In this document: positions 1 through 44,096 of the stretch, one piece after another
Layout: each line of letters opens with the position of its first letter
Position numbering within the stretch: the stretch's first letter is position 1
Origin: an uncultured Bacteroidia bacterium
Lineage (GTDB): Bacteria > Bacteroidota > Bacteroidia > Bacteroidales > F082
Direction of reading: 5' to 3'
Length of the DNA stretch: 44,096 bases
NCBI GenBank assembly: GCA_913009755.1
Contig: CAJVWU010000029.1
Location: 1-44,096, forward strand
The notes under the pieces: generated by a model
What the model was told of the DNA's origin: nothing
The model's database searches: none
Seen by the model: the letters and a program-made list of their open reading frames with translations, nothing else
Program-made: the position numbers and the translations under genes

Positions 1-133
1 GATGTATAGCGTATCATAAGTGCAAACTTTATGACTACAAGATACGAAAAAACTTGCACTTATAGGTAGGTTTTACCAAATTAAGTTATTGACATTTAAT
101 TGTTTATAACCTTATCAGCAAGCCCTATTTATT

Positions 134-152
134 CCGGCATTTGCAATGCCGG
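134..152. repeat. REP-like hairpin
   Basis: Perfect 7-bp inverted repeat CCGGCAT / ATGCCGG around the loop TTGCA. Its architecture resembles the CCGGATT...AATCCGG hairpins at 6568-6697, so it may belong to the same class of REP-type elements. It could also help terminate transcription. Confidence 0.45.
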
Positions 153-230
153 CTTCAAATTTGCTGGTGAATCAGAGGCAAACGGATTGTTTTATTTTGT
201 TGCCGGTACCCGCACCCCGCATCGCCTTTC

Positions 231-289
231 GCAAAACCTGACAGGACGCCACCACACCGGCCTGTAGAGACCTCGTCAGGTTAGCGACC
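231..289. repeat. Dispersed repeat, copy A
   Basis: Starts GCAAAACCTGACAGGACGCC and ends near GTCAGGTTAGCGACC. It is nearly identical over about 55 bp to 5327-5385. Each copy carries an internal inverted repeat (AACCTGACAG against CTGTCAGGTT, imperfect in this copy). Both copies lie just downstream of T9SS type B sorting-domain coding sequence, one intact and one decayed. Confidence 0.6.
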
Positions 290-405
290 CCGCACCCCCG
301 CACCCCACACTTCAAAAGTCACAAATCATTTCAAGGTAAATCTGTCCCTCCCCCCTTTCCGCCTGCCAAAGCGAAGCGGCGGACAGGCGGGGGAGTTAGA
401 GGGGG

Positions 406-3400
406 TCACCTCACCAGTGTCACATTCCCTGCAATGCTCTGCGGTTCGTTGCCGGTGGAGGATGCCGTGTAAACGATTTTGTAAACGTAAGTCCCCTGTT
501 CTGCCGGCTGGCCTTTGAAGGTGCCATCCCAGCCGGTGTTGATGTCGGAGGCCTCGAAAATGAGTTGCCCCCAGCGGTTGTAAATGAACAGCCGGTAGGT
601 TTTCACAAAGTCGTAGCGCTGCACGGGTTTGAACTCGTCGTTAAGTCCGTCGCCGTTGGGCGTAAAGGCATTGGGCAGCCAAAAGGGCTCGCCGCCCCAG
701 AGTACCATTACCGAGTCGCCGGACCGGCAGCTTTCTGTTGAAGTTACCAATACCGAATATAATCCTTCGCTGTCAACTTGTATCGTATCGGTGGTGTCAC
801 CCGTATTCCACAGATAGCCGGCGTAGCCGCTGCCCGCTTTGAGGACAAAACCGGGTTGGGCAAACAGGGTATCCTGATCCGGAAATGTGATCTGCGGGTT
901 TTCATAAACAACCAAGTTGAGTTCCTTGCTCTCCCGGCAATCAAGGGTGTCTTTAACAGTTAACGTGTAAATACCTGCCTGGCCGGTATGAACATCATTT
1001 ATTTCTAAATTTTCTTTTGTGCTTGTAAACCCACCCGGGCCTTCCCAGAAATAGTCTATGGTTCCCGAACCTCCACTGACCAGGACAAAGCCAAATACAG
1101 TATCGCCTTCGCAATAAAACTCTTCCTTGTTCATCATAATCTTGGGGCGTGTATAAATGGCAAGGATGCCCAGATGGTATTCGGCATTGACCTCTTCGAG
1201 TTGCTGGTTGTAAAAAGCGCTTTCGCCCGCCTCGGCTGCCCAGTCAATGCTGGTAAAACCTTCTTTTTTTGCCCCGAACACCAGTTCCAGCATGGTGACG
1301 TTGTTGTCCAGCGTTTCGGGCTTGTCGCCCTGCCAGGTGACGATCACCTCGTTACTGCCGGGGATGATGCTCACCTGCAGGTTGGGCTTCAGTTTGGGGT
1401 GGACTTTGATGTAGCCGTTGCTTTTCAGGATGCTGGTATCGTAAGTGAGCGTAACGTGGAATTTGAAAATGTCCTTAAAGTTGGCCAGTTTCAGCGGCAC
1501 TACCGCCGCATTGCCGATGCAGGTGCTGCTGTCACCGGCGATGGCTTCGATGAGTTGGGAGATTATCCTTTCCAGTTCTACGGTAAATGTGGTATCGCAG
1601 CCAAAACCGTCTTTTACCATGCAATAGTAAGTGCCTGCCGTCAGGTTGGTGAACTGTCCGTTGTCCGTTTGAAAGGTTGTGCCGTTGTCAATGGAATAAT
1701 AGACCCGTCCGGTGTCCACGGTGGCGGTGATGTCTATCTCGCCGTTGGCCAGGTAGTCAATTTCGGGGTCGGTGGTTACCCCGGTAACTTTCGGCCCTGC
1801 AATATCGTTGATGGTTACCGGGTTGTCTGCATACACCCCTTCGCAACCGGACGGGTCCCTGGCCCTGGCGAAGTAATCACCGGCGGCAAGGTTTTCGAAC
1901 ACATTGCCGCTTTGCCAGGTGGTGCCGTTGTCAACGGAATACAATAAATCTTCGGCTGCGCCCGCGGCTGTGACGGTAATTGACCCGTTATCCTGTCCGC
2001 AACGGGTATCTTCTTTTTTTACTTCTGTGATCTTAATGTCCCCGGCATCTTCAATCGTATAAGAACCGGATACTGTTGTACAACCGTTGCCATCCAAAAT
2101 ATGCAGGAAGTAATTGCCCACGGTGAGGCCGGCCAGGTCGAGGGTAGTATCCAGCAGCGTGCTGTCCGCATCGTACCATTCAAACGACAGGAGTTCTGTT
2201 CCCGTAACCTGCAGGCCGAGTATTTTGCCGTTGCTGCCACCGCAGGTGGTGGGGACAAGCGTCAGGCTGTCTTCGTTGATGATGGCTGTGGGATACCAGC
2301 CCACATAAACGCTGTCAATGCCGAAACAGCCAAGGTCTGCGGTTACCTGTACCCAGTACCACCCGCTGTCGGACACGGTGATCTCGTTGAGTCCCGGCCC
2401 CCATTCTCCTGTGCTCCAGGCGTACATGCCTTCTTCGTCACCGGCATACAGGGTAACCTGCTCACCCTCGCAAACTACGTAACCGGGGCCCAGGTTGGGA
2501 TGCGGGATGTCTTCCACGGTAACCACACGGGAGGTTTGTTCAACCCTTCCTGAGGGATATTTTACGTAAACCGACACTTCGAATTCTCCGGCATGGGTAA
2601 AGTAGTGGACGGGATTGAGGTCGTTGGAATAATTGCCGGAACCCGAAGCGGGGTCACCAAAATCCCAGGCGATCAGTGTGGGAACGGGTTGAAAGTTGGA
2701 CTGAAACTGGAAAGGACTGCTCTGGCATTGGCCTTCCCACTCGAAACGGTAGAGGTAGTCGAGGAGGATGTTGGGGAAGTATTGTCCTGATCCTGTTCCC
2801 GAAAGAAAAGGAATAATGTTTTTTTGATAGTCGCAATCTAACCCGCGTTTCCAGGGTTTATTGATAACATTCAACGAATCATCGTAAAAACCTCTGTATT
2901 TTGTAGCACAGTATATCTTCCCATCATTTGCCAATTGGAGACCTGACCCGCCATTATTTGTTATTAAAATACCAGATGAAACGAATTGAGAAGAATCTTC
3001 AATTAGCCCAACATCATACTGAGATATATGATATTCAAGATTTATTGGTGGTATTAATACCCAGTTGCAGAGATAAACTAATTTTGAATCAGGTGAGAAT
3101 TCTACTGAATTCGGGGTCTGGTAAATACCGAAAGGATCCGGATTCAAAGTATAAATTAATTCAATTTCACCGGTTGATGCATTAAAATGACATATATCAT
3201 AGCTATTATATTCGGGGTGATCTACAGGAAGTGCATCATTTGTATATGCAGCAATCAGGTATTTTTTATCAAAAGAAACTTTCATACTCCCCAGAAGGTA
3301 CCAGTATGGTCTGTCGGGTGAGTAACTTATCACCGGGTCTTCATTTAGCCCTGATTCGGTGAGCAGGAAAGCGGCATACGAACCGTAATCGTGTTTCCGC

Positions 3401-3924
3401 GTAATAATCCATATATCCTTGTTATTCGCATGGCGTACTGCCATAACTTTCTCATAAGCATCCCATGCTGCACTGACTAAAATATTTTTTTCATCTGTTA
3501 CAGCTCCCAGCCCTCCGTCAAGGTCCATATCCACAACCGAATAATATAAACCGGGAGGCATAAAATTAGAAAAATCAGGTACTGTAAACACATAATATAG
3601 GTTTTTCGATCCGGGTTTTTGTACAATAACTACTCCCTGAGCAGCAAAATCATCACCTTTCAAATTATCGCCATTTTGCATAACTTGTTTATTCCGGTTC
3701 CATATTTTCTCACCATTAGTGGCAAATAAAAAAATTCCGGCAGAATCACTGATACTGGCACAAGAGCGATAAGAAATAAACATACCATTCAAAACCTGGG
3801 GCTGGCCAGTGTTGAAATCCAATCCCGCATACTCTCCAAAGTACCATACATTGGCTTCCTTTTGGGCGATACCAACCATTGAGATAGCCAAGGCAATAAC
3901 AAGAAAAGAACATTTATGTTTCAT
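406..3924 (-). CDS. Secreted multidomain protein with PKD, SprB-like, cohesin-like and T9SS type B sorting domains
   Basis: This 1172-residue protein has a signal peptide (1-21, ending GIAQ) and a roughly 370-residue N-terminal region with propeller-like strands. A PKD domain follows at about 400-472 (WDFGDP, with the FTHAGEFEVSVYV strand). Three SprB-like repeats lie at about 545-790 (GGSNGKI, GNYFLHILDGNGC). A cohesin-like domain lies at about 795-925 (VVPLKLANFKDIFKFHVTL), then Ig-like modules at about 930-1075. The C-terminal 90 residues (LPNAFTPNGDGLNDEF, YNRWGQLIFE, GWDGTFKG) are a gliding-motility/T9SS type B sorting domain, so the protein is expected to be exported by T9SS and attached to or released from the cell surface. 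The ligand is unknown; the domains suggest adhesion or matrix binding. It is monocistronic, with the strong hairpin at 3952-3993 between it and the next gene. The sorting-domain call is secure; the cohesin-like call rests on fold-type pattern only. Confidence 0.9.
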   Translation of the reverse strand: MKHKCSFLVIALAISMVGIAQKEANVWYFGEYAGLDFNTGQPQVLNGMFISYRSCASISDSAGIFLFATNGEKIWNRNKQVMQNGDNLKGDDFAAQGVVIVQKPGSKNLYYVFTVPDFSNFMPPGLYYSVVDMDLDGGLGAVTDEKNILVSAAWDAYEKVMAVRHANNKDIWIITRKHDYGSYAAFLLTESGLNEDPVISYSPDRPYWYLLGSMKVSFDKKYLIAAYTNDALPVDHPEYNSYDICHFNASTGEIELIYTLNPDPFGIYQTPNSVEFSPDSKLVYLCNWVLIPPINLEYHISQYDVGLIEDSSQFVSSGILITNNGGSGLQLANDGKIYCATKYRGFYDDSLNVINKPWKRGLDCDYQKNIIPFLSGTGSGQYFPNILLDYLYRFEWEGQCQSSPFQFQSNFQPVPTLIAWDFGDPASGSGNYSNDLNPVHYFTHAGEFEVSVYVKYPSGRVEQTSRVVTVEDIPHPNLGPGYVVCEGEQVTLYAGDEEGMYAWSTGEWGPGLNEITVSDSGWYWVQVTADLGCFGIDSVYVGWYPTAIINEDSLTLVPTTCGGSNGKILGLQVTGTELLSFEWYDADSTLLDTTLDLAGLTVGNYFLHILDGNGCTTVSGSYTIEDAGDIKITEVKKEDTRCGQDNGSITVTAAGAAEDLLYSVDNGTTWQSGNVFENLAAGDYFARARDPSGCEGVYADNPVTINDIAGPKVTGVTTDPEIDYLANGEIDITATVDTGRVYYSIDNGTTFQTDNGQFTNLTAGTYYCMVKDGFGCDTTFTVELERIISQLIEAIAGDSSTCIGNAAVVPLKLANFKDIFKFHVTLTYDTSILKSNGYIKVHPKLKPNLQVSIIPGSNEVIVTWQGDKPETLDNNVTMLELVFGAKKEGFTSIDWAAEAGESAFYNQQLEEVNAEYHLGILAIYTRPKIMMNKEEFYCEGDTVFGFVLVSGGSGTIDYFWEGPGGFTSTKENLEINDVHTGQAGIYTLTVKDTLDCRESKELNLVVYENPQITFPDQDTLFAQPGFVLKAGSGYAGYLWNTGDTTDTIQVDSEGLYSVLVTSTESCRSGDSVMVLWGGEPFWLPNAFTPNGDGLNDEFKPVQRYDFVKTYRLFIYNRWGQLIFEASDINTGWDGTFKGQPAEQGTYVYKIVYTASSTGNEPQSIAGNVTLVR

Positions 3925-3951
3925 TATTTGATAAAGTTAAACAAACATCGA

Positions 3952-3993
3952 AATAACAACCAGTGAGTTAGCTTAAAATCACTGGTTGTTATT
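3952..3993 (-). terminator. Strong hairpin between two secreted-protein genes
   Basis: Perfect 15-bp arms AATAACAACCAGTGA / TCACTGGTTGTTATT flank a 12-nt loop. It lies 26 bp past the stop of the 4020-4454 gene and just upstream of the 406-3924 gene. It probably acts as the terminator of the former. Confidence 0.65.
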
Positions 3994-4019
3994 ATCATAA
4001 ATGACTGTTGAAATGATTT

Positions 4020-4454
4020 TCAATTAAGCGGAATCTGTGGTACTGTCACAGTACTACTATAAAAATCATGACAAGTTCTTGGGCCAACATTCTTTGAGCC
4101 CGAACAAACCGCAGTAGGCGGGTTTGTAGCATCACACATCAACCAAACCGTAGCATAAACGGTAAAACTTGGCGTATTCTGTGGAGGGTGAACGCAATAC
4201 TCCTTTACTTCAGGAACATCAATGTCAATATCACCTGCAGTGGCATCAGATGTTGTAGCCAATTTGTTATGAAACACCCAGGCGCTGTTGGCACTATCGT
4301 AAACTGATACCTGGACTTTAAAATAGGAGCCGGAAACCGTACCTGTGCATACACAATTTGCATCATTCCAGCTTACATTAACAATGTAAACCTGGGCAAA
4401 ACTTGCAGAGACCCCAAACAGGATAGCTGCCAAAAGTATTAGTATTTTTTTCAT
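4020..4454 (-). CDS. Small secreted cysteine-containing protein of unknown function
   Basis: This 144-residue protein has a clear Sec signal peptide (MKKILILLAAILFGVSASFA, cleavage before QVYIV). The mature part is about 120 residues, Thr/Ser/Val-rich, and has six cysteines (NCVC, EYCV, LMCD, VCSG, RTCH) that could form disulfides outside the inner membrane. No family is recognised. It has no sorting domain and no lipobox, so it is probably periplasmic or released. It lies upstream of the large T9SS cargo gene on the same strand, but the hairpin at 3952-3993 argues against strong cotranscription. Confidence 0.75.
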   Translation of the reverse strand: MKKILILLAAILFGVSASFAQVYIVNVSWNDANCVCTGTVSGSYFKVQVSVYDSANSAWVFHNKLATTSDATAGDIDIDVPEVKEYCVHPPQNTPSFTVYATVWLMCDATNPPTAVCSGSKNVGPRTCHDFYSSTVTVPQIPLN

Positions 4455-4515
4455 GATTTTTAGTTTTTAAAATGAGTAAAATTTAGAAATTAGTTGCCCG
4501 GTTTGTTTTGGTTAG

Positions 4516-4785
4516 TTATATGCCACACTGCAAAAACCGGTGAAAGACAGGGTGGCCCGGCCTGATGAACTTGTTTTTGCCTAACAGGTGTATTGATTTC
4601 GTTTTTATGGATTTGTGATGGGCGGATATTACCGGAAATGGGTCCACCTTCGTCAGGACTACGGCTTTCTCGGGGCCCGCCTTCGTCAGAACTACGGCGG
4701 ACGGGGGGGGGGTAATACGAAGTAAACCCATGAGATGCAGGAACATTTTTTGTAAATATCTGTTTATTTTGTTGAGGTTTTTCAT
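4516..4785 (-). CDS. Doubtful 89-residue ORF carrying an inserted repeat and a G10 tract
   Basis: The N-terminus (MKNLNKINRYLQKMFLHLMG) looks like a plausible small-protein start. The middle, however, is encoded by two tandem copies of a repeat of about 30 bp containing CCTTCGTCAGRACTACGG (4648-4700), giving SAVVLTKAGPEK / AVVLTKVDP. A run of ten G on the plus strand lies at about 4703-4712 inside the ORF. The ORF may be a small real gene interrupted by an intergenic repeat, or it may be non-coding. No function is suggested. Confidence 0.25.
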   Translation of the reverse strand: MKNLNKINRYLQKMFLHLMGLLRITPPPSAVVLTKAGPEKAVVLTKVDPFPVISAHHKSIKTKSIHLLGKNKFIRPGHPVFHRFLQCGI

Positions 4786-4885
4786 GATCCTGAAAATGTG
4801 ACTGTAAAGATAATAAATGCAGGCGGGTTTGTCAAGAGTGGAGAGGAGATTTTTGGTGGAAGGGGGAGCAATGGAATGTTTTTAT

Positions 4886-5119
4886 TTAAATGAATCGTTT
4901 TCGTATCGTGGCTTCCAATTCATAATCCAATTGGTCAATCGTTAAAAATCCGGTAGTGCCGTTTTCAATTTTTTCAAGTTCCTTGTTCAAATACTCCTGA
5001 ACAGAAAGGAATTCTTTGTCTTCACGGATTACCTGAAGCTCTTCCTTGTTAAACCGTTTGAGAAACCACATCAAATGGTGATAAATTTTATCATTAACCC
5101 GCAATCGAATGGTTTGCAT
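4886..5119 (-). CDS. Antitoxin-like 77-residue protein without a partner
   Basis: The protein starts MQTIRLRVNDKIYHHLMWFL. Its N-terminal beta strand followed by helices resembles the small ribbon-helix-helix-type antitoxins that Bacteroidota often pair with RelE/ParE toxins. The middle is helical and charged (FNKEELQVIREDKEFLSVQEYLNKELEKI). No toxin gene lies downstream on the minus strand, where the expected position (below 4886) holds only repeats. This may be an orphan antitoxin or a decayed toxin-antitoxin locus. The family assignment is inference from size and pattern. Confidence 0.55.
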   Translation of the reverse strand: MQTIRLRVNDKIYHHLMWFLKRFNKEELQVIREDKEFLSVQEYLNKELEKIENGTTGFLTIDQLDYELEATIRKRFI

Positions 5120-5220
5120 AACATTAATTTTTTACAAATATACGGTTTATTTGTTTTTTATTCCTTTATTTGATATTCGATACTAATCATTTAACAGCTC
5201 CGACCCTTTTTCCTTCCTTT

Positions 5221-5309
5221 TGGCAAAACCTGACAGTTGCTTCCCCGCGGGCTTTCAACCTTTCCGGTCTCCCCGCGCCGGGCCGGCTTCGACCGAAAAG
5301 GTTTTGCCA
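5221..5309. repeat. Long inverted repeat
   Basis: The ends GGCAAAACCT (5221) and AGGTTTTGCC (5300) are exact inverse complements. The GC-rich centre contains the near-palindromic CCGCGCCGGGCCGG. The left end continues GACAG as in the dispersed repeat at 5327, so the two elements share an end sequence. Confidence 0.55.
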
Positions 5310-5326
5310 GGCCGGCACTTTCTCCC

Positions 5327-5385
5327 GCAAAACCTGACAGGACGCCATCGCACCGGCCTGCGGAAACCTGTCAGGTTCGTCCCCC
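5327..5385. repeat. Dispersed repeat, copy B
   Basis: Nearly identical to 231-289. In this copy the internal inverted pair AACCTGACAG / CTGTCAGGTT is perfect, giving a hairpin of about 50 nt. It lies about 280 bp beyond the sorting-domain remnant at 5670-5788, as copy A lies just beyond the intact sorting domain. Confidence 0.6.
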
Positions 5386-5669
5386 ATTTCTATTTCTTAT
5401 TCGATATTTTTTATTCGATATTTCTTATTGATTGATTTACCGCTACCGACCACTCTTCCAGGTACGCCCAGGGCGTACTCTGGAAGGTGTTTCCACCCCG
5501 CACCTTGTTCATCAAAATCATTTAAAAAAAATAATCACATTTAATCACTCCTATTTAGGTGAATCCAGCCTCCCCTTTTGACCGAAGGGAATCCGTATGG
5601 ACGGGGGAGTTAGAGAGGGCAACTCTCCCCCTTTGGGGGAGATGTCACGACGCCAGGCGTGACAGAGGG

Positions 5670-5788
5670 GGTTACTGACAACCATCACATTCCCCGCCAC
5701 GCTCTGCGGCCCGCTGCCGGTGGAGGAAGCGGTGTAAACGATCTTATAAATGTAAGCACTCTGTTCGAGGGGTTGCCTTTAAAGGTGC
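5670..5788 (-). pseudogene. Remnant of the 3' end of a second T9SS type B cargo gene
   Basis: Read on the minus strand, this stretch encodes TFKG, then after a one-base deletion in the Gly codon QPLEQSAYIYKIVYTASS, then TGSGPQSVAGNVMVV. This matches the last roughly 38 residues of the intact protein at 406-3924 (GTFKGQPAEQGTYVYKIVYT, ASSTGNEPQSIAGNVTLV). Nothing upstream continues the domain and the frame runs on past the expected stop, so it is a truncated and frameshifted copy. It may have arisen by duplication or by recombination between cargo genes. Confidence 0.8.
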
Positions 5789-5894
5789 TGTTTTTCATCT
5801 TCAGGCAAAGCGACGAAGCAAAGGAGTCCTGATCAACCCTGCGGGGGTACTGCTTTTTATAGAAAATTTAACAGCCTTCCTTTCAAATTACCCT

Positions 5895-5902
5895 TACCTT
5901 TG
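5895..5902 (+). promoter_or_regulatory. Bacteroidota -7 promoter element of the NqrM-like gene
   Basis: TACCTTTG matches the TAnnTTTG -7 consensus and ends 20 bp before the ATG at 5923. No clear -33 TTG was found at the expected spacing. Confidence 0.5.
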
Positions 5903-5922
5903 CACAAGAAATATGTGAAACA

Positions 5923-6162
5923 ATGGTCTTTCTGAAAATATTATTGGTATCTGTCGTCATCCTTGCACTGGCGTTTGCCGGTTTTGCCGTTAAAATGTTT
6001 TTCAGGAAAGACGGTGAATTCAAAAAACAATGTTCTTCGGTCAACCCGAAAACAGGAAAGGCCGTTGGTTGTGTTTGTGGTGGCGAAGACGATGGCAGTT
6101 GCCATAACAAGGAATTAGTTTCAAAAATAAAAATAAACGTTCCGGAAATAAAGTTAAAATAG
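5923..6162 (+). CDS. Small membrane protein with four cysteines, NqrM-like candidate
   Basis: This 79-residue protein has one N-terminal membrane helix (about 4-27, LKILLVSVVILALAFAGFAV), then a short soluble part with Cys37, Cys50, Cys52 and Cys60 (CSSVNP...GCVCGGEDDGSC). The architecture of one helix followed by a C-x(12)-C-x-C-x(n)-C cluster is that of NqrM (DUF539), the protein that inserts iron into the NqrD/NqrE cysteine site of Na+-NQR. The complete nqr operon and apbE lie within 11 kb of it on the opposite strand. In classical NqrM the last spacing is shorter (CDCDxPC-like), so homology is not proven. Its alternative annotation is a small membrane protein of unknown function. It is transcribed alone from its own -7 element. 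Confidence 0.6.
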   Translation: MVFLKILLVSVVILALAFAGFAVKMFFRKDGEFKKQCSSVNPKTGKAVGCVCGGEDDGSCHNKELVSKIKINVPEIKLK

Positions 6163-6211
6163 CTCTTCCGGCCGGCCCAATTTGAAACCGAGCACAAATA
6201 ATCCCGAAAGA

Positions 6212-6520
6212 TCAGTCCGCTTCTTTTTTTATTTTTTCGACGATGATCTCATCCCCTTTACAGCCTGCTTTATTTTTTCTCCATTGCAGTTCCACATGAA
6301 GCGGGAAGCTTGCATTTTTTACATCGAGGGTGCTGCTCTCCGGCAAATCGTAAAACCTGTATGTTTTTTCCCCAATATCAATGAACCAACCTCCGCAACA
6401 GGCACACATGGAACGGTCGGGGCCGGTTATTGTCGCTTTCTGAAAACTTTTCACATCTTTCATCGAGCAGGAAGAAAAAACTATTGCCGAGAGAAAAAGG
6501 ATAAAAATGATTTTTTTCAT
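6212..6520 (-). CDS. Small lipoprotein of unknown function
   Basis: This 102-residue protein has a lipoprotein signal (MKKIIFILFLSAIVFSSCSM; lipobox FSSC, lipidated Cys18). The mature part has a CACCGGWFIDIG motif, three clustered Cys in total with Cys18 excluded, and a short beta-rich tail (YRFYDLP, FPLHVELQWRK). It probably sits in the periplasm-facing leaflet or the outer membrane. The cysteine pair could bind metal. No family is recognised. It is convergent with the NqrM-like gene 50 bp away. Confidence 0.75.
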   Translation of the reverse strand: MKKIIFILFLSAIVFSSCSMKDVKSFQKATITGPDRSMCACCGGWFIDIGEKTYRFYDLPESSTLDVKNASFPLHVELQWRKNKAGCKGDEIIVEKIKKEAD

Positions 6521-6540
6521 TAGTTTATAATTTTAAAATA

Positions 6541-6705
6541 AACCAAGCTCGTCTGGATCCCAAGCTCGTCCGGATTTGTAATCCGGACGTATTTATAACA
6601 ACGATTGTCATACAAGCCCAAGATCGTCCGGATTTGTAATCCGGACATATTAATAAGAACGATTGACATACAAGCTCTACCGGATTTTGTAATCCGGAAG
6701 AGCAA
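6541..6705. repeat. Cluster of REP-type palindromes
   Basis: Three palindromes lie in a row: GTCCGGATT TGTA AATCCGGAC-type hairpins at 6568-6588 and 6626-6646, and a longer one at 6674-6703 with extended arms GCTCT / AGAGC. They are separated by related spacers that share the motif ACGATTGNCATACAAGC. A degenerate partial unit lies at 6545-6560. Spacing is about 52-58 bp. Such GGATTTGTAATCC hairpins are common in Bacteroidota and resemble targets of REP-associated tyrosine transposases. No transposase is in the window. Confidence 0.75.
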
Positions 6706-6716
6706 TACCTAATGGA

Positions 6717-7304
6717 CTAATAATTCTTTTCCTGAATCTCGAAATAGGCCTGGGGATGCAGGCAGGCGGGGCAGGTCTTGGGTGCTTTTTTGCCCTCATG
6801 CAGGTAACCGCAGTTGCGGCATTTCCATACGAGTATGCCTTCGCGTTCAAATACCTTACCCTCTTCCAGGTTGCCGTATAACTTATTGTATCTTTCTTCA
6901 TGGGCTTTTTCCACACGAGCAATCATCCTGTAAGCCACGGCAATATCCTTAAAACCTTCTTCCTCGGCAATGTCGGCAAACATGGGGTACAATTCGGTCC
7001 ATTCTTCATTTTCACCTTCGGCAGCCGCTTTCAGGTTTTCGAGGGTCGTGCCGATTATGCCTGCAGGATAAGTAGCTGTGATCTCCACCGGGCCGCCTTC
7101 AAGAAATTTAAAGAACCGTTTGGCATGCTCTTTTTCATTGAGCGCCGTTTCGGCAAAAATGGCTGAAATTTGTTCCAGTCCCTCCTTTTTGGCTTGTTTC
7201 GAAAAATAATCATAACGCATCCTGGCCTGTGATTCACCGGCAAATGATTTTAAAAGATTCTGTTCTGTTTTGGTTCCTTTAATGCTTTTCATAAAATTTT
7301 TCAT
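6717..7304 (-). CDS. rbr: Rubrerythrin
   Basis: This 195-residue protein is the usual length for a rubrerythrin. The N-terminal ferritin-like four-helix domain carries the di-iron ligands Glu24, Glu57-x-x-His60 and Glu132-x-x-His135. The C-terminal rubredoxin domain binds one iron through Cys162, Cys165, Cys178 and Cys181 (WKCRNCGYLH, CPACLHP). It reduces hydrogen peroxide in the cytoplasm with electrons from rubredoxin-type donors. It is the last gene of the perR-like / flavin reductase-rubredoxin / rbr operon (31-bp gap), and the preceding gene product is a plausible electron donor. It is probably derepressed by peroxide through the PerR-like protein. Confidence 0.95.
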   Translation of the reverse strand: MKNFMKSIKGTKTEQNLLKSFAGESQARMRYDYFSKQAKKEGLEQISAIFAETALNEKEHAKRFFKFLEGGPVEITATYPAGIIGTTLENLKAAAEGENEEWTELYPMFADIAEEEGFKDIAVAYRMIARVEKAHEERYNKLYGNLEEGKVFEREGILVWKCRNCGYLHEGKKAPKTCPACLHPQAYFEIQEKNY

Positions 7305-7334
7305 TTAATGGGTTAACAATTTATTTTATTCCTT

Positions 7335-8033
7335 TTATTCTATTGTAAAATCTTCTTTTCCCGCACCGCAGATGGGACATTCCCAGTCATCGGGAAGGTC
7401 TTCGAAAGGCGTACCGGGCGGAATGCCGTTTTCAGGATCGCCTGCTTCCGGATCATATTCATAACCACAAAGATTGCAGGTATAAGTATCCATTTTTCCG
7501 GCGTTTTTTTCTTCACCTTCCTCCTCTTTTTTGATGTAGGTAGGCGCATTTTTCGGCGCAACGCCTTTTTTCACGGCATGATAATAGGCATAGGTCAGCG
7601 GTTCCGCCTCTTTATCCAGCAAATCATTATTTACAAGACGACCGATAAAAATAACATGGGTATCCAGTTCTATCTCCCTTTCCACTTCACATTCAAACCA
7701 GGCGATACAATCGTCCACAACGATTGGCGCACCCGTTTGGCCCGTAATGTAATTTGTATCTTTGAACTTATCGGTGTCGGCACTGCTGTGGTAGCCAAAC
7801 CTGCCGATAATTTCACGACTGCAATTCTGTTTCAGGATGGATATGGAAAAAGCTTTGCCCTGCCGGATGATGCCAACAGTGAAGTTATTTTTACTGCAAC
7901 TGACGGCAAACCTGGCCGGGTCGGCCGTTACCTGAAATGCCGTATTGGCCACATACCCGCTCAACTTATCCTCATACGCCGATGAGATAATGTACAAACC
8001 GTAAGTGATTTTAAAAAATGCTTCGATGTTCAT
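7335..8033 (-). CDS. Flavin reductase-rubredoxin fusion (high molecular weight rubredoxin type)
   Basis: This 232-residue protein has an N-terminal FMN-binding flavin-reductase-like domain (about 1-160, [26 protein letters not shown]). A short charged linker ([10 protein letters not shown]) leads to a C-terminal rubredoxin domain with Cys186, Cys189, Cys219 and Cys222 ([23 protein letters not shown]). The family passes electrons from NAD(P)H to flavodiiron proteins or rubrerythrins for O2, NO or peroxide reduction. No flavodiiron protein is in the window, so rubrerythrin immediately downstream is the likely partner. It lies 7 bp after the PerR-like gene, and the two are surely cotranscribed. 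Confidence 0.9.
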
Positions 8034-8040
8034 AGTGGGT

Positions 8041-8457
8041 TTATTTATCAGTAAATTTTCCCAATAATTTGATTTTTATATCGTCCGGTTCAAAGCCGGG
8101 GATTTTTTTATGCTGCACATATTGTTGGATCAGTTCAAAAAGCTCATCATCAAAATAATCTTCGATGCGGTTGGTATCAGCGTCATATAAATGATGGTGC
8201 TTTTCAAGCATGGCATCGTAACGCATCACATGGCCCGGAATATAAATTTTGGAAATAACCCCTTTCCCAATAAAGGTATCCAGAATATTATAAATAGTGC
8301 TTGCCGAAATACTGTTATGTTTTTTCCTGACCTTCCTGATGAGATATTCGGCCGTTGGGTGCTTGCTGTTGCTCAAAGCCAGCAATACTTCCAGCCGTTG
8401 TGGTGTCACCCTGAGGCCCGCATTCCGCAAACGTTCTTCTGCTGTTTTTTTATCCAT
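8041..8457 (-). CDS. Fur-family regulator, PerR type, lacking the structural zinc site
   Basis: This 138-residue protein has an N-terminal winged helix ([31 protein letters not shown]) and a C-terminal metal-binding domain. With a constant offset of four residues, all five regulatory ligands of Bacillus subtilis PerR are present: His33, Asp81, His87, His89 and Asp100. The Asp at the last position is the PerR rather than the Fur signature. The four cysteines of the structural zinc site are absent; there is no cysteine in the protein. It probably represses its own operon when metal-bound and releases DNA after peroxide oxidation of His33 or His87. Two tandem inverted repeats lie directly upstream. 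Confidence 0.85.
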
Positions 8458-8469
8458 TGAATTGAAATG

Positions 8470-8483
8470 TTCCTATTTAGGAA
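8470..8483. promoter_or_regulatory. Inverted-repeat operator, proximal copy
   Basis: TTCCTATTTAGGAA has 6-bp arms around TT. It lies 12 bp upstream of the PerR-like start codon and 17 bp (centre to centre) from an almost identical site. Both sit just downstream of a -7 element, the position expected for a repressor that blocks transcription. Binding by the PerR-like protein is an inference. Confidence 0.6.
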
Positions 8484-8486
8484 TTG

Positions 8487-8500
8487 CTCCTATTTAGGAG
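8487..8500. promoter_or_regulatory. Inverted-repeat operator, distal copy
   Basis: CTCCTATTTAGGAG has perfect 6-bp arms around TT and the same core as 8470-8483. It overlaps the expected transcription start, a few bases downstream of the -7 element at 8506-8513. A third copy of the CCTATTTAGG core is at 5550-5559. Confidence 0.6.
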
Positions 8501-8505
8501 AAGGA

Positions 8506-8513
8506 CAAAATTA
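8506..8513 (-). promoter_or_regulatory. -7 promoter element of the perR-like operon
   Basis: Read on the minus strand the bases are TAATTTTG, matching TAnnTTTG. It lies about 50 bp upstream of the ATG, with the two inverted repeats in between. No TTG lies at the usual -33 distance. Confidence 0.5.
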
Positions 8514-8571
8514 CGAAAAACAATCATTCGGAAAAATATCCGGCCAAGAAAAAAACAGAAAAAATGTTAAA

Positions 8572-9576
8572 TTATTTGAGCTCCTCTGTAATAATAGTTT
8601 TAAACCCTTTGGTTATATAGATTTGATTGGTACTGTCGGGGCGGGCATAAATAAAGAAGGCTTCGAGGGCTGAATCCTGTTCTACAAATTGTTTTGACTT
8701 CTCAAAACCCATCACCATAAAAGCCGTGGCATAGGCATCGGCAACGGCGGTGCTGTCGGCCAGCACGGAAACGCTCAGCAGTGAATGTTGTACAGGACGT
8801 CCTGTTTTGGGGTCAATAGTATGTGAATACCTGATGCCGTTTTCGATATAAAATTTGCGATAGCTGCCCGAGGTGGCCACCGATTTGTTTTTCAGGGCAA
8901 TTACAGCTTTCAGGCTACGCAGGTCGTCCTGATGTTTGGCCGGTTTCTCAATGCCAACTTTCCACAATGAACCGTCAGGTTTTTGTCCTTTGGCTTTTAC
9001 CTCTCCTCCTATATCCACGAGGTAATTTTCAATACCGTGCCTTTCAAGGAAATCGCCAACAAGATCAACCGAATACCCTTGGGCAATGGCATTAAAATCA
9101 AGTGATACACGGGGATCGTCCTTAACAATTATGCCATTTTGTATTTTAACTTTACGGTAGCCGGTAAATTGCAACAGCGAATCAATGATGTGGCTGTCAA
9201 CATGTTTTTTTTCATCAAAACCAAACCCCCAGGCCCTGACCAACGGACCAACCGTTACATCGAAAGCACCATTGGTGTTAGCAGCAACCTGCATGGATAA
9301 ATTAAAATTGTCCTCAAACGATTTGTCCGGCACTACCGATGTATCATTGTTATTTACCCTTGAAAGGATTGAACTGGGGATCCATAACGAAAGCGAACGG
9401 TCGAAGGCCTGAAGCAACGAATCAATCTCGGGTTGGAAATTGCGCCGGGCTTCATCGTAATAGATAATTGAATAATAAGTTCCCTGTGCCGCACCAAGCA
9501 GTTTAACAGGTTCTGTTTTTTTTTGAGGGGTACATGCAGAAAAAAACAACGCCAAAAGGAGAAAAACCCGATTCAT
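8572..9576 (-). CDS. apbE: FAD:protein FMN transferase (ApbE), lipoprotein
   Basis: This 334-residue protein has a lipoprotein signal (MNRVFLLLALFFSAC, lipidated Cys15) and the full ApbE fold. Visible family motifs are VSLDFNAIAQGYSVD, YLVDIGGEVKAKG, SVATSGSYRKF, YSHTIDPKTGRP and the metal-site region ADSTAVADAYATAFMVMG. It transfers FMN from FAD to a threonine in target proteins outside the inner membrane. The targets here are NqrB (Thr210) and NqrC (Thr220), encoded upstream on the same strand, so it belongs functionally, and probably transcriptionally, to the nqr operon. One 247-residue gene lies between nqrF and apbE. Confidence 0.95.
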   Translation of the reverse strand: MNRVFLLLALFFSACTPQKKTEPVKLLGAAQGTYYSIIYYDEARRNFQPEIDSLLQAFDRSLSLWIPSSILSRVNNNDTSVVPDKSFEDNFNLSMQVAANTNGAFDVTVGPLVRAWGFGFDEKKHVDSHIIDSLLQFTGYRKVKIQNGIIVKDDPRVSLDFNAIAQGYSVDLVGDFLERHGIENYLVDIGGEVKAKGQKPDGSLWKVGIEKPAKHQDDLRSLKAVIALKNKSVATSGSYRKFYIENGIRYSHTIDPKTGRPVQHSLLSVSVLADSTAVADAYATAFMVMGFEKSKQFVEQDSALEAFFIYARPDSTNQIYITKGFKTIITEELK

Positions 9577-9621
9577 CTTTTAATTTATTAAACAGTTTAT
9601 ACGATCTTCCTTATTTTCTTT

Positions 9622-10365
9622 TTAAAAACGGTATGACAAATTAAAAGAAAAAGCCACCACTGTTTTCACTACATCATTATTGTAAGGGGCGTCCGGAAAA
9701 TAGCGAATGCCCATGGCCAAAACAGCAGACAAACTCAATGCCTTAATTGGAGAGAAAACAACCCCGTTATTAACGAGAAGTTTACCATAAAAGGAGTCAG
9801 GATATTTGTAATAGTCATTACCGTCATAATATTCATCCTTACTATGCCCCATGCCAATCCGGATTCCGGGCCCCATGAAATACCGGATTATTCCCTGTCC
9901 TGTCGGATAAAAATTAAGGTTCAGTCCGGTGTAAAATGTATTGCTCATATCACCGAAACCCGAATTATTATCCGAATAACCAAATGAAACCGGAATATCA
10001 AAGCCGAGTTTACCGCTGCTTAATATCCGCTCATAAGAAATTGTAAAATTGTTTACCAACAGGTCGAACAAGTGATAAGTGATCAGGTTGTTTTTGTAAT
10101 TATAGTGATTGGCAAGTTTAGATCTATGCTGAAAAAGCCTGACTTTTCCGTTTTCGAATACTATTAAATCAATTTGATCGGGATCGGCTGAATAAACCTG
10201 CCCGTTATCCTCACCATAAGTCCGAAATTTTACTTCAGCATCATTAACCTGAATATCTTTAGCTGCGACCCTATGCTGATCGCGAAAGTAAATATAGTCC
10301 TGTGAAAAAAGCCCACAAGCAAAGAGGAGCAATAAAACAAGCAATGTGGTCCGGGTTTTTATCAT
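9622..10365 (-). CDS. Outer-membrane beta-barrel-like protein between nqrF and apbE
   Basis: The start at 10365 gives MIKTRTTLLVLLLLFACGLF, a clean signal peptide; the longer start at 10407 would put 14 extra residues before it. The mature protein opens with a short domain (about 22-80, YIYFRDQHRVAAKDIQVNDA, DQIDLIVFENGKVR) of a type often seen at the start of Bacteroidota secreted proteins. It continues with alternating amphipathic strands (FDIPVSFGY, TGLNLNFYPTG, MGPGIRIGMG) and ends in the aromatic residue of FSFNLSYRF, typical of outer-membrane barrels. The function is unknown. It lies 45 bp from apbE and 112 bp from nqrF, so cotranscription is likely. Confidence 0.75.
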   Translation of the reverse strand: MIKTRTTLLVLLLLFACGLFSQDYIYFRDQHRVAAKDIQVNDAEVKFRTYGEDNGQVYSADPDQIDLIVFENGKVRLFQHRSKLANHYNYKNNLITYHLFDLLVNNFTISYERILSSGKLGFDIPVSFGYSDNNSGFGDMSNTFYTGLNLNFYPTGQGIIRYFMGPGIRIGMGHSKDEYYDGNDYYKYPDSFYGKLLVNNGVVFSPIKALSLSAVLAMGIRYFPDAPYNNDVVKTVVAFSFNLSYRF

Positions 10366-10477
10366 TATCGTTTTATGTGAAAAAATAATATCATTTAAAA
10401 GAGACAATTTTCAGCCAAAATCGTTGCATTTAAAAAAAGCGCAATTCAATTTCTCAAATTACCATTTTATTGATTGA

Positions 10478-11740
10478 TTATCCGCCAAAATCGTCAAAAG
10501 CAATCATTTCTTCGGGCACGCCCAGGTCATCCAGCATTTTTTGCACGGCCGAATTCATCATGGGCGGCCCGCACAGGTAATATTCAATTTCTTCGGGTTC
10601 AGGATTATTCTTTAAATAATTATCATAGATCACCTGGTGGATAAACCCCGTGTAACCTTTCCAGTTGTCTTCGGGTTTGGGTTCTGACAACGCCACTTCA
10701 AACCTGAAATTAGGAAATTCCTTTTGTATCTTTTCAAAGTCTTCAATATAAAACAGTTCCCGCAATGAGCGGCCGCCATACCAGAATGTTGCTTTTCGTT
10801 TGGTATGTTTGGTAACAAACTGGTCAAAAATATGTGAGCGCATGGGTGCCATGCCTGCACCGCCACCAATGAACATCATTTCGCGATCGGTATCTTTAAT
10901 GAAAAACTCACCATAAGGCCCTGAGATGGTTACCTTGTCACCGGGCTTACGAGAGAAAACATACGATGAACAAATCCCCGGGTTCACTTTCATAAAACCA
11001 TTTCGTTTCCTGTCCCAGGGGGGGGTGGCAATCCTGATGTTGAGCATGACGATATTGCCTTCGGCAGGATGGTTAGCCATTGAATAAGCGCGGTAAATGG
11101 GTTCGGGATTTTTCATTTTCAAATCCCACATTTTAAATTTATCCCATTCGGCACGGTATTCTTCTTCAACATCAATATCTTTGAAATCCACCACAATCTT
11201 GGGCACATCAATCTGTATATACCCACCCGAACGGAAATTTAGTCTTTCGCCTTCGGGAAGCCTGACAACAAACTCCTTAATAAAAGTAGCCACATTGCGG
11301 TTTGACACCACTTCGCATTCCCATTTTTTAATCCCGAATATTTCAGGTGGCACACGGATATCCAACTCCTGTCGCACTTTCACCTGGCAGGCGAGGCGCC
11401 AGTGGTTCATTTGTTCTTTACGGGTGAAAAAACCGGTTTCGGTGGGCAAAATAGTCCCGGCACCTTCCAACACCTGGAGGCGGCACATGCCACAGGTTCC
11501 GCCGCCGCCACAAGCCGACGGGACAAAAATCTTTTGTGCCGATAACGTTGTAAGCAATGTATTACCGGGATCAACCTCAATTTCTTTTTCTTCGTTGATG
11601 TTGATCTTTACCTTCCCCTGCGGCATCAGTTTCTTGCGGGCAAAAAGCAAGATGGCAACAAGCAGAAGGGTGACGACAAGGAAAATGATAATGCTTGATA
11701 TTACGATGGTCCCTATTCCCATTTGCAGCAACAAAATCAT
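10478..11740 (-). CDS. nqrF: Na+-translocating NADH:quinone reductase subunit F
   Basis: This 420-residue protein is of family length. One N-terminal membrane helix (about 9-33) is followed by a [2Fe-2S] ferredoxin domain with Cys77, Cys83, Cys86 and Cys118 (SACGGGGTCGMC). The FAD-binding domain (RAYSMANHPAEG) comes next, then the NADH-binding domain (MMFIGGGAGMAPMRS, EYYLCGPPMM), ending in the conserved AFDDFGG. NqrF oxidises NADH on the cytoplasmic side and passes electrons through FAD and 2Fe-2S into the pump. It is the last nqr gene of the operon. Confidence 0.97.
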   Translation of the reverse strand: MILLLQMGIGTIVISSIIIFLVVTLLLVAILLFARKKLMPQGKVKININEEKEIEVDPGNTLLTTLSAQKIFVPSACGGGGTCGMCRLQVLEGAGTILPTETGFFTRKEQMNHWRLACQVKVRQELDIRVPPEIFGIKKWECEVVSNRNVATFIKEFVVRLPEGERLNFRSGGYIQIDVPKIVVDFKDIDVEEEYRAEWDKFKMWDLKMKNPEPIYRAYSMANHPAEGNIVMLNIRIATPPWDRKRNGFMKVNPGICSSYVFSRKPGDKVTISGPYGEFFIKDTDREMMFIGGGAGMAPMRSHIFDQFVTKHTKRKATFWYGGRSLRELFYIEDFEKIQKEFPNFRFEVALSEPKPEDNWKGYTGFIHQVIYDNYLKNNPEPEEIEYYLCGPPMMNSAVQKMLDDLGVPEEMIAFDDFGG

Positions 11741-11763
11741 AATTTATATAGTTTTAAAAACAC

Positions 11764-12381
11764 TTACAATTTAATTCCCAGAAAACTCATAAAGGCTATC
11801 CCCATCAACCCGGTCAGGATAAAGGTAATGCCCAGGCCACGCAAAGCCGGCGGCACATTGGAATACCTGATCTTTTCGCGGATAGCGGCGATGCCGACAA
11901 TAGCCAAAAACCAGCCCACACCAGAACCGACCCCAAAAGAAGTGGCCTGTGCCAGACTTTGATAGTCCCTTTCCTGCATAAACAGCGAGCCACCGAGGAT
12001 GGCACAGTTAACGGCAATCAACGGCAGGAAAATCCCCAGTGAAGAATAAAGTGACGGGGAAAATTTTTCCACCACCATTTCAACCAACTGAACCATCGAG
12101 GCAATGACGGCAATAAATATTATAAAACTCAGAAAACTCAAATCGGCAGATGCAAATGCAGGATCGAGCCAGGCAAGGGCCCCTGCTTTCAATACGTAAT
12201 CATTCAACAAATAATCAACGGGCACCGTAATGCCCAACACAAAAATAACGGCAACGCCAAGGCCTACCGAAGTTTTTACCGTTTTGGAGACAGCAAGGTA
12301 AGAACACATGCCCAAAAAATAGGCAAACACCATGTTGTCAATAAAGATGGATTTGATGAATATGTTAAATACTTCTTGCAT
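11764..12381 (-). CDS. nqrE: Na+-translocating NADH:quinone reductase subunit E
   Basis: This 205-residue integral membrane protein has six hydrophobic segments. It contains the half-site cysteine motif [12 protein letters not shown] in the first helices and [12 protein letters not shown] in the fourth. Together with the NqrD cysteines these hold the intramembrane iron centre. It begins 28 bp after nqrD and ends 23 bp before nqrF. Confidence 0.96.
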
Positions 12382-12409
12382 TTTAATATGTTTTTCAGTT
12401 AATTCTTGA

Positions 12410-13066
12410 TTAGTTATTTTCTATCAGGTCACGGTGATAATATCGTTGTACCCAAATGATAACACCCACGGTGATTAATGCCATCGGAGGCAGGATCATC
12501 AGCCCGTTGTTTACATAACCGAAATGATAAAATCCCGGGGGGACAATCTGTAATCCAAGCAATGTGCCCGATCCGAACAACTCACGCAAAAATGAGACGG
12601 CAATCAGGATCAGGCCATAGCCCAGGGCATTCCCGATACCGTCCATAAATGCCGGCCAGGGTTTATTGCTCATGGCAAAAGCTTCAAGACGCCCCATCAG
12701 GATACAGTTGGTGATGATCAATCCCACAAATACCGATAATTGCTTACTGATGTCATACAAAAAAGCTTTAAGCACCTGGTCAACCAGTATAACCATAGTG
12801 GCAATAACCACCAGTTGAACAATAATCCTGATCCGTGGCGGAATGCCATTTCGCATGATGGATATAACCACATTGGATGCAGCCAATACTACCATGACCG
12901 AGATTGTCATGACAATAGCCGGTTTCATTTTGGCCGTCACGGCTAGTGCCGAACAAATCCCCAGAACCTGTACCGTGATCGGGTTGTTCAGGTTAATCGG
13001 CCCTTTAACCAGTTTCAGGTTTTTAGCCGAGAACAACGGTTCCCGTTCTTGTCTTTCTTCACTCAT
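12410..13066 (-). CDS. nqrD: Na+-translocating NADH:quinone reductase subunit D
   Basis: This 218-residue membrane protein is homologous to NqrE in inverted topology. Cysteine-containing half-sites are [12 protein letters not shown] and [16 protein letters not shown], the second being a strong NqrD/RnfE signature. The start codon overlaps the nqrC stop by 4 bp (ATGA), indicating translational coupling. With NqrE it forms the iron-containing sodium-pathway core. Confidence 0.96.
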
Positions 13067-13806
13067 TGCTTACGTTGTTTTTCTATGTAGGGTAAATAAC
13101 TTTCTAAAACATTGCTTAACATGGCATCCACACCGTTACTGGTGATAGTACCGCCCGAAATGGCATCAACACCATGGATTTGTTCGGCAGCGGGAAGTCT
13201 TTTTATTCCCCCTTTTACCACTTTGATGGAAGTAAAATTGCCCTTGTCGTCAAATATTTTTTTCCCGATAAACTGATTTTTAAACTGATCGGTTGTGATT
13301 TCACCTCCCAGACCCGGGGTTTCACCTTTATCGCCAAAAGTCATCCCGACTATTGTATTAAAATCATCTTTCAACGCCATATTGCCCCATATCGGCCCCC
13401 ACAATCCGGTACCAAGCAAGGGCAAAACATATATGGTCTTTCCGCCTTTATTGATCACATAGACCGGGAGATCAAAATCCTTTCCCTGCGTTTTATTAAA
13501 CAGCTCTTCTTTCATATTGATTTTAAAGGCTTTCCCGTCTTCCATATTACCTTTTTTATAAGAATCAATAACTTCCCCTTTGCTGTTTATCAGTTTTTCT
13601 TCAACTACATATTTATTGAATTCTTCAATGGTATTATCGGTTTCGATACCTTCAATTTGTGCCGAAGCCAGAATACCCTTCATCTTTTCTATTGCGACAT
13701 TCTTTTCCTGATAAGGCTTCAACAGCATATTTGCAGAGGACAGAGCTGCTGCCGCAATGATAACGAGAATGGCAGCGTACCTGAATATATATCCGTTGCT
13801 ATACAT
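13063..13806 (-). CDS. nqrC: Na+-translocating NADH:quinone reductase subunit C
   Basis: This 247-residue protein has one N-terminal helix (about 8-28) and a periplasmic FMN-binding domain. The flavinylation motif reads DAISGGTITS; Thr220 is the expected attachment site. The common form is SGAT, so the Ala-to-Gly change is worth noting, although the threonine and flanking residues are kept. ApbE encoded downstream would attach the FMN. It is translationally coupled to nqrD. Confidence 0.96.
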   Translation of the reverse strand: MYSNGYIFRYAAILVIIAAAALSSANMLLKPYQEKNVAIEKMKGILASAQIEGIETDNTIEEFNKYVVEEKLINSKGEVIDSYKKGNMEDGKAFKINMKEELFNKTQGKDFDLPVYVINKGGKTIYVLPLLGTGLWGPIWGNMALKDDFNTIVGMTFGDKGETPGLGGEITTDQFKNQFIGKKIFDDKGNFTSIKVVKGGIKRLPAAEQIHGVDAISGGTITSNGVDAMLSNVLESYLPYIEKQRKQ

Positions 13807-13818
13807 GATCGTTTCTTT

Positions 13819-14964
13819 TTACTTTATTGCTAATTTCATTCGTTTAAGCCTGTGCTTGATATTCGCATCCACCACAATATGATCAATGAGCGGGGCAAAT
13901 ACATTCATCAGCAGGATAGCAAGCATCATCCCTTCGGGATAAGCAGGATTGAACACCCTGATCAATACCGCTATCATCCCGATCAGGAAACCGTAATAAT
14001 ACATTCCTTTTTTGGTTTGTGCGGCAGTCACGGGATCAGTGGCCATAAAAACGGCACCAAAGGCAAACCCACCCATGACCAGATGGTAATAAGCAGGCAG
14101 TTTCATATATTCGTTGGCTCCCCACCAGTTGAACAATAACCCCATAACAATTCCACCGACGACAACACTCAACATGATCCGCCAATTGCCAATACCGGTA
14201 ATGATAAGAACTGCCGCGCCGATAAGTATCATTAACGTGGAAGTCTCGCCGTTTGAACCGGGAATAAATCCCATAAACATATTATAAAAAGAAGGGATAT
14301 GGTCGAAATTACCAACCAAAGCATCGCCAAGTGGTGTTGCCCCTGAAAAAGCATCGGCTTTATCGGCTATCCAGACTCTATCGCCCGATATGGCAACAGG
14401 ATAGGCAAAGAACAAAAATGCCCGTGCAAGCAGGGCGGGGTTTAACACATTCATTCCGGTACCGCCAAATACTTCTTTACCAAACACAACGGCAAAGGCT
14501 ACTGCCAGGGCTAACTGCCATAACGGGATATCAGGAGGTACGATCATCGGGATGAGAATGCCCGTAACAAAAAAGCCCTCGTTTACATCGTGATGACGTA
14601 TCTGGGCAAACATGATCTCTAAACCCAGCCCGACAACATAAGAAACGATGATGAGGGGCAGCATTTTCAACAAACCGTATAGGAACATGTTCCAGTTTCC
14701 GGGAGCCTGCCCATAAGAGGTAAAATGCTGGTAGCCGATATTCCACATACCGAACAACAGTGCCGGCATCAGGGCAATAAATACCGTGATCATGGTTCTT
14801 TTCATGTCAATGGCATCCCGGATATGTGCCCCAGAGGTTGTTACTTTATCGGGCACAAAGAACAAAGTTTCCATCGAATCGAACATGGAATGGAATCTGG
14901 CAAACTTCCCACCATCTTCAAAGTGCGGCTTTTGTTTGTCTAAAAATCTTCTTAACGCTTTCAT
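13819..14964 (-). CDS. nqrB: Na+-translocating NADH:quinone reductase subunit B
   Basis: This 381-residue polytopic membrane protein has about ten helices. The covalent FMN motif FSGATPLGDA places the FMN on Thr210; further conserved stretches are GGTGMNVLNPALLARAFLFF and FMATDPVTAAQT. NqrB carries one covalent FMN and the riboflavin and forms the quinone-reducing sodium channel core. It lies 24 bp after nqrA and 12 bp before nqrC. Confidence 0.97.
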   Translation of the reverse strand: MKALRRFLDKQKPHFEDGGKFARFHSMFDSMETLFFVPDKVTTSGAHIRDAIDMKRTMITVFIALMPALLFGMWNIGYQHFTSYGQAPGNWNMFLYGLLKMLPLIIVSYVVGLGLEIMFAQIRHHDVNEGFFVTGILIPMIVPPDIPLWQLALAVAFAVVFGKEVFGGTGMNVLNPALLARAFLFFAYPVAISGDRVWIADKADAFSGATPLGDALVGNFDHIPSFYNMFMGFIPGSNGETSTLMILIGAAVLIITGIGNWRIMLSVVVGGIVMGLLFNWWGANEYMKLPAYYHLVMGGFAFGAVFMATDPVTAAQTKKGMYYYGFLIGMIAVLIRVFNPAYPEGMMLAILLMNVFAPLIDHIVVDANIKHRLKRMKLAIK

Positions 14965-14988
14965 GCGGTATCTGATTCTGAAAATTTA

Positions 14989-16338
14989 TTAACTCATTTC
15001 TTTACGGATCAGGTCGAGGCCTTTCCGTACAATTTCCTGAATGTTGGTTTTTGAGGTATCAATCACTTCACACAAGGCAAAGTCTTCATCATCTATTTCA
15101 TAAATACCCAGGTTCTCCATCAGGTCAATATCTTCAACCAGGATGGCTTTGATCAACTGCAAAGGATAGATATCGAACGGGAAAACCTTTTCCATTTTAC
15201 CGGTCATCACATAAGACCTTATCCCGCCATGCAGGTTGGTGTCAAGGCGATATTTCCGGTTAGGGAAAAGCCACGAAATGTAAGTTCCCGAAACACTGAA
15301 CTTTTTAAACCCGGGAAGCAACCAGCCGAAAAACTCATAATAATCGCCTTCGGGGATTACCGTGATCATCGAATCATAAAACCCGACAAACCCGTCTTTT
15401 TCAATCTTTTGGCCCGTAAGCACATTGCCGCTGATATAACGGTTGTTGCCTTCGTTAACATTGCCACCGATCATGTTGGTGATCCTTGCCCCTACCAGGG
15501 TTTTGTAATATTTAGGTTTAACCACTTCACTGCCTGTAACGGCTATAATACGTTCTGCATCATAACGCCCTTCAAGAAACAGCCTGCCGATGGTCAGCAC
15601 TTCCTGCGGCCTCATATACCATATCACATCCCCTTTGTTCATTGGATCAATACGGCTGGCATGAACACTCACATTTCCTGCCGGATGTGATCCGGAGAAC
15701 CTGTTGATCTGTATATTTTTTGAATTGAGGAAAACCTTGGATGTTGTATTTTTATCATCTATATTAAGATGAACTTTTCCGCTTGTCAGTTTGAGCAATA
15801 CATCAAGCCCCGCCTGGAAAACATCGCCATGCCCGTGAACAATCAGATCGAAATCGGGTGCCAGGGGTGCCGTATCAAAAGCAGAAATAAAAATGGCTTT
15901 AGGCTCATCCTCCGGATTGGCAATTACCGAGTAAGGCCTTTGCCGAATAAAGGGCCAGACACCGCTCTTTAATAATTGATCAATAATGGATTTCCTGTCA
16001 AGTTTATCAACATTGACAGCGCCAAAATCAATTGCCTCCTGTTTGCCGTCCGATTCAATGATAACTTTGAGCAATTTTCGTTTTGCTCCCCTTTCGATGT
16101 CCGTAACAACGCCGCTTACGGGTGAAGTGAACAGGATATTGTCCCTGTGTTTATCAAAAAACAATGGGCTTCCTGCTTTTACTGCATCCCCTTCCTGAAC
16201 CATGAGTTTTGGAAAACATCCTGTAAAATCAGGGGGTTTGATGGCGAATCTTTTGGCTTTTAAGTCAACAATGGTTTTTTCAGCCTCTCCGATTAATTTA
16301 ATGTCAAGGCCTTTACGAATTTTATAAACAGTTGACAT
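14989..16338 (-). CDS. nqrA: Na+-translocating NADH:quinone reductase subunit A
   Basis: This 449-residue protein is the soluble quinone-binding subunit and first gene of the operon. It shows the N-terminal barrel-sandwich motif (KAGSPLFFDKHRDNILFTSP, VSGVVTDIERGAKRKLL) and the NqrA/RnfC-type central domain (HGHGDVFQAGLDV). The start MSTVYKIRKGLDIKL is the family start. The 251-bp gap to the divergent T9SS plug gene must hold the nqr promoter; TAATTTCG on the minus strand at about 16370-16377 is a weak -7 candidate. Confidence 0.96.
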   Translation of the reverse strand: MSTVYKIRKGLDIKLIGEAEKTIVDLKAKRFAIKPPDFTGCFPKLMVQEGDAVKAGSPLFFDKHRDNILFTSPVSGVVTDIERGAKRKLLKVIIESDGKQEAIDFGAVNVDKLDRKSIIDQLLKSGVWPFIRQRPYSVIANPEDEPKAIFISAFDTAPLAPDFDLIVHGHGDVFQAGLDVLLKLTSGKVHLNIDDKNTTSKVFLNSKNIQINRFSGSHPAGNVSVHASRIDPMNKGDVIWYMRPQEVLTIGRLFLEGRYDAERIIAVTGSEVVKPKYYKTLVGARITNMIGGNVNEGNNRYISGNVLTGQKIEKDGFVGFYDSMITVIPEGDYYEFFGWLLPGFKKFSVSGTYISWLFPNRKYRLDTNLHGGIRSYVMTGKMEKVFPFDIYPLQLIKAILVEDIDLMENLGIYEIDDEDFALCEVIDTSKTNIQEIVRKGLDLIRKEMS

Positions 16339-16589
16339 ATATAAAAAAGTTCATGTGTTATAAAGCAGCGAAATTATGTAAATCTTATAAAATTAAACAT
16401 CTTAACAATGATTTTTGTGGAATTTTTAATTACTCTAAATAACATTTGCTCACACTTATTGAGGCGTTTCTGCCGAAATGAATTGAATAACAACGAAGTG
16501 GTAATTCATTTGATTTGAACATCCTGTTAATAAAAAAATGTAATTTCACTGCCGGTTTGTACGTTAACGTTAAATAAACCAACGGTAAT

Positions 16590-17864
16590 ATGAAAAAGAA
16601 TATTCTCCTCTTGCTTTTGCTTATTGGCACCCTGATGGCACAGGCACAAGAAGTTAAAAACGAAGACCTGATTTACGATGACAATATACATACCGTATTG
16701 TTTCATAAAACGGGCAACCAGTTGGCCCCCCCGGTCATCAGGTTAGGGACAAATGACAAGCTCAGGCTGGCCTTCGACGATATGAGCAATAAATCTTATC
16801 TTTTTAAATATACAATTATCCATTGCAGCTACAACTGGGAACCATCCGACCTTGAACAAAACGAATATATTGACGGGTATCTGGAAGATGAAATTGACAA
16901 TTATGAATTTTCATTTAACGCCATTCCCGCGTATGTACATTACGAACTGATGTTCCCGGGCCCGAACATGAAAATCAAACTTTCGGGCAATTATATATTA
17001 AAGGTATATGTTGACAATTCTTCCGATGAAAATGTGATCTTTACGCGCCGGTTTTTTGTAATAGAACCCCTGGCACGCATTGATGTGGACATACCCTATT
17101 ATCCTAAAAAACTGGAGTACACCAGGCAGAAACAACAGATTGACCTGATGATCAACACCCCAAATTTATTTAATGACGAACCGCAACAACGGACCAATGT
17201 GGTTATTCAGCAAAACGGACGTTGGGATAATGCCAAAATCGGTTTGAAAGCCACTTCGGTTACTTCCAACACACTCAATTATGATTACCAATACGGTATT
17301 GTGTTTAACGGCGGGAACCAGTTCAGGCATTTTAATATCGAAAGCTACTGGTACCAGTCAATGTACATCAAACAGATCATCAGTAATGCTGACGGATATA
17401 CCGTTATTTTACATACCGATTATCCCAGGGAAAGCAAACCTTACGAAACGGAAATTGACCTCAACGGGAAGATGATCATCCAGGCCAGGAAAAACCAGAA
17501 CTCAAATACCGAAGGGGAATATGCCTGGGTGGAATTCTGGTTGAAAATGCCAAAGATAGCCGATGCCGATGTTTACATACTCGGCCAGTTGAACGACTGG
17601 CAGTTTAACTCGAAGAATGTAATGATCTACGACAGCAGGTTACGAATGTACCATGGTTCGCTTTATCTTAAACAGGGTTATTACGATTACCTTTACACCG
17701 TTTTGCCTGACGGGAAAACACGGGGTGAAGTAACACCAATTGAGGGTGACCACTGGGAAACCGACAATGATTATACGATTTATTTATACTACCGCGAAAG
17801 AGTACCCGAATACGACCGCCTGGTAGGTTACCGGAAATTTAACACAAAAGAACTGGAGAGGTAG
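16590..17864 (+). CDS. Type IX secretion system plug-family protein (DUF5103)
   Basis: This 424-residue protein has a signal peptide (MKKNILLLLLLIGTLMAQAQ). Its first roughly 290 residues have the DUF5103 pattern (FHKTGNQLAPPVIRLGTNDK, YTIIHCSYNWEPSDLEQNEY, FARRF-type strand FTRRFFVIEPLARIDV). The C-terminal part (about 320-405, ADVYILGQLNDWQFNSKNVM, GYYDYLYTV) resembles an early-set carbohydrate-binding-like sandwich. Plug proteins of this family associate with the SprA translocon of T9SS and close its channel. This fits the T9SS cargo at 406-3924. The gene is monocistronic and divergent from nqrA. Confidence 0.88.
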   Translation: MKKNILLLLLLIGTLMAQAQEVKNEDLIYDDNIHTVLFHKTGNQLAPPVIRLGTNDKLRLAFDDMSNKSYLFKYTIIHCSYNWEPSDLEQNEYIDGYLEDEIDNYEFSFNAIPAYVHYELMFPGPNMKIKLSGNYILKVYVDNSSDENVIFTRRFFVIEPLARIDVDIPYYPKKLEYTRQKQQIDLMINTPNLFNDEPQQRTNVVIQQNGRWDNAKIGLKATSVTSNTLNYDYQYGIVFNGGNQFRHFNIESYWYQSMYIKQIISNADGYTVILHTDYPRESKPYETEIDLNGKMIIQARKNQNSNTEGEYAWVEFWLKMPKIADADVYILGQLNDWQFNSKNVMIYDSRLRMYHGSLYLKQGYYDYLYTVLPDGKTRGEVTPIEGDHWETDNDYTIYLYYRERVPEYDRLVGYRKFNTKELER

Positions 17865-18081
17865 TAAAGAGTCTGGAGCCTGGAGTTTCCCTCCTTCGCT
17901 ACGCTTCGGCGGGCAGGGGAGTCGGGGGTTTGAGATTCAAGCGTACGATATCCATATTCTACTACAAACCGAAATTCACGAGAACCTACTATTGATTACC
18001 GGGAATTTACGATAATAAACACCCCTGAACCAGTCTGAAAATAAATTTCTGACTGTTTGTAATCGGTTTGCTTCAATCTTT
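17865..18081. other. Intergenic region with repeat remnant
   Basis: Positions 17873-17930 contain a GC-rich segment (CCTCCTTCGCTACGCTTCGG, GGCAGGGGAGTCGGGGG) related to the segments at 344-400 and 5570-5650. No gene is visible. The rest is AT-rich and leads into the promoter of the histidine kinase gene. Confidence 0.4.
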
Positions 18082-18089
18082 TATCTTTG
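18057..18089 (+). promoter_or_regulatory. Promoter of the two-component operon
   Basis: TTG at 18057-18059 and TATCTTTG at 18082-18089 are separated by 22 bp. This matches the Bacteroidota -33 TTG / -7 TAnnTTTG arrangement. The ATG at 18114 is 24 bp downstream. Confidence 0.65.
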
Positions 18090-18113
18090 TAAGGGAATGC
18101 ACAAACCGGCACA

Positions 18114-20051
18114 ATGAGAATTTTAAGAACTTATCATATAACGGTTTTAGTATTTCTGTTCACCGGCCTCAAAGCAACATCAGTAACCGACAGCCTGGAA
18201 CGACTGCTTCCGGAGGCTACGGATACCAATAAGGTAAAATTGCTTTCCGACCTGTGCTGGGAATACAGGTTTATTTCTGCCGATACAGCTTTGCAATATG
18301 GCAACCGGGCGCTGAATCTGGCCAGGGAAGCAGACTACCCAAAAGGTATTGCCCAGGCGTATAACGACTTGGGAATTATCTACATTGACAGAAGCGAATA
18401 TGGCAAAGCCATTGATCTTTTTCAAAAAGCGATGGAGATCAGGCGAAAACTAAACGACAAAGCCGGTATGGGTTCGCTGTACAACAAAATCGGCATTGTT
18501 TATCAGAAACAGGGCAAACTGAAAGAGGCACTGCAAAACCAGATCAGGGCATTGAAAATTTATGAAGGGTTGGGACAGTATCTATGGATAGGTTATTGCC
18601 TGAACAACATTGCCATTGTTCATTTAAACCTGGGAAATCTTCAGAAATCGCTCGAATACAACCTTGAAGCTTTAACGTACAGGAAGAAAATGAACGATGT
18701 TTACGGCGAAGCAGGGTCTTACGGAAATATCGCCAATGTTTATCAGCGGCTAAAGGATACGGCAAAGGCGGCCTCCTATTATAAAAAAGCACTGGAAACT
18801 TTCCGGCAATTAAATAACGGGGAAGGTATCAGCGCTATGTTGAGTAATCTGGGAAACATTTACCTTGCCCAGGGACGCAACCAAAAAGCGCTTGAAATGC
18901 TGGAGGAATCGCTGGCGATCCGGGAGAAAATGGGAGACCGGAAAGCCATTTCTTCGTCTTTGATAAAAATTGGGGAGGCTTACACTAACCTGGGACAGTA
19001 TGACAAAGCTTCGGAAGCCTTATACAGAGGAATGAGAACGGCACAAAAAATAGATGTGCCGGAAGAAGAAATGGCTGCTTACCTGAATATGGCCAAGATG
19101 TATGCCATGGCCGAACGTCTTGATAGTGCTTTTGTTTATACCCGCCGCTACATCGCCCTGAAAGATTCTGTTTATGACCAGCGCTTAAAACAGCAAATTG
19201 TTGAAGTACAGGTAAAATACGAAACCGGGAAGATGGAAAAAGACAATCAGTTGCTTTCTCAAAAGGTGCAACTTAAAGAAGCACACATCAAACAACAAAA
19301 AACAAATTTGCTCCTTTTGATTTTTATAATAATCACGATCACAGGAGCTGCAATATTTCTGTTTTACCGCCGAAATCAAAAACAAAAAGCGGCCCTGGAT
19401 GCAGAGATCATCCGTCATAATCAACAGCAGTTAAAAGCAGTGATTGCCGGCCAGGAAAACGAACGACGACGTATTGCCCGTGAGTTGCATGACGGTGTCG
19501 GACAACGGCTGGCAGCGATAAAACTGGGATGGGAAAAGATGGTGGATAATTTGAAAAAAAGCAAGCAATACGAAGACCTCAAAGAAATGGCAAACTTGCT
19601 GGATGCAGCTTCCAAAGAAGTCAGGGAGATCAGCCACCAAATGATGCCGAAGGAGTTGGAACAGTTTGGCCTGCCGTCAGCCGTAAAAAACATGTTGAAT
19701 ACAACTTTGAAAAATACGGGGATTGATTATGAGTTCAACCGCTTTGGCTTGAAAAAACGATTACCGACGATCATCGAGATGAACCTGTTCAGGGTGTTGC
19801 AGGAGATGACGGTCAATGTGATCAAACATGCAAATGCCACCAGGATTGATGTCCGGTTGCTAAACAGGAACAATAAACTGGTTTTGATTTTTGAAGACAA
19901 CGGGAAAGGCTTTGACCCCAAAGCAGCCGGCCGGGGTATTGGCATGATAAACATAGTAGGCCGGGTTAAAGCTATGGACGGGGAAATGAACATTGAAAGC
20001 AGCCCGGGAAAAGGAACAACAATAAGATTAAGAATTCCGGTCAATGAATGA
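18114..20051 (+). CDS. TPR-containing sensor histidine kinase (HisKA_3 / NarL-partner type)
   Basis: This 645-residue protein has an N-terminal signal anchor or signal peptide (4-20). A periplasmic array of about eight tetratricopeptide repeats follows (about 40-345, e.g. AQAYNDLGIIYIDRSEYGKA, LSNLGNIYLAQGRNQKALEM), then a coiled coil (355-395) and one membrane helix (398-418). The cytoplasmic part has a HisKA_3 dimerisation domain with His459 in RRRIARELHDGVGQRL. The HATPase domain has the N-box EMTVNVIKHA and G-boxes DNGKGF and GRGIGM. It phosphorylates the response regulator that overlaps its 3' end by 8 bp. The ligand is unknown; the TPRs suggest a protein or peptide partner. Confidence 0.93.
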   Translation: MRILRTYHITVLVFLFTGLKATSVTDSLERLLPEATDTNKVKLLSDLCWEYRFISADTALQYGNRALNLAREADYPKGIAQAYNDLGIIYIDRSEYGKAIDLFQKAMEIRRKLNDKAGMGSLYNKIGIVYQKQGKLKEALQNQIRALKIYEGLGQYLWIGYCLNNIAIVHLNLGNLQKSLEYNLEALTYRKKMNDVYGEAGSYGNIANVYQRLKDTAKAASYYKKALETFRQLNNGEGISAMLSNLGNIYLAQGRNQKALEMLEESLAIREKMGDRKAISSSLIKIGEAYTNLGQYDKASEALYRGMRTAQKIDVPEEEMAAYLNMAKMYAMAERLDSAFVYTRRYIALKDSVYDQRLKQQIVEVQVKYETGKMEKDNQLLSQKVQLKEAHIKQQKTNLLLLIFIIITITGAAIFLFYRRNQKQKAALDAEIIRHNQQQLKAVIAGQENERRRIARELHDGVGQRLAAIKLGWEKMVDNLKKSKQYEDLKEMANLLDAASKEVREISHQMMPKELEQFGLPSAVKNMLNTTLKNTGIDYEFNRFGLKKRLPTIIEMNLFRVLQEMTVNVIKHANATRIDVRLLNRNNKLVLIFEDNGKGFDPKAAGRGIGMINIVGRVKAMDGEMNIESSPGKGTTIRLRIPVNE

Positions 20052-20688
20052 GGTCAAAATAATGATTGTTGATGACCATCAAATCATCATTGACGGGCTG
20101 AAAGCTTTGCTTGATGATGTGGAGGGAATCCGTGTAGTGATTACTGCATCCAATGGGCGTGAAGCCTTTGATATGCTTAAAATCTTTTCGGTTGACGTGA
20201 TACTGATGGATATTGACATGCCTGTGATGGACGGCCTGCAGGCCACCAAAGCCATTAAGGAAAAAAAATCATCTCCTTTTATTATTATCCTTTCCATGCA
20301 TTTGCAAAAAGGAATGGTCGAGGATTTGATAAAAATGGGGGTTGACGGTTATCTGTTGAAAAATTCAGATAAAGAACAATTGACCAATGCTATTTTTCAG
20401 GTTGCTTCCGGGAAAAAATATTTTGGCCCGGACGTTACGCTGACGTTGCTCGGCGATGACAAATCGGCGAAAAGCAAATCTCCTGATATTGCCATTGGCC
20501 TGACCGACAGGGAACTCGAAATCATGAAGCTGATCGCCGATGGTTATACCAATAAAGAAATAGGAGATAAGCTTTTTATCAGTCATCGCACGGTGGACAC
20601 ACACCGGACCAACATGATGAAAAAGCTCAATGTGAACAACGTTGCCGGCCTTATCAATTTCGCCATCAGGAAGGGATTGATCTCTTGA
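20044..20688 (+). CDS. LuxR/NarL-family response regulator
   Basis: This 214-residue protein has a receiver domain (Asp10, Asp11 acid pocket; Asp56 phosphoacceptor in VILMDIDMPVMDG; Lys in GYLLKNS). It also has a C-terminal LuxR helix-turn-helix (LTDRELEIMKLIADGYTNKE, ISHRTVDTHRTNMMKKL). It is translationally coupled to the sensor kinase by overlap. The 32-bp palindrome at 20811-20842, upstream of the next operon, is a candidate binding site. Confidence 0.95.
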   Translation: MNEVKIMIVDDHQIIIDGLKALLDDVEGIRVVITASNGREAFDMLKIFSVDVILMDIDMPVMDGLQATKAIKEKKSSPFIIILSMHLQKGMVEDLIKMGVDGYLLKNSDKEQLTNAIFQVASGKKYFGPDVTLTLLGDDKSAKSKSPDIAIGLTDRELEIMKLIADGYTNKEIGDKLFISHRTVDTHRTNMMKKLNVNNVAGLINFAIRKGLIS

Positions 20689-20810
20689 AAAAAATCTTTC
20701 GTGTTTATGAATTCTTCTCCAATAATCTTTGTCGTTTGTAATTAAGGGAATATTTAAGGTGCGGCGCACCGTGATATTTTTTATTTTTAATCTGTTTTCT
20801 TAAAATCTAC

Positions 20811-20842
20811 GGTATTTACCCTAATCAATTAGGTGAAATACC
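20811..20842. promoter_or_regulatory. Long imperfect palindrome, candidate operator
   Basis: GGTATTTACCCTAATC / AATTAGGTGAAATACC: 13 of 16 positions pair symmetrically. It ends 26 bp upstream of the -7 element TACTTTTG at 20869-20876, a place expected for an activator. That promoter has no TTG at the -33 position. Recognition by the adjacent response regulator is an inference. Confidence 0.6.
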
Positions 20843-20868
20843 CGATGGTAAACCTTTTTTTCCTGACC

Positions 20869-20876
20869 TACTTTTG
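20869..20876 (+). promoter_or_regulatory. -7 promoter element for the lipoprotein/propeller cluster
   Basis: TACTTTTG fits TAnnTTTG. It implies a 5' leader of about 145 nt before the ATG at 21028. The leader contains an inverted pair (CACAGAG at about 20927 and CTCTGTG at about 20996) that could fold. Confidence 0.45.
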
Positions 20877-21027
20877 ACGATGTAATTGTTCGTTAAAACC
20901 TCAAGTGCCTTCAATCATAAAATTTACACAGAGCTTTCTGGCAGTTGGACACCCTGAAATTGCTTTGAGGTTGACAACAATTGCACTGGCAGAAACTCTG
21001 TGTTTTGTGAAACTAAAATATAAAAAA

Positions 21028-21348
21028 ATGAAAACGATTAGAAATTTAGCACTTGCTTTAACACTGATTGCCGGAGTGGTTTTTTCAGGATGTAAAAAAA
21101 GCAATAATGACAACCCGTCTCCGGGCAGCAATGGAACCATGTCGCTGAAACATGAAGGGCAGGCATGGGCTGCCAGCTTATCCGGCCAGAGCGACACCTA
21201 TTCGGCTACCGGTGTTATCGGATCCGGAGAGGTAACTTTTACCGAGCTGACCGACAAAAAAGCCAAAGGCACCTTCAAATTCACCGCTTACAACACGGCG
21301 CAAGCCAAAGTGGGAATAACAGAAGGGAAATTTAATGTCAGTTTTTAA
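21028..21348 (+). CDS. Small lipoprotein, DUF6252-like
   Basis: The start at 21028 gives MKTIRNLALALTLIAGVVFS followed by the lipobox GC (Cys22) and a Ser/Asn/Pro linker; upstream in-frame codons lie in the leader. The mature part is about 85 residues of beta strands (TFTELTDKKAKGTFKFTAYN), resembling the small Bacteroidota lipoproteins that report a feature of the form 'G.F.F.A.N..G....ITEGKFNV'. The function is unknown. It is the first gene of a cluster of secreted proteins. Confidence 0.7.
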   Translation: MKTIRNLALALTLIAGVVFSGCKKSNNDNPSPGSNGTMSLKHEGQAWAASLSGQSDTYSATGVIGSGEVTFTELTDKKAKGTFKFTAYNTAQAKVGITEGKFNVSF

Positions 21349-21387
21349 CGATAAAACAAGCCTGTTAATCACTTAAAAACAAAAATT

Positions 21388-22533
21388 ATGAAACGGATGC
21401 TTTGCCTGCCGGTCGTATTCTTCACGTTACTACACCTCTTTTCGCAGGGGACTGATATCAACTACGAGCGGATCAAAGTCGCAGATGCAAAACACATCAT
21501 CTGTGGCCTTGACCTGTCTCCCGACAAAACATTGCTTGCGATCAGCAGTGTACAAAGTTATCCGTTTTATGTTTTTGACTGGCGGAAAAGAGAAAAAGCA
21601 AAGGAATATGATGTGGGGAACTGGTATGCAGGTTCGTCGGTAAAATATTCATCCAATGGTAAATATGTTTTGCTGAATCAATTGTATTACGTTGATTTCG
21701 CCCCAAACAAAGACCGGGAGGTCAATTTTGAGATTGTGGATGCCGGAACCGGTGAAAAAATAAAACGCTTTGAAGATTATCATGATGTTAAAATTTCACC
21801 CGATGAAAAATATGCCCTCGCCCTTACCGGGGATGAGGTGGAATATTGGAGCCTGAAAACCGGCAAAAAAGAAAAATCATTTACCGTAAATGGAGCAACC
21901 AATAGTTTCGCTGTCTCCCCCGACGGGAGATTGATTGCCGTTTCACACAAACTTTATGAAGAAGATGCCAAAAAAATCCCGCAACTTAAACGGGACAAAA
22001 AAACACTGAAAACAGCCCTTAAATACAAACAACAGATTTCTGTTTACGATGCCATAACATTTAAAAAATTAGTTACGGTAAATGAATTGTATGACATTAT
22101 TTACAGGTTGAGCTTTTCACCAGACGGACGCTATTTGCTCTGCCTGAACATACCACATACAAAATTACAAAACAGCCCGTCGGCCAGGCAGATGTACATT
22201 AATGTAGTTGATATGGAAACCCGTCAACCCAGGCGGAGAGGGTTTGTTTCAACGGCGTATTATGAACCCGAGTTCAAGCTGAGCCATGACGGAAAATGGC
22301 TTGGGCTTGTTTCAAAAAGCAACCGCTTTTTGGAATTGCACATTTATAACTTTGAAACCGGAAAAATGGCCTTTCGTTTTCAGCAAAGTTACCGGCTGTT
22401 TGAAAAAAATGACGGTGAAATGATTGTTGCCGATTCCCGCACTTCGTTTGTCTTTTTACCCGACAATAAATCTGTAATGATGACCATGGGCAATCATTTG
22501 ATATTATGGAATATGATAAAGAAAGAACAATAA
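21388..22533 (+). CDS. Secreted WD40-like beta-propeller protein
   Basis: This 381-residue protein has a signal peptide (MKRMLCLPVVFFTLLHLFSQ) and about seven propeller blades, marked by repeats of the S-P-D-G/E type: LDLSPDKTLLAIS, KYSSNGKYVLL, VKISPDEKYALAL, FAVSPDGRLIAVS, LSFSPDGRYLLCL, FKLSHDGKWLGLV and FVFLPDNKSVMMT. It is probably periplasmic and scaffold-like, with no catalytic motif. It lies 39 bp after the lipoprotein and only 1 bp before the next gene. Confidence 0.8.
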   Translation: MKRMLCLPVVFFTLLHLFSQGTDINYERIKVADAKHIICGLDLSPDKTLLAISSVQSYPFYVFDWRKREKAKEYDVGNWYAGSSVKYSSNGKYVLLNQLYYVDFAPNKDREVNFEIVDAGTGEKIKRFEDYHDVKISPDEKYALALTGDEVEYWSLKTGKKEKSFTVNGATNSFAVSPDGRLIAVSHKLYEEDAKKIPQLKRDKKTLKTALKYKQQISVYDAITFKKLVTVNELYDIIYRLSFSPDGRYLLCLNIPHTKLQNSPSARQMYINVVDMETRQPRRRGFVSTAYYEPEFKLSHDGKWLGLVSKSNRFLELHIYNFETGKMAFRFQQSYRLFEKNDGEMIVADSRTSFVFLPDNKSVMMTMGNHLILWNMIKKEQ

Positions 22534-22534
22534 A

Positions 22535-22897
22535 ATGAAAAAACTGTTCATCGTCATCGTATGCTTAATGGCAATCAATGCCACGGCACAAAAAAAGATT
22601 TTGGTTGAAACCAAAGAAGAAGCTGAAAAGCTGGCATCCAGCGAATTAGAAACAGCTATGACCGGCCCTGAAGGAGCATTGTATGTATTCGGCACGGAGA
22701 ACAACATCGAAGGCGAGTATGATTTTAATATAACTCTTGGCGATAAGGGCAAGGTGGTGTCCCTATTTGTAAAAGGGCGAAAAGGCGGTGATATTTCATC
22801 TCAAAACAAAGTGAAAGATGCGGTTAAAGCTTTCCGTTTTCATTTCAAACTACCCAAAGGAAAATATTATAAGTTTCAATACAAATTCAAATTTTAA
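22535..22897 (+). CDS. Small secreted protein of unknown function
   Basis: This 120-residue protein has a signal peptide (MKKLFIVIVCLMAINATAQ). The mature part is about 100 residues of alternating strand and helix (YDFNITLGDKGKVVSLFVKG, KDAVKAFRFHFKLPKGKYYK). No family is recognised. It lies between two propeller genes in one tight operon, so a shared periplasmic assembly is likely. Confidence 0.7.
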   Translation: MKKLFIVIVCLMAINATAQKKILVETKEEAEKLASSELETAMTGPEGALYVFGTENNIEGEYDFNITLGDKGKVVSLFVKGRKGGDISSQNKVKDAVKAFRFHFKLPKGKYYKFQYKFKF

Positions 22898-22921
22898 TTG
22901 TGTAACCTTAAAGCAAAAATC

Positions 22922-24562
22922 ATGAAAAAACTAACACTTGCAACATTTGTTGCATTACTTACCTTGTCGGGCTTTGCCCAGGCCGACATGCCCGTAGAAT
23001 GGGAGAAAGACATGGGCATCAAATTTATTCATACGGGCACAGGCCTTGAAGTGAATGATTACAGCTATGTGTCTTCCGATAAAGAGATGGCCGTGTTCAG
23101 CAACAAGGATGGCCACATTTATTGGAAAAAGACTTTTAAAGAACTCACACCAAACCTGAAAAAGATTGATGAACTGGTTCCTTTCTGGAAATCAAATGTC
23201 GTTTTTCTTTTTGACCGGAAAGCCGGAAAAGATCAGATTGCCTGTATTGACCTGACCAACGGCAAACTGCTGTGGACAACTGACAAATACCAGAAGGTGA
23301 CTGCCGACATGATCGTTTACATTGCAGAAGATGACGGTTTTGCCATTTCACTGAAAAAGGAACTGGTTTATATCAAAGCCCGTACTGGTGAGGCGCTGTG
23401 GTCAACCAGTAAATTCCAGGGGGTTGTCGGTAAATATGTTTACAACAGTGGCGACCACACCATGGTGATGGTCAATTTCATACCCAGTGGGTTTATTGCT
23501 TTTTTTACCGGATTCAAAAACCAGATTGCACGCATCAATATGAAAACAGGTGAAATTATATGGGAGAATACTTACATCGGAAGGGCTGACCGCAAAACCG
23601 TTACCCGTGATTTTGTGTATGATCTGAATGTGGATGATGAGAAAGTGATCCTCCGCCTGGCGGGTATCCAGTTGTATGATTACAACACCGGGGCATCGCT
23701 TTGGTCTGTAGCATTTGACTATACCCCGGAAGGAATCGTGAAACCGGGAAAGGATCAGGGCAGATTCGGTGTTTATGGTACTGTCGCCGACCCGGTAATT
23801 GACGGCGATGATATGTATGTTCTTGATATGACAAGCAAAAAGAGCCAGTATATTAAAAAATATGATCACAATACAGGGAAATTAATCTGGACATCAAAGG
23901 AGATCAAAGGGGCAAAAGCCATTCCCGGAATGATTGTGAATGATGGCATAGTTGTCATTCAAATAGGCGGTATGGTTGAGATTCAGTATGTTCAGAAAAT
24001 TCAAACACAATATTATACGATGACTATCCCCGTTGTCAGGTATAAGGGGGTAAAACCTTATGGTATTCAGGCATTCAGCGCCGAAGACGGTTCTAACCTC
24101 TGGGATTCGGAAAGGTTCAAAAAAGGAATCACCAATGCCATCGTTGCCGAAGGTGACCATATCGTATGCAGCGGCAAAGTGCTTTATTCCATTGATCTGA
24201 AAACCGGGGATGTGAATTATGAAGTCCCTGTATCCAAAGGGGGAACCGGACTGGCATCATTAATATTGCCTTATCAGGGCAAGATCGTGGTCGTCGGTGA
24301 AAAAGGCCTCTCCACTTTCAACCCTGATGATGGTTCTTTTATTACAAATTCGGTTTATAAAAAAGCGGTACCGGCAGGAAGAATCAAAAACATTATCCTG
24401 ATGAAAACCGACAAAGACGATTTTGCAGCCTATAATCTTGACGATTTGTCCTATAAACAATACGACGCAAAGAAAGGCGCCAAAACCTGGCTTGAAAGGG
24501 AAGATGCAAAATATGTTTACGTCTATGAAAAGAAGGGCGTAACCAAACTTCGGGTTTACTAA
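22922..24562 (+). CDS. Secreted PQQ-like beta-propeller protein
   Basis: The ATG at 22922 gives the signal peptide MKKLTLATFVALLTLSGFAQ; an earlier in-frame ATG (22898) lies directly at the previous stop codon. The 546-residue product has repeated PQQ-type blades: TNGKLLWTTDKYQK, RTGEALWSTSKFQ, KTGEIIWENTYIG, NTGASLWSVAF, NTGKLIWTSKEIK and EDGSNLWDSERF. The arrangement resembles BamB-like scaffold propellers more than a quinoprotein enzyme, since no cytochrome or catalytic region is present. It is the last gene of the cluster and ends at a bidirectional terminator. Confidence 0.82.
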   Translation: MKKLTLATFVALLTLSGFAQADMPVEWEKDMGIKFIHTGTGLEVNDYSYVSSDKEMAVFSNKDGHIYWKKTFKELTPNLKKIDELVPFWKSNVVFLFDRKAGKDQIACIDLTNGKLLWTTDKYQKVTADMIVYIAEDDGFAISLKKELVYIKARTGEALWSTSKFQGVVGKYVYNSGDHTMVMVNFIPSGFIAFFTGFKNQIARINMKTGEIIWENTYIGRADRKTVTRDFVYDLNVDDEKVILRLAGIQLYDYNTGASLWSVAFDYTPEGIVKPGKDQGRFGVYGTVADPVIDGDDMYVLDMTSKKSQYIKKYDHNTGKLIWTSKEIKGAKAIPGMIVNDGIVVIQIGGMVEIQYVQKIQTQYYTMTIPVVRYKGVKPYGIQAFSAEDGSNLWDSERFKKGITNAIVAEGDHIVCSGKVLYSIDLKTGDVNYEVPVSKGGTGLASLILPYQGKIVVVGEKGLSTFNPDDGSFITNSVYKKAVPAGRIKNIILMKTDKDDFAAYNLDDLSYKQYDAKKGAKTWLEREDAKYVYVYEKKGVTKLRVY

Positions 24563-24586
24563 ATCCTTCTCAAGCAGCGCTTTGCC

Positions 24587-24625
24587 AAAGGTTAGGGGGC
24601 AAGCTGTGCCCTAACCTTTCTTTTT
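24587..24625. terminator. Bidirectional terminator between convergent genes
   Basis: AAAGGTTAGGG (24587-24597) pairs with CCCTAACCTTT (24609-24619) and is followed by a T-run on the plus strand. It lies between the PQQ-like propeller gene and the convergent lipoprotein gene; the T-run overlaps the end of the latter. Confidence 0.8.
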
Positions 24626-25033
24626 TACAACTACCGCGCTTTCCAGTGGATTACCAGAAGGCTGCTGCACCCGGATTGTAATACTTCCGACAGGAATATT
24701 GCTGATGGAAAGCGTAGAACCGTTCAGGTATTTTATTTCCGGCGTGCAATTGCCATTATCCGTTTTAATGCCAATGGTTTTTATATCTATCACGGATTGT
24801 TCAAAGTTGACATCAAAACGTCCGAAATCTTCACATGTTGTGGTTCCGGCCACACCATAAAACTTTATATTCAACCCATCACCTTCGGTAATTGTGTCGG
24901 CATGCTGGATGCTGTCTATTGTGATAAGGTATTCGGTTACTGTCGGTGAATCATCTTTTTTGCAGCCACCGGTGGAAAAGACAATGGATAGAACAGGGAT
25001 TGCCAGGATTAATGTAATCGCTAATTTATTCAT
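24611..25033 (-). CDS. Lipoprotein of unknown function
   Basis: The ATG at 25033 gives MNKLAITLILAIPVLSIVFS, followed by TGGC with lipidated Cys24 and a KKDDSPT linker. A longer start at 25090 would add 19 residues unlikely in a signal peptide. The remaining 110 residues form a beta-rich domain (EYLITIDSIQHADTITEGDG, GSITIRVQQPSG) of Ig-like character. The function is unknown. It lies 53 bp downstream of the K+ channel gene on the same strand. Confidence 0.75.
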   Translation of the reverse strand: MNKLAITLILAIPVLSIVFSTGGCKKDDSPTVTEYLITIDSIQHADTITEGDGLNIKFYGVAGTTTCEDFGRFDVNFEQSVIDIKTIGIKTDNGNCTPEIKYLNGSTLSISNIPVGSITIRVQQPSGNPLESAVVVKKKG

Positions 25034-25086
25034 GGTTTTTTTGTGTTTGAGATTAAGGGGGCAAAGATATTTTATTTTACTCAGGT

Positions 25087-26100
25087 TCAAATTTCTTCGT
25101 TAAGTATCGTCTTAAAATTATTTACTTGTTCATAGTTTCCCAGAACGAACAGTTTTGAGTTTTCAACCAGTTTGGTATCGGGCGTGGGATTGATGATAAA
25201 ATCGCCGGTGGCTTTTTTAAAACCCACAATGTTTACCCCTATCCGTCTCCGGATAGCCAGTTCAGCCAACGGTTTATTAATAAATTCTTTTGGCAATTCG
25301 TTTATTGTGATCTCTAAAAGTTGGGTTGATTTTTCATCATGAAATGAAAGATGTTCCAGGAATTCAACAATGTCGGGTTTTGCCACCAGCGTGGCCATGT
25401 GTGAACCGCCGACCTGTTCGGGCAGCACCACACTGTCAACGCCGGCCATCCTGAGCTTTTTCTCGGTGCTGTCGCTCGAGGCACGGCTGATAATTTTTAG
25501 TGCCGGATTGAGCGCCCGGGCTGTAAGCACAACAAACAGGTTATCGGCATCATTGGGCAGGGTAGTGATCAATGCCCTTGCCGTTTTAATATCGGCTTTC
25601 AGCAACACCTCGTCCTCGGTGGCATTCCCTTCGATGAACCGGGTGGGCTTTCCAATGTTGTTGATCACAATCTCGTGTTTTTCGTCAATCACAACTAAGT
25701 TCTCTTTTAAGGCAATCAGTTCCGAAACCACCTGCCCTCCGTTGCGGCCGTAGCCTACAATGATAACGTGATTTTCCATAATCGTTCGTTTATTTTTTCT
25801 GTTTTGACCGGTATAAAAAAACCTCAACTGTCGCTGAAAGAGATTTTGAGTGAGCGAAGTGATAAAATAGGTTAAAACACCCAGGCTGCCGATAACCAGG
25901 AATACCGTAAACATTTTCCCGGCATCCGACAAGGGCTGTGCTTCGCGGAAACCCACTGTTGACATGGTGATCACGGTCATATACAAGGCATTAACAAATG
26001 AAAAATTGTCAATGAACATGTAACCGATAATCCCGATCATAATCATTCCGAGAAGATAAACCCCCGCCAGGATAAAATTTCTGTTGCTCTTATTTTCCAA
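25087..26100 (-). CDS. Potassium channel with cytoplasmic RCK (TrkA-N/TrkA-C) domain
   Basis: I place the start at a TTG at 26100 (MENKSNRNFILAGVYLLG, 337 residues). The upstream ATG at 26238 would place the -7 element (TATTTTTG, minus, 26138-26145) and an 8-bp tandem repeat inside the coding region. Two membrane helices (about 8-28 and 62-84) flank a pore with filter TVGFRE (48-53). RCK_N follows (NHVIIVGYGRNGGQVVSEL, DADNLFVVLTARALNP), then a TrkA-C domain (LLEITINELP...IVGFKKATGDFI). It would control K+ flux at the inner membrane, gated by a nucleotide or ion. The Arg after the GF of the filter differs from canonical GYG/GFG. Confidence 0.88.
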   Translation of the reverse strand: MENKSNRNFILAGVYLLGMIMIGIIGYMFIDNFSFVNALYMTVITMSTVGFREAQPLSDAGKMFTVFLVIGSLGVLTYFITSLTQNLFQRQLRFFYTGQNRKNKRTIMENHVIIVGYGRNGGQVVSELIALKENLVVIDEKHEIVINNIGKPTRFIEGNATEDEVLLKADIKTARALITTLPNDADNLFVVLTARALNPALKIISRASSDSTEKKLRMAGVDSVVLPEQVGGSHMATLVAKPDIVEFLEHLSFHDEKSTQLLEITINELPKEFINKPLAELAIRRRIGVNIVGFKKATGDFIINPTPDTKLVENSKLFVLGNYEQVNNFKTILNEEI

Positions 26101-26137
26101 TATTTTAAAGCTTGGCTGTTTTATAAATGGTAAGGTA

Positions 26138-26145
26138 CAAAAATA
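26138..26145 (-). promoter_or_regulatory. -7 promoter element of the K+ channel gene
   Basis: On the minus strand TATTTTTG matches TAnnTTTG. It implies transcription from about 26131 and supports the TTG start at 26100. Confidence 0.5.
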
Positions 26146-26175
26146 CGAAATAACGGGGAAGGAGAGGGAGAGGGG

Positions 26176-26206
26176 AAGGGTTCGATGGTTCGATGGTTCG
26201 ATGGTT
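26176..26206. repeat. Short tandem repeat, 8-bp unit
   Basis: Three copies of GGTTCGAT plus a partial fourth. A related degenerate sequence lies at 43763-43792. It is of a kind common in intergenic regions of this genome type. Confidence 0.6.
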
Positions 26207-26320
26207 TTAAAATTCCCGGTTATTTCAAAGGATGTCACCCTGTTTTACCTCCCGGCGGGAACAAGGCTGCCCGCCGGGTGATGCCCAACGATTGCCCGGC
26301 TGTTTAAACGGGCCTTGAAG

Positions 26321-26630
26321 TCAGTACAACATGCCGAAATACCACAAAGGAATGGTATTTCCGAAACCATATTCAATATCATCTTTAACCAGATAAGCAC
26401 TTTTCAGGCCGGCAATTTGTTTCGGGTTCTTACTTTTACTACCCACCTCAAACAGAAAATGGCCGTCAACCAGAAAGTCTCCGTTAGCAGATAATGTGCA
26501 GTTATGTTCGTTCAAGATAAGAAAAATAATCGGGAAGGACGTTCCTTGATATTTGCATCATTTCGGCTATTTTGCTCATATTGGGCTTAAAAGGGGTACT
26601 CTCGGTAATAATCTGTAAAAGCAGTTTTAA
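26321..26630 (-). pseudogene. Remnant of an AAA ATPase with DUF4143 domain
   Basis: Two pieces of the typical C-terminal half of these ATPases are readable on the minus strand. The first (about 26522-26630) encodes LKLLLQIITESTPFKPNMSK then IAEMMQISRNVLPDYFSYLE, the winged-helix region. The second (26321-26515) encodes ANGDFLVDGHFLFEVGSKSK, then IEYGFGNTIPLWYFGMLY, the DUF4143 C-terminus. The region between them, about 100 residues in intact homologues, is missing; the pieces are joined out of frame, and the whole N-terminal Walker ATPase is gone. The short intact ORF is therefore not a gene of its own. Confidence 0.8.
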
Positions 26631-26640
26631 TTAACAAAAC

Positions 26641-27930
26641 CTATTTCCGGTTCAGCAGAATATGCCCGATACGGCAATCAAGGCAGCGTTTTCCGTCGCA
26701 GTAGTTTTGTTTGAGTTCGATCAGCGCCTGCGACTCCATGGCATTTTTAGGCTTTATGCCCAAGGCGGAAAACCGCCTGGTTATGGCATTCGATTCAGGG
26801 GCAAGCTGCTCAAGCCATGTCAGTGCTTTTTGTTGTATATCCATATCGGCTTTGTGCCTGCCGTAAACAAACAAAAATGGGATGACCGTGTTGATAATGA
26901 TCAGGTTAATGGAAACTGTTCCCAGGCTTTTTTTACGGTTTCCGGCTTTTTTGCCGAAAACAAAATGGTTGTTCCAATAGTCTGTCGCATCCACTTTTAA
27001 AAAGCTGATCACATGATTCAATCTGGACGTTTCAAGGATTTTGTTTAACAGTGTGGAGGAACGGAAAATAACCTGGGCAAACTGCGAAATGCGTATCGTC
27101 GGAAAATTGGCCGGACGCAACCGCATGAATTTCCACAGCTTGCGGTCAATGGGCCGGAGATTGTATTTTTCGGCCAGGAATAAATATTCCTGTTTCAGGG
27201 CGTTGGGATATTCATCTTTGAATGCCGGCTTCAGCATGCCGGCCTGCCCGAACAACAACGCTTCCAGTTGCAGTATCTGTGACTTATGTTTTGCAAGCAG
27301 GTTCAATGGCAGCGTTTGGGCCATCAGGGCAAAGGTATCCCCGTTGGTTTTAAATCCGAAATTCCGGGCCAGTTTCCGGTAAAACACTTCCTGGAAATCC
27401 TGTTTGGTACCGGTCAGTTCATTTTCAATTTCCGTGGCTTTGTTTTCCAGACGCCCTGCCATCAACTTGTCAAGCCACGAGAGGACATCAAAACGGTTGA
27501 CACCGCCAATCATTTCCTCGCAGGGTATCCATTTGTTCAATGGCTTGAATTTGTAATAATTCTTAAGAATGGTTTCATCAAAATTGCCTTTCAGTTCAAG
27601 GGTGGGGATTAGTTGTTTGTTTTTGCGGTAAACCGGACGGTCATTTTGGTAAACCACATGGAGGATAATATTGTCATAAGCCGGGTCATGATCATGCCCG
27701 TGCTTAAACCAGTCGGACGACAGAACATGGATTTCAATGTTTCCGGCCCAGGTGGTATCCCCTATTTTAATCCTTCCGTTAAAAAAATCGGGCCCGCTGT
27801 CAAAATTACGCTCCCCCGGATGCAGAATCGTCACCGGTAAACCATCGGAAGTATATAATTCAGCGTTAGTTAACCTGTACCGCCATAAATAAATCAGGAG
27901 TTCTTCGGGTATTGTGTTGTAACTATTCAT
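26641..27930 (-). CDS. DUF2851 family protein
   Basis: This 429-residue cytoplasmic protein starts MNSYNTIPEELLIYLWRYRL and shows the DUF2851 signatures: GERNFDSGPDFFNGRIKIGD, WAGNIEIHVLSSDWFKHGHD, NIILHVVYQNDRPV and a C-terminal cysteine motif CDGKRCLDCRIGHILL. The family is widespread in Bacteroidota and its function is unknown. The D-x-x-N-V/I-I-L-H region resembles nuclease or hydrolase folds only loosely. It is divergent from the coiled-coil/zapA operon, 74 bp away. Confidence 0.85.
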   Translation of the reverse strand: MNSYNTIPEELLIYLWRYRLTNAELYTSDGLPVTILHPGERNFDSGPDFFNGRIKIGDTTWAGNIEIHVLSSDWFKHGHDHDPAYDNIILHVVYQNDRPVYRKNKQLIPTLELKGNFDETILKNYYKFKPLNKWIPCEEMIGGVNRFDVLSWLDKLMAGRLENKATEIENELTGTKQDFQEVFYRKLARNFGFKTNGDTFALMAQTLPLNLLAKHKSQILQLEALLFGQAGMLKPAFKDEYPNALKQEYLFLAEKYNLRPIDRKLWKFMRLRPANFPTIRISQFAQVIFRSSTLLNKILETSRLNHVISFLKVDATDYWNNHFVFGKKAGNRKKSLGTVSINLIIINTVIPFLFVYGRHKADMDIQQKALTWLEQLAPESNAITRRFSALGIKPKNAMESQALIELKQNYCDGKRCLDCRIGHILLNRK

Positions 27931-27949
27931 AAAAAAACAGGCATTACAT

Positions 27950-27980
27950 TTGTTATTTGTGAACTATTTAATTAATTTTG
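27950..27980 (+). promoter_or_regulatory. Promoter of the coiled-coil/zapA operon
   Basis: TTG at 27950-27952 and TAATTTTG at 27973-27980 are spaced by 20 bp, a full Bacteroidota -33/-7 pair. It fixes the downstream ATG at 28005 as the start rather than 27978, which overlaps the -7 element. Confidence 0.7.
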
Positions 27981-28004
27981 CTCAGTAATTATTTATTTTT
28001 CCAG

Positions 28005-28304
28005 ATGGCCAATGAGCAGACGTTGATTTCCGGAATTGAGTATAAAATTAGGAAATTAATTGAATTGTCCCAAATGCTGAAGAAGGAAAATAAAGAGTTG
28101 CATCAACATATAGATGTCCTGACAAAAAGAGTGGGGACATTGACCAATGAATTAGAAGAAAAGCGAAACGAATTATTAAAAATCTCGCTTGCAAAAACGC
28201 TTGAAAAAAAATACGGTGTTGAGGAAACTAAAACAAAAATAGACGATTTGATACTGGAGATAGAAAAAAGCATTGAGATACTAAGCGATCAGGATAATTT
28301 GTAG
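28005..28304 (+). CDS. Coiled-coil protein encoded next to ZapA
   Basis: The 99-residue product starts MANEQTLISGIEYKIRKLIE. It is almost wholly helical with heptads (LKKENKELHQHIDVLTKRVG, TLTNELEEKRNELLKISLAK). Such small coiled-coil proteins are found directly before zapA in Bacteroidota. By position and form it could play a ZapB-like role in stabilising the Z-ring, but no sequence homology to ZapB is claimed. The zapA start is 7 bp downstream. Confidence 0.8.
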   Translation: MANEQTLISGIEYKIRKLIELSQMLKKENKELHQHIDVLTKRVGTLTNELEEKRNELLKISLAKTLEKKYGVEETKTKIDDLILEIEKSIEILSDQDNL

Positions 28305-28311
28305 TGATAGT

Positions 28312-28608
28312 GTGCAAACAAAACAAAATATAAAAGTAATTATAGGCGGAAGGCCATATAATCTGGCTGTTTTAAGAGGGGAAGAAGAGTTGGTCAGGAA
28401 GGCGGCTGAACGGATAAACGAAACAATAAAACAATACGCTGAGACGTTTCAATATAAGGATCAACAAGATTTGTTTGCCATGACAGCGCTGCAACATGTA
28501 GCCAATTCAATGCGGCTGGAAGATGAGAAATCATTTAGGGATGAAGAGATGGAAAAAAAATTGTCGCAATTAGATCAGGTGCTCTCAGAGCGACTTGATC
28601 AGGGATAA
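28312..28608 (+). CDS. zapA: Cell division protein ZapA
   Basis: This 98-residue protein uses a GTG start. Its N-terminal strand-loop (NIKVIIGGRPYNLAVLRGEE) and helix (ELVRKAAERINETIKQYAE) are the ZapA signature. The C-terminal coiled coil runs from about 55 to 95. ZapA crosslinks FtsZ filaments. Its place before the 6S-like RNA and rny is the arrangement known in Bacteroidota. Confidence 0.88.
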   Translation: MQTKQNIKVIIGGRPYNLAVLRGEEELVRKAAERINETIKQYAETFQYKDQQDLFAMTALQHVANSMRLEDEKSFRDEEMEKKLSQLDQVLSERLDQG

Positions 28609-28633
28609 GCGTTCATTAAAATAGAAAGTTACT

Positions 28634-28825
28634 GCCCGCGTAATTCACAGTTTGTAAACTCAACACAAAAGTCATTAGGGTTAAGCTCATAGGTTTTTAG
28701 GACAGGCCTGTTTACCTTTTTGGGATTCCCCTTTCGGGGGACGCTGGACGCCCGAAGATCCTGGCAACCCTATGCATATTAAAAACGGGGTTTACTATAA
28801 CTCCTGAATTATCGCGGGCTTTTTT
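28634..28825 (+). ncRNA. ssrS: 6S RNA (6S-Flavo type candidate)
   Basis: A closing stem joins GCCCGCGTAATTCA (28634-28647) to TGAATTATCGCGGGC (28805-28819), with one bulged T. A second pairing joins GTAAACTC (28654-28661) and GGGTTTAC (28788-28795). A central bubble follows, then TAGGGTT (28676-28682) with AACCCTA (28766-28772), and an apical hairpin TCCCCTTTCGGGGGA. The rod of about 186 nt with a large internal loop mimics an open promoter, as in 6S RNA. A T-run after the closing stem makes it also the terminator. The position between zapA and rny supports the call. 6S RNA binds and restrains housekeeping RNA polymerase. Confidence 0.75.
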
Positions 28826-28859
28826 TATTTAAGCGGTTGCAAGCCTAAAATATCACATT

Positions 28860-30401
28860 ATGGAAATTTTAATATCTGTGGTCGTTGCTGTTGTCGGCCT
28901 TGCGTTAGGCAGTTTGCTCACAGCAACAGTGCTTAAAAAGCAAATCCTGGGAAAAAGCAGCGCACTGCTTGAAGAAGCCAAGGAAAAAGGGGAAGTGATC
29001 AAAAAAGAAAAAATCCTTCAGGCCAAAGAAAAATTCCTTCAGCTAAAAACCGAACATGAAAAGGTTATTGGTGAAAAAAACAATAACATTCAACGCGCCG
29101 AAAACAGGATCCGGCAAAGGGAGCAAAGCCTTTCGCAAAAACTGGAAGATGCCCAGCGTAAACAAAAAGAGCTTGACATTCTTAAAAATAACCTGAACAC
29201 CCAGCTTGATATCCTCGAAAAGAAACAAGTTGAAGTTGACCGTATGCACAGTGAACAGGTAAAACAACTGGAGAACATTTCCCATCTCTCGGCTGATGAT
29301 GCCAAAGAACAATTGATTGAATCGTTAAAAGAAGATGCCCAGGCAGATGCCATGGTATTTATCCGGGATATCGTTGATGAGGCCCACCTGACCGCCGAAC
29401 GGAAAGCCAAGAAAGTGATCATCGAAACCATTCAGCGGACGGCTGCCGAACATGCCATTGAAAATACCGTTACGGTTTTTAATATTGACAGCGACGAAAT
29501 CAAAGGGCGCATCATCGGACGCGAGGGCAGAAACATCAGAGCATTGGAGGCCATGACCGGCATTGAGATCATTATTGATGACAGCCCCGATGCCATTTTG
29601 TTATCCGGATTTGACCCGGTACGCAGGGAAATCACCCGGTTGTCGCTTCAAAAGCTTGTTTCCGACGGGCGTATCCATCCGGCACGCATTGAGGAGGTGG
29701 TGACCAAAACAAGGAAAGAAGTTGAACAGGAGATTATTGAAGTGGGAAAAAGAACGGTCATCGATCTGGGCATCCACAACATGCACCCCGAACTGATTAA
29801 GCTTGTGGGCACGATGAAATACCGCTCTTCTTACGGACAGAACCTGCTGGCCCATTCCATTGAAGTGGCCAACCTGAGCGCCACCATGGCCTCTGAACTG
29901 GGACTCAATCCCAAAAAAGCCAAACGGGCAGGCCTGTTGCACGATATGGGAAAAATTGCTGAGAATGAGACCGAACTGCCCCATGCCATCCTGGGAATGA
30001 AACTGGCCGAGAAGTACAAGGAAAAACCCGATGTGTGCAATGCCATCGGTGCCCATCACGATGAAGTTGAAATGGAAACGCTTATTGCACCCATTGTCCA
30101 GGTATGCGATGCCATATCAGGTGCACGGCCCGGCGCCCGGCGCGAAGTGGTGGAAGCTTACATTCAGCGTTTGAAAAATCTTGAAGAAATGGCCCTGACC
30201 TACCCCGGTGTGGTAAAGACTTATGCAATACAGGCAGGTCGCGAGTTGAGGGTAATTGTGGGGGCTGACAAGGTTTCTGATGCCGATGCCGATAAACTGT
30301 CATACGAACTTTCCCGAAAGATACAGGAAGAAATGACCTACCCGGGACAGATAAAAATTACCGTGATCAGGGAAACACGGGCAATTAATTACGCAAAATA
30401 A
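28860..30401 (+). CDS. rny: Ribonuclease Y
   Basis: This 513-residue protein is of the usual length. An N-terminal membrane anchor (about 3-24) is followed by a long coiled coil (30-190), a KH RNA-binding domain (about 205-265, [10 protein letters not shown]) and an HD phosphohydrolase domain (about 325-425; His332, His361-Asp362 in [12 protein letters not shown], and [12 protein letters not shown]). RNase Y starts mRNA decay at the inner membrane. It is followed by a strong terminator. Confidence 0.97.
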
Positions 30402-30433
30402 AAGAGAAAAGTTTTTAAAAAACATTTGTTGAT

Positions 30434-30470
30434 AAGAAAGCTCTTTTTGAAAAAAAAAAGAGCTTTCTTT
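30434..30470 (+). terminator. Terminator after rny
   Basis: AAGAAAGCTCTTTTT and AAAAAGAGCTTTCTT form a long AT-flanked hairpin with trailing T residues, about 35 bp after the rny stop codon. Confidence 0.85.
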
Positions 30471-30484
30471 ATTGGCTATATTTT

Positions 30485-30492
30485 TACTTTTG
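30485..30492 (+). promoter_or_regulatory. -7 promoter element of the outer-membrane protein gene
   Basis: TACTTTTG matches TAnnTTTG and lies 35 bp upstream of the ATG at 30528. No TTG lies at a normal -33 spacing. Confidence 0.45.
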
Positions 30493-30527
30493 CCGTCTTA
30501 TTTAAAACAACAATTAAAAATTAAATC

Positions 30528-31055
30528 ATGAAAAAATTGCTAATTACCCTGTTAATTTTATCCGGCCCTTTATTTATCATTGCCCAGGGGGGCGGTGCAA
30601 TAAAAAAAGGGGGGATGGAAGTAAATGCAGGTACGGGTTTCTGGAGTGTTTCACCCGTTATTATGCCCGTACACGGCGGTATGGATTTTGGGATTACCGA
30701 CGACATCAGTGTTGGCTTTGATGTGGGCTGGAGATTATATAATGATGGCTGGAAACATAGCGCATTTATTTTTCAGGCCAGGGGCGACTATCACTTCAAT
30801 ACCCTGATCGGGCTGGATGATAAATGGGATGTTTATGCCGGCTTTCAGGCCGGCCCGGCATTTATGACTGCCGCAAGCAATTATCCGGGAAAACGTAAAG
30901 GCTTTAAAGTTGCTGTTGACGGCGTAATCGGCGGACGCTGGTTTTTCTCCAAAACTATCGGGTTAAATGCAGAAGTGGGCTTAATGAGTGTTTTCCCCAA
31001 TGTGGTAGGGCCAACAGCATTTATAAATTTTGGCGTTACCTTTAGGTTAAAATAA
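30528..31055 (+). CDS. Outer-membrane beta-barrel protein
   Basis: This 175-residue protein has a signal peptide (MKKLLITLLILSGPLFIIAQ). About eight amphipathic strands follow (MEVNAGTGFWSV, ISVGFDVGWRL, DVYAGFQAGPAF, GLNAEVGLMSVF) and the chain ends TAFINFGVTFRLK. The size and pattern fit a small eight-stranded barrel of the OmpX/OmpA-like class. The function is unknown. It is monocistronic between two terminators. Confidence 0.8.
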   Translation: MKKLLITLLILSGPLFIIAQGGGAIKKGGMEVNAGTGFWSVSPVIMPVHGGMDFGITDDISVGFDVGWRLYNDGWKHSAFIFQARGDYHFNTLIGLDDKWDVYAGFQAGPAFMTAASNYPGKRKGFKVAVDGVIGGRWFFSKTIGLNAEVGLMSVFPNVVGPTAFINFGVTFRLK

Positions 31056-31059
31056 TCTG

Positions 31060-31090
31060 TTTCCCGGGAAATTGTCCCGGGAAATTTTAC
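31060..31090 (+). terminator. Terminator after the outer-membrane protein gene
   Basis: TTTCCCGGGA and TCCCGGGAAA form a perfect 10-bp stem with a 5-nt loop, 5 bp past the stop codon and followed by T residues. Confidence 0.8.
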
Positions 31091-31098
31091 AATATCTT

Positions 31099-31128
31099 AA
31101 AAAAAGAGGCACTGAAGCCTCTTTTTTT
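31099..31128. terminator. Bidirectional terminator
   Basis: AAAAAAAGAGGC and GCCTCTTTTTTT flank the loop ACTGAA. It serves the convergent TPR lipoprotein gene, whose stop codon overlaps its right end, and backs up the 31060 terminator. Confidence 0.85.
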
Positions 31129-31657
31129 ATTTGTTTTCTTTTTCAAATTCATTGATCAGTTCTTCCGGTGATTTTCCCAGGTTCTTCAACGACATCCTTG
31201 CATCGTCTGCAAATTCATTGTCGGGATATTTATCAATGAACAGTTGATAATATTTCTGAGCCAGCTTATAATTCTTTGCCTGGTCTTCATAAACGAAAGC
31301 CTTAAGGAACAAAGCAGTCGGGGTTTTGCTGTTGTCAGGATACCTGATCATGATCGAATCAAGGATTTTAATGGTTTCAACAGGGCGGTACAGGTTCATC
31401 GAAACATCGGACGCTTTGAATAAATAAACCGGTGCCAGCGTGTCATCCGGATATTCTTCAGCATATTCGGTGTATAGGTCAATCAGGCCCAGGACTTTAT
31501 GTTTATTAATATGGGTTGATGTTGAGTTGAATAATTCGTTTTCCATGGCGGTGATGGAATCCTGAAGGCTTGATTTTGAAATTTCCGCTTTTTTTACCGG
31601 CGATGCACACGAAACGGCCAGGAATAGTATAACTGCAAACAAGGTAATATTCTTCAT
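31127..31657 (-). CDS. Lipoprotein with tetratricopeptide repeats
   Basis: This 176-residue protein has a lipoprotein signal (MKNITLFAVILFLAVSC, lipidated Cys17). It is otherwise helical with TPR-like pairs (LGLIDLYTEYAEEYPDDT, ALFLKAFVYEDQAKNYKLAQ, YYQLFIDKYPDNEFADDARM). It resembles BamD/YbgF-type periplasmic TPR proteins, but it is shorter than BamD, so a specific role is not claimed. Confidence 0.8.
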   Translation of the reverse strand: MKNITLFAVILFLAVSCASPVKKAEISKSSLQDSITAMENELFNSTSTHINKHKVLGLIDLYTEYAEEYPDDTLAPVYLFKASDVSMNLYRPVETIKILDSIMIRYPDNSKTPTALFLKAFVYEDQAKNYKLAQKYYQLFIDKYPDNEFADDARMSLKNLGKSPEELINEFEKENK

Positions 31658-31760
31658 TCTATCCAGATTTTTAAATTATTAAAATAACGCTAAACGCATC
31701 GGTTTATTTTCTGCAATAATAATATATTTCAGGAAAAATCAGTTTTTCCGGTTAGTGAAT

Positions 31761-34616
31761 TTATCGGTTGCAAATCTCTTTAAAGTCGCACCATTTGCAT
31801 TGATCTTCATCATCGGTTTGATGCATTGTTTCAGCGGGGTCAAGCATATTGCGGATAAGGGATGATAACTGCTCTTCAAACCGGGGAAAACTTTCAGATA
31901 AATTATCGGAATCTGGAAGTGTTAACCGGATAAAGCGCTGCGATAATTTTCTGAGGCTGTAAATCCCTGCTTCAATTTGCCGGATATCTTCATTGTTTTT
32001 GGCAAACAGGTAGGCATAGAAAAAAACCTGAAATGCTTTTGCCATATTAGGTTCCGTGATCAGCTTATCCCATTCTTTCAGGTTCAGGTTTGTTTGATCA
32101 ACAGCACCGGTTTTGTAATCAATGATCCTGACCATCCCCGCTCCGTTTATTTTGTCAGACCGGTCAATAGTCCCTTTCAACAAAATGGTTTCGCCCTCCA
32201 CATCCAATTGATGCTGAAGCACCTGCTCGGTGGCAATGAGGTAACGGTTTTTCCGCTTTAACTCATCAATTTCCATGTGAATAAACCGGCGGACATATTT
32301 ACCGGCTACTTTTAAAATAAGCAGGTTTTTACCCGAGTTGATATCACCGCCCGGATATTTCTCCGCAAACCCTTTCAGCAGCAGGTCATCTGTCCTTTTC
32401 AACTGAACTTTCAGAAAATCAACGGTGATGGGTTTTCCTTTTGCACCGCTGTAAATATCCTGAAGAACATGATGTACCACCGTTCCGAAAACGTCAGCTT
32501 CGATGCTTTCATCAATGCTGTCGGGGGCTTTTAATCCCAAAACGTATCTGAAATAAAATTTTAGCGGGCAACTGATATAAACGGAAAGGGCTGTGGGCGA
32601 TATGCCGGATTTTAATTTTTTCCTGATCAGGTTAAGGATTTCGTTGGTTTTCGGAATCGTGATGTGCTCTTCCTTATTGGAAGCATTAAAAGGAATGCTG
32701 AGGGCCTTATTGAGAACCCTTAGTTTTTTATTGGCCGGAGCCAGTTCTTTTTCAATCTGGAGGATGAACCGGCTTTTTTCGCCACCACCCAAATCGCCGG
32801 GCTCTGAATTGTAAACCAAGATCACATTCCGGGCACGTTGCAACAGGCGGTAAAAATGATAGGCATAAACGTCGCTCTTGTCTTTGGGCAGGGGCAGGTG
32901 ATATACCGACCGGATATCAAAAGGGATAAATGATTCAAAGTTGCTCGTTTTTGGGAGAATGCCGTCGTTGGCAGAAAGCAGGATGATATTTTTAAAATCC
33001 AGGTTTCTTGTTTCGAGCATGCCCATAACCTGAATGCCTTCAAGGGGCTCGCCTTTCAGGTTGATGCCCGTGCGGCGTATCAGTTGATTAAAAATGTTTT
33101 GCACCGCCTTCAGCGTGAGCAGGCCCGCGTTGTCCTGCAATAAAATATCCAGCTTTTTTACCAGGTTCATGGTAATGGCCATTTGTTCCCTTAATAAATC
33201 ATTTTTATGGCCGGATTCATCAATGACCTGTTTGCTGCTTTGCAGAAATGTGATGAAGGCACTGATAAACGTCATGGGTGACTTGCCGGCATTCAGGATA
33301 ATTTCCATCAAATCCCCGGATTTTTCATCTGCATCAGGAAATTGGTCCATAACCTGGTCAAAGCTTAGATACACACTGTTCAACCGGTTCAGGTTTTCAG
33401 TCAACATACGGGGCATCCCTTTCGAGATACCTTCAAAAGTAAACTGAAATGCCGGATTGCCGATGAGCGACAGCAAATAGTAAACCGAATAGTTGCGGTT
33501 GCTTTGTTCGTTGTGTTGTATGAGCAGGTTGAGCCATTGGTTGGCAAGGTCGGTAAACGGGCTGTCAGTCAGCGGATAGCCCATTGTAACATTGTATCCG
33601 ATAGTATTCCCGTTTTCCGTTTTTATCGTAGGCAACGAATTGAGCAGGGGCAAAAGCAATTCCTCATCAGCAAGGACAATGGCCGTTTCCGAGAAAGATT
33701 GCTTTTCAACGATCGTTTTGTCATTTTTAAACCAGGTTTCGATCTGCTGGCCGGCAAATTTTACCTGACCAATGTTTTTGGGAATGCCCAGCAGTGTGAT
33801 CTCTTTGTCATCATCATTCAATAAGTGATTGCCAATCCATTGGATATTCTCTACTTTCCACTCTTTCACAAGATCGTGGATAAAACGGCCTGCTTCGTGT
33901 TGTTTTTTCTCTCCGGGCTGAAAATAATATTCATCCAGATCCCAGAAAATGTCGGTTTGATAATTTTGAATGATATACCCAAAAATATTTTTCTCCGCTT
34001 TCGACAAGGCATTGAACCCCGCCAGCACAAATCGTTTCCACGGCCAGCCGGTTGACAATTTTTCGATGTTCTCAAACAAATAGCGGTAAACCATCCCTTT
34101 GTACCCAGCCCCGTTTTTTTGAAGGCGTTCGTTAAGCTGCTTGTAATATTGATAAAGCGAACGAAAAAACGCGAGGTAATTTTGCTGCAGGGGGGTCAGT
34201 TCCCTGCCATCGGGGTTCCATTCTTCCATCGCCTTTATATCGGACAGATGGGTGAATATTTTTTCAGGATCAGCGAGATAAAGGTCAATGTCGTTGAAGT
34301 CGGAAAGCATAACCGGTGCCCAGGCCAGGAAATCGTCAATACTACGGGCCTCTTTGCCGGTGATCTCACGGTGAATGTCGAACAGCTCAAAATACAAAGC
34401 TACCGGGTCTTGTTCAGCAAGTCCGGATGCCTTCTCCAGAAATTCGTCAACGGAATATATCCCGGGAAGCCAGAAAGGGCCGCTTACCAGCTTTTTCAAA
34501 TGGTCTTTCAGAAAGATTTCCGAGCGCTTGTTGGGTAGGATGACTGCAGTATGCAAACATTCTTTGCCCACATCGTTCAATATAAATTCTGCTACTTTTT
34601 GTAAAAATTTCTCCAA
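31761..34616 (-). CDS. AddB-like PD-(D/E)XK nuclease protein
   Basis: This 951-residue protein has a degenerate UvrD-like helicase region in its first 640 residues, lacking a GxGK(T/S) Walker A (the corresponding place reads VILPNKRSEIFL). Its C-terminal RecB-type nuclease domain has the catalytic strand VRIIDYKTGAVD. Four cysteines able to hold a 4Fe-4S cluster are present (SCPLKFYFR and QCKWCDFKEICN), as in AddB and RecB-like nucleases. It probably takes part in double-strand break processing for recombination. The usual AddA partner is not adjacent; the neighbours are a TPR lipoprotein and a MurU-like gene. Confidence 0.82.
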   Translation of the reverse strand: MEKFLQKVAEFILNDVGKECLHTAVILPNKRSEIFLKDHLKKLVSGPFWLPGIYSVDEFLEKASGLAEQDPVALYFELFDIHREITGKEARSIDDFLAWAPVMLSDFNDIDLYLADPEKIFTHLSDIKAMEEWNPDGRELTPLQQNYLAFFRSLYQYYKQLNERLQKNGAGYKGMVYRYLFENIEKLSTGWPWKRFVLAGFNALSKAEKNIFGYIIQNYQTDIFWDLDEYYFQPGEKKQHEAGRFIHDLVKEWKVENIQWIGNHLLNDDDKEITLLGIPKNIGQVKFAGQQIETWFKNDKTIVEKQSFSETAIVLADEELLLPLLNSLPTIKTENGNTIGYNVTMGYPLTDSPFTDLANQWLNLLIQHNEQSNRNYSVYYLLSLIGNPAFQFTFEGISKGMPRMLTENLNRLNSVYLSFDQVMDQFPDADEKSGDLMEIILNAGKSPMTFISAFITFLQSSKQVIDESGHKNDLLREQMAITMNLVKKLDILLQDNAGLLTLKAVQNIFNQLIRRTGINLKGEPLEGIQVMGMLETRNLDFKNIILLSANDGILPKTSNFESFIPFDIRSVYHLPLPKDKSDVYAYHFYRLLQRARNVILVYNSEPGDLGGGEKSRFILQIEKELAPANKKLRVLNKALSIPFNASNKEEHITIPKTNEILNLIRKKLKSGISPTALSVYISCPLKFYFRYVLGLKAPDSIDESIEADVFGTVVHHVLQDIYSGAKGKPITVDFLKVQLKRTDDLLLKGFAEKYPGGDINSGKNLLILKVAGKYVRRFIHMEIDELKRKNRYLIATEQVLQHQLDVEGETILLKGTIDRSDKINGAGMVRIIDYKTGAVDQTNLNLKEWDKLITEPNMAKAFQVFFYAYLFAKNNEDIRQIEAGIYSLRKLSQRFIRLTLPDSDNLSESFPRFEEQLSSLIRNMLDPAETMHQTDDEDQCKWCDFKEICNR

Positions 34617-34725
34617 TGGATAATCTCCTGTTATTTTACTGTGAATTTAATTTCAACATGTTTTTCTTTTGTTTGGGTATGATCAGCAAATTTAAAAGAT
34701 TGTGAAAAGAAGGTTTACTAATTCC

Positions 34726-35448
34726 CTAACCGGATAAATACTTTTCTGCTGCTTTTATTTTCTCTTTCGTTCCCAGGTCGAACCAATATCCTGATGTGTT
34801 TGGCCAAGCCATGATCCGTTCTGTTTTTGCCATTTCCAGCCACGCATCAATGATGGAAAACCGGCCCGAAAAAGGCAGCTTTTCTGCAAATGCCGGACTT
34901 GAAAGGTAAATTCCACTGTATGCAAAGGTTGTGAAATTTTCAACCGGCTTATTTACCCATTTATAATTCTTGTTTTTCAGATCAGCCCATCCTGTCAGTT
35001 TCATTTCACCATCAAAAAGCAGGGCCCTGCCCGATTTTCGTTTTCTGACCACAAGGGTTGCCAACGCCCTGTTTTTTTGGTGAAAATCCAAAAGCGCTTT
35101 CAATTTAATGTCTGACAAGACATCCACATTATGGACAAGTACCGGTTCCGTGCCCCTGAAGAAATCCCCTGCTTTCCAAATGGCACCCCCCGTATCGAGC
35201 AATTCATCCCGTTCATCTGAAATTGTAATCTCCACGCCAAACCGATTGTTGTTTTCGATATAATCAATCACCTGTTGCCCGAAGTGGTGAACATTGACCA
35301 TAAACTTTTTAACACCTTGTTTTTTAAGCTGTTCAATTACTATCACGAGCATGGGAACCCCCTTCACATCCACCAGTGCTTTCGGTTTGTTCAAGGTAGT
35401 TCCTTTCAGTCGCGAGCCAAGCCCGGCAGCCAGTATCATTGCTTTCAT
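34726..35448 (-). CDS. MurU-like sugar-phosphate nucleotidyltransferase
   Basis: This 240-residue protein is a Rossmann-type nucleotidyltransferase with the signature AAGLGSRLKGTTLNKPKAL at the start, a variant of GxGTRxxPxTxxxPK. It has the metal-site Asp in PVLVHNVDVLSD and an acceptor region (AYSGIYLSSP...FSIIDAWLEMA). It resembles MurU, which makes UDP-MurNAc from MurNAc-1-phosphate. The adjacent upstream gene, an AmgK-like kinase, makes that substrate in the recycling pathway. A mannose- or glucose-1-phosphate enzyme cannot be excluded from sequence alone. Confidence 0.8.
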   Translation of the reverse strand: MKAMILAAGLGSRLKGTTLNKPKALVDVKGVPMLVIVIEQLKKQGVKKFMVNVHHFGQQVIDYIENNNRFGVEITISDERDELLDTGGAIWKAGDFFRGTEPVLVHNVDVLSDIKLKALLDFHQKNRALATLVVRKRKSGRALLFDGEMKLTGWADLKNKNYKWVNKPVENFTTFAYSGIYLSSPAFAEKLPFSGRFSIIDAWLEMAKTERIMAWPNTSGYWFDLGTKEKIKAAEKYLSG

Positions 35449-35680
35449 AGACTTTTATTCGGCTGTAACTTTCTTTTGGTAAAAATAAGGATATATATAA
35501 ACGGAAATCATGAACGGCATATTATTTGCCTTTCGGAAAACCTCGCGCCCAATGATAAATCATTGGTCTATGGTGTCTCCATCCCCTCGGGATGTGGGCG
35601 CTTCCTGAAGAGAAAGCATGAATATATAGCCGTGGAATTCATTCCCCGGCGATTGGGGGAGTAATGATACCCGAAAAATA
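35449..35680. repeat. Palindromic intergenic element between the kinase-RapZ fusion and the murU-like gene
   Basis: This element contains the perfect palindrome CCAATGATAAATCATTGG (about 35549-35566), a CATCCCCTCGGGATG hairpin (35579-35593) and flanking GAATTC / GGGGAAT-type repeats. Overlapping short ORFs on the plus strand are repeat products. It looks like a dispersed non-coding element inserted in or near the operon. A degenerate -7 (TATTTTTA, minus strand, near 35485) could serve the murU-like gene alone. Confidence 0.5.
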
Positions 35681-37120
35681 TTATAACGTTTTCTCCTTCT
35701 CTATCTGAATATGTTTCAACCTGACTTCAACCCGCCCGTTGTATTTAAGACTGATGAATTCCGCAAGCTGCCGGGCGCAGTAAACCGACCGGTGCTTGCC
35801 TCCCGTGCATCCGTAATTGACCTGTAAATGGGTGAAACCGCGTTCCAGGTATTTCCCAATACTTTGTTTGACCAATTGAAAGGTTCCGATCATGAACCGG
35901 TTCACTTCGCTTTTGTCCTGCAGGTATTCGATCACAGGCCGTTCCAGGCCCGTAAAATCCATTAATTCCTTTATCCGACCCGGGTTGGGCAATGCCCGGC
36001 AATCGAACACAAAACCGCCTCCGTTTTCAGTAATATCGGACGGATACCCTGTTTTTTTGTAAGAAAAGCTGTTGATACTGACGGTTAATTTTTCGGCAGG
36101 CAAATCCGGCTCGTCATATTGACTTAAACTGATGATTTGCACGAATATCCGGTGAAGTTGGGGATAGCTTTTTTCGATGGCCGAATCAGCAATAAGCGCT
36201 TTCAGGTTGCGGATCGCATAAGGGATGCTTCTTAAAAAATGGCCTTTTCGCTGGATCAGCCCCCTGAAGCCATAAGCGCCGAGAACCTGCATCAGCCGGA
36301 AGTAAACAAAGTCGGTAAAATATTTTTTAAATTGTGTGGATTGTCCCGGGACAGCCTGTTCCAGATGATCGAGGTAAAGCTGATAGAGTTCATTTTTGAA
36401 CGAGGGGCTTAATCCGGCCCGTGCCTGGTAAAGCAATGAAGCCAGATCATATTGCAAGGGCCCCCGCCTCCCGCCCTGAAAATCAATATACCAGGGCCGG
36501 TTTTCAAAGATCATGATGTTGCGGGTCTGGAAATCGCGATACTGAAAAAATCCCGTAGCGGCCTGAAGCAAACGGCTTGCCAGTGCCCCAAAGTCGTTTT
36601 CCAGTTCATGCTCGTCAAACAATAACTCGTGGGGTTTTACAAAATAATATTTGAAATAATTCAAATCCCAGAAAACAGAATCTTTATCAAAATCTTTAAC
36701 CGGATAGGCCGCTTCCATATCCAGCCCCCGGATACCTTCTGTCTGAAACCTTACCAAATCGCTAACCACCTGTCTGTAATAATCCTTTATCCGGTCATTC
36801 ATTCCGTTGATAACAAGGTCAAGCAAATTTATGTCGCCCAGGTCCTGCAACAAAAAATAGCGGAAGTTATCATCGTGCGCTAAAATCGCGGGAACCGGCA
36901 GTTCCAGTTTTTTAAAATGGTTGCTGAAAGTGAGCCAGGCTTTGTTCTCGTTAATATCAGGGTTAAAGGCGGCAATCAGGCTATTGAGTTCCTTTTCACG
37001 AAATGTTATCCTGAAATAACGGCGGTTTGAGCCGGAACCGGGTAATTCGCGAATAATTTCCGCATCGGGAAAATGATTTTTCCTTAACAGGCTTTCGATT
37101 ATTGAGGTATGGTTTTTCAA
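35681..37120 (-). CDS. AmgK-like sugar kinase fused to a RapZ C-terminal domain
   Basis: The first 330 residues of this 479-residue protein form an aminoglycoside-phosphotransferase-type kinase. It has a glycine loop (ELPGSGSNRRYFRI), a catalytic loop FFQYRDFQTRNIM (Asp196, Asn201) and the metal-binding WYIDFQGGRRGPLQYDLASL (Asp213). This is like AmgK, which phosphorylates the anomeric position of MurNAc/GlcNAc. Residues about 345-475 are the RapZ C-terminal domain (GGGFVFDCRALPNPG, VNYGCTGGKHRSVYCARQLA), which in Escherichia coli RapZ binds glucosamine-6-phosphate and small RNAs. The N-terminal P-loop ATPase of RapZ is absent. The downstream MurU-like enzyme fits peptidoglycan recycling. The RapZ-C role here is unknown; allosteric sensing is the simplest idea. 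Confidence 0.87.
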   Translation of the reverse strand: MKNHTSIIESLLRKNHFPDAEIIRELPGSGSNRRYFRITFREKELNSLIAAFNPDINENKAWLTFSNHFKKLELPVPAILAHDDNFRYFLLQDLGDINLLDLVINGMNDRIKDYYRQVVSDLVRFQTEGIRGLDMEAAYPVKDFDKDSVFWDLNYFKYYFVKPHELLFDEHELENDFGALASRLLQAATGFFQYRDFQTRNIMIFENRPWYIDFQGGRRGPLQYDLASLLYQARAGLSPSFKNELYQLYLDHLEQAVPGQSTQFKKYFTDFVYFRLMQVLGAYGFRGLIQRKGHFLRSIPYAIRNLKALIADSAIEKSYPQLHRIFVQIISLSQYDEPDLPAEKLTVSINSFSYKKTGYPSDITENGGGFVFDCRALPNPGRIKELMDFTGLERPVIEYLQDKSEVNRFMIGTFQLVKQSIGKYLERGFTHLQVNYGCTGGKHRSVYCARQLAEFISLKYNGRVEVRLKHIQIEKEKTL

Positions 37121-37142
37121 ATGACGTTGTTTTGAACAGTTA

Positions 37143-37150
37143 CAAATTTA
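37143..37150 (-). promoter_or_regulatory. -7 promoter element of the kinase-RapZ fusion gene
   Basis: On the minus strand TAAATTTG matches TAnnTTTG, 22 bp upstream of the ATG at 37120. Confidence 0.5.
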
Positions 37151-37178
37151 TACCAAATTGCTTTCCTTCGATAAAACT

Positions 37179-37212
37179 TTGAACAAAGGCAACAAATATT
37201 TGGCTATTTTTG
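37179..37212 (+). promoter_or_regulatory. Promoter of the ferritin-like gene
   Basis: TTG at 37179-37181 and TATTTTTG at 37205-37212 are 23 bp apart, a complete -33/-7 pair, 25 bp upstream of the ATG at 37238. Confidence 0.65.
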
Positions 37213-37237
37213 CATCCAACGATAAACTTAAAAAGTT

Positions 37238-37741
37238 ATGGAATCAAATGATAAAGCAATAGAGGTGTTGAAAACAGCCATTCTTCTCGAACGCAGGGGA
37301 AAAGCATTTTACAGCCAGGCTGCCCGTCAGACCGAAAGCAAATCGGCAAAAAAAATATTTGAAATGATGGCGGAAGAAGAAGATGAACACATTGAGTTTC
37401 TTACAAATCAGTTCAAGAATTACATTGAGCATCACGAATTTTTAAAAACCAACGATCATCATGAGGAGGATGAAGCCGTGATGGAAATACTGTCGGAAGA
37501 CGTAAAAAAAGAGATCAGTGCCGCCGGTTTTGAGGCCGCTGCCATTTCGGCGGCCATTGATTTTGAAAACCGGGCCATATCAGTTTATTCCACCCGTGCC
37601 GAAGAAGCCACCGACCCGAAGGAAAAAGAAATGTATAAGATGCTTGCCGACTGGGAAAAAGGCCATCATCACCTGTTGTATAAACTGAATGAAGACCTGA
37701 AAGAACAAATTTGGAACGACAACAATTTCTGGCCTTTCTAG
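37238..37741 (+). CDS. Ferritin-like di-iron protein (rubrerythrin-domain, no rubredoxin)
   Basis: This 167-residue protein has a four-helix ferritin-like domain. The predicted di-iron ligands are Glu18, Glu48-x-x-His51, Glu110 and Glu140-x-x-His143. There is a histidine-rich helix (IEHHEFLKTNDHHEE) and an aromatic C-terminus (NNFWPF). There is no rubredoxin domain, so it resembles the erythrin / ferritin-family proteins of anaerobes that handle peroxide, oxygen or iron. It is transcribed alone and ends at a terminator. Confidence 0.88.
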   Translation: MESNDKAIEVLKTAILLERRGKAFYSQAARQTESKSAKKIFEMMAEEEDEHIEFLTNQFKNYIEHHEFLKTNDHHEEDEAVMEILSEDVKKEISAAGFEAAAISAAIDFENRAISVYSTRAEEATDPKEKEMYKMLADWEKGHHHLLYKLNEDLKEQIWNDNNFWPF

Positions 37742-37765
37742 CAAGATAAAAAATCAAAGGGAAAG

Positions 37766-37803
37766 ACCGCATCGAATCACAGGAAACGATGCGGTTTTCT
37801 CGT
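37766..37803 (+). terminator. Terminator after the ferritin-like gene
   Basis: ACCGCATCG (37766-37774) pairs with CGATGCGGT (37787-37795) around a 12-nt loop, followed by TTTCTCGTTTTG. Confidence 0.8.
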
Positions 37804-37844
37804 TTTGTTAATAAAATATAAACACAATAAACATCAAATAAATT

Positions 37845-39026
37845 ATGAATACAAAAAACATTAAATTTAATTCAAAACTCATCCACGCCGGTGGTATTGA
37901 GGACGAAAAAGGTAGTGCGGTAACACCCATTTACCAGACTTCTACTTTCAAATTTAAGAATGCCGACCAGGGCGCTCGTTTTTTTTCGGGTGAGGAAAAG
38001 GGATACATTTACACACGGCTGGGCAACCCAACCATTGAGGACCTGGAAAATACAGTGGCCGAACTTGAAAACGGCTATGCAGCAATAGCAACTGCCTCAG
38101 GCATGGCAGCCGTCAACACGGTTTATCTTACGCTGCTGGGACAGGGTGAGCATATCATCGGGCATAATTCGCTTTACGGCCCTTCGCGGGTTATCATGGA
38201 AAAATTGTATCCCAGATACGGCGTTGAGTATGATTTTGTGGATTGTACCAGGATAGAGAAAATCGAGAAGGCCATCAAGCCCAACACCAAACTCCTTTTC
38301 CTGGAAACCCCTGCCAACCCTACTATGGGTATTACCGATATTGCAGCAGCCAGTACACTGGCCAAAAAACACAACATCATTACCTGTGTTGACAATACTT
38401 TTTTAAGCCCTTACCTGCAAAACCCGTTGGATCTTGGGGCTGATATTGTGTTGCACTCCATGACCAAATTCATTAACGGCCATGCTGATATTGTGGGCGG
38501 TATTGTTGTGGCCAAAGAAAAGGAAATGTTCGATGCATTACGCTATGTAATGACCAATATGGGATTCAATATGGATCCGCATCAGGCTTTTCTTACCAGG
38601 CGGGGATTAAAAACCCTGGCCATCCGGATTGACAGGGCGCAGGAAAATGCAATGAAAGTGGCGGAATTCCTGGAAGCCCATCCCAAAGTAGAATGGGTAC
38701 TTTATCCGGGGCTTAAATCGCATCCGCAGTACGAACTGGCCAAAAGACAGATGAAGGGCCCGGGCTCCATGATCTCGTTTGAATTGAAAGGCGGATTGGA
38801 TGCCGGGAAAAAAGTGATGGACAATGTACGGCTGGCCGTGCTCGCCGTTTCGCTGGGCGGGGTGGAAACCCTTATCCAGCATCCCGCTTCGATGACCCAC
38901 TCCAAAATACCCCGTGAAGAACGACTGGAAGCCGGCATATCTGACGGACTTGTCCGTTTATCAATAGGTATTGAAGATGTTGACGACTTGCTGGCTGACC
39001 TAAAACAAGCACTCGGGAAAGTATGA
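37845..39026 (+). CDS. Methionine gamma-lyase family PLP enzyme
   Basis: This 393-residue protein belongs to the Cys/Met metabolism PLP family. The PLP-binding Lys208 lies in LHSMTKFINGHAD; Tyr56 and Arg58 (YTRLGNPT), Tyr111 and Asp183 (CVDNTFLSPY) complete the cofactor site. The overall pattern best fits methionine gamma-lyase, which splits methionine to methanethiol, ammonia and 2-oxobutyrate. The cysteine that follows Tyr-Gly in classical enzymes (YGC) is Pro113 here (YGPS), so cystathionine gamma-lyase or synthase activity is also possible. It is transcribed singly, between two terminators. Confidence 0.85.
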   Translation: MNTKNIKFNSKLIHAGGIEDEKGSAVTPIYQTSTFKFKNADQGARFFSGEEKGYIYTRLGNPTIEDLENTVAELENGYAAIATASGMAAVNTVYLTLLGQGEHIIGHNSLYGPSRVIMEKLYPRYGVEYDFVDCTRIEKIEKAIKPNTKLLFLETPANPTMGITDIAAASTLAKKHNIITCVDNTFLSPYLQNPLDLGADIVLHSMTKFINGHADIVGGIVVAKEKEMFDALRYVMTNMGFNMDPHQAFLTRRGLKTLAIRIDRAQENAMKVAEFLEAHPKVEWVLYPGLKSHPQYELAKRQMKGPGSMISFELKGGLDAGKKVMDNVRLAVLAVSLGGVETLIQHPASMTHSKIPREERLEAGISDGLVRLSIGIEDVDDLLADLKQALGKV

Positions 39027-39048
39027 CCATCCTAAATACGAAATTTTT

Positions 39049-39082
39049 AAAAAGCCTGTTATAAATAGTAACAGGCTTTTTT
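39049..39082 (+). terminator. Terminator after the PLP enzyme gene
   Basis: AAAAAGCCTGTTA and TAACAGGCTTTTT form a 13-bp stem around the loop TAAATAG-like sequence, followed by T residues. Confidence 0.85.
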
Positions 39083-39134
39083 GTTTAAAGCTTATTCCGT
39101 AATTTCGTTTGCCGGTTTACAGGGATCAACTCTT

Positions 39135-41438
39135 ATGCCAATTACTATGAAGCGACAGCACTATATGTTTATTTTTATCATTCTGTTTTTCCTTCCGCGT
39201 AATGCCATTTCGCAAACAACAGCACTTGTGCTTAGCGGGGGTGGAGCAAAAGGGTTTGCCCATATTGGCGTGCTGCAAGCCTTGGAAGAGAATGACATAC
39301 CCATTGATTATATTGTCGGCAATTCCATGGGTGCGCTGGTGGGGGGAATGTATGCCGCAGGATACAGTCCTGCGCAAATCAAAAAAATATTAACAAATCC
39401 TGATTTGTTCAATTTCAAACGGAGAAATGCAAAAATTGAATCTTTCTTTTTTCAGAAATTTCAGGATGATGCTTCCTGGGTTACTATTCCGTTTGCCATA
39501 AATAAAGGGTTAAAGGCCCGAATACCGTTTCATCTGTACAACATTCAGGATCTCGATTACCTGATTATGGAGCTGTTTGCAGGAGCCTCCGCGGAAGCCG
39601 GTTATAATTTCGACAGTTTATTCGTTCCCTTCCGTTGTGTAGCCACCGATATTGATTCTACAAAATTACTTGTCCTTAAACAGGGTGACCTGGCTAAAGC
39701 CGTCAGGGCGTCCATTACTTTCCCATTTTTTATCAGACCCATCAGGGTGAACAAGAAACTGCTTTTTGACGGAGGGATGCTTGATAATTTTCCGGTTGAT
39801 GTGGCTGTCAGGTCATTTCACCCCGATTTTATCATCGGAAGCAAAGCCGTCAACAATTATAAACCGCCTGAGGCTGATGATGTGATTTCACAGGTACAGA
39901 ATATGCTGATGAAAAAAGCGAATTTTACTATTGATCCGGCACATGGCGTGGTGATTGAAACCATCACGGGAAATGAAAGTATTTTTCATTTTGACAGGAT
40001 TGATCAATATATTGACAGTGGCTACAGGGCAGCACTCAGGACAATTCCCATGTTAAAAAAAAGAATAGCTGAACAACAAAATACGGAAAATCTTGAGTCC
40101 GGAAGAAAAAAATTCAATGACGAAAAGCCACCTTTAATTATTGGCAATATAGAAGTAAAAGGGGTAAACGACCGGCAGCGTCAGTATTTTATGAAATCCA
40201 TCCGGTTTTCAAAAGACACCATCAGCAGTAAAGCATTTAAAAAACAATATAACCGCCTGTTGGCCAATGAAAATGTCAAGACTGTTTATCCATCGCTTTG
40301 TTACGATAATAATTCAGGCACCTATAATTTAACCCTTGATATAAAAGCATCTGATCCGTTTAATGTCCGGTTTGGCGGATATATCAGCTCATCGGCAGTG
40401 AATGAGGCCTTTGTACGGCTCGATTATCATCATCTGGGGAAAACCAGCAAATATGTTGAACTCAACTCTTATTTCGGCACTTTTTACAACAGCCTTTTTG
40501 CGATGACCAAGTTTGAACGGCAGGGTAAAGTCCCGTTTTATGCCATGCTTGATTTTTTGGTCTCAAGAAAAAACTTTTTCAGCAATGCACATTACTTTCT
40601 TGAAGACCAGTCGCCGGCCTTTATCGTTATGGACGAAAACTATCTGGATTTAAATTTCGGGGTGCCCATCGGGCTGTCACATGTTTTAAAGTTGGGGGTT
40701 TCAAACCTGAATGTTAATTACCTGTATTATCAGGACAATTATTTTACACGGACCGATACGGCTGACCAGTCGAACTTTTATTTTATTAATCCTTATCTTG
40801 AATTTGAGCGGAACAACTTGAACCGAAAACAGTTTCCAACAAAGGGGAGCTATTTTTTCTTTGGGTTTAATTATTATACCGGCAACGAACATACTATTCC
40901 CGGATCCACAGTCGCAGGGAATGAAGAATACCGGAAAGACCTCAACTTTTTTCTCCTCAGTTTACATTATGAACAGTATTTCAATCTTTCCAAACCATTC
41001 AGGATCGGCCTGGCTGCCAGTGTGGAATATTCCAATAAGCCCTTACTGAGCAACTATGTTTCAAGTTTGCTTATTGCTTCACCTTATGACCCCATCATGA
41101 TAATGAAGACCATGTTCTTACAAAATTACAGGACTTATTCTTACGGTTCGGTCGGTGCAAAAATGCTGTTCAACCTGTATAAAAATTTTGAACTCAGGCT
41201 GGAAGGGTATTATTTTGTTCCTTACCAAAAGATTTTGCGGGGCTCTGATAATTATTCTGCCGTATTGAGCAAACCGTTTTCCTACCATTATTTCTCGGGT
41301 ACGGCACAGTTGGTTTATCAAACTGCTTTCGGGCCTGTCGGGCTTGCGGTCAACTATTTTGAAAAAGACGGGAGCAAAGCAACCGTCTTACTCAATATTG
41401 GTTACCTTATATTTAATAAATCACGGTTTTATAAATAA
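39135..41438 (+). CDS. Patatin-like phospholipase with C-terminal outer-membrane barrel
   Basis: The ATG at 39135 follows an AGGGA sequence and gives a signal peptide ending RNAISQ (a start at 39147 is also possible; 39081 lies in the terminator T-run). The patatin domain (about 27-300) has the oxyanion motif SGGGAKGFAHIGV, the nucleophile Ser64 in GNSMGAL and the catalytic Asp212 in LLFDGGMLDNFPVD. A POTRA-like segment follows (about 330-410, IGNIEVKGVNDRQRQYFM). The last roughly 350 residues form a BamA/Omp85-like barrel (FGGYISSSAVNEAFVRLDYH, GPVGLAVNYFEKDG). The layout matches PlpD-type type V secretion proteins and the Bacteroidota patatin-barrel family. It presumably acts on outer-leaflet or foreign phospholipids. 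Confidence 0.9.
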   Translation: MPITMKRQHYMFIFIILFFLPRNAISQTTALVLSGGGAKGFAHIGVLQALEENDIPIDYIVGNSMGALVGGMYAAGYSPAQIKKILTNPDLFNFKRRNAKIESFFFQKFQDDASWVTIPFAINKGLKARIPFHLYNIQDLDYLIMELFAGASAEAGYNFDSLFVPFRCVATDIDSTKLLVLKQGDLAKAVRASITFPFFIRPIRVNKKLLFDGGMLDNFPVDVAVRSFHPDFIIGSKAVNNYKPPEADDVISQVQNMLMKKANFTIDPAHGVVIETITGNESIFHFDRIDQYIDSGYRAALRTIPMLKKRIAEQQNTENLESGRKKFNDEKPPLIIGNIEVKGVNDRQRQYFMKSIRFSKDTISSKAFKKQYNRLLANENVKTVYPSLCYDNNSGTYNLTLDIKASDPFNVRFGGYISSSAVNEAFVRLDYHHLGKTSKYVELNSYFGTFYNSLFAMTKFERQGKVPFYAMLDFLVSRKNFFSNAHYFLEDQSPAFIVMDENYLDLNFGVPIGLSHVLKLGVSNLNVNYLYYQDNYFTRTDTADQSNFYFINPYLEFERNNLNRKQFPTKGSYFFFGFNYYTGNEHTIPGSTVAGNEEYRKDLNFFLLSLHYEQYFNLSKPFRIGLAASVEYSNKPLLSNYVSSLLIASPYDPIMIMKTMFLQNYRTYSYGSVGAKMLFNLYKNFELRLEGYYFVPYQKILRGSDNYSAVLSKPFSYHYFSGTAQLVYQTAFGPVGLAVNYFEKDGSKATVLLNIGYLIFNKSRFYK

Positions 41439-41499
41439 TGTCTTTCCCCTCACCGGAATTAGGAGTTGCTTAAAAAATATCATGGTTTGGATTTATTTC

Positions 41500-41507
41500 T
41501 ATTTTTG
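41500..41507 (+). promoter_or_regulatory. -7 promoter element of the DUF349 gene
   Basis: TATTTTTG matches TAnnTTTG and lies about 70 bp upstream of the ATG at 41579. Confidence 0.45.
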
Positions 41508-41578
41508 CATTTCCTGTTTTAAAAAACGGGGAAGTTGTAATTGAGACCTAATTACCAGGCTGTGATTTTACAGCCAGG

Positions 41579-43756
41579 ATGTTGAATAAAAATAAGATGT
41601 TTATGTATTCAGAAGACCCTCATCAAAATCCTGAAACCAAAGAAGGAAAAATTCAGGAGGAGAAGCCCGAAAGTAAAACAAAAACGGTAAAACCTGCCCG
41701 GAAGAAAAAGCAGGCAAAACAGATCGGTGCCGTAGAGAAAAAGGAGATTGTTAAACTATTGCATGATGCAAAAGCACCGAAAAAAAAGAAAGCGCCAAAA
41801 CGAACGGTGGCAAAAAAACCGGTAAACCGTCAGATAAGTGCTCAGGAAAAAAAGGTAATTCTCCGGCTCCTAAAAGATAAACCTGTTGTTGCCAAAACCG
41901 AAAAAAAACAGGATTCCCCTTCCCGGAAAAAGAAACAAATCAGTACTTCCGATAAAAAGCGGATTATTGCACTTTTGCATGACCGCTTTGTGTATGAGAA
42001 GCGGAATAACCAGCAAGGTAAGGATATTCCTAAAATGGTTGAGGTTCATTATGATGAATTGAACAAGCAGGAACTGGTTGAAATGCTTGAGGACATTGTT
42101 GAGGAAAAAGATATTTCCCTTATAAAAGCCCGGGTGGGCAATATCAGCAGTGCTTTCTATCAAAGAAATAATGAGGAAAAAGATAGCCGGCTTAAAGAGT
42201 TTGTTGCCGCCGGTGGCGATGAAAAAGATTTTAAACATACGGAAGACCCGCTGGAACACCGCTTCAGGGCGGCTTTAAGCATTTATAAACGGAATAAAAT
42301 AAAATATACTGAAGAACTTGAAAAAGAAAAACAGCTTAATCTTCAATTAAAACTCGACATACTCAAGGAGTTAAAAGACCTGATCAATTCGGAGGAGACA
42401 CTCAAAAAAACTTATGATGAGTTCAGGCGATTGCAAGACCGTTGGAAGGAGATCGGCATGATACCCTCATCGGAGTTAAATAACCTGTGGGCAAACTACC
42501 ATTTCCTGGTTGAACAGTTTTTTGATAAAGTCCGTATCAACAAAGAGTTGCGCGACCTTGACATGAAGAAAAACCTGGAGCAAAAGATCCAGCTTTGCGA
42601 AAAGGCCGAAGAATTGCTGATTGAAAAGTCCATCCTGAAATCGTTTAAGTTGTTGCAGAAATATCATGACGGATGGCGCGAAATCGGTCCCGTACCTTCA
42701 GAGAAAAAAGATGAAATATGGGAACGGTTTAAGGCAGCAACCGACAAGATCAATCAGCGCAGGAAGGAACATTATGCTGAACAACAGGAACAACAACAGA
42801 AAAATTATGAAGCCAAAGTTGCGCTTTGTGAAAAAGTGGAAGAGTTGGTTGAAGTACCCAACAACACACTAAAAGAATGGCAAAGAAGTACCGACCAGAT
42901 CAACGATCTGTTCAAAGTATGGAAAACCATAGGCCGGGCACCCAAAGACAAAAATGATGAAATTTGGGAACGCTTTAAAACTTTACTCGATACTTTCTTC
43001 GGTAACAAACGTGAGTTTTTAACCAGGGTCAAAGAGCAGCAAATGAACAATCTGAACCTTAAGATTGATCTTTGTGCACAAGCTGAGGCCTTAAAAGACA
43101 GTGATGACTGGAGGCGTACCACCAACGAACTGATCAATCTGCAAAAAGAGTGGAAGAAAATAGGCCCCGTGCCACGGCGTCACAGCGAGAAGATATGGAA
43201 ACGTTTCAGGTCGGCATGCGATGTGTTTTTTAACAGGAAATCCGAATATTTTAAAAATATCCATCAGGTTGAGGCCGTAAACCTGGAAAAGAAAAAGGAA
43301 TTGATCAGGGAGATTGGTAAATTTGAAATTTCGGAAGATAAAAAAGCCAATCTTGAAGCTTTAAAAGAATTTCAGCGTCGCTGGATGGAAACCGGACACG
43401 TTCCCTTCAAGGAAAAAGACCGGGTTCAAAAACAATACCGTGAAGTTATTGATGTGTTGATTGACAAAATGGATATCAATAAATCGGAACTCGGGATTTC
43501 AAGTTATAAAAATAAAATCGCCCTCATCAAAAATGACCCCGATGCCAACTGGCGCTTGTCAAAAGAACGGAATAACCTGATGTCAAAAATCAAAAAACTC
43601 AAAGAAGACCTTGCCATCTGGGAAAATAATATCGGGTTCTTCTCCGACTCAAAACAAACGGAAAAACTTCGTAAAGACTTTGAGAAAAAAATTGATCTGG
43701 CAAAACGTGAAATCAAATCCTTTGAAGATAAATTGAAAATCCTGAATGAGGAATAG
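41579..43756 (+). CDS. DUF349 protein with three basic N-terminal repeats
   Basis: This 725-residue protein has a lysine-rich tail (1-140) with three copies of a 17-residue motif at about 48-64, 85-101 and 120-136 (QIGAVEKKEIVKLLHDA, QISAQEKKVILRLLKDK, QISTSDKKRIIALLHDR). A region at 160-240 follows, then five DUF349 helical repeats (about 270-660; each with a W-K-E/T-I-G-x-x-P core such as RWKEIGMIPSSELNNLW). It ends in a coiled coil (about 660-725). DUF349 proteins of this form are typical of Bacteroidota and their function is unknown. The basic repeats suggest nucleic-acid or ribosome binding. Alternative starts exist at Met7 and Met9. Confidence 0.88.
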   Translation: MLNKNKMFMYSEDPHQNPETKEGKIQEEKPESKTKTVKPARKKKQAKQIGAVEKKEIVKLLHDAKAPKKKKAPKRTVAKKPVNRQISAQEKKVILRLLKDKPVVAKTEKKQDSPSRKKKQISTSDKKRIIALLHDRFVYEKRNNQQGKDIPKMVEVHYDELNKQELVEMLEDIVEEKDISLIKARVGNISSAFYQRNNEEKDSRLKEFVAAGGDEKDFKHTEDPLEHRFRAALSIYKRNKIKYTEELEKEKQLNLQLKLDILKELKDLINSEETLKKTYDEFRRLQDRWKEIGMIPSSELNNLWANYHFLVEQFFDKVRINKELRDLDMKKNLEQKIQLCEKAEELLIEKSILKSFKLLQKYHDGWREIGPVPSEKKDEIWERFKAATDKINQRRKEHYAEQQEQQQKNYEAKVALCEKVEELVEVPNNTLKEWQRSTDQINDLFKVWKTIGRAPKDKNDEIWERFKTLLDTFFGNKREFLTRVKEQQMNNLNLKIDLCAQAEALKDSDDWRRTTNELINLQKEWKKIGPVPRRHSEKIWKRFRSACDVFFNRKSEYFKNIHQVEAVNLEKKKELIREIGKFEISEDKKANLEALKEFQRRWMETGHVPFKEKDRVQKQYREVIDVLIDKMDINKSELGISSYKNKIALIKNDPDANWRLSKERNNLMSKIKKLKEDLAIWENNIGFFSDSKQTEKLRKDFEKKIDLAKREIKSFEDKLKILNEE

Positions 43757-44096
43757 TAAGTGTTCGATTGCTCAATAGTTCGACGGTTCAATGGACTGAT
43801 CCTTCAACTTTTGTTTTGCATAAAATCCCCGGCATCATCAACTATATATATATACTCCCAAACCTAAACCCGATGCCTGTTTAGTGAGCAACTAAATTGC
43901 AAAGAATCCTCATTCTCCACAAAACTTTTGACTTTAGTCTTTAAACTACTCCAGCCTATTTTATATATTTCCTTAAATCCGCAAGATAGTTATTAACAAA
44001 ACCGGCAAATAACTGTGCAAAAGTTCTTTACACAGTATTTGACCGGTAAATCTCATCACCTATTTTAGTGCTGTTAAATAAACTAACGGTGATAAA
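43757..44096. other. Intergenic region at the window end
   Basis: No gene is visible. A degenerate GTTCGA/GGTTCAATGG repeat lies at 43763-43792 (related to 26176-26206) and an AT repeat at 43842-43853. The last 25 bases resemble the stretch just upstream of the T9SS plug gene (about 16565-16587: GTTAAATAAACCAACGGT there, GTTAAATAAACTAACGGT here). Confidence 0.4.

Follow-up and report, generated by a model that had tools for sequence, protein, structure and literature searches.

The Pseudomonas-type route for MurNAc salvage runs from AnmK through MupP and AmgK to MurU, and its MurNAc-6-phosphate phosphatase, MupP, is an enzyme of the HAD type. The Caulobacter homologue of MupP is labelled a phosphoglycolate phosphatase (PMC13046382). 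Within the Bacteroidota, Tannerella forsythia is described as lacking AnmK and possessing MurK and MurQ (PMC7670621), and its AmgK and MurU, when expressed in E. coli, are reported to permit labelling with MurNAc probes (PMC13041923). In E. coli RapZ, the pocket of the C-terminal domain (RapZ-C) holds a sulphate or malonate through the T248/G249 backbone, H190, H252 and R253 (PMC5737377). His190 is reported to be needed for function and both C247A and C247S to lose activity; the same authors propose that the cysteine -SH may be catalytic and describe the ligand in a crystal with GlcN6P as a likely "chemically transformed product" (PMC9841335). For the RapZ homologue YvcJ, NTPase and phosphatase activities of the whole protein have been reported (PMC7525490), and the molecular role of the Bacillus protein is described as not characterised (PMC10216114).

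We analysed a window of 44,096 nucleotides from an uncultured Bacteroidia bacterium, in which a single open frame of 479 aa (35681..37120, minus strand) joins a kinase to a RapZ C-terminal domain. The predicted start is a TTG, the first ATG, GTG or TTG downstream of an in-frame stop that lies ten codons before it. An AmgK-like anomeric amino-sugar kinase half (residues about 1-330) is followed by a linker (residues about 331-343, with pLDDT below 50 at 338-341) and by RapZ-C (35681..36091, minus strand, residues 344-479, stop codon included). Pfam places APH at residues 23-253 (E 9e-11) and PapZ_C (PF22740) at residues 346-471 (E 1.6e-29; 103 bits, the cut-off being 27). Among NCBIfam models the best matches were to RapZ (E 1e-26 over residues 311-467) and to two models of AmgK (E 1.6e-21 and 9e-12). 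None came near its equivalog cut-off; the AmgK models, with cut-offs of 550 and 500 bits, gave 76.8 and 44.9 bits, and we therefore use the label AmgK-like rather than AmgK. Both AmgK models matched all 37 fusions in the survey described below, and the kinase catalytic residues D196, N201 and D213 were invariant across the 37 when aligned. These data bear out the first-pass annotation, which had named an AmgK-like kinase with preserved catalytic residues fused to RapZ-C and set beside a MurU-like gene.

Structural comparison agreed with this assignment. The nearest solved structure to the kinase half was 3csv (Z 28.8 over residues 3-336), and N-acetylhexosamine 1-kinase with GlcNAc (4ocu) gave Z 19.9; the nearest to the other half was E. 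coli RapZ-CTD (Z 20.5; VIA Z 20.7 to E. coli RapZ for the model of the domain alone). The AlphaFold2 model of the RapZ-C domain alone had a pLDDT of 92.4. Because pTM dropped from 0.87 for this domain to 0.71 for the whole fusion, and the linker was modelled with low confidence, no fixed interface between kinase and RapZ-C is predicted. Linker length, measured between aligned ends in 36 fusions, ranged from 3 to 47 aa (median 18.5).

The adjoining gene (34726..35448, minus strand) encodes a 240-aa MurU-like sugar-1-phosphate nucleotidyltransferase (PF00483, E 5e-21). Its best NCBIfam match among 45 families was MurU (NF045761, E 3e-35), at 122 bits against an equivalog cut-off of 250. The spacer between the two genes (35449..35680, minus strand) is 232 bp, which is long for such a pair, and gave no match in a repeat search or in Rfam; in 29 other fused loci the gap, measured from stop-to-stop frames, ran from -81 to +417 bp, with 26 under 102 bp. 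Counting the window, 30 of 37 fused loci have a MurU-like gene immediately beside the fusion, and seven of the 36 other fused loci had none within the fetched 8.7-13 kb. No neighbour other than MurU recurred in more than eight of 48 fetched loci, and the groups recurring in seven or eight look like the synteny of close relatives.

To place the fusion among its relatives we surveyed 395 Bacteroidota genomes, including that of the window, thereby carrying out the search that the first-pass annotation had proposed. RapZ-C was found in 49, every one of which also encoded an AmgK-like kinase: the two were fused in 37 genomes, adjacent in eight and elsewhere in four. A close kinase (E<1e-70) occurred without RapZ-C in one genome only (G009); with family f19 counted as well, 85 genomes had the kinase without RapZ-C, namely G009 and 84 genomes carrying f19. 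Three matches at E 3e-5 to 8e-4 (G109, G203 and G345, all with AnmK and without RapZ-C) were excluded, being regarded as unrelated APH proteins. Of the 80 best named matches, 79 likewise had the fused architecture; this recurrence, with that among the 49 RapZ-C genomes (37 fused), rules out misassembly as its source. In the kinase tree, a separate-gene clade (f6) was nested among fusions (20-row branch, 100/97) and a second split form (L068) was sister to a fusion (100/97). Both split forms retained RapZ-C, as expected of an enzyme or of a partner acting in trans. No description of a kinase-RapZ-C fusion was found among the listed matches in the open-licence literature.

Cysteine phosphatases carry the signature C-x5-R-[ST] in a loop between a strand and a helix, and RapZ-C has this signature in this setting. 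In the window protein the loop CTGGKHRS spans residues 438-445 (35786..35809, minus strand), within GCTGGKHRSVY at 437-447; C438 ends a strand and R444 opens a helix in both the domain model and the full-length model (strand 97-104, helix 110-126, C104 and R110 in domain-model numbering). The C, T, G, G, H, R and S of CTGGxHRS were invariant in all 49 Bacteroidota RapZ-C, and the pattern GC..G..RS was found in 79 of 80 named loci. The same was true of the wider set of pocket residues, with C438, T439, G440, H443, R444, S445, D373, R375, N379 and H470 invariant in 49/49. Conservation of the ligand residues, which the first-pass annotation had proposed to check, was thus strict for this set but not for the position of E. 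coli His190, which is Gly in 49/49 RapZ-C and 80/80 named loci. The classical protein tyrosine phosphatase form is HC-x5-R, with His before Cys (PMC6355987); that residue is Gly in 49/49 RapZ-C, and for this reason we do not file the domain as a classical protein tyrosine phosphatase. Foldseek/VIA matches of the RapZ-C model to phosphofructokinase (4xyk, Z 7.1) and to one phosphatase (3s4o, Z 6.1, rmsd 3.7, 99 aligned) scored in the chance range, and a profile search against solved structures returned RapZ and then two matches at E 0.2-0.4. Among the listed open-licence matches, no naming of C-x5-R for RapZ was found.

We then asked what the surrounding salvage pathway looks like in these genomes, counting MurQ as present at a best E<1e-40 and taking matches at 1e-4 to 1e-12 as other SIS proteins; AnmK was scored as present in G216 on a match of E 1e-10. 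The window genome encodes AnmK (7.9e-66) and no MurQ ortholog (best match 1e-7), so that its MurNAc-6-phosphate needs a phosphatase. This combination occurred in 16 of 49 RapZ-C genomes versus one (G381) outside them. Fisher p values for the co-occurrence counts take no account of relatedness, and we draw nothing from them. MurQ was retained in 20/49, more than half being without it, and the kinase was present in most genomes lacking this etherase, which supports a role in salvage. Judged by comparison, the fusion protein is a member of MurNAc salvage, and the MurU neighbour and MurQ-complementary distribution lend indirect support to the putative activity of its kinase, phosphorylation of MurNAc/GlcNAc at C1.

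The expectation that RapZ-C goes with AnmK failed: AnmK was absent from 17 of 49 RapZ-C genomes and from 14 of the 30 named genomes with the fusion, Bacteroides, Parabacteroides and Phocaeicola among them (the 30 being drawn from the 80 named loci, with genome completeness not stated). A match of MurK size to PF01869, the MurK family, was strong in 13 of the 17 AnmK-less genomes, weak in three and, at that size, missing in G351. PF01869 spans other sugar kinases and was strong in 4/12 controls without kinase and RapZ-C; the pattern is only suggestive of a MurK-family kinase filling in for AnmK. All 85 genomes with a kinase and no RapZ-C lacked both AnmK and MurQ, and NamZ lay within about 2 kb of the kinase in all eight f19 genomes searched, followed in one (L195) by an SSF symporter. 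NamZ near the f19 kinase, with no AnmK or MurQ, points to a route through free MurNAc that would need no phosphatase. As a discriminator, NamZ presence fails, being found in 47/49 RapZ-C genomes and 66/70 searched. The HAD model TIGR01449 matched in 39/39 genomes and exceeded its cut-off in 0/39; as only 1/14 controls reached that cut-off, MupP is neither found nor excluded by it.

Together, the faithful co-occurrence with a kinase and the resemblance of the domain to an enzyme active site suggest that RapZ-C probably participates in the recycling reactions or in regulating them, and not in binding RNA. Our tentative first choice, held at somewhat less than even odds, is a bifunctional 6-phosphatase/1-kinase. 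The architecture, conservation, co-occurrence and fission history are observed; each chemical step is our inference. RapZ-C would be a cysteine (C-x5-R) phosphatase of 6-phosphorylated amino sugars that dephosphorylates the MurNAc-6-phosphate supplied by AnmK or by a kinase of the MurK type, thereby filling the place of MupP in Pseudomonas; the attached kinase half would phosphorylate the freed MurNAc at C1, and MurU would convert the product to UDP-MurNAc. If so, one protein would in effect exchange a C6 phosphate for one at C1, spending one ATP. This reading is supported by the pairing with a kinase in 49/49 RapZ-C genomes, with one close kinase lacking RapZ-C; by the f6 and L068 splits that kept the domain; by the C-x5-R-S loop together with the E. 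coli reports on C247 and the transformed ligand; and by the AnmK-positive, MurQ-negative gap in the window genome and in 16/49. The YvcJ report also favours it, as does HpaP, cited beside YvcJ, whose study title reportedly gives "ATPase and phosphatase activity". The 85 genomes without RapZ-C, AnmK or MurQ add support that is weakened by their falling into two lineages only. Against it stand the missing AnmK in 17/49 and 14/30 genomes, the MurQ kept in 20/49, the Gly in place of His before Cys, a 3s4o fold match no better than that to phosphofructokinase, and a HAD phosphatase that could do the MurNAc-6-phosphate job. E. coli RapZ-C is, moreover, described as a GlcN6P binder, with hydrolysis not among the properties reported in the portion of the source consulted (PMC7073468).

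The closest competitor, a serious possibility that we consider somewhat doubtful, is that RapZ-C is a ligand sensor which, on binding GlcN6P or some other amino sugar carrying a 6-phosphate or UDP, raises or lowers kinase activity. This corresponds to the first-pass reading minus RNA, with salvage matched to amino-sugar supply. E. coli RapZ-CTD alone is reported to bind GlcN6P with a KD of 10 nM, and the full-length protein to give no response to GlcN or Glc6P (PMC7073468); the invariance of every pocket residue except H190 and the universal kinase pairing also fit such a sensor. However, the residue essential in the E. coli pocket (PMC9841335) is the one replaced by Gly in 49/49, the variable linker and the lack of a predicted fixed interface sit poorly with a built-in switch, and RapZ-C persists in genomes where the kinase is a separate gene, including four in which the two are not adjacent. 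Two points, the C-x5-R-S loop and the retention of RapZ-C where the halves are separate genes, lead us to rate the catalytic role slightly above the sensor. A purely structural role, in which RapZ-C serves kinase dimerisation or MurU binding while its pocket is a relic, is improbable: RapZ-CTD is described as dimeric in E. coli (PMC5737377) and MurU usually adjoins the fusion, but a polar pocket of C, H, R, S, D, R, N and H strictly kept is unexpected for a relic, and seven fused loci had no MurU in reach.

Control of amino-sugar genes through RNA, as in E. coli, is very unlikely because the window genome has no RapZ N-terminal P-loop domain (PF03668, 0 matches, against 6/14 control genomes) and no GlmZ was found in it, and because most RNA-contact residues are not conserved in the 49 RapZ-C (K194, R211, R238, K270 and the K281-R282-K283 tail, reported as restricted to Enterobacteriaceae in PMC7073468; K251 is Gln in 47/49, though Lys in the window protein), to which can be added the lack of any Rfam match in the window, whereas RNA-facing K170 stays K/R in 47/49, R196 stays basic in 43/49 and the genome encodes RNase E/G. 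The proposal of an RNA-independent use of RapZ-C therefore stands on the lost contacts and missing GlmZ and is tempered by the two basic positions. Its companion argument, that the window encodes RNase Y and not RNase E, falls away, since with RNase E/G in the genome the RNase Y is uninformative.

More broadly, it is possible but unlikely that throughout bacteria RapZ-C acts as a hitherto overlooked cysteine (C-x5-R) phosphatase on 6-phospho amino sugars. In Bacteroidota it would supply the MurNAc-6-phosphate phosphatase that the pathway lacks, joined to the kinase using its product, and the E. coli sRNA adaptor would in that case be a phosphosugar enzyme with an active site co-opted to bind RNA. 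The domain spans E. coli to Bacillus, and partnership with a salvage kinase gives it a pathway and a few candidate substrates, so that the structural hint from E. coli (an essential Cys and a transformed ligand) becomes directly testable with one purified protein. What is new here is the C-x5-R-S reading of the GCTGGxHRS loop, the link to the phosphatase activity reported for YvcJ and the AnmK-positive, MurQ-negative gap in the window genome. The kinase partnership also bears on the way in which many Bacteroidota of the gut and the environment recover MurNAc when they have no MurQ.

Compared with known systems, the fusion resembles the anomeric MurNAc/GlcNAc kinase AmgK in kinase fold, catalytic residues and a MurU-like gene adjoining most loci, but differs in its low AmgK score and its extra RapZ-C domain. 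With RapZ/YvcJ it shares the C-terminal domain, its fold and the C-x5-R-S pocket; unlike them, it has a kinase domain in place of the N-terminal P-loop domain, Gly at the position of H190 and no conserved RNA-binding tail. The proposed reaction and pathway place of RapZ-C would be those of MupP, although RapZ-C would use a cysteine whereas MupP is of the HAD type. Like AmgK and MurU of T. forsythia, the fusion and its neighbour form a Bacteroidota pair, and the fusion form is known here from a Tannerella sp. bin (L122).

The first-pass annotation had proposed a kinase/RapZ-C fusion beside a MurU-like gene, and this arrangement is real: a single reading frame on the minus strand (35681-37120, start TTG) encodes a 479-aa protein with a Pfam APH domain at residues 23-253 and the RapZ C-terminal domain (RapZ-C, PF22740) at residues 346-471. 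The kinase catalytic residues (D196, N201, D213) and the GCTGGKHRSVY loop of the RapZ-C half were exactly as described. The top NCBIfam matches were AmgK and RapZ, both well under their equivalog cut-offs, and because the AmgK match was so far under we call the kinase half AmgK-like. Downstream on the same strand lies a gene (34726-35448) whose nearest NCBIfam entry is the nucleotidyltransferase MurU, also under cut-off. A 232-bp spacer (35449-35680), in which neither a repeat nor an RNA family was found, separates the two genes; in most relatives they overlap or nearly touch. Farther downstream, also on the minus strand, 31761-34616 encodes a protein of 951 aa that carries a PD-(D/E)XK nuclease domain (PF12705) at its C-terminus.

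The suggested search across Bacteroidota recovered PF22740 in 49 of 395 genomes, one match apiece: 37 carry the fusion (window counted), eight encode the kinase and RapZ-C side by side in separate genes, and in four the kinase is more than 500 kb from RapZ-C or sits on a different contig. PF03668, the RapZ P-loop half, was searched in the window genome only and gave no match there. In 30 of the 37 fusions (window counted) a MurU-like gene follows in the same orientation, no more than 420 bp away by stop-to-stop frames; none was seen in the other seven within the fetched 8.7-13 kb. Bacterial and archaeal genome contigs hold at least 589 relatives. Among the best 80 of these, 79 are single-frame and one (L128, a Calditrichaceae locus) has an in-frame stop separating the halves. 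Of the 80 loci, some of them short, 65 have a MurU-like frame, and in 56 of these it lies -150 to +500 bp downstream. Holders among the matches listed include Bacteroides timonensis, Mediterranea massiliensis, Parabacteroides chinchillae, Phocaeicola coprophilus, Mariniphaga anaerophila, Labilibaculum filiforme and Alkalitalea saponilacus, together with bins labelled Elusimicrobia, Calditrichia, Ignavibacteria, Neomarinimicrobiota and Delongbacteria. The fusion is a conserved architecture and no accident; no description of it was found in the portions of the open-licence literature surveyed.

RapZ-C and the kinase go together. Close matches to the kinase profile A4 (E<1e-70) occurred in 50 of the 395 genomes, namely the 49 with RapZ-C and one other, G009, and a distant kinase (A4, E 1e-32 to 1e-46) occurred without RapZ-C in 84 further genomes, all from family f19 (86 genomes). 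Three weak A4 hits, all in genomes with the MurNAc 6-phosphate-forming kinase AnmK, were dropped from the count. A maximum-likelihood tree of 55 kinases, taking f19 as the outgroup, placed the separate-gene genomes of family f6 among fused ones (branch 100/97) and made L068, a locus of genome G031 split by an in-frame stop, the sister of a fusion (100/97), which argues that the fusion came first there and was split later. RapZ-C was retained in both split lineages. The window kinase, on a long branch, and other genomes with RapZ-C elsewhere had no firm place. The stops of L068 (~5799-5801) and L128 (~4913-4915) fall exactly between the halves and represent either two separate fusion splits or sequence errors.

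The AmgK-like assignment gains support from gene content. The etherase MurQ (present at best E<1e-40 to TIGR00274) was absent from all 86 f19 genomes and from 31 of 309 others (29 RapZ-C genomes, G009 and G381). These MurQ-less genomes nearly always own the kinase (84/86 and 30/31), which fits a bypass; the link is not strict, as 20 of the 49 RapZ-C genomes keep MurQ. A gene for the exo-muramidase NamZ lay no more than about 2 kb from the kinase gene in all eight f19 genomes searched. At L195, the one such locus read in detail (f19 genome G063, 6298-10851), an AmgK-like kinase, a MurU-like enzyme (310 aa, hexapeptide part at the C-terminus), NamZ and an SSF symporter stand in a row, without RapZ-C. 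Together these point to a free-MurNAc route, and the row reads as a compact cluster that would import and salvage free MurNAc. The 2.4-Mb genome G009 has the kinase and MurU and gave no match to RapZ-C, AnmK, MurQ proper, NamZ or PF01869.

Conservation of the RapZ-C pocket, a check proposed in the annotation, was borne out at 12 mapped E. coli RapZ residues, unchanged in 49/49 (D182, R184, N188, C247, T248, G249, G250, H252, R253, S254, V255, H276), and failed at H190, which is Gly in 49/49. The loop, C-T-G-G-x-H-R-S, has the form C-x5-R-S, a signature of cysteine phosphatases, and the structural prediction for the domain (pLDDT 92.4) puts the Cys at a strand end and the Arg at a helix start. 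As far as the available portions of these papers go, the motif is given as HC-x5-R (PMC6355987), the E. coli RapZ pocket holds sulphate or malonate (PMC5737377), C247S is as inactive as C247A, a catalytic thiol is suggested, and the crystal contains a likely transformed product of GlcN6P (PMC9841335), and phosphatase activity is ascribed to the RapZ homologue YvcJ (PMC7525490). The published E. coli RapZ data agree with an active site in this pocket; the C-x5-R motif was not found named for RapZ in the portions of the RapZ literature surveyed. The loop Arg is replaced (CTGGQHHS) at one locus, L115 from a Saprospiraceae bin, the only case in the best 80 of at least 589 relatives; the change could reflect an inactive site or an error in the sequence.

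The pathway has room for such an enzyme. AnmK produces MurNAc-6-phosphate, which without MurQ needs dephosphorylation before a 1-kinase can act, and RapZ-C may be the enzyme that removes this phosphate. AnmK without MurQ occurs in the window genome and 15 other RapZ-C genomes, and outside RapZ-C genomes in G381 only; all 85 genomes with the kinase and without RapZ-C lack AnmK. Against a phosphatase, however, AnmK is also absent from 17 of the 49 RapZ-C genomes. Thirteen of these have a strong, MurK-sized match to PF01869, to which the T. forsythia MurNAc 6-kinase belongs (available text of PMC5790795), three have a weak one, and G351 has matches in a very long frame only. PF01869 reached at most E 3e-4 in eight f19 genomes tested; the family is broad, and also matched in 4 of 12 genomes that have neither the kinase nor RapZ-C. 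If a PF01869 match means a 6-kinase, these distributions suggest, short of proof, that RapZ-C tracks the capacity for making 6-phosphates, in a comparison where f19 and G009 are two lineages only.

Nearly as good is a reading of RapZ-C as a ligand sensor acting on the kinase, since the E. coli RapZ-CTD binds GlcN6P tightly (PMC7073468, in the part available) and a sensor domain fused to an enzyme is a familiar design. We place it just behind the phosphatase because H190 is replaced, no fixed kinase/RapZ-C interface is predicted, and RapZ-C persists where it is encoded apart from the kinase. The two readings are compatible, since a phosphatase that turns over slowly can be taken for a sensor. 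A role as RNA-binding regulator is weak: most RNA-contact residues of E. coli RapZ are not conserved in the 49 Bacteroidota domains, GlmZ was not found in the window genome while the E. coli control matched, and the annotation's contrast of RNase Y with RNase E is worthless because the genome encodes RNase E/G (locus L205, contig C60) besides the confirmed RNase Y (28860-30401, plus strand). Set against known systems, the fusion makes a variant of a known salvage pathway, and the view of its RapZ-C half as a putative phosphatase is potentially surprising and open to test.
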